This document shows, one piece after another, positions 1 through 50,445 of a stretch of 50,445 bases of DNA (positions are counted from its first letter, which is position 1; every line of letters starts with the position of its first letter). The stretch comes from Glaciecola sp. HTCC2999. GTDB taxonomy: Bacteria > Pseudomonadota > Gammaproteobacteria > Enterobacterales > Alteromonadaceae. The notes beneath the pieces are model-generated. The model was not told the DNA's origin. It saw only the letters and a program-made list of their open reading frames with translations, and did no database searches. Where the stretch lies: positions 36,289 to 86,733 of the forward strand of contig NZ_DS989816.1 of NCBI RefSeq assembly GCF_000155775.1. The letters are read 5' to 3'. The translations under genes and the position numbers were made by a program.

Positions 1-1
1 C

Positions 2-763
2 TTTGAACCACCATTACCTTATATAGTCGATACTGCTAAACAAATCTTCCCAGTAATTGCGTTTATTATGGTACTGCGTTCATTCTTATATGAGCCGTTT
101 CAGATCCCATCAGGCTCGATGATGCCGACCTTATTAGTGGGTGATTTTATCTTAGTTGAAAAATATACTTACGGTTTACGAGACCCTATCACAAGAACCA
201 AGTTTTGGGATGTGGGTGAGCCCAATCGCGGAGATATTGTGGTATTTAAATATCCGCCCCAGCCAGAACTCGATTACATTAAACGGGTCGTTGGTTTACC
301 GGGGGACCGCATTTTTTATCGTGCGAAACAAATTACCGTGGTGCCTGCTTGCGACAAGAGTGGCGATTGCGCCAAGCCTTATTTAGTCCCTCTGACTGAA
401 AAACAGACCAGTGAATTTGCCCAAAATATGGTGCCATTAAACCAATACACCGAAGTGTTAGGTGAAGCACAACACGAAATATTACAACATCCGGTATTAT
501 CCGCTAGTCCATCACAGTTTTATCGTCAACCCGGTACGGCGATTGATGAATGGCAAGTCCCTGAAGGACAATATTTTGTGTTAGGGGATAACCGAGATAA
601 TAGTCGTGATAGTCGTTTTTGGGGGTTTGTGAGCAACGAACACTTAGTGGGTAAAGCGGTTGCGATTTGGATTTCATTTGAATTTGAACGCCCTGCAGAC
701 AGTTTCTTGCCACAATGGATCCCGTCAGGTGTGCGTTTTAATCGTGTAGGAGGGTTGCAATGA
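2..763 (+). CDS. lepB: Signal peptidase I (partial, 5' end outside window)
   Basis: Membrane-bound serine/lysine protease that removes signal peptides from exported proteins at the periplasmic face. The reading frame is open from base 2, before the first ATG at 68, and those upstream codons (…IFPVIAFIMVLRSF) read as the family's second membrane segment, so the gene begins outside the window. The catalytic Ser lies in IPSGSMMPT (about residue 39 of the visible fragment) and the general-base Lys in DYIKRVVGLPGD (about residue 94). The C-terminal box GDNRDNSRDSRFWG is also present. Its TGA stop overlaps the ATG of rnc (ATGA), so the two are probably translationally coupled. The order lepB-rnc-era is widely conserved in Gammaproteobacteria. 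Confidence 0.96.
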   Translation, partial: FEPPLPYIVDTAKQIFPVIAFIMVLRSFLYEPFQIPSGSMMPTLLVGDFILVEKYTYGLRDPITRTKFWDVGEPNRGDIVVFKYPPQPELDYIKRVVGLPGDRIFYRAKQITVVPACDKSGDCAKPYLVPLTEKQTSEFAQNMVPLNQYTEVLGEAQHEILQHPVLSASPSQFYRQPGTAIDEWQVPEGQYFVLGDNRDNSRDSRFWGFVSNEHLVGKAVAIWISFEFERPADSFLPQWIPSGVRFNRVGGLQ

Positions 764-1485
764 GCAAGGCTTCTGCCGGTTCATCTTCCCAACAACCCAA
801 TACGGCTAGCATAGACCCGTTTGTCAAACTTCAGCGCCTGATTGATTATCAATTCAATGATGTATCACTGCTCAAGCAAGCGCTGACGCATAAATCCGCA
901 CATCGTCAACATAATGAGCGCTTAGAATTTCTAGGTGATGCAGTACTTGGCATGATTGTCGGTGAGCATTTATTTAAAGCATTCCCCAATTCACCCGAAG
1001 GTAAGTTGACGCGCATGCGTTCGGCCATAGTTAAAGGGGATACATTGGCTGAAATAGCCCTCGAAAAAGGCCTGGGAGAATTTATCCAATTAGGTGCGGG
1101 GGAATTGAAAAGTGGTGGTAAACAACGCTACTCAATTTTAGCTGATGTGGTTGAGTCCATCATTGGTGCGATTTATCTAGATGCAGGTATGAACCAATGT
1201 TATGACTTTATTCATGCATGGTTTGGTGCTCGGATCGCTAAACTTGACCCAGATGTCCATCCTAAAGATGCGAAAACACGTTTACAGGAATATCTTCAAT
1301 CACGTGGTATTGAACTACCGGTATATGAAGTCGTTGATATTAAAGGTAAAGATCACAATCAAACATTTACAGTAAGTTGCAACACTGTCACTTTATCTGA
1401 CCCCATTCAGGCTCAAGGAGCGAGTCGTAAACGCGCCGAGCAAATAGCCGCCCAACTGACCTTAGAGAAATTACAAGATGACTGA
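760..1485 (+). CDS. rnc: Ribonuclease III
   Basis: Double-strand-specific endoribonuclease that processes rRNA precursors and structured mRNAs. The RNase III signature [14 protein letters not shown] lies at about residues 51-64 and the second acidic cluster, [10 protein letters not shown], near 125-135. A double-stranded RNA-binding domain fills the C-terminal 75 residues ([12 protein letters not shown] through [12 protein letters not shown]). At 241 residues it is about 15 longer than the E. coli enzyme, because of a Ser/Gln-rich N-terminal extension. The ATG overlaps the lepB stop, and the 3' end overlaps era by 8 bp. In E. coli, rnc autoregulates through cleavage of its own leader; that leader would lie outside this window. 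Confidence 0.97.
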
Positions 1486-2389
1486 CGCTGAGTCTCCAAA
1501 TACATTCTGTGGAATGATTGCAATTGTGGGGCGTCCGAATGTCGGTAAATCCACTATTTTGAATCGCCTAATCGGCCAAAAAGTCAGTATTACCTCGCGT
1601 AAACCGCAAACGACTCGACATCGTATTATGGGCATTGATTCTGAGGGAGATAAGCAAGCGATTTATGTTGATACACCGGGTTTACATAGTGAAGAAAAAC
1701 GCGCTATTAATCGGTATATGAATCGCGCTGCGTCGAGTTCATTAGGTGAAGTATCTTTGGTGCTTTTCGTCGTGGAAGGAACTCGTTTTACCGCCGATGA
1801 TGCGATGGTACTTGAGAAAATAAAAGCCTCAGGAATTGAGTGTTGGGCCATAGTGAATAAATCCGACAATGTCGAGGATAAACAACAGCTACTTGCACAT
1901 TTAACCTGGTTAGATGAACAACATGATTTTGCCCATGTGATGCCGGTATCAGCAAAGTTAGGTCGGTATTTACCTGAATTACGTGACATGGTTATGGCGC
2001 AGTTACCACAAAGCGAATTCTATTACCCTGAAGAGTATGTGACGGATCGTTCTAGTCGCTTTATGGCGGCAGAAATTATCCGCGAAAAGTTGATGCGTTA
2101 CACGGGAGATGAATTACCGTATTCGGTGACAGTTGAAATTGAACAATTTAAAATGACCGACAAAGGTATTTACCGGATTAATGGATTAATACTGGTCGAA
2201 CGCGAAACCCAAAAACGTATGATCATCGGTAAACAAGGCAGTCATCTAAAAACCATTGGTTCTGATGCTCGCAAAGATCTTGAAAATTTATTTGATAATA
2301 AAGTGTTTCTAGAGTTATGGGTGAAGGTGAAATCTGGTTGGGCTGATGATGAACGGGCCTTGCGCAGTTTAGGCTATGGCGAACATTAA
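1478..2389 (+). CDS. era: GTPase Era, 30S subunit assembly
   Basis: Essential Ras-like GTPase that binds the 3' end of 16S rRNA during maturation of the small ribosomal subunit. G1 is GRPNVGKST (residues 18-26), G3 is DTPG (65-68) and G4 is NKSD (127-130). A type II KH RNA-binding domain follows, with the GKQG loop near residue 253. The length of 303 residues is normal. It overlaps rnc by 8 bp. In many gammaproteobacteria recO and pdxJ follow era, but here the next gene is pdxH after a 26-bp gap. Confidence 0.97.
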
Positions 2390-2415
2390 CCCAGTATTTA
2401 CGAAGGACATATTTT

Positions 2416-3057
2416 ATGAGCGAATTTAATCAGTATCGTCGTGAATATACATTAGGCTCTCTTGAAGAGGGGGATTTGGATCCTAATCCAATGTCGCTAT
2501 TTAAAACTTGGCTCAATGTTGCAGTAGAATCAAATATCCCGGATCCTAATGCCATGACAGTGGCGACAGTCAATGCAAAAGGTCAACCTTCACAACGTAT
2601 TGTGTTACTCAAAGATTTAACCGATGAAGGCTTTGTCTTTTATACTAATTTAGGCTCGCGAAAAGCTAAAGAATTGAGCGAAAACCCCAATGTGTCGCTG
2701 CATTTTCCTTGGCATATGTTGGAGCGTCAAGTCAGAATTAATGGAGTCGCAACACCGTTAAGTCGTACCGCCGTTGCTAAATACTTTTTTTCACGTCCGA
2801 AAGATTCTCAGTTAGGTGCGATTGTTTCCAAACAAAGCCAGCCCATATCATCTCGTCAGATGTTGTTAACCCAGTTTCAACAGCTTAAAGATAAATACGC
2901 CCAAGGTGAGATCCCATTGCCTGATTTTTGGGGCGGATTTTTGGTGAAGCCAGAGCAAATAGAGTTTTGGCAAGGCGGTGAACATCGCTTACATGACCGC
3001 TTTGAATATACCAAACAAGCTGATGCTACTTGGCATATTCAGCGTTTGAATCCATAA
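2416..3057 (+). CDS. pdxH: Pyridoxine/pyridoxamine 5'-phosphate oxidase
   Basis: FMN-dependent oxidase that converts pyridoxine or pyridoxamine 5'-phosphate to pyridoxal 5'-phosphate, the last step of vitamin B6 synthesis and salvage. The protein (213 residues; E. coli 218) keeps the family blocks RREYTLGSL at the N terminus, QRIVLLK and [13 protein letters not shown] in the FMN-binding barrel, and the C-terminal [13 protein letters not shown]...W..QRLNP. The start is preceded by AAGGA (2402-2406). It probably belongs to the era transcription unit. It stands where pdxJ, another B6 gene, often lies in relatives. Confidence 0.96.
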
Positions 3058-3078
3058 TTCTAACTACAAATACCGTGA

Positions 3079-3870
3079 ATGATTGACAGCCATTGTCATT
3101 TGGACCTCGCGTGCTTTGATAATGATATCGAACAAGTCATTCAGCGCGCGCTTGATAATGATGTGCATCAGTTTATCATTCCTGGAATTGAGCCTGAACA
3201 TTGGGTTAAATCGGTGCGCCTTGCAGCACAGTTTCCCCAATGTTATTACACCTTAGGTTATCACCCTTTTTTCTATCCCCGCACACTTAATGCGGCATCT
3301 ATTGAACCTATGATCACCACGTTAGCAGCAGCGATTGACCAAGCGATTACCCAACGAGGCTTCGTTGGGGTAGGGGAGATTGGCATAGACCGAACATTAT
3401 CAACTGACTTACCATTACAAATTGACTTATTTGATGCCCAACTCCACGTAGCCAAAACGTATCGTACTCCAGTCATTATTCATCATCGAAAATCACATGA
3501 TCAAATTATTGGTCGACTCAAAGCAACACAATTTGACCAAGGTGGCATTATTCATGCTTTTTCAGGTAACGCAGAAATAGCGCGGCAATACATTGATTTA
3601 GGTTTTTGTCTCGGAGTCGGTGGAACGATAACTTACCCTAGAGGACATAAGACACTCAATGCCATCCAGCATGTGGGGATTGAGCATTGTGTATTAGAAA
3701 CTGACTCGCCAGATATGCCAATGCTAGGTCGGCAAGGACAACGCAATGAGCCTGCTTATATACGTGATGTATTGGATATTTTAGACGGTGCATTGCCTGA
3801 TAGTACGGTAAATGAAATCGAGTTAATCACATCGAATAATGTGAGACGGATATTTACTCAGTTGCAATAG
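3079..3870 (+). CDS. TatD-family metal-dependent hydrolase (YjjV-like)
   Basis: Predicted metal-dependent deoxyribonuclease of the amidohydrolase-fold TatD family. The metal ligands are visible in order: the HxH of DSHCHLD near the start, the Glu of VGVGEIGID, the His of VIIHHRKSHD, the His of GIIHAFSG, and the Asp of LETDSPDMP. The length of 263 residues is typical for the YjjV branch. No clear Shine-Dalgarno precedes the ATG, 21 bp after pdxH, so it may rely on the upstream message. It converges on the smp gene with a 31-bp gap. The cellular role of YjjV-type paralogues is not settled. Confidence 0.88.
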   Translation: MIDSHCHLDLACFDNDIEQVIQRALDNDVHQFIIPGIEPEHWVKSVRLAAQFPQCYYTLGYHPFFYPRTLNAASIEPMITTLAAAIDQAITQRGFVGVGEIGIDRTLSTDLPLQIDLFDAQLHVAKTYRTPVIIHHRKSHDQIIGRLKATQFDQGGIIHAFSGNAEIARQYIDLGFCLGVGGTITYPRGHKTLNAIQHVGIEHCVLETDSPDMPMLGRQGQRNEPAYIRDVLDILDGALPDSTVNEIELITSNNVRRIFTQLQ

Positions 3871-3901
3871 GTTGCTTTGAGTGGAAATAGTATGGTCATT
3901 A

Positions 3902-4492
3902 TTATTTTGCGAACGCGTAGCGGGCCTTACGGTAATATAATCGGATCGCAAACCCACCAATAAACATACCAATTAACAATATCACGATGAACATCCCTTG
4001 TTGTTGCTTTTGGAGCTGAAGTTGTTGAGCTACGATGATATCGTCATCAACCACAAAACGAATATAACCTGCGGTGTCGTCATTAACTGTAATAGGTGAG
4101 ATAAACACAGAAAAGGGTAAGTGATGTTGTTCAATAAACCCGACAATGGAATCAATCTCACCGACATTGCCTAATTCAACACCATAGCGATTGAATACAG
4201 TGATCCCGCGAAAATGTCCTAAGTCCAGATACGTGTTTAATGTGTATTCGAGTTGTTCTCTATAGTTACTTTGCTCAGTCTTCATGATCGTGTCATTCAG
4301 CCACGGAGATAGACTGCCTGCTGCGATTTGACTTAAACGTTGACCTAACTGCTGTGTATACACAGCATAATGAGCTTGAGTGGTATGATGTTGGATCTGC
4401 CATACCCAAGCAACAGCAAATAAACTGGTCACGATAAAAATTGTTCTGATCAGATACCTTGTCATGGGCAATGCTTTAATTAATTGATACAC
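3902..4492 (-). CDS. smp: Smp/YtjB-like inner-membrane protein
   Basis: Membrane protein of the YtjB/Smp family, encoded divergently from serB as in E. coli. It has one transmembrane segment near the N terminus (YLIRTIFIVTSLFAVAWVWQ) and one at the C terminus (GMFIVILLIGMFIGGFAIRLYY). Between them lies a periplasmic domain of about 115 residues reminiscent of a small sensory domain (ITVFNRYGVELGNVGEIDS). The longest frame begins with GTG at 4492; an ATG at 4465 (MTRYLIRTIF) is an equally plausible start. The biochemical function is unknown. The assignment rests on membrane topology and on the conserved smp/serB-radA arrangement. Confidence 0.75.
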   Translation of the reverse strand: MYQLIKALPMTRYLIRTIFIVTSLFAVAWVWQIQHHTTQAHYAVYTQQLGQRLSQIAAGSLSPWLNDTIMKTEQSNYREQLEYTLNTYLDLGHFRGITVFNRYGVELGNVGEIDSIVGFIEQHHLPFSVFISPITVNDDTAGYIRFVVDDDIIVAQQLQLQKQQQGMFIVILLIGMFIGGFAIRLYYRKARYAFAK

Positions 4493-4565
4493 TATTTACA
4501 GTAAAGCAATGTCGGTTTGTTGCCAAGTTATTTTCTCTTAAATTGTCTTAATAAAGGTGCTCTAG

Positions 4566-5573
4566 ATGGCTCATATGTTTTCTCCGCAAACACGTAATTC
4601 GCATCGTGCTCTCCTAGAATTTTTATCCATCCATCCTTTTCAACACTTATCAAAAGACACGTTGAGCTGGGGAGTGAGTCAGAATGAATTCACGGACTTA
4701 AGCGATGTGCCTGTGCTAACAATTGCTGGCCAGCACCTTAATGCTTATATTCTTGAATCGATTTTGCTTCAGCTACCAGAGCATATCCTTCATGAATCGG
4801 TTCGTTTACACCCTCTTTCGGATGCATTTAGTGCAACGGTAGTGCAAGTCATCTTAAATGCTTCTGTCGATAAAGCGTGGCTAGAAACGATCGCTCAAAA
4901 ATATCATGTTGAAATGTTTTGTTTGATTAATGCACCACGTTTAGAGACGCCAGGTATCATTGTGATGGATATGGATTCTACTGTGATCCAGATTGAGTGT
5001 ATTGACGAAATTGCTAAGTTATGTGGCAAAGGTGATGAAGTCAGCGAAGTTACTGAATTGGCTATGCAAGGTAAGTTAGATTTTGCACAAAGCCTTCGTC
5101 AACGGGTGGGCGTACTTGCGGGTATTGATGTCGCATTATTGCAGGGCATTCGTGACAGTATTCCATTAATGCCTGGTATTCATGCATTATTACAAACCCT
5201 TCAAGGCAATGGCTGGAGAACGGTTATTGCCTCTGGTGGCTTTACGTATTTTGCCCATTATTTAAGAGATCGCCTTGCCCTTGATGGGGCACATGCGAAT
5301 GAATTAGAAGCGATTGATGGTAAGCTCACAGGTCAAGTCCTGGGCGATATCATGGATGCTCAAAAGAAAGCCGATACGGTACTACACTATACGCAGTCAC
5401 ATTTGATTGATCTGTCACAAACCATTGCCTTAGGTGATGGCGCGAACGACTTAGTGATGATGGGCCAAGCTAATTTAGGGATGGCATTTCACGCTAAACC
5501 TGTCGTAGAGGCGCAAGCCGATGCCGCGATCCGTTTTGGTGGTGTTGAAAATACCTTGTATGCGTTAATTTAA
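4566..5573 (+). CDS. serB: Phosphoserine phosphatase
   Basis: HAD-superfamily phosphatase that releases L-serine from O-phospho-L-serine, the last step of serine synthesis. The nucleophile motif MDMDSTVIQIECIDE has its two catalytic Asp residues at about 135 and 137. HAD motif II is VIASGGFTYF and motif III is ALGDGANDLVMM. The N-terminal 125 residues form the ACT-like region typical of the long (335-residue) gammaproteobacterial form. AAAGGTGC (4553-4560) is a suitable ribosome-binding site. radA follows after 57 bp on the same strand, as in E. coli. Confidence 0.96.
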   Translation: MAHMFSPQTRNSHRALLEFLSIHPFQHLSKDTLSWGVSQNEFTDLSDVPVLTIAGQHLNAYILESILLQLPEHILHESVRLHPLSDAFSATVVQVILNASVDKAWLETIAQKYHVEMFCLINAPRLETPGIIVMDMDSTVIQIECIDEIAKLCGKGDEVSEVTELAMQGKLDFAQSLRQRVGVLAGIDVALLQGIRDSIPLMPGIHALLQTLQGNGWRTVIASGGFTYFAHYLRDRLALDGAHANELEAIDGKLTGQVLGDIMDAQKKADTVLHYTQSHLIDLSQTIALGDGANDLVMMGQANLGMAFHAKPVVEAQADAAIRFGGVENTLYALI

Positions 5574-5630
5574 ACAAGTACCAAGTTTACCGTTAATTCA
5601 CCTTGTTAGTTTTCATTAGGAACTCAATGG

Positions 5631-7013
5631 ATGGCAAAAGCAGACAAAACCGCATTTGTATGTACTGATTGTGGTGATTCATCTCCGCGCTGGCAAGGTC
5701 AGTGTAAATGCGGTGCGTGGAATACCATGCAAGAAATCAAAGTCTCTTCGATTAAATCGGCATCACGAAGCCCTGCTAGAGTTGCAGGTTATGCTGGGGT
5801 AGGTCAAAGAGGAGCTAAAAAAATCAATGATGTCGCAGCGGCGGAAACAGAAAAGTCGCCGACAGAAATTGGTGAATTAGATCGCGTATTATCTGGCGGG
5901 ATCACGATAGGTTCAGTGAATATTATTTCCGGTGATCCTGGTGCAGGTAAAACGACCTTGTTATCTGATTTGGTAGCGCGCATGTCAATGCGTATGCAAG
6001 CACTGTACTGTACTGCTGAAGAATCCCTATCTCAGTTCAAAAATCGTGTTAATCGTCTTAAACTAACCTACAACGAAGACCAGTTATTTTTATTATCTGA
6101 AACTTCGGTTGAAGCAATTATTGAGGAACTCGATACTCATCAAATTAAGTTTGCCGTCATTGATTCTATCCAAGCGGTTGTGACCGATAGTGCTAATGGT
6201 AGTCCGGGTTCACCGTCTCAAGTGAAAAGTGCTGCCCAAGCTCTCACCCAATACTGTAAGCAAAATGATGTGACCATGTTCATTATTGCTCATGTGAATA
6301 AAAATAATGAGATTGCTGGACCGCAAACCTTAGTGCATATTGTGGATGCACTGCTTCATATCGACACGAATGATGGTCAGGTGCGCACTTTACGTGCCAA
6401 TAAAAACCGCTTCGGTGATATTGATACCGTGGGAATTTTCAGAATGACTGAACGCGGGATGCTCAGTGTGGATAATCCCAGTGAGATATTCTTATCAGGC
6501 TCGAGCACCCAGTCTCCTGGTGCTACCATCACGTGCATTCGAAAAGGGAATCGAAATTTATTGCTCGAGATCCAATGTTTAACCACCGATACTGAAGCTG
6601 AGTACCCTCAAAGAGTCTGTGTGGGGCTGAACATGAATCGGATCAAAATGCTGACCGGTGTGCTGCGTAAACATACCAAGACCAAAATCTTCCATGATAC
6701 GTTTTTTAATATTGTGGGCGGATTGAAAATTGATGAATCAGAGACGTGTATTGACTTAGCCCTTGTGACGGCATTACTCAGTTCATTACATGAATTTGTT
6801 GTACCGAGAACCAGTTGCATCATGGGAGAGCTGAGCTTAAATGGTGATGTACGTCCGATAGATAGTGGTGTGCCTCGCGTTAAAGAAGCCGCCCAACACG
6901 GTTTCACCGAAATTTACATCCCTTATCGCAACTATCATAAATCCATGGAAAATTTAGGTGCACGTATTATTCCTGTGAAAACGATCCATGAGCTACTTGA
7001 GTTAATCAAATAA
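5631..7013 (+). CDS. radA: DNA repair protein RadA
   Basis: RecA-like ATPase that helps process recombination intermediates by promoting branch migration. The N-terminal zinc finger uses Cys 11, 14, 25 and 27 (CTDCG...CKCG). Walker A is GDPGAGKTTL (101-110), and the RadA-specific KNRFG motif is present near residue 258 (RANKNRFGDIDTVG). A Lon-protease-like C-terminal domain follows (MGELSLNGDVRPI). The length of 460 residues equals that of E. coli RadA. The ribosome-binding site TAGGAA lies 9 bp before the ATG. A hairpin begins 4 bp after the stop. Confidence 0.97.
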   Translation: MAKADKTAFVCTDCGDSSPRWQGQCKCGAWNTMQEIKVSSIKSASRSPARVAGYAGVGQRGAKKINDVAAAETEKSPTEIGELDRVLSGGITIGSVNIISGDPGAGKTTLLSDLVARMSMRMQALYCTAEESLSQFKNRVNRLKLTYNEDQLFLLSETSVEAIIEELDTHQIKFAVIDSIQAVVTDSANGSPGSPSQVKSAAQALTQYCKQNDVTMFIIAHVNKNNEIAGPQTLVHIVDALLHIDTNDGQVRTLRANKNRFGDIDTVGIFRMTERGMLSVDNPSEIFLSGSSTQSPGATITCIRKGNRNLLLEIQCLTTDTEAEYPQRVCVGLNMNRIKMLTGVLRKHTKTKIFHDTFFNIVGGLKIDESETCIDLALVTALLSSLHEFVVPRTSCIMGELSLNGDVRPIDSGVPRVKEAAQHGFTEIYIPYRNYHKSMENLGARIIPVKTIHELLELIK

Positions 7014-7017
7014 AAAA

Positions 7018-7045
7018 GCGAGTCAGTTCCAATGAAATGACTCGC
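7018..7045 (-). terminator. Rho-independent terminator for ettA
   Basis: GCGAGTCA (7018-7025) and TGACTCGC (7038-7045) form a perfect 8-bp stem with a 12-nt loop. On the minus strand the stem is followed by a run of six T (complement of 7012-7017), so it fits termination of ettA. On the plus strand, where it directly follows radA, there is no T tract. A second short hairpin, GGCTG/CAGCC (7061-7075), lies between it and ettA. Confidence 0.75.
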
Positions 7046-7090
7046 CACTTGTTAATGAACGGCTGATTAACAGCCTAGATATTCATTTAA

Positions 7091-8758
7091 TTACTTACTA
7101 ATTTTCTTATATTTCAAACGATGAGGCTCAACAATATCAGAGCCAAATGTCGCTTTGAGCCAGGCTTCGTAGTCAGTAAAGTTACCTTCGTAGAAGTTAA
7201 TTTTGCCGTCATCACGGTAATCTAAAATGTGTGTCGCAACTCTATCTAAGAACCAGCGATCGTGCGAGATCACCATGGCACAGCCAGGGAACTCTAGTAA
7301 CGCATTTTCTAAAGCACGTAACGTTTCAACGTCTAAATCATTGGTCGGTTCATCGAGTAATAGTAGGTTACCACCGGCTTTAAGTAATTTCGCTAAGTGC
7401 ACACGATTTCGCTCACCGCCGGATAAATCCTTGATGAATTTTTGCTGGTCGTTGCCTTTGAAGTTAAAACGAGAACAATACGCTCGCGAGTTGATTTCAA
7501 AGTTCCCAATGCGAATAAGATCCTGCTCATCAGAGATTTCTTTCCACACGGTGTTGTCTTCATTCATGTGATCACGGAACTGTTCTACCGAAGCAATTTG
7601 TACGGTGTCACCCAGCACGATGTCACCCGCGTCAGGTTGTTCTTGACCGGTTAACATTCTAAACAAGGTCGACTTACCGGCACCGTTTGGACCAATGATC
7701 CCAACAATCGCCCCTTTAGGAATAGAAAAGCTTAAATCGTCGATCAGTAAACGGTCGCCATAAGATTTTGTCAATCCAGTCACGTCAATGACTTTGTCAC
7801 CTAGACGTTCACCCGGTGGAATGAATAATTCATTGGTTTCGTTACGACGTTGATAATCGCTGGTATTAAGCTCTTCAAAACGGGCCATACGAGCTTTGGA
7901 TTTGGTACCGCGCCCTTTGGGGTTAGTCCGAACCCACTCTAGCTCTTGTTGAATCGATTTCTGACGCGCATTTTCCGTGCGCTCTTCTTGTTGCAGTCGT
8001 GCATCTTTTTGTTCTAGCCAAGACGAATAGTTACCTTCCCATGGGATCCCCATTCCGCGGTCAAGCTCTAAGATCCAACCGGCGACATTATCCAAGAAAT
8101 ACCGATCGTGGGTAATGGCGACGACGGTACCTTCATAATCATGCAAAAAGCGCTCTAACCATGCGACTGATTCTGCATCCAAGTGGTTAGTCGGTTCGTC
8201 GAGTAATAACATGTCTGGTTTTTCTAGCAGTAATTTACACAGCGCGACACGACGACGTTCACCCCCTGATAACTTACTGACATCCGCATCCCACGGTGGG
8301 AGGCGCAGTGCATCAGCAGCCCGCTCTAATGCATTATCCAAATTATGGCCATCTTTGGCTTGAATAATCGCTTCTAATTCACCTTGTTCTTTGGCCAGGG
8401 CATCAAAATCTGCATCGGCGTCAGCATAAGCAGCGTAAACCTCATCGAGTCGACTAATCGCACCGGCTACATCAGCAACAGCCAGTTCGATATTGCCGCG
8501 CACATTCAAAGATTCATCGAGATGCGGTTCTTGAGGCAGATAACCAATCTTGATCCCAGGAAGTGGACGGGCTTCACCTTCAATCTCAGTATCGACACCG
8601 GCCATGATCCGTAACAGAGTGGATTTACCTGCACCATTGAGGCCCAGGACACCAATTTTAGCGCCGGGGAAAAAGCTTAATGAAATATCTTTTAAAATAA
8701 AACGATTCGGTGGGACGATTTTACCCACACGATGCATTGAATAAACAAACTGTGCCAT
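7091..8758 (-). CDS. ettA: Energy-dependent translational throttle protein EttA (ABC-F)
   Basis: Cytosolic ABC-F ATPase that binds the ribosomal E site and gates the first steps of elongation according to ATP/ADP ratio. It has two ATPase cassettes and no membrane domain. The first has Walker A GLNGAGKS (39-46) and signature LSGGERRRVAL; the second has GPNGAGKS (about 355) and LSGGERNRVHL. Each is followed by LLLDEPTNHLD or LLLDEPTNDLD. The charged linker (residues about 245-320, LQQEERTENARQKS...) is the EttA/P-site tRNA interaction motif. The length of 555 residues matches E. coli EttA. It is divergent from lpxD across a 117-bp gap. Confidence 0.95.
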   Translation of the reverse strand: MAQFVYSMHRVGKIVPPNRFILKDISLSFFPGAKIGVLGLNGAGKSTLLRIMAGVDTEIEGEARPLPGIKIGYLPQEPHLDESLNVRGNIELAVADVAGAISRLDEVYAAYADADADFDALAKEQGELEAIIQAKDGHNLDNALERAADALRLPPWDADVSKLSGGERRRVALCKLLLEKPDMLLLDEPTNHLDAESVAWLERFLHDYEGTVVAITHDRYFLDNVAGWILELDRGMGIPWEGNYSSWLEQKDARLQQEERTENARQKSIQQELEWVRTNPKGRGTKSKARMARFEELNTSDYQRRNETNELFIPPGERLGDKVIDVTGLTKSYGDRLLIDDLSFSIPKGAIVGIIGPNGAGKSTLFRMLTGQEQPDAGDIVLGDTVQIASVEQFRDHMNEDNTVWKEISDEQDLIRIGNFEINSRAYCSRFNFKGNDQQKFIKDLSGGERNRVHLAKLLKAGGNLLLLDEPTNDLDVETLRALENALLEFPGCAMVISHDRWFLDRVATHILDYRDDGKINFYEGNFTDYEAWLKATFGSDIVEPHRLKYKKISK

Positions 8759-8875
8759 GAAATTGCCTTGTTTCGTATAATTTAAGCTATTGTAATAGAT
8801 AATAGCGGGTAACTACTAGATATGTGTGACGGTTTTTAATAGCATATCATTTTTCAGGTATTACAAAGGCCATTT

Positions 8876-9943
8876 ATGACTGCTGTTTCTTTAGAACAAC
8901 TTGCTCAACATATTGGGGCAACCATTGCTTCCTCTGATGAACGGGCATTAGCAAGTGCATCGGATATCATGATTACGCGAGTGGCACCGCTTGACCGAGC
9001 GCTTGCCGGTGAAGTCGGTTTTTTGAATGATAAAAAATACAAATCGAGTTTAGCCGAGACTCAAGCGAGTGCAGTGATCCTGACTGAAAAATTAGCAACG
9101 GATTATCAAGGTATTGCCTTAGTGGTCAAAGATGCTTATGTCGGCTTTGCGTTGGCTGCTCAATTATTAAATCCGACACCTAAACCCCATTATGCGATTC
9201 ATCCAAGTGCTTTTGTCGATGAAACAGCACAACTAGGCCAGAATGTGAGTATTGGTCCAAATGCGGTGATTGAAGCGGGTGTAGTCTTAGGTGATAACGT
9301 ATCGATTGGGGCTGGCGCGGTGATCCGGGTGAATGCGCAGATTGGTCATGATAGTTATATTCATCCAAATGTAACGGTTTATCACAGTTGTCAATTAGGT
9401 CATCACGTTGTGGTCCATAGTAATACATCGGTCGGGTGTGATGGGTATGGCTATGCTCCTCATGGTGGCAAATGGATTACGATTCCACAAACGGGGATTG
9501 TGCGCATTGGTAATTACACTGAAATTGGTGCGAGTACGACGATTGACCGTGGGGCATTAGATGATACTGTGATTGGAGAGCATGTCATTATCGATAATCA
9601 AGTGCACATTGCACATAATGTCGTTGTGGGTGATGGAGCCTGTTTATGTGGTGGTACGATGATGGCCGGTAGTGTCAACATTGGTAAAAATGTCATCATT
9701 GCGGGCACCGTGGCGATTAATGGTCACATTACGATTTGTGATAATGTACAAATAACCGGCAATACAATGGTCACGAGTGATATCACTGAACCGGGTGTTT
9801 ATTCCTCTGGGATGCCGCATAGTCCATATAGTGAATGGCGTCGCAATTCAGTGCGCATCAAGCAGTTGGACAGTATTTTTAAACGTGTTAAATCATTAGA
9901 AGGCCAAGTGCAACGAATTCAATCCACCTCTGACGATGAGTAA
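8876..9943 (+). CDS. lpxD: UDP-3-O-(3-hydroxyacyl)glucosamine N-acyltransferase
   Basis: Third-step enzyme of lipid A synthesis, adding a 3-hydroxyacyl chain to UDP-3-O-acylglucosamine in the cytosol. The N-terminal uridine-binding domain carries GEVGFLNDKKYKSSL, and the rest is a left-handed beta-helix of hexapeptide repeats (about residues 108-310). The catalytic-type His lies in QVHIAHNVVVGDG, and the C terminus has the YSSGMPHSPYSEWRRN block. At 355 residues it is slightly longer than E. coli LpxD (341). Unusually, it is not beside bamA-skp-fabZ-lpxA-lpxB but alone between ettA and glyA, so it may be a relocated or second copy. AAAGGCC precedes the start. Confidence 0.9.
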   Translation: MTAVSLEQLAQHIGATIASSDERALASASDIMITRVAPLDRALAGEVGFLNDKKYKSSLAETQASAVILTEKLATDYQGIALVVKDAYVGFALAAQLLNPTPKPHYAIHPSAFVDETAQLGQNVSIGPNAVIEAGVVLGDNVSIGAGAVIRVNAQIGHDSYIHPNVTVYHSCQLGHHVVVHSNTSVGCDGYGYAPHGGKWITIPQTGIVRIGNYTEIGASTTIDRGALDDTVIGEHVIIDNQVHIAHNVVVGDGACLCGGTMMAGSVNIGKNVIIAGTVAINGHITICDNVQITGNTMVTSDITEPGVYSSGMPHSPYSEWRRNSVRIKQLDSIFKRVKSLEGQVQRIQSTSDDE

Positions 9944-10041
9944 TCTATCCAAAACACAATATGTAGTAGTTTTTTAGCTGATTTTTGACTAAAATACGCA
10001 CATTGTAATTTTTGTTTACCCTTTTGCTACAGGTGCCTTAA

Positions 10042-11298
10042 ATGTTAGAACGCAACATGAATATCGCTGATTTTGATCCAGAGTTAGCCAACGCTATTGA
10101 TCTTGAAAACCAACGTCAAGAACATCACATCGAATTAATCGCGTCAGAGAACTACTGTTCACCTCGCGTATTAGAAGCTCAAGGTTCACAGTTAACGAAC
10201 AAGTATGCTGAAGGGTATCCTGGTAAGCGTTATTATGGTGGTTGTGAGTATGTTGATGTTGTTGAAAACTTAGCGATTGATCGTGCCAAAGAATTATTCG
10301 GGGCTGAGTATGCTAACGTACAACCTCATGCCGGTTCTCAAGCGAACACGGCAGTTTTTGGTGCGTTATTGAATGCTGGTGATACCGTATTAGGCATGAG
10401 CCTTGCTCACGGTGGTCACTTAACGCACGGTTCTCACGTGAACTTCTCAGGTAAGATCTACAACGCTGTACAATACGGTATTGATGAATCGACTGGGATC
10501 ATTGACTACGCACAAATCGAAGCATTAGCGTTAGAGCACAAACCGAAAATGATCATCGGTGGATTTTCAGCCTATTCTGGTATTGTCGATTGGGCTAAAT
10601 TCCGTGAAATTGCTGACAAAGTCGGTGCGTATCTATTAGTCGATATGGCGCACATTGCCGGTCTAGTTGCTGCAGGCGTTTACCCAAGTCCAATTCCTCA
10701 TGCTCACGTGGTGACAACAACGACACATAAAACGTTAGCGGGACCTCGCAGTGGTTTGATTTTATCTGCTTGTGGTGATGAAGATATTTATAAAAAGCTG
10801 AATAGCTCTGTTTTCCCAGGTAATCAAGGTGGCCCATTATGTCACGTGATTGCTGCTAAAGCGGTTGCTTTCAAAGAAGCGTTACAACCTGAATTTAAAA
10901 CATACCAAGCGCAAGTCGTGAAAAATGCGAAAGCGATGGTAGCAGTGATGCAAGATCGTGGTTATAAAATCGTATCTAATGGTACTGAAAACCATTTATT
11001 CTTACTCGATTTAATCGATAAAGATATTACGGGTAAAGACGCCGATGCAGCACTTGGTTTAGCGAATATTACTGTGAATAAAAACTCAGTACCTAATGAC
11101 CCTCGCTCACCGTTTGTGACCAGTGGTTTACGTATTGGTACCCCAGCCATTACCCGTCGTGGTTTTGGTGAGAGTGAAGCTCAGCAAGTCGCTACATGGA
11201 TTTGTGATGTGTTAGATAATATGGGTGATGACAGTGTCATTGAGCGCGTTAAGGCTGAAGTTGTCGCCTTATGTGAACAACACCCTGTATACGGCTAA
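10042..11298 (+). CDS. glyA: Serine hydroxymethyltransferase
   Basis: PLP enzyme that interconverts serine plus tetrahydrofolate with glycine plus 5,10-methylene-tetrahydrofolate, the main one-carbon source. The protein starts [15 protein letters not shown], closely like E. coli GlyA. It contains ELIASENY, the [19 protein letters not shown] block and the PLP-binding Lys 230 in [12 protein letters not shown]. The length of 418 residues is standard. It is probably its own transcription unit, ending in the hairpin at 11319-11344. I looked for a PurR box upstream and did not see one. Confidence 0.98.
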
Positions 11299-11318
11299 TC
11301 ACTAGCCATATCGTGATT

Positions 11319-11351
11319 AATTAGCCGGCTTTTGCCGGTTAATTTGTTTTT
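11319..11351 (+). terminator. Rho-independent terminator after glyA
   Basis: AATTAGCCGGC (11319-11329), loop TTTT, and GCCGGTTAATT (11334-11344) make an 11-bp stem with one G-U pair, followed by TGTTTTT. It ends 15 bp before nrdR, so the nrdR-rib operon must be expressed from a promoter overlapping this element, from glyA read-through, or from one inside glyA. Confidence 0.85.
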
Positions 11352-11366
11352 AAAAGAGCAAAAACT

Positions 11367-11837
11367 ATGTTTTGTCCATTTTGTAGTGAGCAAGAAACCA
11401 AAGTTATCGATTCACGCTTAGTGGCCGAAGGACATCAGATCCGTCGTCGCCGAGAATGTTCAACATGCAAAGAACGTTTTACCACGTTTGAAATCGCCGA
11501 GTTGGTTTTACCACGAGTCATTAAACGCGACGGTTCACGTGAACCATTTAATGAAGAAAAATTGCGTTTAGGTTTGCAACGCGCATTAGAAAAGCGTCCG
11601 GTGAGTACCGAAAGTGTAGAAAAAGCAATTAATCAAATCAAATCATCACTACGTGCTACTGGTGAACGAGAAGTCGAGAGTGAATTGGTTGGTAACTTGA
11701 TTATGAATGAATTGAAAGAATTGGATAAGGTGGCCTATGTGCGTTTCGCCTCGGTATATCGTTCCTTTGAAGACATTCGTGAGTTTGGCTTAGAGATCGC
11801 AAAACTCGGTCAGGTTCAGGATGGAGAGTCCAAATAG
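11367..11837 (+). CDS. nrdR: Transcriptional repressor NrdR
   Basis: Zinc-ribbon/ATP-cone regulator that represses ribonucleotide reductase genes in response to dATP/ATP. The zinc ribbon uses Cys 3, 6, 31 and 34 (MFCPFC...CSTC), followed by the arginine-rich stretch RRRREC. An ATP-cone domain spans about residues 47-137 ([18 protein letters not shown]). The 156-residue length is typical. It heads the nrdR-rib-nusB-thiL-pgpA cluster and its TAG stop overlaps the GTG start of ribD by one base. Confidence 0.97.
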
Positions 11838-12982
11838 TGCACAACACCTTTAGTGCCTTTGATTATGCCATGATGGCGCGTGCCTTACGTTTAGCAAAAC
11901 AAGGAATATACACCGCTGCGCCTAATCCTATGGTCGGCTGCGTGATCACCCTAGATGGCGAGATCATTGGTGAAGGGCATCATCAACAAGCCGGCACCGC
12001 TCATGCTGAAGTCAACGCGCTGTGGCAAGTCAATGAATTAATAGCTCAAGGTAAATTAGTTGCTACCCAGCTTAAAGAAGCGACTGCGTATGTGACACTG
12101 GAGCCGTGCAGTCACACCGGGCGCACAGGCCCCTGCGCAGATGCGTTAATTGACGCATACATTGGTCGAGTCGTTATTGCAATGCAAGATCCTTATAGTC
12201 AGGTATCCGGTCGTGGTATAGCGAAACTCCAACGTGCGAATATACAGGTAGAAGTGGGGTTATTAGCGGCTGAAAGTAACGCACTCAATCGTCATTTTTT
12301 ATCGCTTGTTGAACGACAACGTCCATTTGTAACCGCAAAGCTAGCGACCTCTCTGGATGGCAAAATTGCTTTAGATAATGGCGTGAGTCAATGGATTACA
12401 GGCCCTGAAGCTCGTCAAGATGTACAAGCGCATCGTGCCCAGCACATGTGTATTTTGACGGGTTCTCAAACAGTCATTGCTGATGATCCACAGCTGAATG
12501 TTCGCTTGGCTGAACTGCCAGAAAATGTTCAGCAAACATTAGCTGCGAACCCATTGGCACAATACACTCAACCGCTGCGTGCGATTATTGATTCGCAAAG
12601 GTTGATATCTGAACAATATCAAATTGTCCGAGATGCCAATACCCAAGCACCAACGCATGTTTTTACCCCTGATAATATACCGCTAAACGGCAATGGAAAA
12701 TGTGATTTATCTGCCGTGCTAGATGCACTTGGTCAGCAAGGCATTAATAGTGTTTGGGTCGAAGCTGGAGCAGGACTTGTAGGTGCTATGCTTAATGCAC
12801 GTTTGCTTGATGAATTGATTATCTATCAAGCACCATTATTATTAGGCGCTGATGCGAAAGATGCGATTAATATTGCAAAATTGACGCAAATGGACCAGCG
12901 TATTGAACTTGATATCATCGATACACGTAAAGTTGGTCAAGATATTAAACACACGTGTCACGTGATTTACCCTAAAGGATAA
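11837..12982 (+). CDS. ribD: Bifunctional riboflavin deaminase/reductase RibD
   Basis: Carries out the deamination and side-chain reduction steps that follow GTP cyclohydrolase II in riboflavin synthesis. The N-terminal deaminase has zinc ligands in HAEVNAL (His 56, Glu 58) and PCSHTGRTGPC (Cys 91 and Cys 100). The C-terminal reductase, from about residue 150, has RPFVTAKLATSLDGKIA and the VEAGAGLVGAML block. The start is a GTG overlapping the nrdR stop; an ATG 10 codons downstream (MMARALRLA) is an alternative. ribE follows after 2 bp. Confidence 0.95.
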   Translation: MHNTFSAFDYAMMARALRLAKQGIYTAAPNPMVGCVITLDGEIIGEGHHQQAGTAHAEVNALWQVNELIAQGKLVATQLKEATAYVTLEPCSHTGRTGPCADALIDAYIGRVVIAMQDPYSQVSGRGIAKLQRANIQVEVGLLAAESNALNRHFLSLVERQRPFVTAKLATSLDGKIALDNGVSQWITGPEARQDVQAHRAQHMCILTGSQTVIADDPQLNVRLAELPENVQQTLAANPLAQYTQPLRAIIDSQRLISEQYQIVRDANTQAPTHVFTPDNIPLNGNGKCDLSAVLDALGQQGINSVWVEAGAGLVGAMLNARLLDELIIYQAPLLLGADAKDAINIAKLTQMDQRIELDIIDTRKVGQDIKHTCHVIYPKG

Positions 12983-12984
12983 CC

Positions 12985-13656
12985 ATGTTTACTGGAATAA
13001 TTGAAGCGGTTGGTGAGATCTCACAACTACATAATAACGGCTCTGATATCCGTTTAACGGTACAGTGTCATGATCTAGATATGACAGATGTGGCGTTAGG
13101 CGATAGTATTGCGACTAATGGCGTGTGTCTTACTGTTGTAGAATTCGGCGATAATTACTATTGTGCTGATGTATCACAAGAAACGATAAAATACACCGGC
13201 TTTAGTGATTACTGCACTGGAGCCAAGGTGAATTTAGAAAAAGCCATGTTACCAACGAGTCGATTTGGTGGCCATATCGTATCAGGTCATGTGGATGGCG
13301 TAGGTCATGTCACTAAGATCATCGACCAACAAAAATACATTGAAGTTTGGGTGCATATGCCACCTGAAATTCGCCACTATATTGCCCACAAAGGTTCAAT
13401 TACAGTAGATGGTGTGAGTTTAACAGTGAATGAAATTACTGAAGATGAGTTTATGTTATGGCTCATTCCTCATACGTTAGAAAAAACAGTGATTAGTACT
13501 TATAAAGTAGGTACACGTGTGAATTTAGAAGTAGATGTGATTGCACGCTACTTAGAGCGTTTGATGCAAGGCGGACATGGTGCAAACAACCAAGCACCTC
13601 AATCAGATATTAGCATGGCGTTTTTGGCAGAAAACGGCTATTTAAATAGGAAATAA
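12985..13656 (+). CDS. ribE: Riboflavin synthase, alpha subunit
   Basis: Dismutates two 6,7-dimethyl-8-ribityllumazine molecules to riboflavin and a recyclable pyrimidine. The diagnostic N terminus MFTGIIEAVG is followed by two tandem lumazine-binding repeats. The first runs to about residue 97 (SRFGGHIVSGHVDGVG) and the second to about 190 (GSITVDGVSLTVNEI, IPHTLEKT). Its 223 residues fit the family. It is called ribC or ribE depending on the species. It sits between ribD and the ribB-type gene with gaps of 2 and 3 bp, clearly one message. Confidence 0.96.
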   Translation: MFTGIIEAVGEISQLHNNGSDIRLTVQCHDLDMTDVALGDSIATNGVCLTVVEFGDNYYCADVSQETIKYTGFSDYCTGAKVNLEKAMLPTSRFGGHIVSGHVDGVGHVTKIIDQQKYIEVWVHMPPEIRHYIAHKGSITVDGVSLTVNEITEDEFMLWLIPHTLEKTVISTYKVGTRVNLEVDVIARYLERLMQGGHGANNQAPQSDISMAFLAENGYLNRK

Positions 13657-13659
13657 GTT

Positions 13660-14757
13660 ATGACATTTCACTCTCCAGCAGAAATAATCGACGATATTCG
13701 CCAAGGAAAAATGGTGGTGTTGATGGACGATGAAGATCGTGAAAACGAAGGCGATTTGATTATGGCTGCAGAGCATGTGACACCAGAAGCCATTAATTTT
13801 ATGGTGACTCATGCACGCGGTTTAGTGTGTTTGCCAATGACAGCAGAGCGTTGTCGTCTTCTTAAATTGCCGCTTATGGTAGATAAAAATTCAGCTCAAT
13901 TTTCAACCAATTTCACGGTATCTATTGAGGCGGCAGAAGGTGTCACGACAGGTATTTCTGCTGCAGATCGAGCCCAAACTATATTAGCAGCAGTGAACCC
14001 TGATGCTGTGGCCACAGATATCGTCCAACCAGGTCATATTTTTCCGTTAATTGCCAAAGAAGGTGGCGTATTAAATCGTGCTGGACATACTGAAGCAGGT
14101 GTCGATTTAGCACGTCTAGCGGATTGTGAACCTGCCGCGGTGATTGTAGAGATATTGAATCCAGATGGCAGTATGGCACGTCGTCCAGAGTTAGAAGTAT
14201 TTGCACGAGAGCATGGTTTGAAGATTGGTACGATTGCCGATTTAATTGAATATCGTAATCTGAACGAAACTACCATTATTAAGGTAGCCGAGTGTGAACT
14301 GCCTACGGAATTTGGTGATTTTCAATTACATACATTCAAAGATGTGATTGATGAACAGATCCACTATGCATTAGTGAAAGGCGACATTGATCCAACTGAT
14401 CCGGCGTTAGTCCGTGTGCATCTACACAATACATTTTCTGATTTACTCGGTTCTACTCGCGGTGTGAATCGTTCGATGAACCTACCTAAAGCAATGCAAC
14501 GTATTGGTGAAGAAGGCGGCGTATTAGTATTGTTGGGTGCTAAAGAAAACATTGAGCAACAAGTCCAACAGTTTGCCGCCGAAGATCGCGGTGATGTCGC
14601 TGCGGGTAAAACGTGGGAAGGCTCATCACGTACTGTGGGTGTGGGCAGTCAAATACTGGTGTCTTTAGGCGTGAAGAAGATGAAGTTATTATCTAAACCA
14701 GTGAAATATTCAGGTCTCTCTGGCTATGGTTTAGAGGTTGTCGAATACATTAGTTAA
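13660..14757 (+). CDS. ribB: 3,4-dihydroxy-2-butanone-4-phosphate synthase with degenerate GTP-cyclohydrolase-II-like domain (RibBX type)
   Basis: The N-terminal domain (about residues 1-203) is a complete DHBP synthase, with [17 protein letters not shown], the [15 protein letters not shown] substrate loop and HARGLVC. It makes the four-carbon precursor for lumazine synthase. The C-terminal domain (about 205-365) resembles GTP cyclohydrolase II in outline ([23 protein letters not shown] core, [10 protein letters not shown]). It lacks the zinc-binding C-x2-GD-x8-C-x-C cysteines, so it should not hydrolyse GTP. This matches the RibBX variant described in Proteobacteria including Shewanella. A separate ribA would be needed elsewhere in the genome. 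Confidence 0.92.
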
Positions 14758-14781
14758 TACTAAGGTATCGCTTGGTTTTTA

Positions 14782-14790
14782 TGATATACT
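14782..14790 (+). promoter_or_regulatory. Probable extended -10 promoter for ribH-nusB-thiL-pgpA
   Basis: TGATATACT is a TGn-TATAMT extended -10 element, 52 bp upstream of ribH in the 85-bp gap after ribBX. No good -35 is visible at 17 bp, which is usual for extended -10 promoters. It would give the downstream half of the operon its own expression. No FMN riboswitch fold is recognisable here. Confidence 0.4.
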
Positions 14791-14842
14791 TTGCACCGAA
14801 AATTTTATAGTGTTGTAATTTTAGCATTTAAGGAACCCTGAT

Positions 14843-15322
14843 ATGCAAATCATCGAAGGTAATATGCGTGCTACTGGCAAAAAATTTGCCATTGTCGTAT
14901 CTCGTTTTAATAGCTTTGTAGTAGAGAGCTTATTAGAAGGCGCAGTGGATACACTCGATCGCCAAGGTGAAGTAAACGGTGATGATATCACTGTAGTGCG
15001 CGTACCAGGTGCTTATGAGTTGCCAATTGCGGCACAAAAGATCGCTCAATCAGGTAAATTTGATGCGATTATTGCATTAGGTGCTGTAATTCGTGGCGGA
15101 ACACCGCATTTTGACTTCGTTGCTGGTGAATGCAACAAAGGTCTAGCGCAAGTATCACTAGAGCATAACATTCCAGTATCATTTGGCGTCATTACCACAG
15201 ATTCGATTGAACAGGCTATTGAGCGTTCAGGAACTAAAGCGGGTAATAAAGGCGCAGAAGCTGCAATGGGAGCCCTTGAAATGGTTAACGTTATGGCAGC
15301 CATTGATGAGGCTATTGCGTGA
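14843..15322 (+). CDS. ribH: 6,7-dimethyl-8-ribityllumazine synthase, beta subunit
   Basis: Condenses the RibD product with DHBP to give the direct riboflavin precursor; members form icosahedral or pentameric shells. Conserved blocks are [41 protein letters not shown] and [15 protein letters not shown]. The 159 residues are the usual length. AAGGAA (14830-14835) is a good ribosome-binding site. The stop overlaps the GTG start of nusB (GTGA), so NusB synthesis is coupled to it. Confidence 0.97.
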
Positions 15323-15756
15323 GTGAAGCAAAAATGAAACCTGCTGCGCGCCGCAAAGCGCGCGAGTTAGCCTTACAAGGTATTTACTCGTGGCAGATGA
15401 ATGGCAACACCATTGAAAGTGTTGAGTTACACCTTGCAACAACCAATGATATGTCAAAAATTGACCTTGCATTCTTCCAAGAGTTACTTCGTGATACTGC
15501 CAAAAAAGTGGTTGAATTAGATGTGGCTATTAAGCCATATTTAGGTCGCTTACCGGAAGAACTTGATCCTATTGAGAAAGCCATTCTTCGATTGGCAACG
15601 TTAGAACTAACACAGCGTATCGATGTGCCTTATAAGGTCGTCATTAATGAAGCGATCGAACTAGCGAAATCATTTGGTGCTGAAGAAAGTCATAAATTTG
15701 TCAATGGTGTACTAGATAAAGCGGTTAAAACACTCCGTAGACACGAGCTTTCTTAA
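15319..15756 (+). CDS. nusB: Transcription antitermination factor NusB
   Basis: RNA-binding protein that, with NusE (S10), nucleates the antitermination complex on rRNA leaders. The all-helical fold is indicated by [21 protein letters not shown] at the N terminus and [17 protein letters not shown]...[13 protein letters not shown] at the C terminus. The start is a GTG overlapping the ribH stop; an in-frame ATG at 15334 (MKPAARRK) is an alternative. Its 145 residues are normal. The ribH-nusB-thiL-pgpA order is conserved in gammaproteobacteria. Confidence 0.96.
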
Positions 15757-15785
15757 TCAATTAAACAGGCAGACGTGATCTACCG

Positions 15786-16802
15786 ATGAAAGAGTTCAAT
15801 ATTATTGAGCGGTTTTTTACCGCTCAAACCCAACCGCGACAAGACGTCATGATTGGAGTAGGGGATGATTGTGCTATCACGACTGTTCCCACCAACCAAT
15901 CTTTAGCGACAACAACTGATACGCTCGTAGCAGGTACCCATTTCTTACATGGGACACACCCAAGTGATATTGCCCATAAAGCACTCGCTGTCAACCTAAG
16001 TGACTTAGCAGCCGTTGGCGCTGTTCCTGCCTGGATTAATTTAGCCTTATCATTAGAAGAAATTGATGAAGATTGGCTCGATGATTTTTCTGATACCTTA
16101 GCGCGCTTATGCGAATATTATGGGATTAACCTTATTGGTGGCGATACGACAAAAGGTCCGTTGAGTATCACTATTACTGCTCAAGGCTTTGTGCCACCGG
16201 AAAGTGTCGCGACACGCTCTGGTGCTAATCGAGGTGATTTAATTTATGTCACAGGGACACTCGGTGATGCCGGCGCTGGATTAGATACGTTATTAGGTAA
16301 GTTAGACTGTTATGCGGTTGCTGATTTATCTCATCAAGAGCAAGCGTCTGCTGAAGCGTTTTTGCAATCACGTCATCATCGTCCTACGCCACGATTATTA
16401 GCTGGTACAGCTTTAAGAAGAACGATTAGCAGTTGCATAGATATTTCGGATGGATTATTGGGAGATATTCAGCATATTATGAAAGCGTCACAATGTGGTG
16501 CAATAATTCATGTTGATAAGTTACCTATATCTGAACATTTAGCGAAAGTTGTCTCGCCCGAACAGGCGATGACGTATGCGTTAAGTAGTGGTGATGACTA
16601 TGAACTCTGCTTTACGTTGCCAGAACATAATGTCTCCGAGTTGGAAACCTTGTTAAATTCGTCTAATATAAATTTTACCTGTGTTGGGCAAATGGTCGGG
16701 GGTAATGAACTCTCGTTAATGCATCATAATATGCCTTACACTGCAGTATCTGAAGCATTTGAACACCAGTTTATTGTTCAAGCTTCATCAACTCAATCTT
16801 AA
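15786..16802 (+). CDS. thiL: Thiamine-monophosphate kinase
   Basis: Phosphorylates thiamine monophosphate to thiamine pyrophosphate. It belongs to the PurM/SelD-like ATP-binding family, shown by VGDDCAI near residue 25, ATTTDTLVAGTHF, HKALAVNLSDLAAVGA and LIGGDTTKG. ISDGLLGDI and SSGDDYELCFT follow in the C-terminal half. The 338 residues are slightly longer than the E. coli enzyme. No TPP riboswitch is recognisable in the 29-bp gap after nusB. pgpA follows after 25 bp. Confidence 0.96.
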   Translation: MKEFNIIERFFTAQTQPRQDVMIGVGDDCAITTVPTNQSLATTTDTLVAGTHFLHGTHPSDIAHKALAVNLSDLAAVGAVPAWINLALSLEEIDEDWLDDFSDTLARLCEYYGINLIGGDTTKGPLSITITAQGFVPPESVATRSGANRGDLIYVTGTLGDAGAGLDTLLGKLDCYAVADLSHQEQASAEAFLQSRHHRPTPRLLAGTALRRTISSCIDISDGLLGDIQHIMKASQCGAIIHVDKLPISEHLAKVVSPEQAMTYALSSGDDYELCFTLPEHNVSELETLLNSSNINFTCVGQMVGGNELSLMHHNMPYTAVSEAFEHQFIVQASSTQS

Positions 16803-16827
16803 CTCTACACCTAAAGGTGCACGCCCT

Positions 16828-17307
16828 ATGGATCCTGAATTACGAGCTCGCCTGCGATTAACTAATCCCATTCATTTTTTGGCGTTGGGTTTCGGTTCAG
16901 GTTTAATCCCAAAAGCACCAGGCACCTTTGGTTCAATGGCCGCATTACCGCTGATTTTTGTTTGTAGCCTGTTGAGTTTACCTATTTATTTCACAATGAC
17001 TGTTATCGCCTGTGTGCTGGGCATTTATATCTGCGGCAAAACCGCTGAAGATATGCAAGTTCATGATCATGGGGCGATTGTGTGGGATGAAATTGCAGGG
17101 ATGTTGTGTGTGTTTATAGCCATTCCTTTAAGCTGGGATACGGCATTAATCGGGTTTATATTATTTCGCTGGCTGGATATTCAAAAACCATTGTTGATTG
17201 GTTGGATAGATAAGCGTTTTACCGATGGGCTAGGGATCATGTTAGATGATATCGTAGCAGGCCTGATTGCCTGTGGCCTGCTTCATTTATACCTCTATTT
17301 CATTTAA
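16828..17307 (+). CDS. pgpA: Phosphatidylglycerophosphatase A
   Basis: Inner-membrane phosphatase that converts phosphatidylglycerophosphate to phosphatidylglycerol. The PgpA signature is seen as GFGSGLIPKAPGTFGSMAALPL, then VHDHGAIVWDEIAG and DGLGIMLDDIVAG; hydrophobic stretches at about 45-75 and 95-115 span the membrane. The frame is open upstream, but ATG 16828 is preferred because AAAGGTG (16813-16819) lies 8 bp before it and thiL ends at 16802. This gives 159 residues. The gene ends 3 bp before the convergent dxs, with no terminator between them. Confidence 0.94.
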   Translation: MDPELRARLRLTNPIHFLALGFGSGLIPKAPGTFGSMAALPLIFVCSLLSLPIYFTMTVIACVLGIYICGKTAEDMQVHDHGAIVWDEIAGMLCVFIAIPLSWDTALIGFILFRWLDIQKPLLIGWIDKRFTDGLGIMLDDIVAGLIACGLLHLYLYFI

Positions 17308-17310
17308 ACG

Positions 17311-19191
17311 TTAAATCTTAGCTAAACGCGCTTTAACTTGATTAACAATACCGGCAGCGTCAATCTGCAGTTGCGCATACATTTGAGCTTGAGTCGCTTG
17401 CATTATAAACTCATCGGGTAAACCACATTGCAGTAATTTGACATCAATGTCATTAGCCAATATAAACTCGGCGACTTCGCTTCCCGCGCCACCTTTGATT
17501 GCGCCATCTTCGATAGTCACAAATAAGTCATGCTCTGTCGCAGCTGAAATCAATGCTTGTTGGTCAAGCGGTTTTACAAAACGCATATCAATGAGTGTTG
17601 CATTGAGTATTTCAGCAGCTTGTTTAGCTTCAGGTAACAAGGTACCAAAGTTTAAAATGGCAACACGCTGGGTAGTCGCACTTGAAGTATTGAGTGTACG
17701 TGAGACGCCAATTGCTAAAGCGGTCATTTGTGGCTCAATAGGGACTCCCTCTCCACCACCTCGAGGATAACGAACCGCGGCAGGCTGGTTTAATTGATGG
17801 CCCGTGTAAAGCATTTGTCGACATTCATTTTCATCACCCGGTGTCATAATGACCATATTAGGAATACAGCGTAGATAACTAATATCAAAAGCACCCTGAT
17901 GTGTAGGACCATCAGCCCCGACGATCCCTGCACGATCAATCGCGAATAATACGGGTAAATTTTGGATAGCAACATCATGAATCAATTGATCATATGCTCG
18001 CTGTAGGAAGGTTGAATAAATTGCGACGACAGGTTTTAAGCCACGGATAGCCATCCCTGCAGCTAATGTTACTGCATGTTGTTCGGCAATGGCTACATCA
18101 AAATATTGTTCAGGATAGTCTTTGGAAAACTTAACCATTCCCGAGCCTTCACGCATAGCCGGGGTAATGGCATTGAGTAAAGGATCTTGCGCGGCCATAT
18201 CACATAGCCAATCACCAAAAATATCTGAATAAGAGGGCGAACTTGGTGCTGATTTAGGCAAGGTTGCTTCTTCAGGATTAAATTTAGGTACGGCATGAAA
18301 TTTAATCGGATCGTTCTCAGCAACGGTGTAGCCTTTCCCTTTTTTAGTCACGACATGCAAAATCTGAGGACCCGATATATTACGCATATTCTTGAGCGTA
18401 TCCACCATGCCTTTCACATCATGACCATCAATAGGACCGATATAATTAAACCCTAATTCTTCAAAGATGGTACCAGGGACAACCATACCTTTGATATGTT
18501 CTTCCGCTTTTGAGGCGAATTCTTTAAGAGGCGGTACCGTGGATAGGACTTTTTTACTGCCATCACGAATAGTGTTGTAAAAATTGCCGGTTAATAAACG
18601 TGCTAAATGAGAATTTAACGCACCGACATTTTCCGAAATTGACATTTCATTATCATTTAAGACCACCACGAGATCTTTAGCAATATCACCACCATGATTA
18701 AGTGCTTCGAAGGCAAGACCTGCGGTTAAGGCACCATCACCAATCACAGCTACCGTTTTACGCCCTAGTCCTTCTTTATCGGCAGCAATAGCCATACCTA
18801 CGGCTGCACTAATAGAAGTAGAGGAATGCCCTACTGCAAATGTATCGTACTGACTTTCTGGAGGCCATGGAAAAGGATGTAATCCGCCTTGCTGACGAAT
18901 GGTCGTCATCCGCTCACGTCGGTCGGTTAGAATTTTATGTGGATAAGCTTGGTGGCCTACATCCCAGATAAGTTGGTCAACAGGGGTATTATAGACATAA
19001 TGTAATGCTACAGTGAGCTCAACTGTACCTAAACCTGAGGCAAAGTGACCACTGGATTGGCTAACACTAGATAGTAAAAATTGACGAAGTTCATCTGCAA
19101 CTTGAGGAAGCTTATCTTTGGGTAACGTCCGTAATTCCTCTGGAGTATTTGCCAAAGCCAGAGTCGGGTAATGTGCTAAATCCAATGACAT
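17311..19191 (-). CDS. dxs: 1-deoxy-D-xylulose-5-phosphate synthase
   Basis: Thiamine-pyrophosphate enzyme that condenses pyruvate and glyceraldehyde 3-phosphate, the first and flux-controlling step of the non-mevalonate isoprenoid pathway. The TPP-binding segment is [18 protein letters not shown]...[10 protein letters not shown] (from about residue 151). The transketolase-like pyrimidine domain has [17 protein letters not shown] and [18 protein letters not shown], and a C-terminal transketolase domain follows. The 626 residues match E. coli (620). It is the last gene of xseB-ispA-dxs, 21 bp after ispA, and no clear Shine-Dalgarno precedes it. Confidence 0.97.
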
Positions 19192-19212
19192 ATATTAAAA
19201 AGGCTCTGTAGG

Positions 19213-20097
19213 TTAGTGGTTGCGCTTAACCAAAAAGGCGGCGAACTCGTTTAATTGTGCGGTATTGTAAGGTAATTGGTCCGATGATTGAAGTGCTTGC
19301 GTATACAATCTATCTAAATATTCCTGAGACGCTTGTAAACCAAGTAGTGCTGGGAATGTCGATTTGTTTAAATCTTGGTCTGATCCACTCGGTTTTCCTA
19401 AGGTATCACTGTCACTGGTGATATCTAGAATATCGTCTTGTACTTGGAATGCTAAACCCAAACTTCGACTAAAGGTGTGCAATAATGCTTGATGCTCTAC
19501 ATCCAGAGACGGCACTAATGCAATGACCATATCCACACAGGCACCTAGTAATGCGCCGGTTTTGAGTCGATGAAGTTGAGTTAACGTCTCCAAATCGATA
19601 TCTTGGTTGGTAAAGTGTAAATCGATCGCTTGACCGCCACACATGCCCTCATAGCCTGACGCTTTGGCTAAGATCTGAATGACCGCCACCTTTTCGCTCG
19701 CGCTCAAAACAGGATGTTGAGCTAAATGCTCAAATGCAAGGCTCTGCAAAGCATCACCCACTAATATAGCGGTACCGGGTGTATATTGAATGTGACATGT
19801 CGGCATACCTCTTCGTAGATCATCATCATCCATGTCGGGTAAATCGTCATGTACTAATGAATACGCATGAATACATTCGATTGCCACCATCAGGGGCGCT
19901 AATTTTTCTTTGGATACGCCTAATACATCGCCCACTAGACTTATCAATAGTGGGCGCATGCGTTTCCCTTGGCCTAATAGGGCGTATTCCATTGCCGCTA
20001 ATAAGTCACATGGTAAAGTAGGGTAGTGCCTGATACATTGACTCAATAATATCTGAGTGTCACTTACGACCTGAGCGTGGTATTGCTTAAAATCCAT
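19213..20097 (-). CDS. ispA: Farnesyl diphosphate synthase (geranyltranstransferase)
   Basis: Builds farnesyl diphosphate from isopentenyl and dimethylallyl diphosphates for quinones, undecaprenyl carriers and other isoprenoids. The first aspartate-rich motif is DDLPDMDDDDLRRG (about residues 84-97) and the second is QVQDDILD (about 223-230). GQGKRMRP near residue 43 binds isopentenyl diphosphate. The 294 residues are typical. The ATG overlaps the 3' end of xseB by 11 bp, indicating coupled translation. Confidence 0.96.
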   Translation of the reverse strand: MDFKQYHAQVVSDTQILLSQCIRHYPTLPCDLLAAMEYALLGQGKRMRPLLISLVGDVLGVSKEKLAPLMVAIECIHAYSLVHDDLPDMDDDDLRRGMPTCHIQYTPGTAILVGDALQSLAFEHLAQHPVLSASEKVAVIQILAKASGYEGMCGGQAIDLHFTNQDIDLETLTQLHRLKTGALLGACVDMVIALVPSLDVEHQALLHTFSRSLGLAFQVQDDILDITSDSDTLGKPSGSDQDLNKSTFPALLGLQASQEYLDRLYTQALQSSDQLPYNTAQLNEFAAFLVKRNH

Positions 20098-20350
20098 AAT
20101 CAGCGTCGTCTTCGTCCTTAGTCATGGGTTTTAGCGTCGCATTATCTTTGGTTAATATACTGACTTTTTGTTCAGCATCTTTGAGATAGGTTTGACATGC
20201 ACGCGCGAGTACAATGCCATCTTGAAATTTCGCTAACGCAACATCGAGGGACAGTTCTCCACGTTCCATTTCTTGGACAAGCTGTTCAAGCTGCTGCATT
20301 GATTGTTCAAAATTAGGAAGGTCTTTATCACGTGCTTGGTCTTGTGCCAT
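20087..20350 (-). CDS. xseB: Exodeoxyribonuclease VII small subunit
   Basis: Small accessory subunit that binds XseA to form the single-strand exonuclease ExoVII. The family helix-turn-helix pattern is plain: FEQSMQQLEQLVQEMERGEL followed by SLDVALAKFQDGIVLARACQTYL. The 87 residues are typical. It is the first gene of xseB-ispA-dxs, as in E. coli. The catalytic subunit gene xseA is not in the window. Confidence 0.95.
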   Translation of the reverse strand: MAQDQARDKDLPNFEQSMQQLEQLVQEMERGELSLDVALAKFQDGIVLARACQTYLKDAEQKVSILTKDNATLKPMTKDEDDADYGF

Positions 20351-20466
20351 TGACGACTCACTTTGTTAACGTTTGCTCATCTTAATGCCTAAGATAATAT
20401 CGTAAATGGTGAAAAAAAGCATAGTAATCTTACTAATCATTGTGACTATTAGTGAGTTTTGCACTC

Positions 20467-20508
20467 TTTAATTAAAAAGTGCACTTTATCGGATGATAAA
20501 ATGCACTT
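20467..20508 (-). terminator. Strong rho-independent terminator of the cfa-like operon
   Basis: Read on the minus strand, AAGTGCATTTTATC (20508-20495), loop ATCC and GATAAAGTGCACTT (20490-20477) form a 14-bp stem with a single G-U pair, running into TTTAATT so that five T follow the C. It lies 46 bp past the methyltransferase stop. A further copy of the TGCACT motif (20460-20465) can pair with AGTGCA (20478-20483) as an alternative hairpin. Confidence 0.85.
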
Positions 20509-20553
20509 CACAATGAACGTTATTATCTAGGATCAAGATGATCGCGACACACA

Positions 20554-21810
20554 TTACCTGAAAGTTAAATCCTCGGTATGTGCCGTTCGGCCTAAAACTA
20601 ATTGTACCGTTGAGATGGAGCGCTCTCTAAAGCCTCCTTCACAATAATTTAAGTAGTATTGCCACATCCGAGAAAAACGTTCGTCGTAGCCGTTTTCTTG
20701 AAGTGCTTCGACATTATCAAAGAAACGATCATGCCAATGAGATAACGTTTGCGCATAATCTAAACCGATATCATGTAAATCACGAATGCTAAGATCAGTG
20801 TATTTTTTGATACAACGATTAATGACATATTGCGAGGGTAAAAAACCGCCAGGGAAGATATATTTTTGAATAAAATCCACCCCGTTACTGTAACTGGCAT
20901 AGCGACGATCATCAATCGTGATCGCTTGCAGTACCATGAGCCCTTCTGGTTTTAATAAAGACGTGCATTTTTCGAAGAAATTACGTAAATACGATTTACC
21001 TACTGCCTCTATCATTTCAATAGACACGAGCTTATCGTAAGTCCCTTCTAAGGTACGGTAGTCTTGTTTTAATAAGGTGATTTTATCTTCCAAGCCTTCT
21101 TTGGCGACCCATTCTTGCGCCCAAGCATATTGCTCGTCAGATATGGTAGTTGTCGTGACGTGACAACCATAATGCTTAGCTGCATACACGGCTAAGCCAC
21201 CCCAACCAGTGCCAATCTCCATTAAATGGTCAGTGGGTTTGAGTTGCAGTTTTTCACAAATTTCTTTGAGTTTATTTTGCTGAGCTTCTGCTAAATCGGC
21301 TTCTGGGTGCGGATATACTGCTGCAGAATACATCATACTCTCATCTAAGAAATGGGTATAAAGCTGGTTACCTAGATCGTAATGCGCTTGAATATTTTTA
21401 CGCGCCTGTGCAACAGAATTACGATTAAAGAAATGCTGGATCTTATTAATAGGGAAAGTGAGCCATGCAAAACGTTTTTCCCATTTATCTAAGGTCGGTA
21501 AATTACGAGCAAATATGCGAATTACGTTGGTTAAATTTGGTGTGTTCCACATACCGTCCATATAAGTTTCACCGCTGGCGACACTGCCACCGAATAATAA
21601 ATGACGATACGCTTTTTTATCCAATATATTGACTTCAGCTTGTAATTCGCTATTCATATCACCGAATTGAGCGACCATGCCCCCATTTTCTTTGAGGGTC
21701 ATACACCCTTGTGGTAATTTTTTGAGGACATTGATAAATGCACGTTTGCACCATTTATCGATGAATGCGCCCTCTTCATGTTTAATTATTGCTTGTTCTG
21801 CTTGAGACAT
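20554..21810 (-). CDS. CFA-synthase-like SAM-dependent lipid methyltransferase (UfaM-like candidate)
   Basis: Member of the cyclopropane-fatty-acid synthase family, which transfers a methyl from S-adenosylmethionine to unsaturated chains of membrane phospholipids. The SAM site is MEIGTGWGGLAVYAA (about 197-211), and the substrate-side blocks are YDLGNQLYTHFLD and QKYIFPGGFLPS. By my alignment to E. coli Cfa, the bicarbonate-site residues Glu 239, Ile 268 and Tyr 317 are kept (E268, I297, Y352), but Cys 139 becomes Ala 163 and His 266 becomes Gln 295. It may therefore leave a methyl branch instead of closing a cyclopropane ring, as UfaM does in Rhodobacter furan fatty acid synthesis (inference). 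It is the last gene of a five-gene operon, 2 bp after the DUF1365 gene. Confidence 0.85.
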   Translation of the reverse strand: MSQAEQAIIKHEEGAFIDKWCKRAFINVLKKLPQGCMTLKENGGMVAQFGDMNSELQAEVNILDKKAYRHLLFGGSVASGETYMDGMWNTPNLTNVIRIFARNLPTLDKWEKRFAWLTFPINKIQHFFNRNSVAQARKNIQAHYDLGNQLYTHFLDESMMYSAAVYPHPEADLAEAQQNKLKEICEKLQLKPTDHLMEIGTGWGGLAVYAAKHYGCHVTTTTISDEQYAWAQEWVAKEGLEDKITLLKQDYRTLEGTYDKLVSIEMIEAVGKSYLRNFFEKCTSLLKPEGLMVLQAITIDDRRYASYSNGVDFIQKYIFPGGFLPSQYVINRCIKKYTDLSIRDLHDIGLDYAQTLSHWHDRFFDNVEALQENGYDERFSRMWQYYLNYCEGGFRERSISTVQLVLGRTAHTEDLTFR

Positions 21811-21812
21811 AC

Positions 21813-22610
21813 TTATGCTTCCTCAGATTGCGTAATGGGTTTGGAATGGCCATAAAAAGGAGTACGTTTTATAAATAGCTTTAACGCCTCCCAATAAATG
21901 CCACCAACCGTTTTTAACGTCATACTTGGTATACGTCGTTTAGCGATAGATAGATTAGCTTGGTTTAATGGCTGACGATATAAATCAATACTCGCGACCA
22001 TATGTTTAATTTCTTTGTGGCACGTTAATGATAACTTAATGGCATCATTGGGTTGTGGGATATGCCATTGATATTGCATATCCATTGGATTAAAAGGCGA
22101 AACATGAAATGCTTTTGGCGTATCTTCCTGAGCACTTAAATCAATCAAATAATAATGTCGTTCATGCCAGGGTGTATTACTGACCTCCGCAAGCATGAAG
22201 GTATATTGTTGTGATTGGGGATCTTGGATGTAGTAAAAATTAACAGGGCTAAAGTACAGGTTCAGCATCCTTGTTTGCCCGAGAAAATACACATCACCTA
22301 TGATTTCTTTGGTAATCGGGGTGGGCAAGGTTAAACGTAACTCGTTAGCTTTATGTAGCACTTCTTCTTCGAGCGATAGGTTCTGTTCGTTAAGGTAATC
22401 GGTGCGACGAAATTCTAATAGCCCTTTGGTATTAAGATTAAAACCAGGGATCTCAGATAATGCCCGAAGCTCTTTGAGCTTGAGCCAAAACAAATAAATA
22501 TCATATTTAAATTCATGACGCGTCGGGGTAAAGCGCTTATGCATCACAGAGCCTTGGTAAATTGCACTTTCTAGCGATGTATTGTGCGGCTGAATGTTGA
22601 CTTGGTTCAA
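21813..22610 (-). CDS. DUF1365 family protein
   Basis: Member of the DUF1365 (COG3496) family, recognised by IYQGSVMHKRFTPTRHEFKYDIYLFWLKL at the N terminus and by YFSPVNFYYIQD, EVSNTPWHERHYYL and FHVSPFNPMDMQYQWHI in the middle. The 265 residues contain no obvious membrane segment or signal peptide. Family members are nearly always found between a flavin amine-oxidase-like gene and a CFA-synthase-like gene, as here, so a role in modifying membrane fatty acids is likely. Its activity is not visible from sequence. The ATG overlaps the stop of the FAD gene (ATGA). Confidence 0.85.
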   Translation of the reverse strand: MNQVNIQPHNTSLESAIYQGSVMHKRFTPTRHEFKYDIYLFWLKLKELRALSEIPGFNLNTKGLLEFRRTDYLNEQNLSLEEEVLHKANELRLTLPTPITKEIIGDVYFLGQTRMLNLYFSPVNFYYIQDPQSQQYTFMLAEVSNTPWHERHYYLIDLSAQEDTPKAFHVSPFNPMDMQYQWHIPQPNDAIKLSLTCHKEIKHMVASIDLYRQPLNQANLSIAKRRIPSMTLKTVGGIYWEALKLFIKRTPFYGHSKPITQSEEA

Positions 22611-23887
22611 AGCGTTGCTCCAAAACGTTCACAGACATCTAATGCACTACGAACTCCGTCCTCATGGAATCCGTTATACCAATAAGCCCCACAAAAATGT
22701 AGATTATCTTGGCCACAAATACGTTTACGCTCACCTTGCGCTTTGACCATATCTGGGCTGAATTGCGGGTGGGCATAATGAAAGGTATTAATGATTTTAG
22801 CAGGATCAATTTCAGCGGTATTATTCAAGGTCACACAAAACGTGTGCTCAGTTTGTAAGCGCTGTAGGATATTCATATTATAGGTGACTGAAGCAGGTTG
22901 TAATGCTTCATTAGCATCCCCTTTGATCAAATAATTCCAGCTGGCCCAGGCGAGTTCACGTTCAGGTAATACATTCACATCCGTATGCAGCACGACTTCA
23001 TTCATTGCATATTCGATATTACCTAATACTTGATGATGTGCTTGAGTGGGTTCATGTAGCATCGCTAAAGCTTGATCAGAATGACAAGCAAAAATAACCT
23101 CATCAAAATCAGCCGATTGGGTGTTATCTGCCGCGCCAAATGTAACCGAGTAACCTGTGCTATCAGTCAATTTTAAGACACGTTGCACGGGAGCGTTGAG
23201 TTTAATTTGATCAGCAAAGGATTGGGTCAAGGGGGCAATATACTCACGCGAACCACCAATAATGGTATACCACTGGGGGCGGTCAGTGATGTTTAATAAT
23301 CCATGGTTATTGAAAAACTGTAAGAAAAACGTCAATGGGAATGACTTGGAGTCTTCAACGGACATTGACCATATTGCTGCGCACATTGGCAAAATATAGT
23401 TTTGACTAAAATCATCACTCAAGTTGTGATGTTCAATGTAATCAAACAAGGTCATGCCTGCTTTAGCGTGTGTTTGTGCGTCTTCGGATTTACATAATTT
23501 ATTGAACTTTAAAATGTCTAAGACAATGCGCCAAAATCTTGGACGCAATAAATTTCTGCGTTGCGCGAATAAGGAATTGAGTGTGTTGCCATTATATTCT
23601 AATTTGGCGGCACGATTTTTCACACTAAAACTCATTTCGGTAGGCTGAGCATTCACCCCGATCATACTCATGAGCTTATTAAAATTGGGGTAGGTCCAAT
23701 CATTAAATACAATAAAACCGGTGTCAATCGCATAATGCACGTCGTCGATATACACATCTTTTGTAGCAGTATGGCCGCCGATGTAGTCGTTTGCTTCAAA
23801 CACGGTAATGTCGTGGTCTTTGTTGAGTAAATATCCGCATGTCAGGCCGGAAATACCGCTTCCAATAATCGCAATACGCTTTTTCAT
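22607..23887 (-). CDS. FAD-dependent oxidoreductase, amine-oxidase-like (COG2907)
   Basis: Flavoprotein with an N-terminal dinucleotide-binding motif IAIIGSGISGLTCGYLL and the following FEANDYIGGHTAT. The C terminus (QDNLHFCGAYWYNGFHEDGVRSALD) completes the FAD site of the flavin amine-oxidase/desaturase fold. The 426 residues are typical of COG2907. In Rhodobacter, related genes in the RpoE/ChrR regulon take part in methyl- and furan-fatty-acid formation (UfaD desaturation and UfaO oxygen insertion). Which of those steps this protein would catalyse I cannot say. It overlaps both neighbours by 4 bp. Confidence 0.87.
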   Translation of the reverse strand: MKKRIAIIGSGISGLTCGYLLNKDHDITVFEANDYIGGHTATKDVYIDDVHYAIDTGFIVFNDWTYPNFNKLMSMIGVNAQPTEMSFSVKNRAAKLEYNGNTLNSLFAQRRNLLRPRFWRIVLDILKFNKLCKSEDAQTHAKAGMTLFDYIEHHNLSDDFSQNYILPMCAAIWSMSVEDSKSFPLTFFLQFFNNHGLLNITDRPQWYTIIGGSREYIAPLTQSFADQIKLNAPVQRVLKLTDSTGYSVTFGAADNTQSADFDEVIFACHSDQALAMLHEPTQAHHQVLGNIEYAMNEVVLHTDVNVLPERELAWASWNYLIKGDANEALQPASVTYNMNILQRLQTEHTFCVTLNNTAEIDPAKIINTFHYAHPQFSPDMVKAQGERKRICGQDNLHFCGAYWYNGFHEDGVRSALDVCERFGATL

Positions 23888-24636
23888 GAATCTCTCTTTT
23901 GTTGTTCAACTGGTGCGGCGGGAGGTTGCCGCATCGAAAGGCATAACTTGTGTTGTATAAATTCAGGTAGTGCATCTAAGCAACGCAATAGTAAACTGAA
24001 ACGAGTTGGGAAATAGACACTAGCTTGGCGGCTGGCTAATCCATTTAAGATATCCTGAGCCGCTTCTTCAACCTCGATACTCATAGGCATAGGGAAATCA
24101 TTTTTATCCGTCAGTGGCGTCTTAACAAACCCAGGTGATATGGTTTGGACTTGGATACCTTTTGCGGCGAAATCAACAGCAAAACTTTTGGCCATATAAT
24201 GCAATGCGGCTTTACTCGCACCATAAGCTTGGCTTCTGGCAAAGGGTAATAGGCGCGCAAGGCTATCGACAAATACCAGTTTATTACCTGCGACTAATTT
24301 AGGGCTGAGAGCTTCGATAACATTGACGACCCCAAAGACATTCGCATCAAACACACGTTGAAACATCGCCGCGTCGATTGCATCCACATCGACATATTCA
24401 CAAGTACCAGCATTGAGCAACACGATATCGCACTCAACTTCGGCTAAAGCTGTTTTAGTTGCCTGCAAATCGGTGACATCAAATTGGCAGGTCGATATAT
24501 TGGGTTGTTGTTCAAGTATTGCTAATTTGTCTTTATTACGGCCACAAGCAATCACAGCATAGCCATTTTTTGCTGCTAATAATGCGACAGCTTCACCAAT
24601 ACCCGAGGTCGCACCGGTCACTAATAAACGCTTCAT
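23884..24636 (-). CDS. Short-chain dehydrogenase/reductase
   Basis: Classical SDR with the NAD(P)-binding motif VTGATSGIGEAVALLAA near the N terminus, the NAG motif in LLNAGTCEY, and the catalytic tetrad region Ser in VDSLARLLP followed by YGASKAALHYMAK. The start at 24636 (MKRLLVTGAT) is chosen over upstream in-frame codons because it makes an ATGA overlap with the preceding gene, giving 250 residues. Substrate is unknown. Membership in the lipid-modifying operon suggests a carbonyl or hydroxyl on a fatty chain, but that is inference. Confidence 0.85.
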   Translation of the reverse strand: MKRLLVTGATSGIGEAVALLAAKNGYAVIACGRNKDKLAILEQQPNISTCQFDVTDLQATKTALAEVECDIVLLNAGTCEYVDVDAIDAAMFQRVFDANVFGVVNVIEALSPKLVAGNKLVFVDSLARLLPFARSQAYGASKAALHYMAKSFAVDFAAKGIQVQTISPGFVKTPLTDKNDFPMPMSIEVEEAAQDILNGLASRQASVYFPTRFSLLLRCLDALPEFIQHKLCLSMRQPPAAPVEQQKRDS

Positions 24637-25076
24637 GCGCGCATACCTGATTTGATTTTGTTCACCACCCATTTTAAGAGTGGGACATGTTCATAAACCA
24701 TTTGCCCCATGTCGTAATAATCTTGGTGAAAATAGATTTTGTCATCACGAATTTTAAGTAAGGTAATGCCATCGACATGTATGAGATTACCACTATTAAG
24801 TTTAGGGGTGGCAAAAGACATCGTCCAGGTGACCGTAAAAGATGTGTCTTGGAGAGGTTCTGGTGTTTTATGAGGTAATATTTGATGAATTACGAAATGA
24901 GATGAAGTGGCACCAGTTAATAAGTTATCAAAGTAATTATGCAGTGTATTCAAACCATGATGGGTACCCACAGGATCAATCAAAGTGATATCTTCACTAT
25001 AAATATCAGGGAGTTGAGAGATATTGTCTGGTGATAGTTCTTGGTAGAATGTTGTAAAACGTTCAATCGCAGTCAT
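24633..25076 (-). CDS. NTF2/SnoaL-like domain protein, first gene of ECF-controlled operon
   Basis: Small (147-residue) protein of the nuclear-transport-factor-2-like cone fold, suggested by IERFTTFYQELSPDNISQLPDIYSEDITLIDPVG at the N terminus and a beta-rich remainder (FVIHQILP, FTVTWTMSFATP, GITLLKIRDDKIYFHQDYYDMGQM). Such proteins serve as small-molecule-binding pockets or isomerases; no catalytic residues can be assigned. It lies about 30 bp after the TGATCC-N18-TAAATA promoter and heads the NTF2-SDR-FAD-DUF1365-methyltransferase operon. Confidence 0.78.
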   Translation of the reverse strand: MTAIERFTTFYQELSPDNISQLPDIYSEDITLIDPVGTHHGLNTLHNYFDNLLTGATSSHFVIHQILPHKTPEPLQDTSFTVTWTMSFATPKLNSGNLIHVDGITLLKIRDDKIYFHQDYYDMGQMVYEHVPLLKWVVNKIKSGMRA

Positions 25077-25105
25077 ACATACTTATATTGAGATAATAAT
25101 TAATA

Positions 25106-25135
25106 TATTTACATCTATCTATAATAGACGGATCA
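25106..25135 (-). promoter_or_regulatory. ECF (RpoE/ChrR-type) promoter for the lipid operon
   Basis: On the minus strand, TGATCC (25135-25130) is followed after exactly 18 bp by TAAATA (25111-25106). The Rhodobacter sphaeroides RpoE consensus, as I recall it, is TGATCC-N18-TAAGA. The start codon at 25076 would lie about 20-25 bp downstream of the expected transcription start. Confidence 0.7.
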
Positions 25136-25219
25136 ACAAAAAATTACTCAATTATTTTTAAACTTTAGTCTAGTTCGCATCGTATATTTATGGGTGTGAT
25201 ATTAATTAGGCATTTTATT

Positions 25220-25789
25220 GTGGTTACCTTACCTCTTTTTCCATTATCTGCGCATGTTCTTCCCGGCGGAAGAATGTCGTTACGCATATTTGAACCTCGC
25301 TATACTCGTATGGTGAAAGAAGCATGTGCTTCTGAATCAGGATTCGTCATTTGCATGTTAAATGCAAAAGGCGATAAGACGACAAACGAGCATATCCATT
25401 CGATTGGTACCTATGTCAGTGTGGTTGATTTTAATATGCTGGATGATGGTTTGTTAGGGATTACGGTGGAAGGCGTAAAATGTGTCTCAATTAGCAATAT
25501 TCGAATCGAAAAAGATGAGTTACGCATTGCTGATTGTGAGATTATTTCGCCATGGCAATTTAATCTTGAGAAAGATGCCTTGTTCCCAATGGATATAAAA
25601 CTCAAAGAGATTTTTGACAAATATCCTGAGGTCAATAGTTTATATCAAGAAACTAGATTCGATGACCCAATTTGGGTAATTAACCGCTGGCTGGAACTCC
25701 TTCCCGTTGATGCGGCACAAAAGCAAGCATTTCTAGCTGAAAGTGATTGCTCCAAAATTGTACAATACCTAACAAAACTGGTAGAGTAA
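25220..25789 (+). CDS. Stand-alone LON substrate-binding-domain protein
   Basis: Contains only the N-terminal substrate-binding (PUA-like) domain of Lon protease, with no ATPase or protease domain. The diagnostic stretch is LPLFPLSAHVLPGGRMSLRIFEPRYTRMV, and the rest (VVDFNMLDDGLLGITVEGVKC) fits the same fold. GTG 25220 is preferred because TTAGG lies 9 bp upstream and the protein then begins directly at VVTLPLFPLS (189 residues). The ATG at 25190 has no ribosome-binding site. It is divergent from the lipid operon and 59 bp upstream of the ECF sigma gene, so it may belong to the same stress module. Its function is unknown. Confidence 0.82.
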   Translation: MVTLPLFPLSAHVLPGGRMSLRIFEPRYTRMVKEACASESGFVICMLNAKGDKTTNEHIHSIGTYVSVVDFNMLDDGLLGITVEGVKCVSISNIRIEKDELRIADCEIISPWQFNLEKDALFPMDIKLKEIFDKYPEVNSLYQETRFDDPIWVINRWLELLPVDAAQKQAFLAESDCSKIVQYLTKLVE

Positions 25790-25793
25790 TTTA

Positions 25794-25824
25794 TGATCTT
25801 AATAATATTCACGCCGTATATATA
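25794..25824 (+). promoter_or_regulatory. Possible autoregulatory ECF promoter of the sigma-anti-sigma pair
   Basis: TGATCT (25794-25799) matches five of six bases of TGATCC, and a TATATA run begins 17 or 19 bp downstream (25817-25824). It sits in the 59-bp gap before the sigma gene. Autoregulation is common for this sigma group, but the -10 match is loose. Confidence 0.4.
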
Positions 25825-25848
25825 ATAAACGTTAATAAGGTAGTGAAT

Positions 25849-26463
25849 ATGCTCGTTGGAATTTCTTTGGAAAACAAATTTACGAACACCAGCAAGCCAA
25901 AAGACTGCGCAGAAGAGATGTCAGCACTCCTAATGGAAGTTGCTGCAGAGCGTTGTAAACGTTCTTATGCCAAAGTATTTGGATATTTTGCACCTCGTCT
26001 ACGTTCATATGCCTTGAAACAAATGGGCAATGAAGCGTTAGCGATGGAGTTAGTCCAAGATACCATGACGAATGTGTGGCAAAAAGCACATTTGTTCAAT
26101 TCAGAAAAGGGTTCCCCGTCAACATGGATATTTACCATCGCCCGTAATATCCGTTTTGATATGTTACGAAAATTGCAGAATCGAAAAGAAGATATTTGTT
26201 CTGATGATTTGTGGCCTGTTTTATGTGAACAGACACCTGATCAAAATGAAGTTTCTTTAGATCAGCAAGTAACACTACAACAAGTAGGCCAGCTGTTTAA
26301 CAAATTACCTGATAAACAAAAGGCCGTGATTGAAGCCATCTATATTGATGGAAAGTCGCAGCAAGAAGTTGCAGATCAACTTACTATTCCGTTAGGAACA
26401 GTAAAAAGTAGGACTCGATTAGCACTGCAGCGATTAAAGGATATGTTAGAAGACCATGATTAA
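25849..26463 (+). CDS. ECF sigma factor, RpoE/ChrR (ECF11) type
   Basis: Alternative sigma factor of the group that responds to singlet oxygen. Region 2 is seen as YFAPRLRSYALKQMGNEALAMELVQDTMTNVWQ with the DNA-melting segment STWIFTIARNIRFDMLRK. Region 4 is FNKLPDKQKAVIEAIYIDGKSQQEVADQL followed by IPLGTVKSRTRLALQRLK. The frame is open upstream, but ATG 25849 with TAAGG (25836-25840) before it is the best start, giving 204 residues. Its last 8 bp overlap the anti-sigma gene. It probably drives the divergent lipid operon. Confidence 0.88.
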   Translation: MLVGISLENKFTNTSKPKDCAEEMSALLMEVAAERCKRSYAKVFGYFAPRLRSYALKQMGNEALAMELVQDTMTNVWQKAHLFNSEKGSPSTWIFTIARNIRFDMLRKLQNRKEDICSDDLWPVLCEQTPDQNEVSLDQQVTLQQVGQLFNKLPDKQKAVIEAIYIDGKSQQEVADQLTIPLGTVKSRTRLALQRLKDMLEDHD

Positions 26464-27118
26464 TTACCACCCAACTGACAAGCAACTACGTCAGTTTGCT
26501 GAAGGCAATATTTCTTCAGCGTTAGCGTTAGTTGCAGCTGCTCACTGTGATGTTTGTTCCAAATGCCAAGCTAAAGTCGATGATGTCAATCTAGAATTGG
26601 CAAGTGATATCGAGAATATTAAAGCGCATACATTTAGCGACCCAGCATTTGATAAAATGCTAGCGAGCATCACACAATTACCTGTATTAGATGCACCGGT
26701 ACAAAAATCACCGCGCATTGAGTTGGATGGTCGTTTTTTTGATGTCCCTAGACCATTGCAACGTTTTGTGAAAAAGACTGGAAATTGGTCAAAGCTGTTA
26801 GGTAAAGTGTGGCAAGCGCCTGTTGATTTAGGTGAAGCTGGGATGGCCCATTTTATTTATATGGAAAAAGGGGGGCGTGTTCCTGAGCATACGCACCGAG
26901 GTACTGAATTTACCCTAGTGGTGAATGGTGAGTTTTCTGATGGTCTAGCTGATTATGATTCAGGGGATTTGATTGTGATGGATGATGAGCATATTCATTC
27001 GCCGCATTCAAATGCAGATGATGGTTGTTTAGTGTTTTCGATTGTCGATAAACCATTGCATTTCACATCAGGAATTGCACGATTACTAAATCCATTTAGT
27101 CACTTATTTTTTAAATAA
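26456..27118 (+). CDS. chrR: ChrR-type zinc anti-sigma factor with cupin domain
   Basis: Binds and inactivates the adjacent ECF sigma factor until singlet oxygen or related stress releases it. The N-terminal zinc anti-sigma motif is H30-x3-C34-x2-C37 (AAHCDVCSKC). The C-terminal cupin domain, from about residue 90, carries candidate metal ligands H145, H147, E151 and H181 (PEHTHRGTEFTLVVNGEF, HIHSPHS). These correspond well to the R. sphaeroides ChrR ligands. The length is 220 residues. It overlaps the sigma gene by 8 bp, so the pair is made in coupled amounts, and a bidirectional terminator follows 14 bp later. Confidence 0.9.
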   Translation: MINYHPTDKQLRQFAEGNISSALALVAAAHCDVCSKCQAKVDDVNLELASDIENIKAHTFSDPAFDKMLASITQLPVLDAPVQKSPRIELDGRFFDVPRPLQRFVKKTGNWSKLLGKVWQAPVDLGEAGMAHFIYMEKGGRVPEHTHRGTEFTLVVNGEFSDGLADYDSGDLIVMDDEHIHSPHSNADDGCLVFSIVDKPLHFTSGIARLLNPFSHLFFK

Positions 27119-27132
27119 GTCCAAATGTAGTC

Positions 27133-27174
27133 AAAAAAAACGCGTTAAACTAAATTAGTTAACGCGTTTTTTTT
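27133..27174. terminator. Bidirectional terminator between chrR and bamD
   Basis: A run of eight A leads into CGCGTTAAACTAA, then TTAGTTAACGCG and a run of eight T. The stem pairs throughout except for one bulged A. The A and T tracts make it work for both the plus-strand chrR message and the minus-strand bamD message. Confidence 0.92.
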
Positions 27175-27212
27175 GGTCGTTAAGATAGTATATCTGAACT
27201 TATATTAACAAC

Positions 27213-27974
27213 TTATAAAATAAACTCACTCTCTGGGTAGTTAAGTTTCAAAATTTTAATCGCATTCGCTTTTAGTTGGTCCAGACCTAACTGGTCATAG
27301 CATGACACCATGATTTCTAAAGCTTCTTGAACCATGCCTGTATCGGGATAGTATTCTAATACATACTGACCACGGTTAGCGGCTGCTACGTAAGCTTCTC
27401 GACGCATGTAGAAACGCGCAATAGCGATTTCATATTTAGCTAACCGAGTTTTAATATAAACCATGCGTTTTTGTGCATCGGTGGCATATTTACTTTCAGG
27501 AAACGTATCTAATAACTGTCTAAAGTCATTAAATGCTTCACGTGATGCAGAAGGATCACGATCTGAGCGATCAATATTAAATAATGATTGGAATAAATTA
27601 TCATCCATTTCCATATTCGTTAAACCGCGCATGAAATACGCATAATCAATGTCTTTATGATTTGGGTTTAAACGGATGAAACGATCAATAGTCGCTAATG
27701 CTTGTGCACTGTCACCGCTTTTATAATAACTATAAATTAAATCCAGTTGAACTTGGTGTGATAGTTCACCAAATGGATAGCGAGAATCTAAATCGCTCAA
27801 TATTTCAGCAGCCCCACCAAAATTACCATTCTCCATGGCTGTTTTAGCTTTGGCATAGATAGCCTGAGGGCCTTGTAATTCGACCTCTTCGATTGCTTTT
27901 TCTGGCGCTGAGCTACAACCGCCTAACGCGATTAAACCAATTAAGCTCAGGGCGTATAATCTTATTTTCATCAA
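27213..27974 (-). CDS. bamD: Outer membrane assembly lipoprotein BamD
   Basis: Essential lipoprotein of the BAM complex that folds beta-barrel proteins into the outer membrane. The signal peptide ends in the lipobox LIALGGCSS with the lipidated Cys at residue 20. Five tetratricopeptide-like repeats follow (YAKAKTAMENGNFGGAAEIL, YSYYKSGDSAQALATIDRFI, and so on). The 253 residues are close to E. coli BamD (245). It diverges from rluD across 118 bp, the same bamD/rluD arrangement as in E. coli. Confidence 0.96.
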   Translation of the reverse strand: MMKIRLYALSLIGLIALGGCSSAPEKAIEEVELQGPQAIYAKAKTAMENGNFGGAAEILSDLDSRYPFGELSHQVQLDLIYSYYKSGDSAQALATIDRFIRLNPNHKDIDYAYFMRGLTNMEMDDNLFQSLFNIDRSDRDPSASREAFNDFRQLLDTFPESKYATDAQKRMVYIKTRLAKYEIAIARFYMRREAYVAAANRGQYVLEYYPDTGMVQEALEIMVSCYDQLGLDQLKANAIKILKLNYPESEFIL

Positions 27975-28043
27975 CGAAGTAACCTTTATTATTGATTGTC
28001 TGGTGTATACAACTCGTATTATTGCACACCTTTGTGTGGAAAC

Positions 28044-28052
28044 TGATATAAT
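28044..28052 (+). promoter_or_regulatory. Extended -10 promoter of rluD
   Basis: TGATATAAT combines a perfect TATAAT with an upstream TGn, 40 bp before the rluD start. TTGCAC (28022-28027) is a -35 candidate, though 19 bp away. It lies in the bamD/rluD divergent gap. Confidence 0.55.
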
Positions 28053-28092
28053 TGTATTTTATTTATCACAGTTTTTCTAAATTAATCACTTT

Positions 28093-29085
28093 ATGTCTCA
28101 ATCTCAATCTCAGCAACAAACTATTTCGCTCACCGGTATTGTCGATCAAACTCAATTTGATAAACGATTAGATCAGGTATTAGCCGATTTGTTCCCCGAA
28201 TATTCGCGCAGTAAGTTAAAAGAATGGATCTTAGCGGGTTTTGTTAAGGTCGATGATGAAGTGGTCACTGTCGCCCGTCAAAAAATGCAAGGTGATGAAC
28301 AAATTGATATTCATGCAGTGATAGCCGTACAAGTATTAAATACGCCACAAAATATCGAATTGGATATTGTATTTGAAGATGAACATGTATTGGTGATCAA
28401 TAAACCGGCAGGCTTAGTCGTTCACCCTGGCGCCGGAAATGCGGATGGTACAGTGTTAAATGCGTTGTTGGCGCATCACCCTGAGATTGAAAATATTCCG
28501 CGTGCTGGGATTGTGCATCGCCTTGATAAAGATACAACCGGTTTAATGGTCGTTGCCAAAACCCTCATTGCACAAACATACCTGGTGGAACAATTACAAA
28601 CCCGAGTCATGAGTCGTGAATATGAAGCATTAGTCATGGGCACTATGGTGGCCGGTGGCTTTGTAGATGAGCCAATTGGTCGTCATCCGACGAAACGCAC
28701 ATCAATGGCTGTTAGAGCAACGGGCAAAGAAGCGACAACGCATTATCGTATTAAAGAAAAATTCCGAGCTCATACTCACCTGCGTCTAAAATTAGAAAGT
28801 GGCCGTACCCACCAAATTCGTGTGCATATGGCACATATCCGTCACCCTTTGGTGGGTGATCAGTTATATGGGGGACGCCCACGCATGCCTAAAGCCGCTA
28901 GTGAAGCATTTATGCAAGCTTTGCGTAACTTTAAACGTCAAGCGCTACATGCGGCACAGCTTTCTTTTGCACATCCAATTACTGAGGATTGGTTAACGTT
29001 TAATGCACCATTACCTGATGATTTTGTGCAATTACTAGAAGATGTGCGTGCCGATACGGATATTCATGGTATCGCTGAAGATTAA
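28093..29085 (+). CDS. rluD: 23S rRNA pseudouridine(1911/1915/1917) synthase
   Basis: Converts three uridines in helix 69 of 23S rRNA to pseudouridine, important for 50S maturation. The N-terminal S4 RNA-binding domain is FDKRLDQVLADLFPEYSRSKLKEWILAGFVKVD (about residues 18-75). The catalytic motif is IVHRLDKDTTGLMVVAKT, in which the Asp of HRLD is the nucleophile, and the C-terminal GRTHQIRVHMAHIRHPLVGD motif follows. The length is 330 residues. In many relatives yfiH/pgeF lies between rluD and clpB; here clpB comes next. Confidence 0.96.
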   Translation: MSQSQSQQQTISLTGIVDQTQFDKRLDQVLADLFPEYSRSKLKEWILAGFVKVDDEVVTVARQKMQGDEQIDIHAVIAVQVLNTPQNIELDIVFEDEHVLVINKPAGLVVHPGAGNADGTVLNALLAHHPEIENIPRAGIVHRLDKDTTGLMVVAKTLIAQTYLVEQLQTRVMSREYEALVMGTMVAGGFVDEPIGRHPTKRTSMAVRATGKEATTHYRIKEKFRAHTHLRLKLESGRTHQIRVHMAHIRHPLVGDQLYGGRPRMPKAASEAFMQALRNFKRQALHAAQLSFAHPITEDWLTFNAPLPDDFVQLLEDVRADTDIHGIAED

Positions 29086-29151
29086 CCTTGTCATTAGTTT
29101 GCGCTAGATCAACTCTCTGTCACATTGTTGGTTTTTTATTCAATTTAGATA

Positions 29152-29179
29152 TTGAATAACATGGTCTCGTACCCACTTA
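29152..29179 (+). promoter_or_regulatory. Possible sigma-32 heat-shock promoter of clpB
   Basis: TTGAATA (29152-29158), 13 bp, then CCCACTTA (29172-29179) resembles the heat-shock consensus CTTGAAA-N(11-16)-CCCCATNT, 37 bp before clpB. It is an imperfect match, but it is the best promoter in the 131-bp gap and fits the known heat induction of clpB. Confidence 0.45.
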
Positions 29180-29216
29180 ATATTTATCACAAGATGAATA
29201 ATTGAAGAGACCTGAG

Positions 29217-31796
29217 ATGAGACTTGATAAATGTACAACTAAATTTCAATCTGCAATTTCTGACGCCCAATCACTAGCACTTGGGCGTGACCATCAATAT
29301 ATTGAGCCTGAGCATATTGCTACTGCGTTGTTAAATCAACAAGGTGGCAGTGTCCGCACCATCTTGCAACAGACCGGCATAAATTTAAATACGTTACGCT
29401 CCGGATTGGCTCAAGCGTTAGAAAAACTACCACGGGTTAAAGGCGCATCTGGCGATGTTCAGTTTAGTCGTGACACTATCGCATGTTTCAACTTAACCGA
29501 TAAAATTGCACAACAACACAACGATCAGTTTATTTCTTCAGAGTTGTTTTTATTGGCGGCTTTAGAGACGAAATCGCGTTTTGCTGATTTACTCGTCAGT
29601 GTCGGGGTGACTAAAAAAGCCCTGCAAACTGCGATTGATAATGTGCGGGCAGGCCAAAATGTCAATGATCCTAATGCCGAAGACGTTCGTGAAGCCCTTG
29701 AAAAATATACCAGTGATTTAACTGAACGTGCTGAACAAGGCAAACTCGATCCTGTCATTGGTCGTGATGATGAAATCCGACGCACTATCCAAGTATTACA
29801 GCGTCGCACGAAAAACAATCCCGTATTAATCGGTGAGCCAGGGGTCGGTAAAACAGCCATCGCTGAAGGACTCGCACAGCGTATTATTAATGGAGAGGTG
29901 CCAGAAGGGCTTAAACATAAACGTGTACTGTCATTAGATATGGGAGCGTTAATTGCGGGGGCTAAATACCGCGGTGAATTTGAAGAACGTCTTAAAGCTG
30001 TGTTAAACGAGTTATCCAAAGAAGAAGGTAATGTCATTTTATTTATCGATGAATTACACACAATGGTGGGCGCTGGCAAAGGTGATGGAGCCATGGATGC
30101 CGGCAATATGCTAAAACCTGCGCTAGCACGTGGTGAACTTCATTGTGTTGGTGCTACAACGTTAGATGAATATCGTCAATACATTGAAAAAGATGCGGCG
30201 CTTGAAAGACGTTTTCAAAAAGTATTAATCGATCAGCCAACAGTAGAAGATACCATTGCCATACTACGGGGTTTGAAAGAACGTTATGAGCTTCATCATT
30301 CCGTGGACATTACTGATCCTGCTATCGTGGCGGCAGCGAGTTTATCTCACCGTTATATAGCGGATCGTCAACTACCTGACAAAGCCATTGATTTGATTGA
30401 TGAAGCCGCTTCGAGTATCCGTATGCAGATAGATTCAAAGCCAGAAGAAATGGATAAGTTGGATCGTCGCATCATACAATTAAAACTCGAAGAGCAAGCC
30501 TTAGCTAAAGAAAGTGATGAAGCAAGTCTGAAACGTTTAGATATTATTCAGGTTGAACGTGAGACAGCAGAATCACGTTATAAAGCCTTAGAAACCATCT
30601 GGCTAACAGAAAAAGATGCCATGCAAGGGGCGCAAGGGATCAAAGCTCAACTAGAACAAGCTAAACAAGATATGGATATTGCGCGTCGGGCAGGGGATTT
30701 AAACCGTATGTCAGAATTACAATACGGGCGTATTCCAGCACTCGAGCAACAGTTAGAAAATGCTAATACAGCGGATGAAGTGACGCCACAATTAGTGAAA
30801 AATAAAGTGACAGATGTTGAAATTGCAGATGTATTATCACGCTGGACAGGGATCCCCGTGGCCAAAATGCTCGAGGGAGAACGTGATAAATTGGTTCGGA
30901 TGGAAACCGTCTTACATGACCGTGTCATCGGCCAAGATGAAGCGGTGAAATGTGTGTCCAATGCCATTCGTCGCTCACGTGCCGGCTTAGCGGATCCAGC
31001 TAAACCAATAGGATCATTTTTATTTCTGGGACCCACAGGTGTGGGTAAAACAGAATTATGTAAATCGTTGGCGGATTTCTTATTCGATTCCCAAGATTCG
31101 ATGGTGCGCATTGATATGTCGGAGTTTATGGAAAAACATTCAGTGGCTCGACTTGTCGGAGCCCCTCCTGGTTATGTTGGTTATGAAGAGGGCGGATATT
31201 TAACCGAAGCAGTTCGTCGTAAGCCATATTCAGTGATTTTGTTAGATGAAGTCGAAAAAGCACACCCAGATGTGTTTAATATCTTACTTCAAGTGCTTGA
31301 TGATGGCCGTCTGACTGATGGTCAAGGGCGAACAGTGGATTTTAAAAACACAGTGATTATCATGACGTCAAACTTAGGTTCTGATGTGATCCAAGAACAG
31401 GCTCATCAACAGGATTATGATGCAATGAAAGCCAGTGTCATGAACACAGTAGCGATGCATTTTAGACCTGAATTCATTAACCGAGTTGATGATATTGTGG
31501 TGTTTCATCCTTTAGCTTTGGACAATATTAAATCGATCGCGAAAATACAATTGCAGGGTTTACGTCAGCGCTTGCAAGATAAAGGATTTGAACTGAGTAT
31601 TTCTGGTGCTGCCTTAAACAAAATTGCCGATGTGGGGTTTGATCCTGTTTTTGGTGCTCGACCGTTGAAGCGAGCGATTCAACAGGAATTAGAAAACCCT
31701 CTGGCCACGCAACTATTATCGTTGCGCGACAAGCAGTTTGATAAGGTTCAAGTGGATGTAAGTGATGGTCACTTAACTATCGAGTTTACTCGATGA
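29217..31796 (+). CDS. clpB: ATP-dependent disaggregase ClpB
   Basis: Hexameric AAA+ chaperone that, with DnaK, threads proteins out of aggregates. The N domain is the double Clp repeat (about 1-145). NBD1 has Walker [10 protein letters not shown]; the coiled-coil middle domain spans about 400-530 ([21 protein letters not shown]). NBD2 has Walker [10 protein letters not shown] and the pore motif in [13 protein letters not shown]. An upstream TTG (29202) is in frame, but ATG 29217 with GAAGAG before it gives the standard N terminus [14 protein letters not shown] and 859 residues. Its 3' end overlaps the convergent mnhG by 24 bp inside a palindrome. Confidence 0.97.
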
Positions 31797-32159
31797 ATCT
31801 GAAGCGGGTGGTTGCTGCATACGTGCAGTATCCACTAGCTCCGTATGCTTAGTTTTAGCAAACATTCTCACTTTATGGTGCATAGCCACTTTGGCTAACA
31901 TATGTGCTACTACCGGTGCGGTGATCACTAGAAACAATGTAATGAGTAACTCACTGATACTAAAACGGCCTTCTGTGGCGTAAGCCGTTAGCATTGAGCA
32001 CAATAAAATACTACCTAAACCAACAGTGGTTGCCTTGGTCGGAGCGTGTAATCGGGTATAAAAGTCTGGTAGACGTAATAAGCCAAATGATCCAACAAAA
32101 ATAAAGATACCACCAATGACCAGTAAAATACTAATCGCTAATTCAAATCCAAACGACAT
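31773..32159 (-). CDS. mnhG: Mrp Na+/H+ antiporter subunit G
   Basis: Small membrane subunit (about 128 residues) of the multi-component Mrp cation/proton antiporter. Three hydrophobic segments are visible: [36 protein letters not shown] and [35 protein letters not shown] between the first two is the family signature. The open frame extends upstream into mnhF, but the second of two ATGs at 32162/32159 has GTGAGG about 5 bp before it. The hydrophilic tail overlaps the 3' end of clpB. It is the last gene of the mnh operon. Confidence 0.92.
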
Positions 32160-32166
32160 CATGACC

Positions 32167-32436
32167 TCACTCGATGATATCGCCGCGAAGGCGATATTTA
32201 GCAAATGCAACACTCGACACAAAACCCAGCATGGCAATGAGTAAGGCTGCTTCAAAGTATAATGGTGAGCCAGAATGCATCCCATACACTAAAATAAGTG
32301 CGATACTGTTAATACACATGGTATCAAGCGCAAGGATACGATCAGGCGCATTAGGGCCTAATAGTAATCGGCATAAATTCATCACTAATGCGATACTCAA
32401 CACACCTGACACAAATAAAATGGCATAATCTAACAT
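32167..32436 (-). CDS. mnhF: Mrp Na+/H+ antiporter subunit F
   Basis: Small (89-residue) three-helix membrane subunit of the Mrp complex: YAILFVSGVLSIALVMNL, SIALILVYGMHSGS and EAALLIAMLGFVSSVAFAKY. The conserved GPNAPDRILALDTM loop follows the first helix. It overlaps mnhE by 7 bp, and its stop lies just before the mnhG start. This MnhF/PhaF family is known only within Mrp complexes. Confidence 0.93.
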   Translation of the reverse strand: MLDYAILFVSGVLSIALVMNLCRLLLGPNAPDRILALDTMCINSIALILVYGMHSGSPLYFEAALLIAMLGFVSSVAFAKYRLRGDIIE

Positions 32437-32921
32437 CCAAAAATCTCCTTCACGCGGCCTTCATAATGGACTTTAATGTAGTCTATTAAGCTTTGTTCAT
32501 CTGCTGGCATATCGAGCACATGAATATATAAAAACTGTTTATCTTCAGTTAACTCGCAACTACAGGTTCCTGGCGTCATAGTGATTGTGCTGGCAAGCAG
32601 CGTAATGGGTAGGTCATCTTTGAGCGTTAGTGGGTAAGCGATGAAACCTGGTTGGATCCGCTTGACCGGGCCTAACACGAGTATGGCCACTTCAATATTT
32701 GCGATAATAACATCTTTGAGAACGACCAATACATAAGGGATCAGTTTAAAAGGTTTTGCTATCTTGGGCTGTGGGATCCTTAATGGTTGACACACAATCG
32801 GGATCACAATACCTAATATAAGTCCTAATAAAATATGCCCTAGGCTCATACTATTATTTAACAATAACCACACTGCTGTGAGTAATAATGTATGGAAAGG
32901 CTGAGGGAAAATTCGGGTCAT
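32430..32921 (-). CDS. mnhE: Mrp Na+/H+ antiporter subunit E
   Basis: MnhE/PhaE subunit, 163 residues. It has an N-terminal membrane pair (LLLTAVWLLLNNSMSLGHILLGLILGIVIPIV), a third segment (YVLVVLKDVIIANIEVAILVLG) and a cytoplasmic domain. That domain holds the conserved ITLLASTITMTPGTCSCEL and LYIHVLDMPADEQ. It overlaps mnhD by one base and mnhF by 7 bp, in the standard mrp gene order. Confidence 0.94.
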   Translation of the reverse strand: MTRIFPQPFHTLLLTAVWLLLNNSMSLGHILLGLILGIVIPIVCQPLRIPQPKIAKPFKLIPYVLVVLKDVIIANIEVAILVLGPVKRIQPGFIAYPLTLKDDLPITLLASTITMTPGTCSCELTEDKQFLYIHVLDMPADEQSLIDYIKVHYEGRVKEIFGC

Positions 32922-34456
32922 TATTCCACTCCTCTTAAACGCATCACATCAATCAATAGCTCAACATCATGCAGCTGTTGTGCGGCTAGCTGAGTCATTT
33001 CAATGACCTGAGCACCAAATATCGTGATAAGTGGTGATGCAATTAATAGCACTAATACCCCAGTGATTTGCCACTTGGATAAATCGGGTGAGTCATTGAG
33101 ATCTTTGACTGGGTCGCGCACCGGAGCATGACGGAAAAAAATAGTTGTTCCTGCTCGTGAGAGCGCGACAATCGTCACCAGACTACTCAAAAGAATGGCA
33201 CTAAAAATCATGAATTTGTCTGCATTTAAAGTGGGTGCTTGCAGGATCAATAATTTGCCTAGAAAACCAGAGAAAGGGGGCAATCCTGCCACGACCATAG
33301 CGACGACAAAAAAACAGCTGCCTAATAAACTTTGATTTTTAAGTTTTCGCGAAATAACAAATCTATCTCCCGCTTTACCACGTTGCAGTCCTATTAAATC
33401 TGCAATTAAAAATAATGCTGCGGTAGCTAAGGTGCTGTGGATCAAATACATTAATGCTGCGGCAGTTGCTTCAGGGGTTCGTAATGCAAATGCAATTAAT
33501 AACGTACCGACTGATACGATCACCAGATTACCCGCTATCCCTTTAAGGGTAGGGCTGACGAGTGAACCCACAGTGCCGATGGCTATGGTGACAAACGCTA
33601 GAGGCCAAATAATAGGTTGGATCATATCGGCGAGTTCGCCAGCCTCTACGCCATAAATGACCGTATATACACGGAAAATACAATAGATGCCTACCTTAGT
33701 CATAATTGCAAATAGTGCAGCGACCGGTGCGGGGGCTGCAGCATAGGTTTTCGGTAACCAAAAATGCAGCGGCAACATGGCAGATTTCAGGCCAAATACG
33801 ACCAGCAATAATGCCCCACCAATCTGAGCAAGGAGTAAATTTGATTCTGATAGGCTACTAATTTTTAACGCCATGTCCGCTATATTCAACGTACCTATTG
33901 CCCCATAAATCGTGCCCAGCGCAAATAAGAAAATACTCGAACCGATTAAATTTAAAATGACATAGTGAAGTGCAGCTTCGGTTTTTTGCTTACCGCCGGC
34001 ATGAATTAATAAACTATATGAAGCGATGAGCAGAACTTCAAAAAATACGAATAAATTAAATAAATCATTGGTGAGAAACGCGCCATTGATCCCTAAAATT
34101 TGAAATTGAATAAGAGGATGGTAATAGCGGCCTGCACGATCTTCACCTGCTAATGAGTATAAAATGACGCCAAGGCCTAAAAATGTTGTTAATAGTACTA
34201 ATATGGCAGAGAGAGTATCTGCGTATAAGATGATCCCAAAGGGCGGTAGCCAATTGCCCACGGCATAGAAAATAGGCGCATTACCACTGGCAGAGAGCAG
34301 AATGGCGATAGCAGTGGCGATTTGCGCTAGTATTAATAGGACGGCAAAGACACGACGAGCCGCATAACGTTCAATACCTTTGAAAGGAGGTAATAGCATT
34401 AATAGCCCACCTATCATCGGGATTAAAATAGGCCAAATGATCATGTGCTCAATCAT
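32921..34456 (-). CDS. mnhD: Mrp Na+/H+ antiporter subunit D
   Basis: Proton-channel-like subunit of 511 residues, homologous to NuoM/NuoN of complex I, with about 14 transmembrane helices. The conserved charged-residue helix is seen in VFFEVLLIASYSLLIHAGG, and the ion-path region in GLKSAMLPLHFWLPKTYAAAPAPVAALFA. It belongs to the proton-translocating quinone-oxidoreductase-related family. The start overlaps mnhC by 4 bp (ATGA), and the mnhE start overlaps its stop. Confidence 0.94.
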   Translation of the reverse strand: MIEHMIIWPILIPMIGGLLMLLPPFKGIERYAARRVFAVLLILAQIATAIAILLSASGNAPIFYAVGNWLPPFGIILYADTLSAILVLLTTFLGLGVILYSLAGEDRAGRYYHPLIQFQILGINGAFLTNDLFNLFVFFEVLLIASYSLLIHAGGKQKTEAALHYVILNLIGSSIFLFALGTIYGAIGTLNIADMALKISSLSESNLLLAQIGGALLLVVFGLKSAMLPLHFWLPKTYAAAPAPVAALFAIMTKVGIYCIFRVYTVIYGVEAGELADMIQPIIWPLAFVTIAIGTVGSLVSPTLKGIAGNLVIVSVGTLLIAFALRTPEATAAALMYLIHSTLATAALFLIADLIGLQRGKAGDRFVISRKLKNQSLLGSCFFVVAMVVAGLPPFSGFLGKLLILQAPTLNADKFMIFSAILLSSLVTIVALSRAGTTIFFRHAPVRDPVKDLNDSPDLSKWQITGVLVLLIASPLITIFGAQVIEMTQLAAQQLHDVELLIDVMRLRGVE

Positions 34457-34818
34457 GCATCACCTCGCTTAGATTTGACCAGTTTTCGCGTATCGGGTGG
34501 CTCACTGCCATCGACCAAGTCACTGCCTAAATCAGCCCGAGCGCGCATCGATAAGATCACGACGAATGCGATCATCGCAAAGCCAATCACAATCGCTGTT
34601 AATACTAAGGCTTGAGGTAATGGGTCAGCATATTTATCCGCCATGCCTAAAATAGCGGCTCCTTCAAGATTTAATCGACCACTGGAAAATAAAAACATAT
34701 TCACCGCATAACCGAGCATGGTGAGTCCAACTACCACAGGGAAAGTACGTGCACGTAAGCACAGAAAAATACCACTAAACGTCAGTACACCCACACAGAT
34801 CACATATAATAGTTCCAT
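34453..34818 (-). CDS. mnhC: Mrp Na+/H+ antiporter subunit C
   Basis: NuoK-like small membrane subunit of 121 residues with three helices (LYVICVGVLTFSGIFLCL, VVGLTMLGYAVNMFLFSSG and PLPQALVLTAIVIGFAMIAFVVIL). The conserved DPLPQALVLTAIVIG sequence is diagnostic of MnhC. A charged tail (DLVDGSEPPDTRKLVKSKRGD) is cytoplasmic. It shares one base with the end of mnhA and overlaps mnhD by 4 bp. Confidence 0.95.
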   Translation of the reverse strand: MELLYVICVGVLTFSGIFLCLRARTFPVVVGLTMLGYAVNMFLFSSGRLNLEGAAILGMADKYADPLPQALVLTAIVIGFAMIAFVVILSMRARADLGSDLVDGSEPPDTRKLVKSKRGDA

Positions 34819-37610
34819 TAGCGTTCCACCTTAGGTCGGTCTGGTGTAGATAATTTACCCAAGTGAGCTAAAATTAACAGCGTTGCTCCTACCACAGTCA
34901 AATATACCCCTAAATCAAATATTAATGCGCTAGCCAGCTCAATTTCACCAATGAACGGAATGTCAAAATAATCAAACCAAGTTGTCATGAAAGGATAACC
35001 AAAGCTCCAACTGCCTACACCTGTCAGTGCCGCAATTAATACACCAAGGGCGATAAGGTTTTGATAATCGACTTTAATTCTAGGCTTGACCCATTCGACA
35101 CCATGAGCGATATATTGTTGAATGATGGCAATTGACGTCACCAGACCAGCGATAAAACCGCCTCCGGGCATATTATGTCCCCGCAAGAAAATATAAAATG
35201 ACACCAGTAAAGCAAGTGGTAATAGACTTTGCGAGATCATAGATAAAATGGTCGGATGAATATCGTTAGTCCATGGACGGCCTTTTTCATCGGCGTTTGG
35301 CATGGCCAAACGAATGCGCGCCATTAATTTAAATATGCCCAGTGCGGCAATCCCTAATACTAAGATCTCACCTAACGTATCTAATCCCCGAAAATCCACT
35401 AAAATCACGTTAACAGCATTCGTACCACCGCCGCCAATTTTACTATTAGCTAAGTAAAAGTCTGAAATACTGGTCAGCGGCTGAGTAATAAAGATATAGT
35501 TGATGGTTGCAATTAATCCAGCAAATACCGCAGCGATCGCTAAATCTCTGACGACCCGACCAGGGGCTGATTCTGTAGCCGTTTTCTTAGGTAAGAAAAA
35601 CAATGCGAGCATCAATAAGATGACCGTTGCGACTTCCACTGATAACTGAGTTAACGCTAGGTCAGGTGCTGAAAAGCGGGCAAAGCCGACCGATAAAATT
35701 AATCCCACCACCGATATCGCAAGCAGTGCAATGACACGTCGACGATGCAAGACCATGGTTGCTATAGCAGCTAAACACATCACAATTGCGGCTGTGATTT
35801 CAACACCCGTGACCGGCTGCATATTCGTAACAGAGAAACTTGATTGGTATTTAAATAATGGCAGTGCAATTAATATAATTGTAAAAATGAGTAAAGCAGC
35901 AACATAACGTTGCAATGATCCTGAATCAAATTTGTCATAATAGCTTGATGCTGTTTTGACGATATGTTGAACGACACCTTCAAAAATCAATTTGGCATCT
36001 GTCTCCATGAACTCGGCCTGAGAACGATACAGGCGTGCCCGGTAAGTATAGATTAAAATCCCACCACCAATCGCAATAGCACTCATCAGTAATGGTAAAT
36101 TAAACCCGTGCCAGATAGCGAGACTGTAATAAGGTAATTGTGTGGTATTTAGAACAGCTTGTGATGCTGCCGTCAGAAAATCTCCTACCATCAGTACGGG
36201 AAAAATACCCACTGCAATACATAGGATAACTAACACTTCTATTGGCACCTTCATAAAGCGTGGCGGCTCGTGAGGTGTTTTGGGCAGGTCAATGGGTTCA
36301 CCATTAAAGAATACATCGTGTATAAAGCGGGTCGAATACGCGACGGAAAAGATACTGGCGATGGTCGCTAATACCGGGATCATCCACGATAAAAAGCCAA
36401 AAGCATGTTGATTCAGCGTTTCAGCTAAAAACATTTCTTTGGATAAGAAGCCATTAAATAAAGGCACTCCAGCCATAGACGCGGCTGCTACCATGGCGAG
36501 TGTGGCAGTGTAAGGCATATATTTCCATAGGCCATTGAGTTTTCGCATGTCTCGTGTGCCAGTTTCGTGGTCAATGATCCCCGCTGCCATAAATAGAGAT
36601 GCTTTGAACACTGCGTGGTTCATGATGTGAAACAGTGCGGCGACGGCAGATAATTGGGTATCGAGTCCCAATAATAAGGTGATAAGGCCTAAGTGACTGA
36701 TCGTTGAATATGCAAGTAATCCTTTTAAATCGTGCTTAAACAGCGCTACATACGCCCCTAATAATAATGTGATTAACCCTGCAGTTGAAACAATTAAAAA
36801 CCACATTTCAGTGCCGGAAAGAACCGGATAGAAACGTGCCATGAGGAAAATCCCCGCTTTGACCATCGTCGCTGAATGTAAATAAGCGCTTACCGGCGTA
36901 GGAGCCGCCATGGCATGTGGTAACCAAAAATGAAACGGGAATTGGGCTGATTTGGTAAACGCACCAAGTAATACTAAGACAAGAATAATAGGATATAACG
37001 CGTGTTCTGTGAGTAAGTCACCACTAGCGAGGATCACACTTAGCTCATAACTCCCTACAATATCACCAATAAGTAATAGGCCTGCTAATAATGCTAATCC
37101 GCCTGCACCCGTTACCGTTAAAGCCATTCGGGCACCTTTACGTGAACCCGATAGATGCCCCCAGAAGCTAATCAGTAAGAATGAACTGATACTTGTGACT
37201 TCCCATGCCATCCACATTTGTAGAATATTATTTGATAACACAATCGATAACATTGCCGTCATAAATAGAATCAAATAGGAAAAGAATCGACCGGCGTCTT
37301 CCTTATCAGATAAGTAATAACTTGCATAAAGTATAATCAGTAAACCGATACCCAAAATCAGTAGCGCAAACATTAAAGATAAACCATCTAGATGTAAGGA
37401 TAAGGTTAATCCCACTGCAGGGATCCATTCTAGATACTCAATCAAGTGCTCACCGGCGAGGACTTGTGGGGTTAAACTAATAATATAGGCGAACCCGATA
37501 GCCGGAGCGATGGCTGTCGCTATGGTGGTAATTCCACGACCAAAACGAGCCGCAAAAATAGGGATAAGAGTGCCTATCAATAGTAAAGCGATGACTAAAA
37601 ACAAGCTCAT
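34818..37610 (-). CDS. mnhA: Mrp Na+/H+ antiporter fused subunits A and B
   Basis: Large membrane subunit of about 930 residues in which MnhA (NuoL-like) and MnhB are fused, as in the PhaAB-type Mrp systems. The NuoL-like part has the helix with the key Glu ([16 protein letters not shown]) and the Lys/His-rich channel segment [27 protein letters not shown]. The C-terminal third has the MnhB-like block [27 protein letters not shown]. The frame is open to 37661, but ATG 37610 ([10 protein letters not shown]) has CGGAGA 6 bp upstream. It is the first gene of mnhABCDEFG. Confidence 0.94.
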
Positions 37611-37741
37611 TATGTCTCCGTACATGTAATTATAAGATTGGTTAGTATCATGACGTCTCAATCTTTAAGAGGTTACAGACAAACGAAAATAAAATAAACA
37701 AATTTCGACAGATCCTAAAAGCGATAAGTGATAATAGTGTA

Positions 37742-37763
37742 ACTCGCTAATGACACAGCGAGT
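37742..37763. repeat. Inverted repeat in the mnhA/pssA divergent gap
   Basis: ACTCGCT (37742-37748) and AGCGAGT (37757-37763) are a perfect 7-bp inverted repeat in the 281-bp gap between mnhA and pssA. No T tract follows, so an operator is more likely than a terminator; the binding protein is unknown. The remainder of the gap is AT-rich and I see no certain promoter. Confidence 0.3.
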
Positions 37764-37891
37764 GCTATAATAATATGATGTATTTATCATGATTATTTTA
37801 TTGAATAAGACTGATTAAAGATAAAACACTATTTTATGCAGCTACACTAATTGTGTTACATTAATAGCATATTACTGATGAGATTAAATTT

Positions 37892-38680
37892 ATGTCCCCT
37901 GTCCCTAAAAAAGGCATTTACCTACTTCCTAATTTGTTAACAACCGCTGGATTATTTTCAGGCTTTTATGCCGTTATTTCTAGTATGAATGGCTATTACG
38001 AAGCTGCTGCGGTCGCTATTTTTGTTGCTATGATATTTGATGGTTTAGATGGTCGAGTTGCTCGCATTACCAATACACAAAGTGAATTTGGTGCTGAGTA
38101 TGATTCTATGGCTGATATGGTCTCTTTTGGTGTCGCCCCAGCATTAGTTGCTTATAATTGGGGATTCACGGACTTAGGCAAACTAGGCTGGCTTGCTGCT
38201 TTTATATATGTTGCCGGAGCAGCGCTTAGGTTGGCTCGTTTTAATACGCAAGTGGGAATTGCTGATTCTCGTTTTTTTCAAGGTTTAGCGAGTCCAGCTG
38301 CCGCGGGTGTCGTGGCGAGTTTGGTATGGGTGGCTCAAGAGTACTCCATCGATACGTCACATTTGAGCTGGGGTTTAGCGGGTGTGACAGCGCTATGCGG
38401 CCTATTAATGGTCAGCAATTTCAAATATAACTCATTTAAAGAAGTGAATTGGGCTGGTAAGGTGCCCTTTGTTGCTTTATTACTGGTGATGTTAGTGTTT
38501 GTGGTCGTTGCCACTGAGCCAGCATTAGTATTATTTATTGTATTTGCTTTATATGCATTAGCAGGCCCTATCAATACCTTTAGAAGTGTGGATAAAGTGC
38601 GTTTAGAAGATGTTGTCGGTGATCCTGAAAATGATGTGGATGCTGAGTTTACCAAGGATGAACATAAGCCTGACGCTTGA
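37892..38680 (+). CDS. pssA: CDP-diacylglycerol--serine O-phosphatidyltransferase
   Basis: Membrane enzyme that makes phosphatidylserine, the precursor of phosphatidylethanolamine. The CDP-alcohol phosphotransferase motif D-G-x2-A-R-x8-G-x3-D-x3-D is complete: D53, G54, A57, R58, G67, D71 and D75. About seven hydrophobic segments follow (GLFSGFYAVISSM, WLAAFIYVAGAALRLARF, VPFVALLLVMLVFVVVA and others). The 262 residues and integral-membrane fold are the Bacillus-type (class II) enzyme, unlike E. coli PssA, which belongs to the phospholipase D family. It stands alone, diverging from the mnh operon. Confidence 0.93.
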   Translation: MSPVPKKGIYLLPNLLTTAGLFSGFYAVISSMNGYYEAAAVAIFVAMIFDGLDGRVARITNTQSEFGAEYDSMADMVSFGVAPALVAYNWGFTDLGKLGWLAAFIYVAGAALRLARFNTQVGIADSRFFQGLASPAAAGVVASLVWVAQEYSIDTSHLSWGLAGVTALCGLLMVSNFKYNSFKEVNWAGKVPFVALLLVMLVFVVVATEPALVLFIVFALYALAGPINTFRSVDKVRLEDVVGDPENDVDAEFTKDEHKPDA

Positions 38681-38779
38681 TATGTGGGCATAAATTAAGC
38701 AAACTAAATGCAATTGTTGGATTAATCAGCAAAATGCACCTAAACATGAATTTTTTATCATTTTTATATTAGTAAAGCA

Positions 38780-38807
38780 TTGACTTATATAATGGGTACA
38801 GTAGAAT
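38780..38807 (+). promoter_or_regulatory. Promoter of the tRNA cluster
   Basis: TTGACT (38780-38785), 16 bp, TAGAAT (38802-38807) is a good sigma-70 promoter 15 bp upstream of the first tRNA. The following GCGC resembles the G+C-rich discriminator of stringently controlled stable-RNA promoters. Confidence 0.75.
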
Positions 38808-38822
38808 GCGCTTCCACGTTGT

Positions 38823-38914
<92 letters not shown>

Positions 38915-38949
38915 TGTTTGGTGGAAACGTGTTGTAAAAGTTTTAGTGC

Positions 38950-39026
38950 GCGTGCGTAGCTCAGCTGGATAGAGTACCTGGCTACGAACCAGGCGGTCGG
39001 AGGTTCGAATCCTTCCGCACGCGCCA
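38950..39026 (+). tRNA. tRNA-Arg (anticodon ACG), copy 1
   Basis: 77-nt tRNA with acceptor GCGTGCG pairing CGCACGC, discriminator G and encoded CCA. The anticodon loop CTACGAA gives ACG, which after A34-to-inosine editing reads CGU/CGC/CGA. It is identical to the second copy 168 bp downstream. Confidence 0.96.
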
Positions 39027-39117
39027 TTTTTTCTGATATGTTTTTATAAAAATGTATCAAACATAACTAAATGACCTTAACTCTGTATTAGTTTATGTTT
39101 TAAATCAGTTTTAGTGC

Positions 39118-39194
39118 GCGTGCGTAGCTCAGCTGGATAGAGTACCTGGCTACGAACCAGGCGGTCGGAGGTTCGAATCCTTCCGCACGCGCCA
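39118..39194 (+). tRNA. tRNA-Arg (anticodon ACG), copy 2
   Basis: Exact duplicate of the tRNA-Arg at 38950, with the same 11-bp leader. It ends in encoded CCA and is followed 7 bp later by the terminator of the cluster. Confidence 0.96.
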
Positions 39195-39201
39195 ATCATT
39201 A

Positions 39202-39230
39202 AAAACCACCTTGTTAGGTGGTTTTTTTTT
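39202..39230 (+). terminator. Rho-independent terminator of the tRNA cluster
   Basis: AAAACCACC (39202-39210), loop TTGTTA, GGTGGTTTT (39217-39225), with T continuing to 39230. A 9-bp perfect stem and a long T tract make this a textbook terminator. Confidence 0.93.
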
Positions 39231-39368
39231 GCCTATCATTTGTTTAGACCGTCTCTATTATGCGCTTTTTCATCATATGGTTGAGTTAATATCGCGTTGA
39301 TCAATGAAAACTATAAAATAATTATTTATAAAAGCGTAGTATTTATGCAAAATTATGAATAAATAGTA

Positions 39369-39385
39369 AATTGGTCTTACCAATT
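39369..39385. promoter_or_regulatory. PdhR-like operator upstream of oadGAB
   Basis: AATTGGTCTTACCAATT is a perfect 7-3-7 palindrome. On the other strand it reads AATTGGTAAGACCAATT, which matches the E. coli PdhR operator as I recall it. PdhR is a pyruvate-responsive GntR-family repressor. The site lies 206 bp before oadG in a 360-bp AT-rich gap. A possible half-site (AAATTGGTAAAA) occurs at 39517-39528. Confidence 0.75.
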
Positions 39386-39390
39386 CAGGT

Positions 39391-39418
39391 TTGGACACTC
39401 TTATTGATATTGTATTTA
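39391..39418 (+). promoter_or_regulatory. Possible oadGAB promoter beside the PdhR-like site
   Basis: TTGGAC (39391-39396), 16 bp, TATTTA (39413-39418) begins 6 bp after the operator, so a bound repressor would crowd RNA polymerase. The match is moderate. The rest of the gap, 39231-39590, is very AT-rich and holds no gene I can support. Confidence 0.35.
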
Positions 39419-39590
39419 ACTAAATTATTGATAATAAACATTTTATTATTATTTTTTTGTTTAAATTAGTGTAATTAATAATTATTAAATAATATAATTA
39501 TGACCAAAAAGTCGTAAATTGGTAAAAAAATATTGTGTTTTTATTCATAGATCGCTATAAAGATACTACCGAAATATTGTGGAGTGTATT

Positions 39591-39890
39591 ATGAATACAC
39601 CAACTATGTCTGAACAACTCTTTGAAGCTGCTTCATTATTAATGATTGGTATGCTGACTGTGTTCATCTTTTTAAGTGTGCTGATTATCAGTGTAAAGCT
39701 CATCACTAAGTTTGTTGAAGTGTTTCCAGAGCCTGAAGCCAACGCTTATTCGTCTGCTCGTCCAACACCTGCAGCTTCATCTCAAGCAGCTAATGCATCT
39801 GCCTCTGTATCAAATCAAAAAGACGTGATCACTGCGATCACTCATGCTGTGACTGCCTACAGGCAGGGTAATCAGCCATCATCTAAGTAG
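39591..39890 (+). CDS. oadG: Oxaloacetate decarboxylase Na+ pump, gamma subunit
   Basis: Small membrane subunit that anchors the complex and stabilises the alpha subunit. It has one transmembrane helix (LLMIGMLTVFIFLSVLIISVKLI, about residues 14-36) and an Ala/Pro/Ser-rich cytoplasmic tail. The start at 39591 (MNTPTMSEQLFEAA) has GGAG 6 bp upstream; an in-frame GTG at 39579 overlaps that site and is less likely. The 99 residues fit the family. It is the first gene of oadGAB, 12 bp before oadA. Confidence 0.9.
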   Translation: MNTPTMSEQLFEAASLLMIGMLTVFIFLSVLIISVKLITKFVEVFPEPEANAYSSARPTPAASSQAANASASVSNQKDVITAITHAVTAYRQGNQPSSK

Positions 39891-39902
39891 GATACCCATA
39901 TC

Positions 39903-41687
39903 ATGACTAAACCATTAGCGTTAACTGAGCTAGTCTTGCGTGATGCCCATCAATCGTTGTTAGCGACACGTATGCGTATTGATGACATGTTACCTATAGC
40001 TGCTGAACTTGATAAAGTCGGTTATTGGTCAGTGGAATCTTGGGGTGGGGCAACTTTTGATAGCTGTATCCGTTATTTGGGGGAAGATCCTTGGGATCGT
40101 ATTCGTCAATTAAAAGCGGCGATGCCAAATACCAAACACCAAATGTTATTACGTGGTCAAAATCTATTAGGCTATCGTCATTACGCTGATGATGTTGTGT
40201 CTAAATTCGTTGAGCGTGCGCATACTAATGGTGTTGACGTGTTCCGTATCTTTGATGCGATGAATGATGTACGTAATTTAGAAACGGCCGTCAAAACTGC
40301 AATTGAAGTGGGTGCACATGCACAAGGTACGATTTCCTATACAGTATCGCCGGTACACAATTTATCACTTTGGCTAGATATGGCAAAACGTCTTGAAGAT
40401 ATGGGCGTACATTCTATTTGTATTAAAGATATGGCGGGTTTACTCAAGCCTTATGATTGTAAAGAACTTATCACTGAATTGAAAAAGACGGTTGCTGTGC
40501 CGATTGCGATGCAATGCCACGCTACAACCGGTTTATCGACGGCTACTTACCAAATGGCGGTTGATGCAGGGATTGATATGCTCGATACCGCTGTATCGAG
40601 TATGAGTATGACATATGGTCACACGGCTACTGAAACGATGGTTTCAATCGTTGAAGGCACAGAACGTGATACTGGCATAAATTTAGAAGGCCTTGAGGGT
40701 ATTGCCTCATACTTTAGAGACGTGCGTAAAAAATACGCGTCATTTGAAGGAGCACTCAAAGGTGTTGATGCACGTATCTTAACTGCTCAAGTGCCAGGTG
40801 GTATGTTAACGAACATGGAAAACCAGTTACGTGAACAAAATGCCACCGACAAAATGGATGAAGTACTGAAAGAAATCCCTCGCGTGCGAGAAGATTTAGG
40901 CTTTATCCCATTAGTCACGCCAACGTCGCAAATCGTGGGTACTCAAGCGGTTATTAATGTCCTCACAGGCGAACGTTATAAGTCCATTACCAAAGAAACT
41001 GCCGGTGTCTTAAAAGGTGAATATGGGGCGACTGCTGCGCCAGTCAATGCTGAGCTACAAGCAAAAGTATTAGGTGATAGCGAAGCGATTACCTGTCGTC
41101 CTGCTGATGTGCTTGAGCCTGAGTTAAATAAATTAGAAGCGGAATTGGATGAGCTAGTTGCGGCAGAAAGTGCCACACTCGCCTCAGACAAAGTGGATGA
41201 TGTACTGACCTATGCCTTATTCCCACAAGTGGGCTTTAAGTTTATCAAAAACCGAAATAACCCAGATGCCTTTGAGCCTGCTCCAACCGCACCAGTTGAA
41301 TCGAATAGTTCAGTCTCTGCCACAGGTGAAGAGCATTATAGTGTGCGTGTAAACGGTACTGAGTATGCTGTTACCGTTGCGCCTGACGGTCAAATCACCG
41401 ATGCACAACCGGTCAATGTCACCGCTATTGATGCCGGTGGTAATACCGCAGCCGCACCTACTTCAACCGGTGCAGGTGAAAGTATTAATGCGCCACTTGC
41501 GGGTAACATCTTTAAGATGTTGGTTCGCCAAGGTGACCAAGTGAATGAAGGTGATGTGGTGATGATCATGGAAGCCATGAAAATGGAAACTGAAGTACGT
41601 TCGTTACATACAGGTGTCGTGACTACTATCAACGTCAATGAAGGCGATGCAGTGCAAGCCGGTCAAGCCGTCATTACCTTAGGATAA
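39903..41687 (+). CDS. oadA: Oxaloacetate decarboxylase Na+ pump, biotin-containing alpha subunit
   Basis: Carboxyltransferase that moves the carboxyl of oxaloacetate to biotin, releasing pyruvate. The N-terminal TIM barrel begins [19 protein letters not shown], whose Asp binds metal; the metal His pair is in [16 protein letters not shown]/OadA-type conserved domain follows to about residue 460. After a flexible Ala/Pro/Thr-rich linker comes the biotinyl domain with the biotinylated Lys at about residue 560 ([10 protein letters not shown]). The 594 residues are typical. The released pyruvate fits the PdhR-like operator in front of the operon. Confidence 0.97.
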
Positions 41688-41691
41688 GCTC

Positions 41692-42822
41692 ATGGAAAAA
41701 CTGCAAATTTTGTGGCAGTCCACTGCCATACCTCATTTTGAAATGGGGCAAATTATCATGATGCTGGTTGGTTTTGGCTTATTATATTTAGCCATTGTCA
41801 AAAAGTTTGAACCGCTTTTGTTACTCCCGATCGGTTTTGGTGCTTTGCTCACTAACATTCCGCTAGCGGGATTTAGTGAAGTCGGTGGTTTACTGCATTA
41901 TATTTATTATATTGGTGTTGATACTGGCGTCTTTCCATTGCTGATCTTTATGGGCGTTGGGGCAATGACCGATTTTGGTGCTTTGATTGCCAATCCTAAA
42001 ACGTTGTTATTAGGAGCTGCTGCGCAGTTTGGGATCTTTGCGACTTTGTTTGGTGCGATTGCGTTAAATGCAGTACCTGGATTTGAATTCAGCCTCCAAG
42101 ATGCGGCAGCGATTGCAATCATTGGTGGCGCAGATGGTCCAACGGCAATATTCTTAGCATCAAAGCTAGCGCCTGAGCTATTAGGTGCAATTGCGGTAGC
42201 CGCCTATTCTTATATGGCATTAGTACCGATTATTCAACCGCCTATTATGAATGCATTAACGACGCCAGAAGAGCGTAAGATCCAAATGAATCAACTACGT
42301 GTGGTGACTAAGCGTGAAAAGATCATCTTCCCACTGGCAGTGCTTTTCTTAACGATTTTATTCTTACCTAGCGCATCTCCATTGGTTGGTATGTTCTGTT
42401 TAGGTAACTTGATGAAAGAATCGGGTGTGGTTGACCGCTTAAGTAATACGGCACAAAACGAATTGATTAACATTGTGACCATCTTCTTAGGTTTAGCAGT
42501 GGGCTCAAAGCTTTCATCAGACGCTTTCTTAACGGTCGAAACGTTAGGAATTTTAGCATTAGGTGCGGTCGCATTCTCGATTGGTACCGGTGCAGGGGTG
42601 ATCATGGCGAAAATCTTAGCTAAGTTCAGTAACGAGCCGATTAACCCGTTAATTGGTGCTGCGGGTGTATCAGCAGTGCCGATGGCGGCGCGGGTAGTGA
42701 ATAAAGTGGGATTAGAAGCGAACCCTCATAATTTCTTGCTGATGCATGCAATGGGACCTAATGTAGCAGGTGTTCTTGGTTCAGCTGTTGCAGCGGGAAT
42801 ATTACTCGCACTAGTGGGTTAA
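41692..42822 (+). CDS. oadB: Oxaloacetate decarboxylase Na+ pump, beta subunit
   Basis: Integral membrane subunit that decarboxylates carboxybiotin and uses the energy to export Na+. It has about ten hydrophobic helices and the signature [19 protein letters not shown], whose Asp is part of the Na+/H+ path. [21 protein letters not shown] and [18 protein letters not shown] are also conserved. The 376 residues are slightly short of the 430-residue enteric form, as in other members. Its TAA stop overlaps the stop of the convergent sapF by 4 bp. Confidence 0.96.
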
Positions 42823-43604
42823 TAACTCACTAATGAATTGTGCGCATGGATAAGTTTCTGTGCGCTAGGATGCTCAGGCGCAGTAAATAGCGTCTGAGTT
42901 AAATTACTCTCCACTATCTGCCCCTCACTCATCACAATTGTTCGATCCGCCATATGTCTGACTATCCCTAAATTATGGGAAACAAAGATAAAAGCTAATC
43001 CAAGTTCAGCTTGTAATTTGAGCAATAAATTAACGGTTTGAGATCGTACTGATGGATCCAGCGCAGCAAAAGGTTCATCTGCCACAATCACTTGTGGATC
43101 CAGGATCAATGCACGTGCAAGCGCTACACGCTGTTGCTGTCCGTCAGATAGCTTATGCTTATAGTAATAGTAATGTTCCGGCATTAAGCCAACCAATGAA
43201 AGGGTGTGATTGACCTTCTCAAAGCGCATTGCAGCGCTAAGCTGGGTGTTTAAACGCAGTGGTTCATCGAGCATACTACCAATCGACATCCCCGGGTTTA
43301 ATGATTCTGCAGAATGGCGAAAAACCATGCGAATATTATTCGCACGGGCTTTTGAATGATGGGTATTAATTAATTGATTATTTAATAGTATCTCACCTGA
43401 AGTCGGTTTTACGGCTCCTCCAATAAGTTTAGCTAATAGTGATTTACCAGAATCATTGCCACCAATAATGGCGATAGTTTCGCTTTCATGTACATGTAAA
43501 TCTACTGGGCCTAAAACAAAAGAGGGTCTAGGTGAGAAAAAATTCCAACGTTTAGGGGGATTATAGGTCAATTGGTTGATTTTGAGTAACGGAGTAATAG
43601 GCAT
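42819..43604 (-). CDS. sapF: Peptide transport ATP-binding protein SapF
   Basis: Second ATPase of the Sap ABC importer, linked to antimicrobial-peptide resistance and potassium uptake through Trk. Walker A is [13 protein letters not shown], in which D replaces the usual second-position residue; the signature is [16 protein letters not shown], and Walker [15 protein letters not shown] follows. The 261 residues are standard. It starts the base after the sapD stop, with no spacer. LSDGQ rather than LSGGQ is also usual for enteric SapF. Confidence 0.92.
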
Positions 43605-44600
43605 TTAAACCACCTGCAAGTGAAGTGGATAGTGGCAACGATACTTATGTTCGTTAATCGAACGCTCTGTTGGCGCTTGCACACATTCTTTGGCCGCACG
43701 CGGACAGCGAGGCCCCAAGCGACAACCAATAGGCAAATGTTGTAGGGTAGGGATGGTTCCATCCAATGCCACTAACCTTGATTTAGGTTGTAAATCTGGG
43801 CTAAAACTCGGTGCGCTGTCCAGTAATGCTTTGGTATAGGGATGCAGTGGACGTTTACGTAACGCTTTCATTTTTCCCGATTCTACTGTTTGCCCGCAAT
43901 ATAGCACAGTCATTGAATGCGCCATTGCAGAGATTGCCAATAAATCATGGCCTACAAATAATATACTTAAATCACGGGTTTTATTTAAATGTGTGAATAA
44001 GGCTAAAATCTGTTTCTTTATATTTGTTTCCATACCACGCGTAGGATCATCAGCAATTAACAAGGTAGGCTGAGAGATTAATGCAAGGGCAATCATAAAT
44101 TTTTGACAAATATCTAATGACAATTCATGGGGATATTTATTGATACATTGAGCCACGTTCTCAATACCGACTCGCGCTAAGATTTGTTTCGCAATCTTCA
44201 TTTTTGAGCGGTTTCGCTCCCACCAATAACGTCCTTCAACAAACTCCTCGGGTACACTTTCGAGCAGTTGTTCTTGAAGGCGAGATGAGGGATCTAATGC
44301 TGCCATTGGATCTTGAAAAATGACAGCAATATCGCGACGCATGATAGCCTGGCGTTGTGCTTGCTTCATGGTTAATAAGTTTTCACCACGCCATGTCAAC
44401 CGGTCTGCAGTCACAATCCACTGAGGAGGAAGTGCACCTGATATCGCACGTACAATCAAACTTTTTCCAGAGCCAGTTTCGCCTACGAGTGCTCTAATCT
44501 CATTTTCTTTAACGGTCAGGCTGACTTTATCAAGTGCCTTGATTAATACACCGTTACTTTCAATCTCTAAGGTCAAATTTTTGATGTCTAAAATAATCAT
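43605..44600 (-). CDS. sapD: Peptide transport ATP-binding protein SapD
   Basis: ATPase of the DppD/OppD class in the Sap transporter. Walker A is GETGSGKSLIVRA, Walker B LLIADDPTRGMETN (DD in place of DE), and the signature region is YPHELSLDICQKFMIALAL, a divergent form of LSGGQ also seen in SapD. The C-terminal oligopeptide-transporter extension holds GCRLGPRCPRAAKECVQ, a cysteine cluster of this family. The 331 residues are typical. It overlaps sapC by one base. Confidence 0.93.
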   Translation of the reverse strand: MIILDIKNLTLEIESNGVLIKALDKVSLTVKENEIRALVGETGSGKSLIVRAISGALPPQWIVTADRLTWRGENLLTMKQAQRQAIMRRDIAVIFQDPMAALDPSSRLQEQLLESVPEEFVEGRYWWERNRSKMKIAKQILARVGIENVAQCINKYPHELSLDICQKFMIALALISQPTLLIADDPTRGMETNIKKQILALFTHLNKTRDLSILFVGHDLLAISAMAHSMTVLYCGQTVESGKMKALRKRPLHPYTKALLDSAPSFSPDLQPKSRLVALDGTIPTLQHLPIGCRLGPRCPRAAKECVQAPTERSINEHKYRCHYPLHLQVV

Positions 44601-45493
44601 TAATGTGACATCCTGTTTCTGTGCGCTGAACGTAAACCATCACCTACAATATTCACCGATAGCACCATCAAAAATATAGCAAGGCCTGGCAGTAAAATAT
44701 TCCAAGGGGCAATATAAGCAGTAGATAGCGCATCTGCAATCATCACACCGAGTTCTGGCATTAACGTTTGAGCACCTAAATTTAAAAATCCTAAGGCTGA
44801 AATATCTAGTATCGCGATAGAAATAGCCAATGTACCTTGGACAATTAAGCGTTCTACCATATTAGGCAAGATGTTATAAATAAATAAAGCGGAAGATGTT
44901 GCGCCATCAAGTTTGGCGGTTAGGATGTAATCTTTACTCATTTCTTGGCGAACAAAATCACGTGTGACATGAACAAATCGTGGTATTAAGGCCAAGCCAA
45001 TCGCCAACATTGCATTAGTTAACCCAGTACCTAGCATTGCCATAATGATAATGGCAATTAATAAAGTGGGGGTTAGCATCAAAATGTCTAATATATGATT
45101 GATAAAACTGGAACGAAGACCTGCTGACATACCTGCTATGACACCTAATATAACACCAAAACACAATGCCACTAAGACCGTAATGATGCTAGAAAATAAT
45201 GTTATTTGAGTACCGTAAAATAAGCGGGTTAACATATCACGGCCTAATGCATCCGTACCTAAAATATGTAATATACTGCCATTATCATTCCATGCTGGTG
45301 GGAGCAGCACAGCATCGGTATGCTGAGTAGTTGGCTCAAATGGAGTCAGCAGTGGTCCTAAAATAGCCATAATAATAAAGAAAATTAATATCCCCAGTCC
45401 GGCAACTGCAACATGACGTTGTCGAAATTCACTCCAGGTCGCCTGTAACGGCGTTGGATAGTGTTCTTCTTCGTATAAACTAGTGTCTGGCAT
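44600..45493 (-). CDS. sapC: Peptide transport permease SapC
   Basis: Inner-membrane permease of the DppC/OppC class with about six helices (AVAGLGILIFFIIMAILGPLL and others) and the binding-protein-dependent transport EAA-like loop near DFVRQEMSKDYILTAKLDGA. The conserved ILGTDALGRDMLTRLFYGTQ is present. The frame is open to 45520, but MPDTSLYEEEHYPTP from 45493 corresponds to the known SapC start and gives 297 residues, overlapping sapB by 14 bp. Confidence 0.92.
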   Translation of the reverse strand: MPDTSLYEEEHYPTPLQATWSEFRQRHVAVAGLGILIFFIIMAILGPLLTPFEPTTQHTDAVLLPPAWNDNGSILHILGTDALGRDMLTRLFYGTQITLFSSIITVLVALCFGVILGVIAGMSAGLRSSFINHILDILMLTPTLLIAIIIMAMLGTGLTNAMLAIGLALIPRFVHVTRDFVRQEMSKDYILTAKLDGATSSALFIYNILPNMVERLIVQGTLAISIAILDISALGFLNLGAQTLMPELGVMIADALSTAYIAPWNILLPGLAIFLMVLSVNIVGDGLRSAHRNRMSH

Positions 45494-46502
45494 AAGCAAA
45501 CCTATCTCGGGTGGGATCAATCATCTGGCTCAAGCATTCAAGACTTAATGTCATCACCACGACCACCATTGCGACTAACAACATACCTGCGCGGATAGCG
45601 GGGAAATCTCGTTCATAAATAGCTTGGATAAGCCAGTCACCAATCCCTGGCCATGAAAATATGGTTTCAACAATCATGACATTTGTCATTAACGTAGATA
45701 TTTGCAACGCTAACAAAGGCAATACTGGTAACAAGGCATTACGCAATACATGTCTAAAGAAAATCGTAGAGGAAGGCAGTCCACGTGTTTGTGCACATTT
45801 GATGTATTCAGTTTGCAACACGTCAGCTACAGAACGGCGCGTCGTGCGCAGGAAAACAGCAAAGGCGATAAAAGACACTGATAATGTCGGTAGGATAAGG
45901 TGCTGCAGCGCATCATATAAAGCAGCTTGTTTATAGGGGACATCCGATAACCAAATATCCAGTAAGATAAATCCAGTGCGATGAGGGATATCAAATAATA
46001 AACTCAAACGGCCTGACATGGGTAACCATTGCGCTTGTAAACTGACGATTAATATTAATAATAACGCCAGCCAAAATACCGGGAATGAATACATCACCAT
46101 GCTTGATGACATAAAGATATTGTCGATTTTTTTGTGGTATTGCATACCTGCAATAAAACCTAATGGGATCCCAAGTACTAAAGCGATGGTGATAGCATAG
46201 AGACTTAATTCTAACGTAGCAGGTAACAAGCGCATAATTTCTGGATAAAGCGCATTACCTGTGGCGAAACTGACTCCCCATTCGCCTTCTAATAATGCTT
46301 GGATATAATACCAAAATGCCATTAATACATTGGTTTGTTCAGCGACTAGCATTAGGGTAGGTTGGTCTTGAATAAACTCAGCACCAAATAGATTTAACCA
46401 AGTATCTCCCGGAAAGAAGTAAGCTAATGCAAAGGACAACACCACTAAGATACATAATGTGATAAAGGTGAGGTTTAAAAAACGAAACAAGGTATTGATC
46501 AT
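45480..46502 (-). CDS. sapB: Peptide transport permease SapB
   Basis: Inner-membrane permease of the DppB/OppB class. The N-terminal helix (LNLTFITLCILVVLSFALAYFFPGD) is followed by a periplasmic loop and five further helices. The EAA-like loop lies around VLQTEYIKCAQTRGLPSSTIFFRHVLRNALLPVL, with VETIFSWPGIGDWL after it. The 340 residues are slightly more than E. coli SapB. Its start overlaps the sapA stop by 4 bp. Confidence 0.93.
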   Translation of the reverse strand: MINTLFRFLNLTFITLCILVVLSFALAYFFPGDTWLNLFGAEFIQDQPTLMLVAEQTNVLMAFWYYIQALLEGEWGVSFATGNALYPEIMRLLPATLELSLYAITIALVLGIPLGFIAGMQYHKKIDNIFMSSSMVMYSFPVFWLALLLILIVSLQAQWLPMSGRLSLLFDIPHRTGFILLDIWLSDVPYKQAALYDALQHLILPTLSVSFIAFAVFLRTTRRSVADVLQTEYIKCAQTRGLPSSTIFFRHVLRNALLPVLPLLALQISTLMTNVMIVETIFSWPGIGDWLIQAIYERDFPAIRAGMLLVAMVVVVMTLSLECLSQMIDPTRDRFAYARH

Positions 46503-48178
46503 GGACGCCCATCCTGGTTATCTATTTGTTGTACCTTGGGTGCTTTCACCACATTTTCAAACCGAATACTACCATAAGGGTTTATTGATAACCCCTTAAT
46601 GGAGTGTGCTTTAACTTGATAGCGATTAGCATGTGCAATAGGGACCAAAGGTATATCATGGGCGATAATATTATTAGCTTTGGCATATAAAGATGCTCTT
46701 AAATCGACATCAGGGATCCGGATTGCCGCATTAATTAATGCGTTAAATTCCGTATTACACCACATCGCTCGGTTAGTACCTGAAGGAATGGCTTCACAAC
46801 TAAGTAAGGGGCGATAAAAATTATCCGGATCACCATTATCTGCCGACCAGCCTATTAATACACTATCATGTTCCCCTTGGGAAAGTTTGTCACGAAATGC
46901 ATGCCAATCATAGGTTACAACAGTGACATCGACATCGACCGCAGCCAAGTAATTTTTAATCAGCTGTGCCATGCGTTTGGCATTGGGGTTATATGCGCGC
47001 ACAACCGGCATTGCCCAAAGTGTCATTTTAAAGCCCGCAGGGATATTGGCTTGATTGAGTAATTCTTTGGCTTTGATGGGGTTGTAACTTACTTCTTTAA
47101 TACTGCTGTTATAGGCCCAAGAAGAAGGGGGGATCAGCGAACGAGCTCGAGAGGCTGAATTGAAGTAAATAGCATCTAAAATCGAATTTTTATCAATTGC
47201 CATCGCCAAAGCTCGACGCACTATAGGCTGATCAAAAGGCGGTTTACTTGTGTTAAAAGCCCAAAAGCCAACATTTAACCCAGGCTCTTCTTCTACCACA
47301 ATGTTTGGCGTAGCACGCATGACATCAATCTCCGCTTGAGAGGGGTAGGCAATAGTATCGCACTCACCGGTGACTAACTTGGCAAAGCGAATGGCACTGG
47401 AAGGCGTAATGTCATAAATGAGTTGTGCAGATTGTGGCACACCACGCCAATAACCCAGATGTGGTAAAAAGCGGATAAATTGATTTTTTTGGTAAGCATC
47501 GAATTTAAATGGCCCAGTGCCGATAGGATAAAAATCGATTTGTGATTGACGGTTATCAACAGCTAACATATCGGCATACTCAGCGGATAAAATAACGGCA
47601 AAATCGGTAGCAAGATTAGCTAAGAAAGAAGAATCTCGTTCAAATAAACTGATCTCTATGCGATAACCATTGATACGCTTAATGGATTGAATTTTCTCAG
47701 CCAAATTCAAACTATCAAAATAGGGGTAACTGCCCCCATTTACTTCATGATAGGGATGACTAGGGTTGATCCAGCGATCAAAACTAAATAATACATCATC
47801 GGCGTTAAACGATCGCGTGGGTTGAAAATACTCGGTTTGATGAAACTCAACATTCCGTCTTAGCTGAAAAGTATAGGTTAATCCATCACTAGACACTAAC
47901 CAGCTACTGGCGAGAGCCGGTTGTATTCGACCTGTTTGCTCATCAAAATCAAGTAAACGGCTATATATTTGATGGGAGCTGACATCTGATGTCGTCGATG
48001 ATGTATCTAATTGTGGATTAAGATATGAAGGATTACCTTCAGAGCAATAAATCACGCCATCGGGCGCGATTGAATCAGAGAGATGTTGTTGTTGGATATC
48101 ATGGGACGGACCGCAGCCACTTAACCATAAGATAGGCAAGAATATAACCGGTGTGAATAGCTTGTGAAAGCGTATCAT
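46499..48178 (-). CDS. sapA: Peptide-binding protein SapA, predicted lipoprotein
   Basis: Periplasmic solute-binding protein (family 5 extracellular) that feeds the Sap transporter. The N terminus MIRFHKLFTPVIFLPILWLSGCGPS has a charged start, a hydrophobic core and a lipobox LSGC with Cys 22, so it is probably membrane-anchored. E. coli SapA, as I recall, has a conventional signal peptide. Family blocks include FNADDVLFSFDRWINP, GTGPFKFDAYQ and VRRALAMAIDK. The length is 559 residues. The ATG overlaps the pspF stop by 4 bp. Confidence 0.92.
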   Translation of the reverse strand: MIRFHKLFTPVIFLPILWLSGCGPSHDIQQQHLSDSIAPDGVIYCSEGNPSYLNPQLDTSSTTSDVSSHQIYSRLLDFDEQTGRIQPALASSWLVSSDGLTYTFQLRRNVEFHQTEYFQPTRSFNADDVLFSFDRWINPSHPYHEVNGGSYPYFDSLNLAEKIQSIKRINGYRIEISLFERDSSFLANLATDFAVILSAEYADMLAVDNRQSQIDFYPIGTGPFKFDAYQKNQFIRFLPHLGYWRGVPQSAQLIYDITPSSAIRFAKLVTGECDTIAYPSQAEIDVMRATPNIVVEEEPGLNVGFWAFNTSKPPFDQPIVRRALAMAIDKNSILDAIYFNSASRARSLIPPSSWAYNSSIKEVSYNPIKAKELLNQANIPAGFKMTLWAMPVVRAYNPNAKRMAQLIKNYLAAVDVDVTVVTYDWHAFRDKLSQGEHDSVLIGWSADNGDPDNFYRPLLSCEAIPSGTNRAMWCNTEFNALINAAIRIPDVDLRASLYAKANNIIAHDIPLVPIAHANRYQVKAHSIKGLSINPYGSIRFENVVKAPKVQQIDNQDGRP

Positions 48179-49308
48179 TGTAGGTCAGGACCTTCATCAA
48201 GTAAGCTATACTTTTTCAAGTAACCGCGCAGTTGATGGTAGGTTAAAGATAGTTTTTGAGCGGTTTTCTTTTGATTAAACTGACTATCTTTTAAGGCTTC
48301 TTTTATCATGGTAATTTCAAATGCCTGCGAGCGGGCTTTTAAGTCCAATGGAAATGTCATTGATGGAGTATTGTCGGGTGTTTTAGGGCTATTTGTCAAC
48401 GGTTCTTGAATAGTATTTGCCGGCACAGATTTGTCATACGTAGGTTCGTGACTGGGATCTGTTGATACACTTGAAGAAGGAGGTGTGTAACTAGCCGGTG
48501 GTGTTTTGATGCGTGTTTTAGGGCGATACACTGAAGCAAAGGGGTCAAGCACAATATTATGCACTGGTACATGGGCATTATTATTACGATATACGGCCCG
48601 TTCTACGACATTTTTAAGTTCTCGAATATTACCAGGCCAATCATATTGCATGAGTACATCAGTCGCTTTGCTTGTGAATCCACTAAACAGCTCCATCTCT
48701 AATTCGCGTGCCATATTAATAGCAAAATGCTCGGCTAATATCATAATATCATCAGGTCGTTCACGTAACGGTGGAATGGTAATCACATCAAAGGCGAGCC
48801 GGTCGAGTAAATCTGCCCTAAATTCACCATTGGCGGCTAGCGCGGGAAGATCTTCGTTAGTTGCAGCGATGAGGCGCACATCAACTTTCACTGTTTTTGA
48901 GCCACCCACGCGCTCAAATTCGCCATATTCGACTACCCGAAGTAACTTTTCTTGGATAGTGGCTGAGGTATTGGCTAACTCATCTAAAAACAGCGTCCCG
49001 TGATTAGCGACTTCAAAGCGCCCTTCACGCCGTTTGCTTGCTCCTGTAAACGCGCCAGCTTCATAACCAAATAATTCACTTTCCAGTAGACTTTCATTTA
49101 ATGCGGCGCAATTTAGCTTTTGATAATGCTGATCCCAGCGGGTAGATAAATAATGTAATCGCGCTGCGATAAGCTCTTTACCTGTTCCTCGCTCACCAAT
49201 GACTAATACCGGTTTATTGAGCGGCGCTATTTGGGAAATCTGTTCAAGCACTTCTAAAAACACATTAGCTTGCCCGATTAAATTATCTTGTTTACGAAAG
49301 CGACTCAT
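48175..49308 (-). CDS. pspF: Psp operon transcriptional activator PspF
   Basis: Sigma-54-dependent AAA+ activator without a receiver domain; PspA inhibits it directly. Walker A is GERGTGKE (38-45), the sigma-54 contact loop GAFTGA is at 85-90, and the C-terminal Fis-type helix-turn-helix is NQKKTAQKLSLTYHQLRGYLKK. ATG 49308 (MSRFRKQDNLIGQA) matches the family start; an upstream in-frame codon at 49344 is unlikely. The resulting 377 residues exceed E. coli (325), because of a Pro/Ser/Thr-rich linker of roughly 50 extra residues before the DNA-binding domain. It heads pspF-sapABCDF and is divergent from pspA. Confidence 0.94.
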   Translation of the reverse strand: MSRFRKQDNLIGQANVFLEVLEQISQIAPLNKPVLVIGERGTGKELIAARLHYLSTRWDQHYQKLNCAALNESLLESELFGYEAGAFTGASKRREGRFEVANHGTLFLDELANTSATIQEKLLRVVEYGEFERVGGSKTVKVDVRLIAATNEDLPALAANGEFRADLLDRLAFDVITIPPLRERPDDIMILAEHFAINMARELEMELFSGFTSKATDVLMQYDWPGNIRELKNVVERAVYRNNNAHVPVHNIVLDPFASVYRPKTRIKTPPASYTPPSSSVSTDPSHEPTYDKSVPANTIQEPLTNSPKTPDNTPSMTFPLDLKARSQAFEITMIKEALKDSQFNQKKTAQKLSLTYHQLRGYLKKYSLLDEGPDLQ

Positions 49309-49367
49309 AGTAATTTTTCTCTGTGTAGTAAAACAAACTAGCAAAAATGGTCATATATACTAATATT

Positions 49368-49385
49368 TAGTGTAATTCATTAAAC
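49368..49385 (+). promoter_or_regulatory. Probable PspF upstream activator site
   Basis: TAGTGTAATTCATTAAAC closely resembles the E. coli PspF site, TAGTGTAATTCGCTAACT as I recall it. It lies about 85 bp before the -24 element of the pspA promoter, at the right distance for an enhancer-bound activator. It is also near the pspF start, consistent with PspF autorepression. Strongly AT-rich DNA between it and the promoter could hold an IHF-type bend site. Confidence 0.6.
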
Positions 49386-49453
49386 AATAAAAAGGCTAAT
49401 TTTTTTAAAATAAATTAATCCAATAAAATCAATTATTTACATTTTTTATAAAG

Positions 49454-49469
49454 TGGCACGTTACTTGGA
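49454..49469 (+). promoter_or_regulatory. Sigma-54 promoter of pspA
   Basis: TGGCACG (49454-49460), 4 bp, TTGGA (49465-49469) fits the -24/-12 consensus TGGCACG-N4-TTGCW with one change, and has the exact GG-N10-G spacing. It is 32 bp upstream of the pspA start and faces away from pspF. Confidence 0.8.
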
Positions 49470-49501
49470 TATATTATGAGTAATTAATTAAGGAGTTACT
49501 T

Positions 49502-50173
49502 ATGAGCATATTTTCACGTTTTACCGATATTATTAATTCAAATATCAATTCCATATTAGATAAGGCAGAAGATCCACAAAAAATGGTTCGCCTGATTATT
49601 CAAGAGATGGAAGATACCCTAGTTGAAGTCCGTTCTGCATCGGCTAAGACAATTGCATCAAAAAAAGATATTCAATTGCAAATCGATAAACTGACACATC
49701 AAGCTCAAGATTGGTCTGCAAAAGCAGAACTTGCTATTAGTAAAGAGCGTGAAGATCTCGCACGAGCTGCACTACAAGAACGTAGTAAATGTAACAATAG
49801 TGCTGACGTGTTAGGTAACGAATTAGAGAATATCGACATTCAGTTATCCAAGCTGCAGATTGAAACCAGCCAACTACAAGAAAAATTAGCCGATGCAAAG
49901 GCGCGTCAGAAAACGATTCTATTACGTCAAGCTACAGCGACGTCTCGTTTGGATGTTAAAAAGACCTTAGATAGTTCAAAAGTCGAAGATGCGATGGGAC
50001 GATTTGAACAATACGAGCGCAAAATTAATGATATCGAAGCCCAGGTTGAAGCTTATGATTTAGGTCAGAAGTCATTAAATGATGAATTTGCCGAGTTAGA
50101 AGCGAATGACAAAGTAGAAGATGAATTAGCGGCATTAAAAACAAAAATGGCACAAAAGAATAGTGTTCAATAG
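49502..50173 (+). CDS. pspA: Phage shock protein A
   Basis: Peripheral membrane protein of the PspA/IM30 (ESCRT-III-like) family that binds stressed inner membrane and keeps PspF inactive at rest. The N-terminal amphipathic helix is MSIFSRFTDIINSNINSILDKAEDPQKMVRL. The rest is almost wholly coiled coil to about residue 220 (ENIDIQLSKLQIETSQLQEKLADAKARQ). The 223 residues equal E. coli PspA closely. AAGGAG (49490-49495) precedes the start. pspB follows after 62 bp. Confidence 0.97.
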   Translation: MSIFSRFTDIINSNINSILDKAEDPQKMVRLIIQEMEDTLVEVRSASAKTIASKKDIQLQIDKLTHQAQDWSAKAELAISKEREDLARAALQERSKCNNSADVLGNELENIDIQLSKLQIETSQLQEKLADAKARQKTILLRQATATSRLDVKKTLDSSKVEDAMGRFEQYERKINDIEAQVEAYDLGQKSLNDEFAELEANDKVEDELAALKTKMAQKNSVQ

Positions 50174-50235
50174 CGCTTAAGTTTATCCACACTTTTAGTA
50201 GCAACAACGCGTAAACACGAAAAGAGGACAATATA

Positions 50236-50439
50236 ATGGAAGAATTTTTTATCGTAGCAGTGGGCGTACCCATGATCTTATTCATGTTGTTTGTCGCCCC
50301 AACATGGCTGGTGTTACATTATCGCGGTAAACGTCAAATTAATAAGGGTCTATCGGAAAACGATTATAAAGATCTACAAATATTAGCGGACAAAGCCGAG
50401 CAGATGTCAGAGCGGATTAAAACACTCGAAACTATTTAG
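50236..50439 (+). CDS. pspB: Phage shock protein B
   Basis: Small inner-membrane protein of 67 residues that works with PspC to recruit PspA to the membrane and relieve PspF. One N-terminal transmembrane helix (FFIVAVGVPMILFMLFVAPTWLVLHY) is followed by a short cytoplasmic helix with the conserved DLQILADKAEQMSERIKTLE. AAGAGGA (50221-50227) is the ribosome-binding site. pspC would be expected just past the window end. Confidence 0.93.
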   Translation: MEEFFIVAVGVPMILFMLFVAPTWLVLHYRGKRQINKGLSENDYKDLQILADKAEQMSERIKTLETI

Positions 50440-50445
50440 ATACAG

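Follow-up and report, generated by a model that had tools for sequence, protein, structure and literature searches.

A ChrR-type switch and a divergent five-gene operon of UfaM, UfaD and UfaO families in Glaciecola sp. HTCC2999: a predicted route to methylated furan fatty acids

The window analysed here—a stretch of 50,445 nucleotides from contig NZ_DS989816.1 of Glaciecola sp. HTCC2999—carries eight genes at 20554-27118, in which a lipid operon is transcribed away from a sigma factor and its anti-sigma factor (Table 1). All open reading frames listed in an earlier note on this DNA were recovered where it had placed them, with domains above Pfam cut-offs; that list had missed one gene, which encodes a Lon N-terminal-domain protein and separates the sigma gene from the lipid operon, and once it is counted the divergent promoter region spans about 25077-25189. 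This gene may start at GTG 25220 instead of 25190. The translational coupling claimed for the five lipid genes also holds, with an overlap or a 2-nt gap at every junction—ATGA at NTF2/SDR (provided that the SDR starts at 24636; the mechanical ORF reaches 24672), ATGA at SDR/FAD, TTGA at FAD/DUF1365, and the 2-nt gap between the DUF1365 and methyltransferase genes. The sigma and ChrR genes overlap by ATGATTAA.

Table 1. Genes and promoter sites of the locus, in window coordinates
Feature	Position	Strand	Evidence
CFA-synthase-like SAM methyltransferase, UfaM-type, 418 aa	20554..21810	-	Pfam CMAS 288.6 bits
DUF1365 protein, UfaO-type, 265 aa, TTG start	21813..22610	-	Pfam DUF1365 228.4 bits
FAD amine-oxidase-like protein, UfaD-type, 426 aa	22607..23887	-	Pfam Amino_oxidase (74.9 bits) and NAD_binding_8
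SDR, RSP1087-type by position, 250 aa plus stop from ATG 24636	23884..24636	-	Pfam adh_short 132.9 bits
NTF2-like/SnoaL protein, 147 aa, related to limonene-epoxide hydrolases	24633..25076	-	Pfam SnoaL_2 45.2 bits
RpoE/ChrR-type promoter TGATCC-N16-TGTAAA, 31 nt before the NTF2-like gene	25108..25135	-	score 12.0
Degenerate site TAAACT-N16-CGTATA before the Lon-domain gene, in register	25159..25186	+	
Lon substrate-binding-domain protein, SO_1987-type regulon member	25190..25789	+	LON_substr_bdg 75.4 bits
RpoE/ChrR-type promoter TGATCT-N15-CGTATA of the sigma gene	25794..25820	+	score 9.6
ECF sigma factor, RpoE (ECF11) type, 204 aa	25849..26463	+	NCBIfam NF008890 342, cut-off 284 (scored on the longer ORF); Pfam Sigma70_r2 58.9, Sigma70_r4 49.4 bits
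ChrR anti-sigma factor, zinc and cupin ligands, 220 aa	26456..27118	+	NCBIfam TIGR02451 182.2, cut-off 124.5; Pfam Cupin_7 (ChrR) 37.9 bits

The sigma/anti-sigma pair, first proposed from a zinc motif and cupin ligands, is borne out by both family scores and residues, and belongs to the RpoE-ChrR (ECF11) type. Among solved structures, the sigma factor matches R. sphaeroides RpoE best (2q1z, E=6.4e-33; next 8.8e-16), its promoters are of the expected class, and the ChrR protein scores above its family cut-off while retaining H5, H30, C34 and C37, which we take to be the zinc site, and H145, H147, E151 and H181, presumably the cupin ligands, all of which align with R. sphaeroides ChrR (2z2s). 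The sigma gene probably starts at ATG 25849, not at the mechanical TTG 25747, since 7/7 aligned loci conserve this ATG together with the codons that follow.

Sites of the TGATCC-N16-CGTAAT type precede the sigma gene and the lipid operon, both of them imperfect: the operon site has TGTAAA as its -10 element, two positions off the published CGTAAT, and the sigma-gene site has TGATCT with a spacer of 15. The operon site resembles the published RpoE2 promoters of Shewanella, keeps its register in Glaciecola relatives, and was equalled in score by none of 200 shuffles; for the sigma-gene site, likewise in register in relatives, the shuffle fraction was 0.035. Upstream of the Lon-domain gene, scored sites were found in relatives L049 and L051-L054, and the same scored search returned none in L048 and L050; several relatives also gave no convincing site when searched for scored promoters. 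In S. oneidensis, RpoE2 promoters are described before rpoE2, the Lon-domain gene SO_1987 and an operon containing the cfa gene SO_3379 (PMC4336711, excerpt). Across 13 related genomes, the strict pattern TGATCC-N16-CGTAW gave 7 matches versus 22 in a backward-read control; with no genome-wide enrichment, single matches therefore count only if conserved or in register. A scan of the Glaciecola genome itself with TGATC-N16-18-CGTAA found 15 matches versus 8 in the backward-read control, most of which may be chance because few sit just 5' of an ORF.

We compared the lipid enzymes with those of R. sphaeroides through proxies. A search with R. sphaeroides ChrR through 3 genomes of named loci and through 385 and 325 genomes gave 70% identity at best, and seven of the most similar alphaproteobacteria, with ChrR proteins 67-70% identical to the query, stand in for that species; each has a single full CFA-like enzyme, used as its UfaM proxy. 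In a methyltransferase tree built from 73 of 91 rows, the UfaM-like side comprises 58 rows (51 operon-linked plus the 7 Rhodobacter-like), is supported at 98/98 and excludes E. coli-type Cfa. The bicarbonate ligands of E. coli Cfa are Glu239, His266 and Tyr317 (PMC11387697, excerpt); the window enzyme keeps Glu239 and Tyr317 and has Gln in place of His266, its residues in E. coli numbering being A139, E239, Q266, I268 and Y317. The Gln recurs in 69/74 operon-linked CFA-like rows (all five exceptions are second, distant CMAS paralogues) and in 7/7 Rhodobacter-like enzymes, while His occupies the position in E. coli Cfa and 9/9 other solo rows; one genome with both kinds (G037) has Q in its operon copy (L042) and H in its solo copy (L138). 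As a single inherited change, Q266 identifies a clade and does not prove the chemistry. A classical cyclopropane synthase of the E. coli Cfa kind was rejected on this substitution, on the separate tree group, and on a score of 307.9 against the PRK11705 (Cfa, NCBIfam) cut-off of 400. Percent identity was discarded as a means of telling UfaM from Cfa, the window enzyme being 36-40% identical to the Rhodobacter-like UfaM proxies and 39% to E. coli Cfa.

The two other core genes travel together. Among the loci fetched by DUF1365, the FAD gene adjoins the DUF1365 gene in 63/63 (in 6 of these, identical DNA was fetched twice), and a methyltransferase gene accompanies the pair in 61/63, the exceptions being two Devosia loci. 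An alignment of 19 relatives of the DUF1365 protein has 22 invariant columns; identity between the window protein and its Rhodobacter-like counterparts is just 22-25%. A carotenoid-desaturase role for the FAD protein was rejected, as no carotenoid gene appeared among the ORF translations of 17000-31000 inspected by eye, and the neighbouring ispA and dxs are taken as an ordinary xseB-ispA-dxs cluster.

The earlier note had cast the NTF2-like protein and the SDR as steps additional to the described pathway, which stands for the former and falters for the latter. The SDR, with TGATSGIG at residue 7 and YGASK at 138 and PRK06101 as its nearest NCBIfam model (below that model's cut-off), has counterparts at the RSP1087 position in 7/7 Rhodobacter-like operons, of RSP1087 length where the ORF start is clean. 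With RSP1087 deleted, R. sphaeroides kept the same furan profile (PMC7380195), so the SDR cannot clearly be counted as an extra step. The NTF2-like protein is genuinely extra: together with the SDR gene, its gene lies directly 5' of the core in 17/19 gammaproteobacterial versus 0/11 other loci, counting loci with a view of the position, and both are missing there in the Halieaceae loci L062 and L064. Its fold and sequence profile fit limonene-1,2-epoxide hydrolases, and the fold is also that of epoxide-opening cyclases (XimE and MonBI/MonBII stand with the hydrolases as the closest known systems). By fold alone, dehydrochlorinases, ketosteroid isomerases and designed proteins tie with epoxide hydrolases, so the epoxide-hydrolase lead rests on the profile match. 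Unlike in those hydrolases, where we take the catalytic Arg-x-Asp to be Arg99/Asp101 of the Rhodococcus enzyme, the corresponding residues are Trp84 and Met86, invariant in 17/17 proteins.

In R. sphaeroides, the operon runs RSP1091 (ufaD)-RSP1090 (ufaO)-RSP1089-RSP1088-RSP1087, with ufaM elsewhere as RSP2144; UfaM, UfaD and UfaO were demonstrated in vivo, and UfaD plus UfaO in vitro (PMC7380195). In all seven Rhodobacter-like genomes, sigma-ChrR and FAD-DUF1365 point away from each other, an SDR gene follows downstream and the one full CMAS lies elsewhere; the ORF lengths fit those published for RSP1090 (250 aa), RSP1089 (402), RSP1088 (186) and RSP1087 (245) (PMC7380195). The window thus resembles the R. 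sphaeroides regulon in its UfaM-group methyltransferase, in UfaD- and UfaO-family genes sharing an operon with an SDR, and in sigma-ChrR lying divergent from that operon, the SDR and the divergence being seen in the proxies. It differs in that the ufaM-type gene closes the operon, the NTF2-like gene leads it, the MFS_2 and DUF3833 genes are missing from it, and the sigma gene has a Lon-domain gene in front of it. Consecutive ufaM-ufaD-ufaO genes, as in the window, are described for Halomonas sp. YLGW01 and R. palustris CGA009, unlike the window with no NTF2-SDR pair named in the excerpts and, in R. palustris, with FufM for a dimethyl product. The full NTF2-SDR-FAD-DUF1365-cfa order of the window has been published for Aeromonas salmonicida (AXA69_RS13645-RS13670), without known function, where in a riboflavin experiment these genes went down together with ChrR and a Lon-domain gene (PMC10012899, excerpt); that operon lies away from sigma-ChrR and is followed by DUF2878, in contrast to the window. 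Shewanella oneidensis shares the promoter class and the Lon-domain regulon member, but its operon also lies away from sigma-ChrR, within a long operon with phrB. That gene order is kept across classes and phyla answers a chance arrangement.

Furan fatty acids are radical scavengers found in bacteria, plants and fish. From gene order, homology, clade, active-site residues and promoter sequence, we consider it likely that the operon converts cis-vaccenoyl phospholipid chains to methylated furan fatty acids, and the same confidence covers its predicted induction through a sigma factor freed by singlet oxygen or similar stress. Damage to zinc-bound ChrR would release RpoE, which would transcribe its own gene as well as the lipid operon, the latter from TGATCC-N16-TGTAAA at 25135-25108. 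The UfaM-type enzyme would methylate 18:1 to 11Me-12t-18:1 without cyclopropane closure, the UfaD-type flavoprotein would desaturate this to 11Me-10t,12t-18:2, and the UfaO-type DUF1365 protein would add oxygen from O2 to yield the furan. The SDR probably plays an accessory part that furan formation itself does not require, and an oxygenated intermediate is probably what the NTF2-like protein binds or converts. A bolder scheme, which we regard as very unlikely, has gammaproteobacterial ring closure proceed from a UfaO vinyl epoxide through NTF2-like opening to a dihydrofuran and SDR dehydrogenation to the furan. The supposition that the NTF2-like protein is a remodelled epoxide hydrolase, with MonB-type Asp34 kept and the hydrolytic Arg/Asp pair lost, is equally speculative, as is the idea that SDR dehydrogenation recovers the reducing equivalents needed by UfaO.

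It is improbable that the operon instead yields acids with a cyclopropane or cyclopropene ring, or that 11-methyl-octadecenoate is its end product. Gln at position 266 is not decisive for activity, because GhCPS1, one of the cyclopropane-forming cotton enzymes in which an FAD-oxidase domain is fused to a CFA domain, makes such acids although it carries Gln at the position of H266 and Ser at that of C139; an Agrobacterium oxidase/CFA pair expressed in yeast, in contrast, gave no cyclopropane (both PMC3132707, excerpt). Halomonas ufaM in E. coli yielded 11-methyloctadec-12-enoate, in a strain that also showed cyclic acids (PMC12089945, excerpt), and 11Me-18:1 is likewise the product of Rhodobacter UfaM (PMC7380195). 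The Glaciecola genome, 82% complete, returned no second full-length CMAS, which leaves room for a cyclopropane role, whereas a cyclopropane end point sits poorly with the UfaO-family DUF1365 gene kept in the window operon and in 31/40 genomes searched.

Somewhat less improbable, and still unlikely, is a pathway diverted or completed by the NTF2-like protein and SDR, with the simple furan as an intermediate only and another oxygenated acid, such as a reduced, hydroxylated or ring-modified derivative, as the main product. The position of the pair before the gammaproteobacterial core and the epoxide-hydrolase profile speak for such a product; the dispensability of RSP1087, the two Halieaceae loci and the report of the furan acid itself from Shewanella putrefaciens (PMC3528120, excerpt) speak against it. 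As for the signal, peroxide, nitrosative or general light stress in place of singlet oxygen is possible, if doubtful. An S. oneidensis rpoE2 mutant was sensitive to H2O2 and paraquat, the stresses tested there rather than singlet oxygen (PMC4336711, excerpt), and source excerpts tie V. cholerae ChrR to blue light and photolyase to nitrosative stress. Against this, the window ChrR keeps all zinc and cupin ligands, and a model peptide of the ChrR zinc site reacted rapidly with singlet oxygen (PMC6432622, excerpt).

Of the earlier proposal that a related lipid is made here, what holds is a gammaproteobacterial ufaM-ufaD-ufaO-type operon beside RpoE/ChrR, on the evidence of tree, residues, context and promoter. 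Related gene sets occur in Rhodobacter-like and many other bacteria, and the locus, though well supported, joins a known system as an expected member. Among the literature found, furan synthesis genes have been fully tested in two alphaproteobacteria only (PMC7380195), and one pathway step in Halomonas (PMC12089945, excerpt). If correct, the furan reading would tie the Shewanella furan-acid record to a concrete, conserved gammaproteobacterial operon and promoter, and would give the unexplained NTF2-like gene a testable role. His266 to Gln offers a one-residue marker for sorting 'cyclopropane synthase' annotations from UfaM-type enzymes, a rule that the cotton enzyme breaks. As a separate observation on the promoter class, proteorhodopsin in three relatives is preceded by the same RpoE/ChrR promoter type.

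The locus resolves, by ORF calls and Pfam, into two divergent transcription units. An earlier note had described a sigma/ChrR pair beside a divergent operon of five coupled genes, and ORFs, Pfam matches, and gene overlaps all bear this out; the genes it listed are present, although it overlooked the Lon-N-domain gene. The observation of the locus is sound. The flanking genes, as far as their translations tell, are ordinary: xseB, ispA, and dxs border the locus at one end, a lipoprotein gene and a pseudouridine synthase gene at the other end. The closest named locus is from Glaciecola (DUF1365 protein, 87%), and the assembly of the window's own genome comprises 2.56 Mb at 82% completeness.

Features of the sigma/ChrR and lipid operon locus, in window positions
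Feature	Position	Strand	Remarks
Whole locus	20554-27118		two divergent transcription units
Lipid operon	25076 -> 20554	minus	five genes, 4-nt overlaps or 2-nt gap between neighbours; order NTF2-like/SnoaL, SDR, FAD amine-oxidase-like, DUF1365, CFA-synthase-like methyltransferase
DUF1365/UfaO protein	21813-22610	minus	
Lon-N-domain gene	25190-25789	plus	between the two operons
ECF sigma factor		plus	
ChrR		plus	

A DUF1365 gene was found in 31 of 40 genomes searched (own genome counted). In each of the 63 loci retrieved through DUF1365, of which 57 are distinct, an FAD gene adjoined it, and 61 also had the methyltransferase. For gene order, we surveyed 33 named loci, defining absence as no BLAST match to the window protein at E <= 1e-4 and keeping L059, L068, and L072, with too little DNA visible, out of the upstream count. 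The NTF2-SDR pair lies upstream of the FAD gene in 17/19 gammaproteobacterial loci where that DNA is visible and, at the same threshold, in none of the 11 other named loci with a view; in two Halieaceae loci (L062 and L064), a sigma gene occupies this place. Of the 33 loci, 20 have both sigma and ChrR genes in the visible DNA, including alphaproteobacterial L071, L074, and L076, and in ten the Lon-N-domain gene accompanies rpoE-chrR.

The window methyltransferase scores 307.9, below the NCBIfam equivalog cut-off of 400 for Cfa. Percent identity was no help in separating UfaM from Cfa (39% to E. coli Cfa versus 36-40% to Rhodobacter-like enzymes). We collected 91 sequences of the methyltransferase family (CMAS) and compared the positions that bind bicarbonate in E. 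coli Cfa—Glu239, His266, and Tyr317 (available text of PMC11387697). Glu239 and Tyr317 are conserved in all 91, whereas the His266 position is Gln in 69/74 rows adjoining FAD/DUF1365 genes, the other five being distant second paralogues in the same neighbourhoods. The single full enzymes from Rhodobacter-like genomes likewise have Gln (7/7); E. coli Cfa and 9/9 other solo rows have His. This solo set is not a random sample, because the order-wide search gave loci only to better-scoring matches. One genome (G037) carries an enzyme of each type. In a tree of 73 rows (18 near relatives left out), operon-linked and Rhodobacter-like enzymes share a 58-row side supported at 98/98, and nine of ten His rows group together, the long-branched L126 standing outside both groups. 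On this tree, the change from His266 to Gln reads as shared by descent, and is no proof of chemistry: in the available text, a cotton enzyme with Gln at this position still forms cyclopropanes (PMC3132707), and Halomonas ufaM in E. coli yields 11-methyl-octadecenoate plus cyclic acids (PMC12089945). The distant second paralogues (L066, L070, L072, L077, and L080), about 27% identical to the window enzyme and carrying His266 and Phe268, are found next to the operon or close by it in Actinomycetota, rhizobia, and one unplaced bacterium.

For the Rhodobacter comparison, we used seven alphaproteobacterial proxies (ChrR 67-70% identical to R. sphaeroides), not R. sphaeroides itself. All seven place sigma-ChrR back to back with FAD-DUF1365, with the sole full CMAS gene elsewhere and an SDR further along the operon; the stretches taken gave no match to NTF2. 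The downstream order is MFS_2-DUF3833-SDR in L152 (Pfam on three genes), and in L153 the SDR directly follows MFS_2. Where ORF starts are clean, proxy lengths of about 250, 406, 184, and 243-246 aa agree with the published sizes of RSP1090 (250), RSP1089 (402), RSP1088 (186), and RSP1087 (245 aa; PMC7380195). Deletion of RSP1087 left furan synthesis unchanged (PMC7380195), which makes an SDR a companion of the pathway that is dispensable for furan in R. sphaeroides, contrary to the additional step proposed in the earlier note. The window SDR may be orthologous to the Rhodobacter-like one; it and three SDRs from gammaproteobacteria have PRK06101 as their best NCBIfam model, and three Rhodobacter-like SDRs have PRK07024, each below cut-off.

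ChrR lies above its NCBIfam family cut-off and retains all residues aligned to the zinc and cupin ligands of the R. sphaeroides protein; a zinc motif and cupin ligands had been noticed from the sequence. The best solved relative of the sigma factor is R. sphaeroides RpoE (E=6.4e-33; next 8.8e-16). Using a matrix built from the five published S. oneidensis RpoE2 sites (available text of PMC4336711), we found TGATCC-N16-TGTAAA 31 nt upstream of the NTF2-like gene, at 12.0 bits (0/200 shuffles scored as high), and TGATCT-N15-CGTATA upstream of the sigma gene, at 9.6 bits (fraction of shuffles 0.035). In Glaciecola and Opacimonas relatives, the register of both sites is conserved while much surrounding sequence diverges, though there is drift in the -10 part, and at the NTF2-like gene the score is only 8.1 in L052 and 7.7 in L053. 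Some loci lacked a convincing site within the stretches scanned: L060 before both genes, L054 and L056 before the sigma gene, L071 before the sigma and FAD genes, and L064 before the FAD gene. For the Lon-domain gene, a scored site is present in L049 and L051-L054; the window, L048, L050, and L055 showed no convincing one, although the window has a degenerate form at the same place; in Shewanella, a Lon-domain gene belongs to the same regulon as RpoE2 (available text of PMC4336711).

Taken from clade, residue, and operon context, the furan pathway is the probable, and largely expected, assignment, the extra SDR step aside. More pointed are the test by clade and residue, the SDR correction, and the kinship of the NTF2-like protein with epoxide hydrolases. 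Furan acids occur in Shewanella putrefaciens (Shirasaka 1995 and 1997, as cited in the portions available of PMC3528120 and PMC7380195). In a riboflavin experiment on Aeromonas salmonicida, the same NTF2-SDR-FAD-DUF1365-cfa cluster was down-regulated along with ChrR and a Lon-domain gene lying elsewhere, and the authors state, in the available text, that there was no experimental information on its function (PMC10012899). Among the matches listed from open-licence literature (mostly titles and abstract openings), we found no gammaproteobacterial NTF2-SDR operon assigned to furan acids.

The cofactor and reductant of UfaO have been called unknown (PMC7380195). The window's DUF1365/UfaO protein is a predicted barrel, in which His24 and His152 are invariant in 19/19 rows, and its model shows a weak similarity that is tied between ywiB, nitrobindin, and fatty-acid-binding barrels.

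A TGATCY-N16-CGTA site of RpoE/ChrR type (scores 12.3-20.6) lies 135-140 nt upstream of a gene that, from its protein sequence, we take to be proteorhodopsin-like, in 3/3 close orthologues (89-100% identical): L009/L157 in the own genome (G000:C7:73487), L158 (G008), and L159/L168 (G002). A comparable site is absent in 5/5 other orthologues, about 60% identical (best scores 6.7-7.8). The G002 site is that genome's sole match to TGATCC-N16-CGTAW; the backward-read control has three there. Such a site would place proteorhodopsin under the same RpoE/ChrR switch, a link that we did not find in titles or abstract openings among the matches listed. The same motif occurs about 42 nt upstream of a gene starting MPELPEVEVSRQG, presumably mutM/fpg (8-oxoguanine repair), in L165 (G006) and L166 (G003), two genomes of the same genus.
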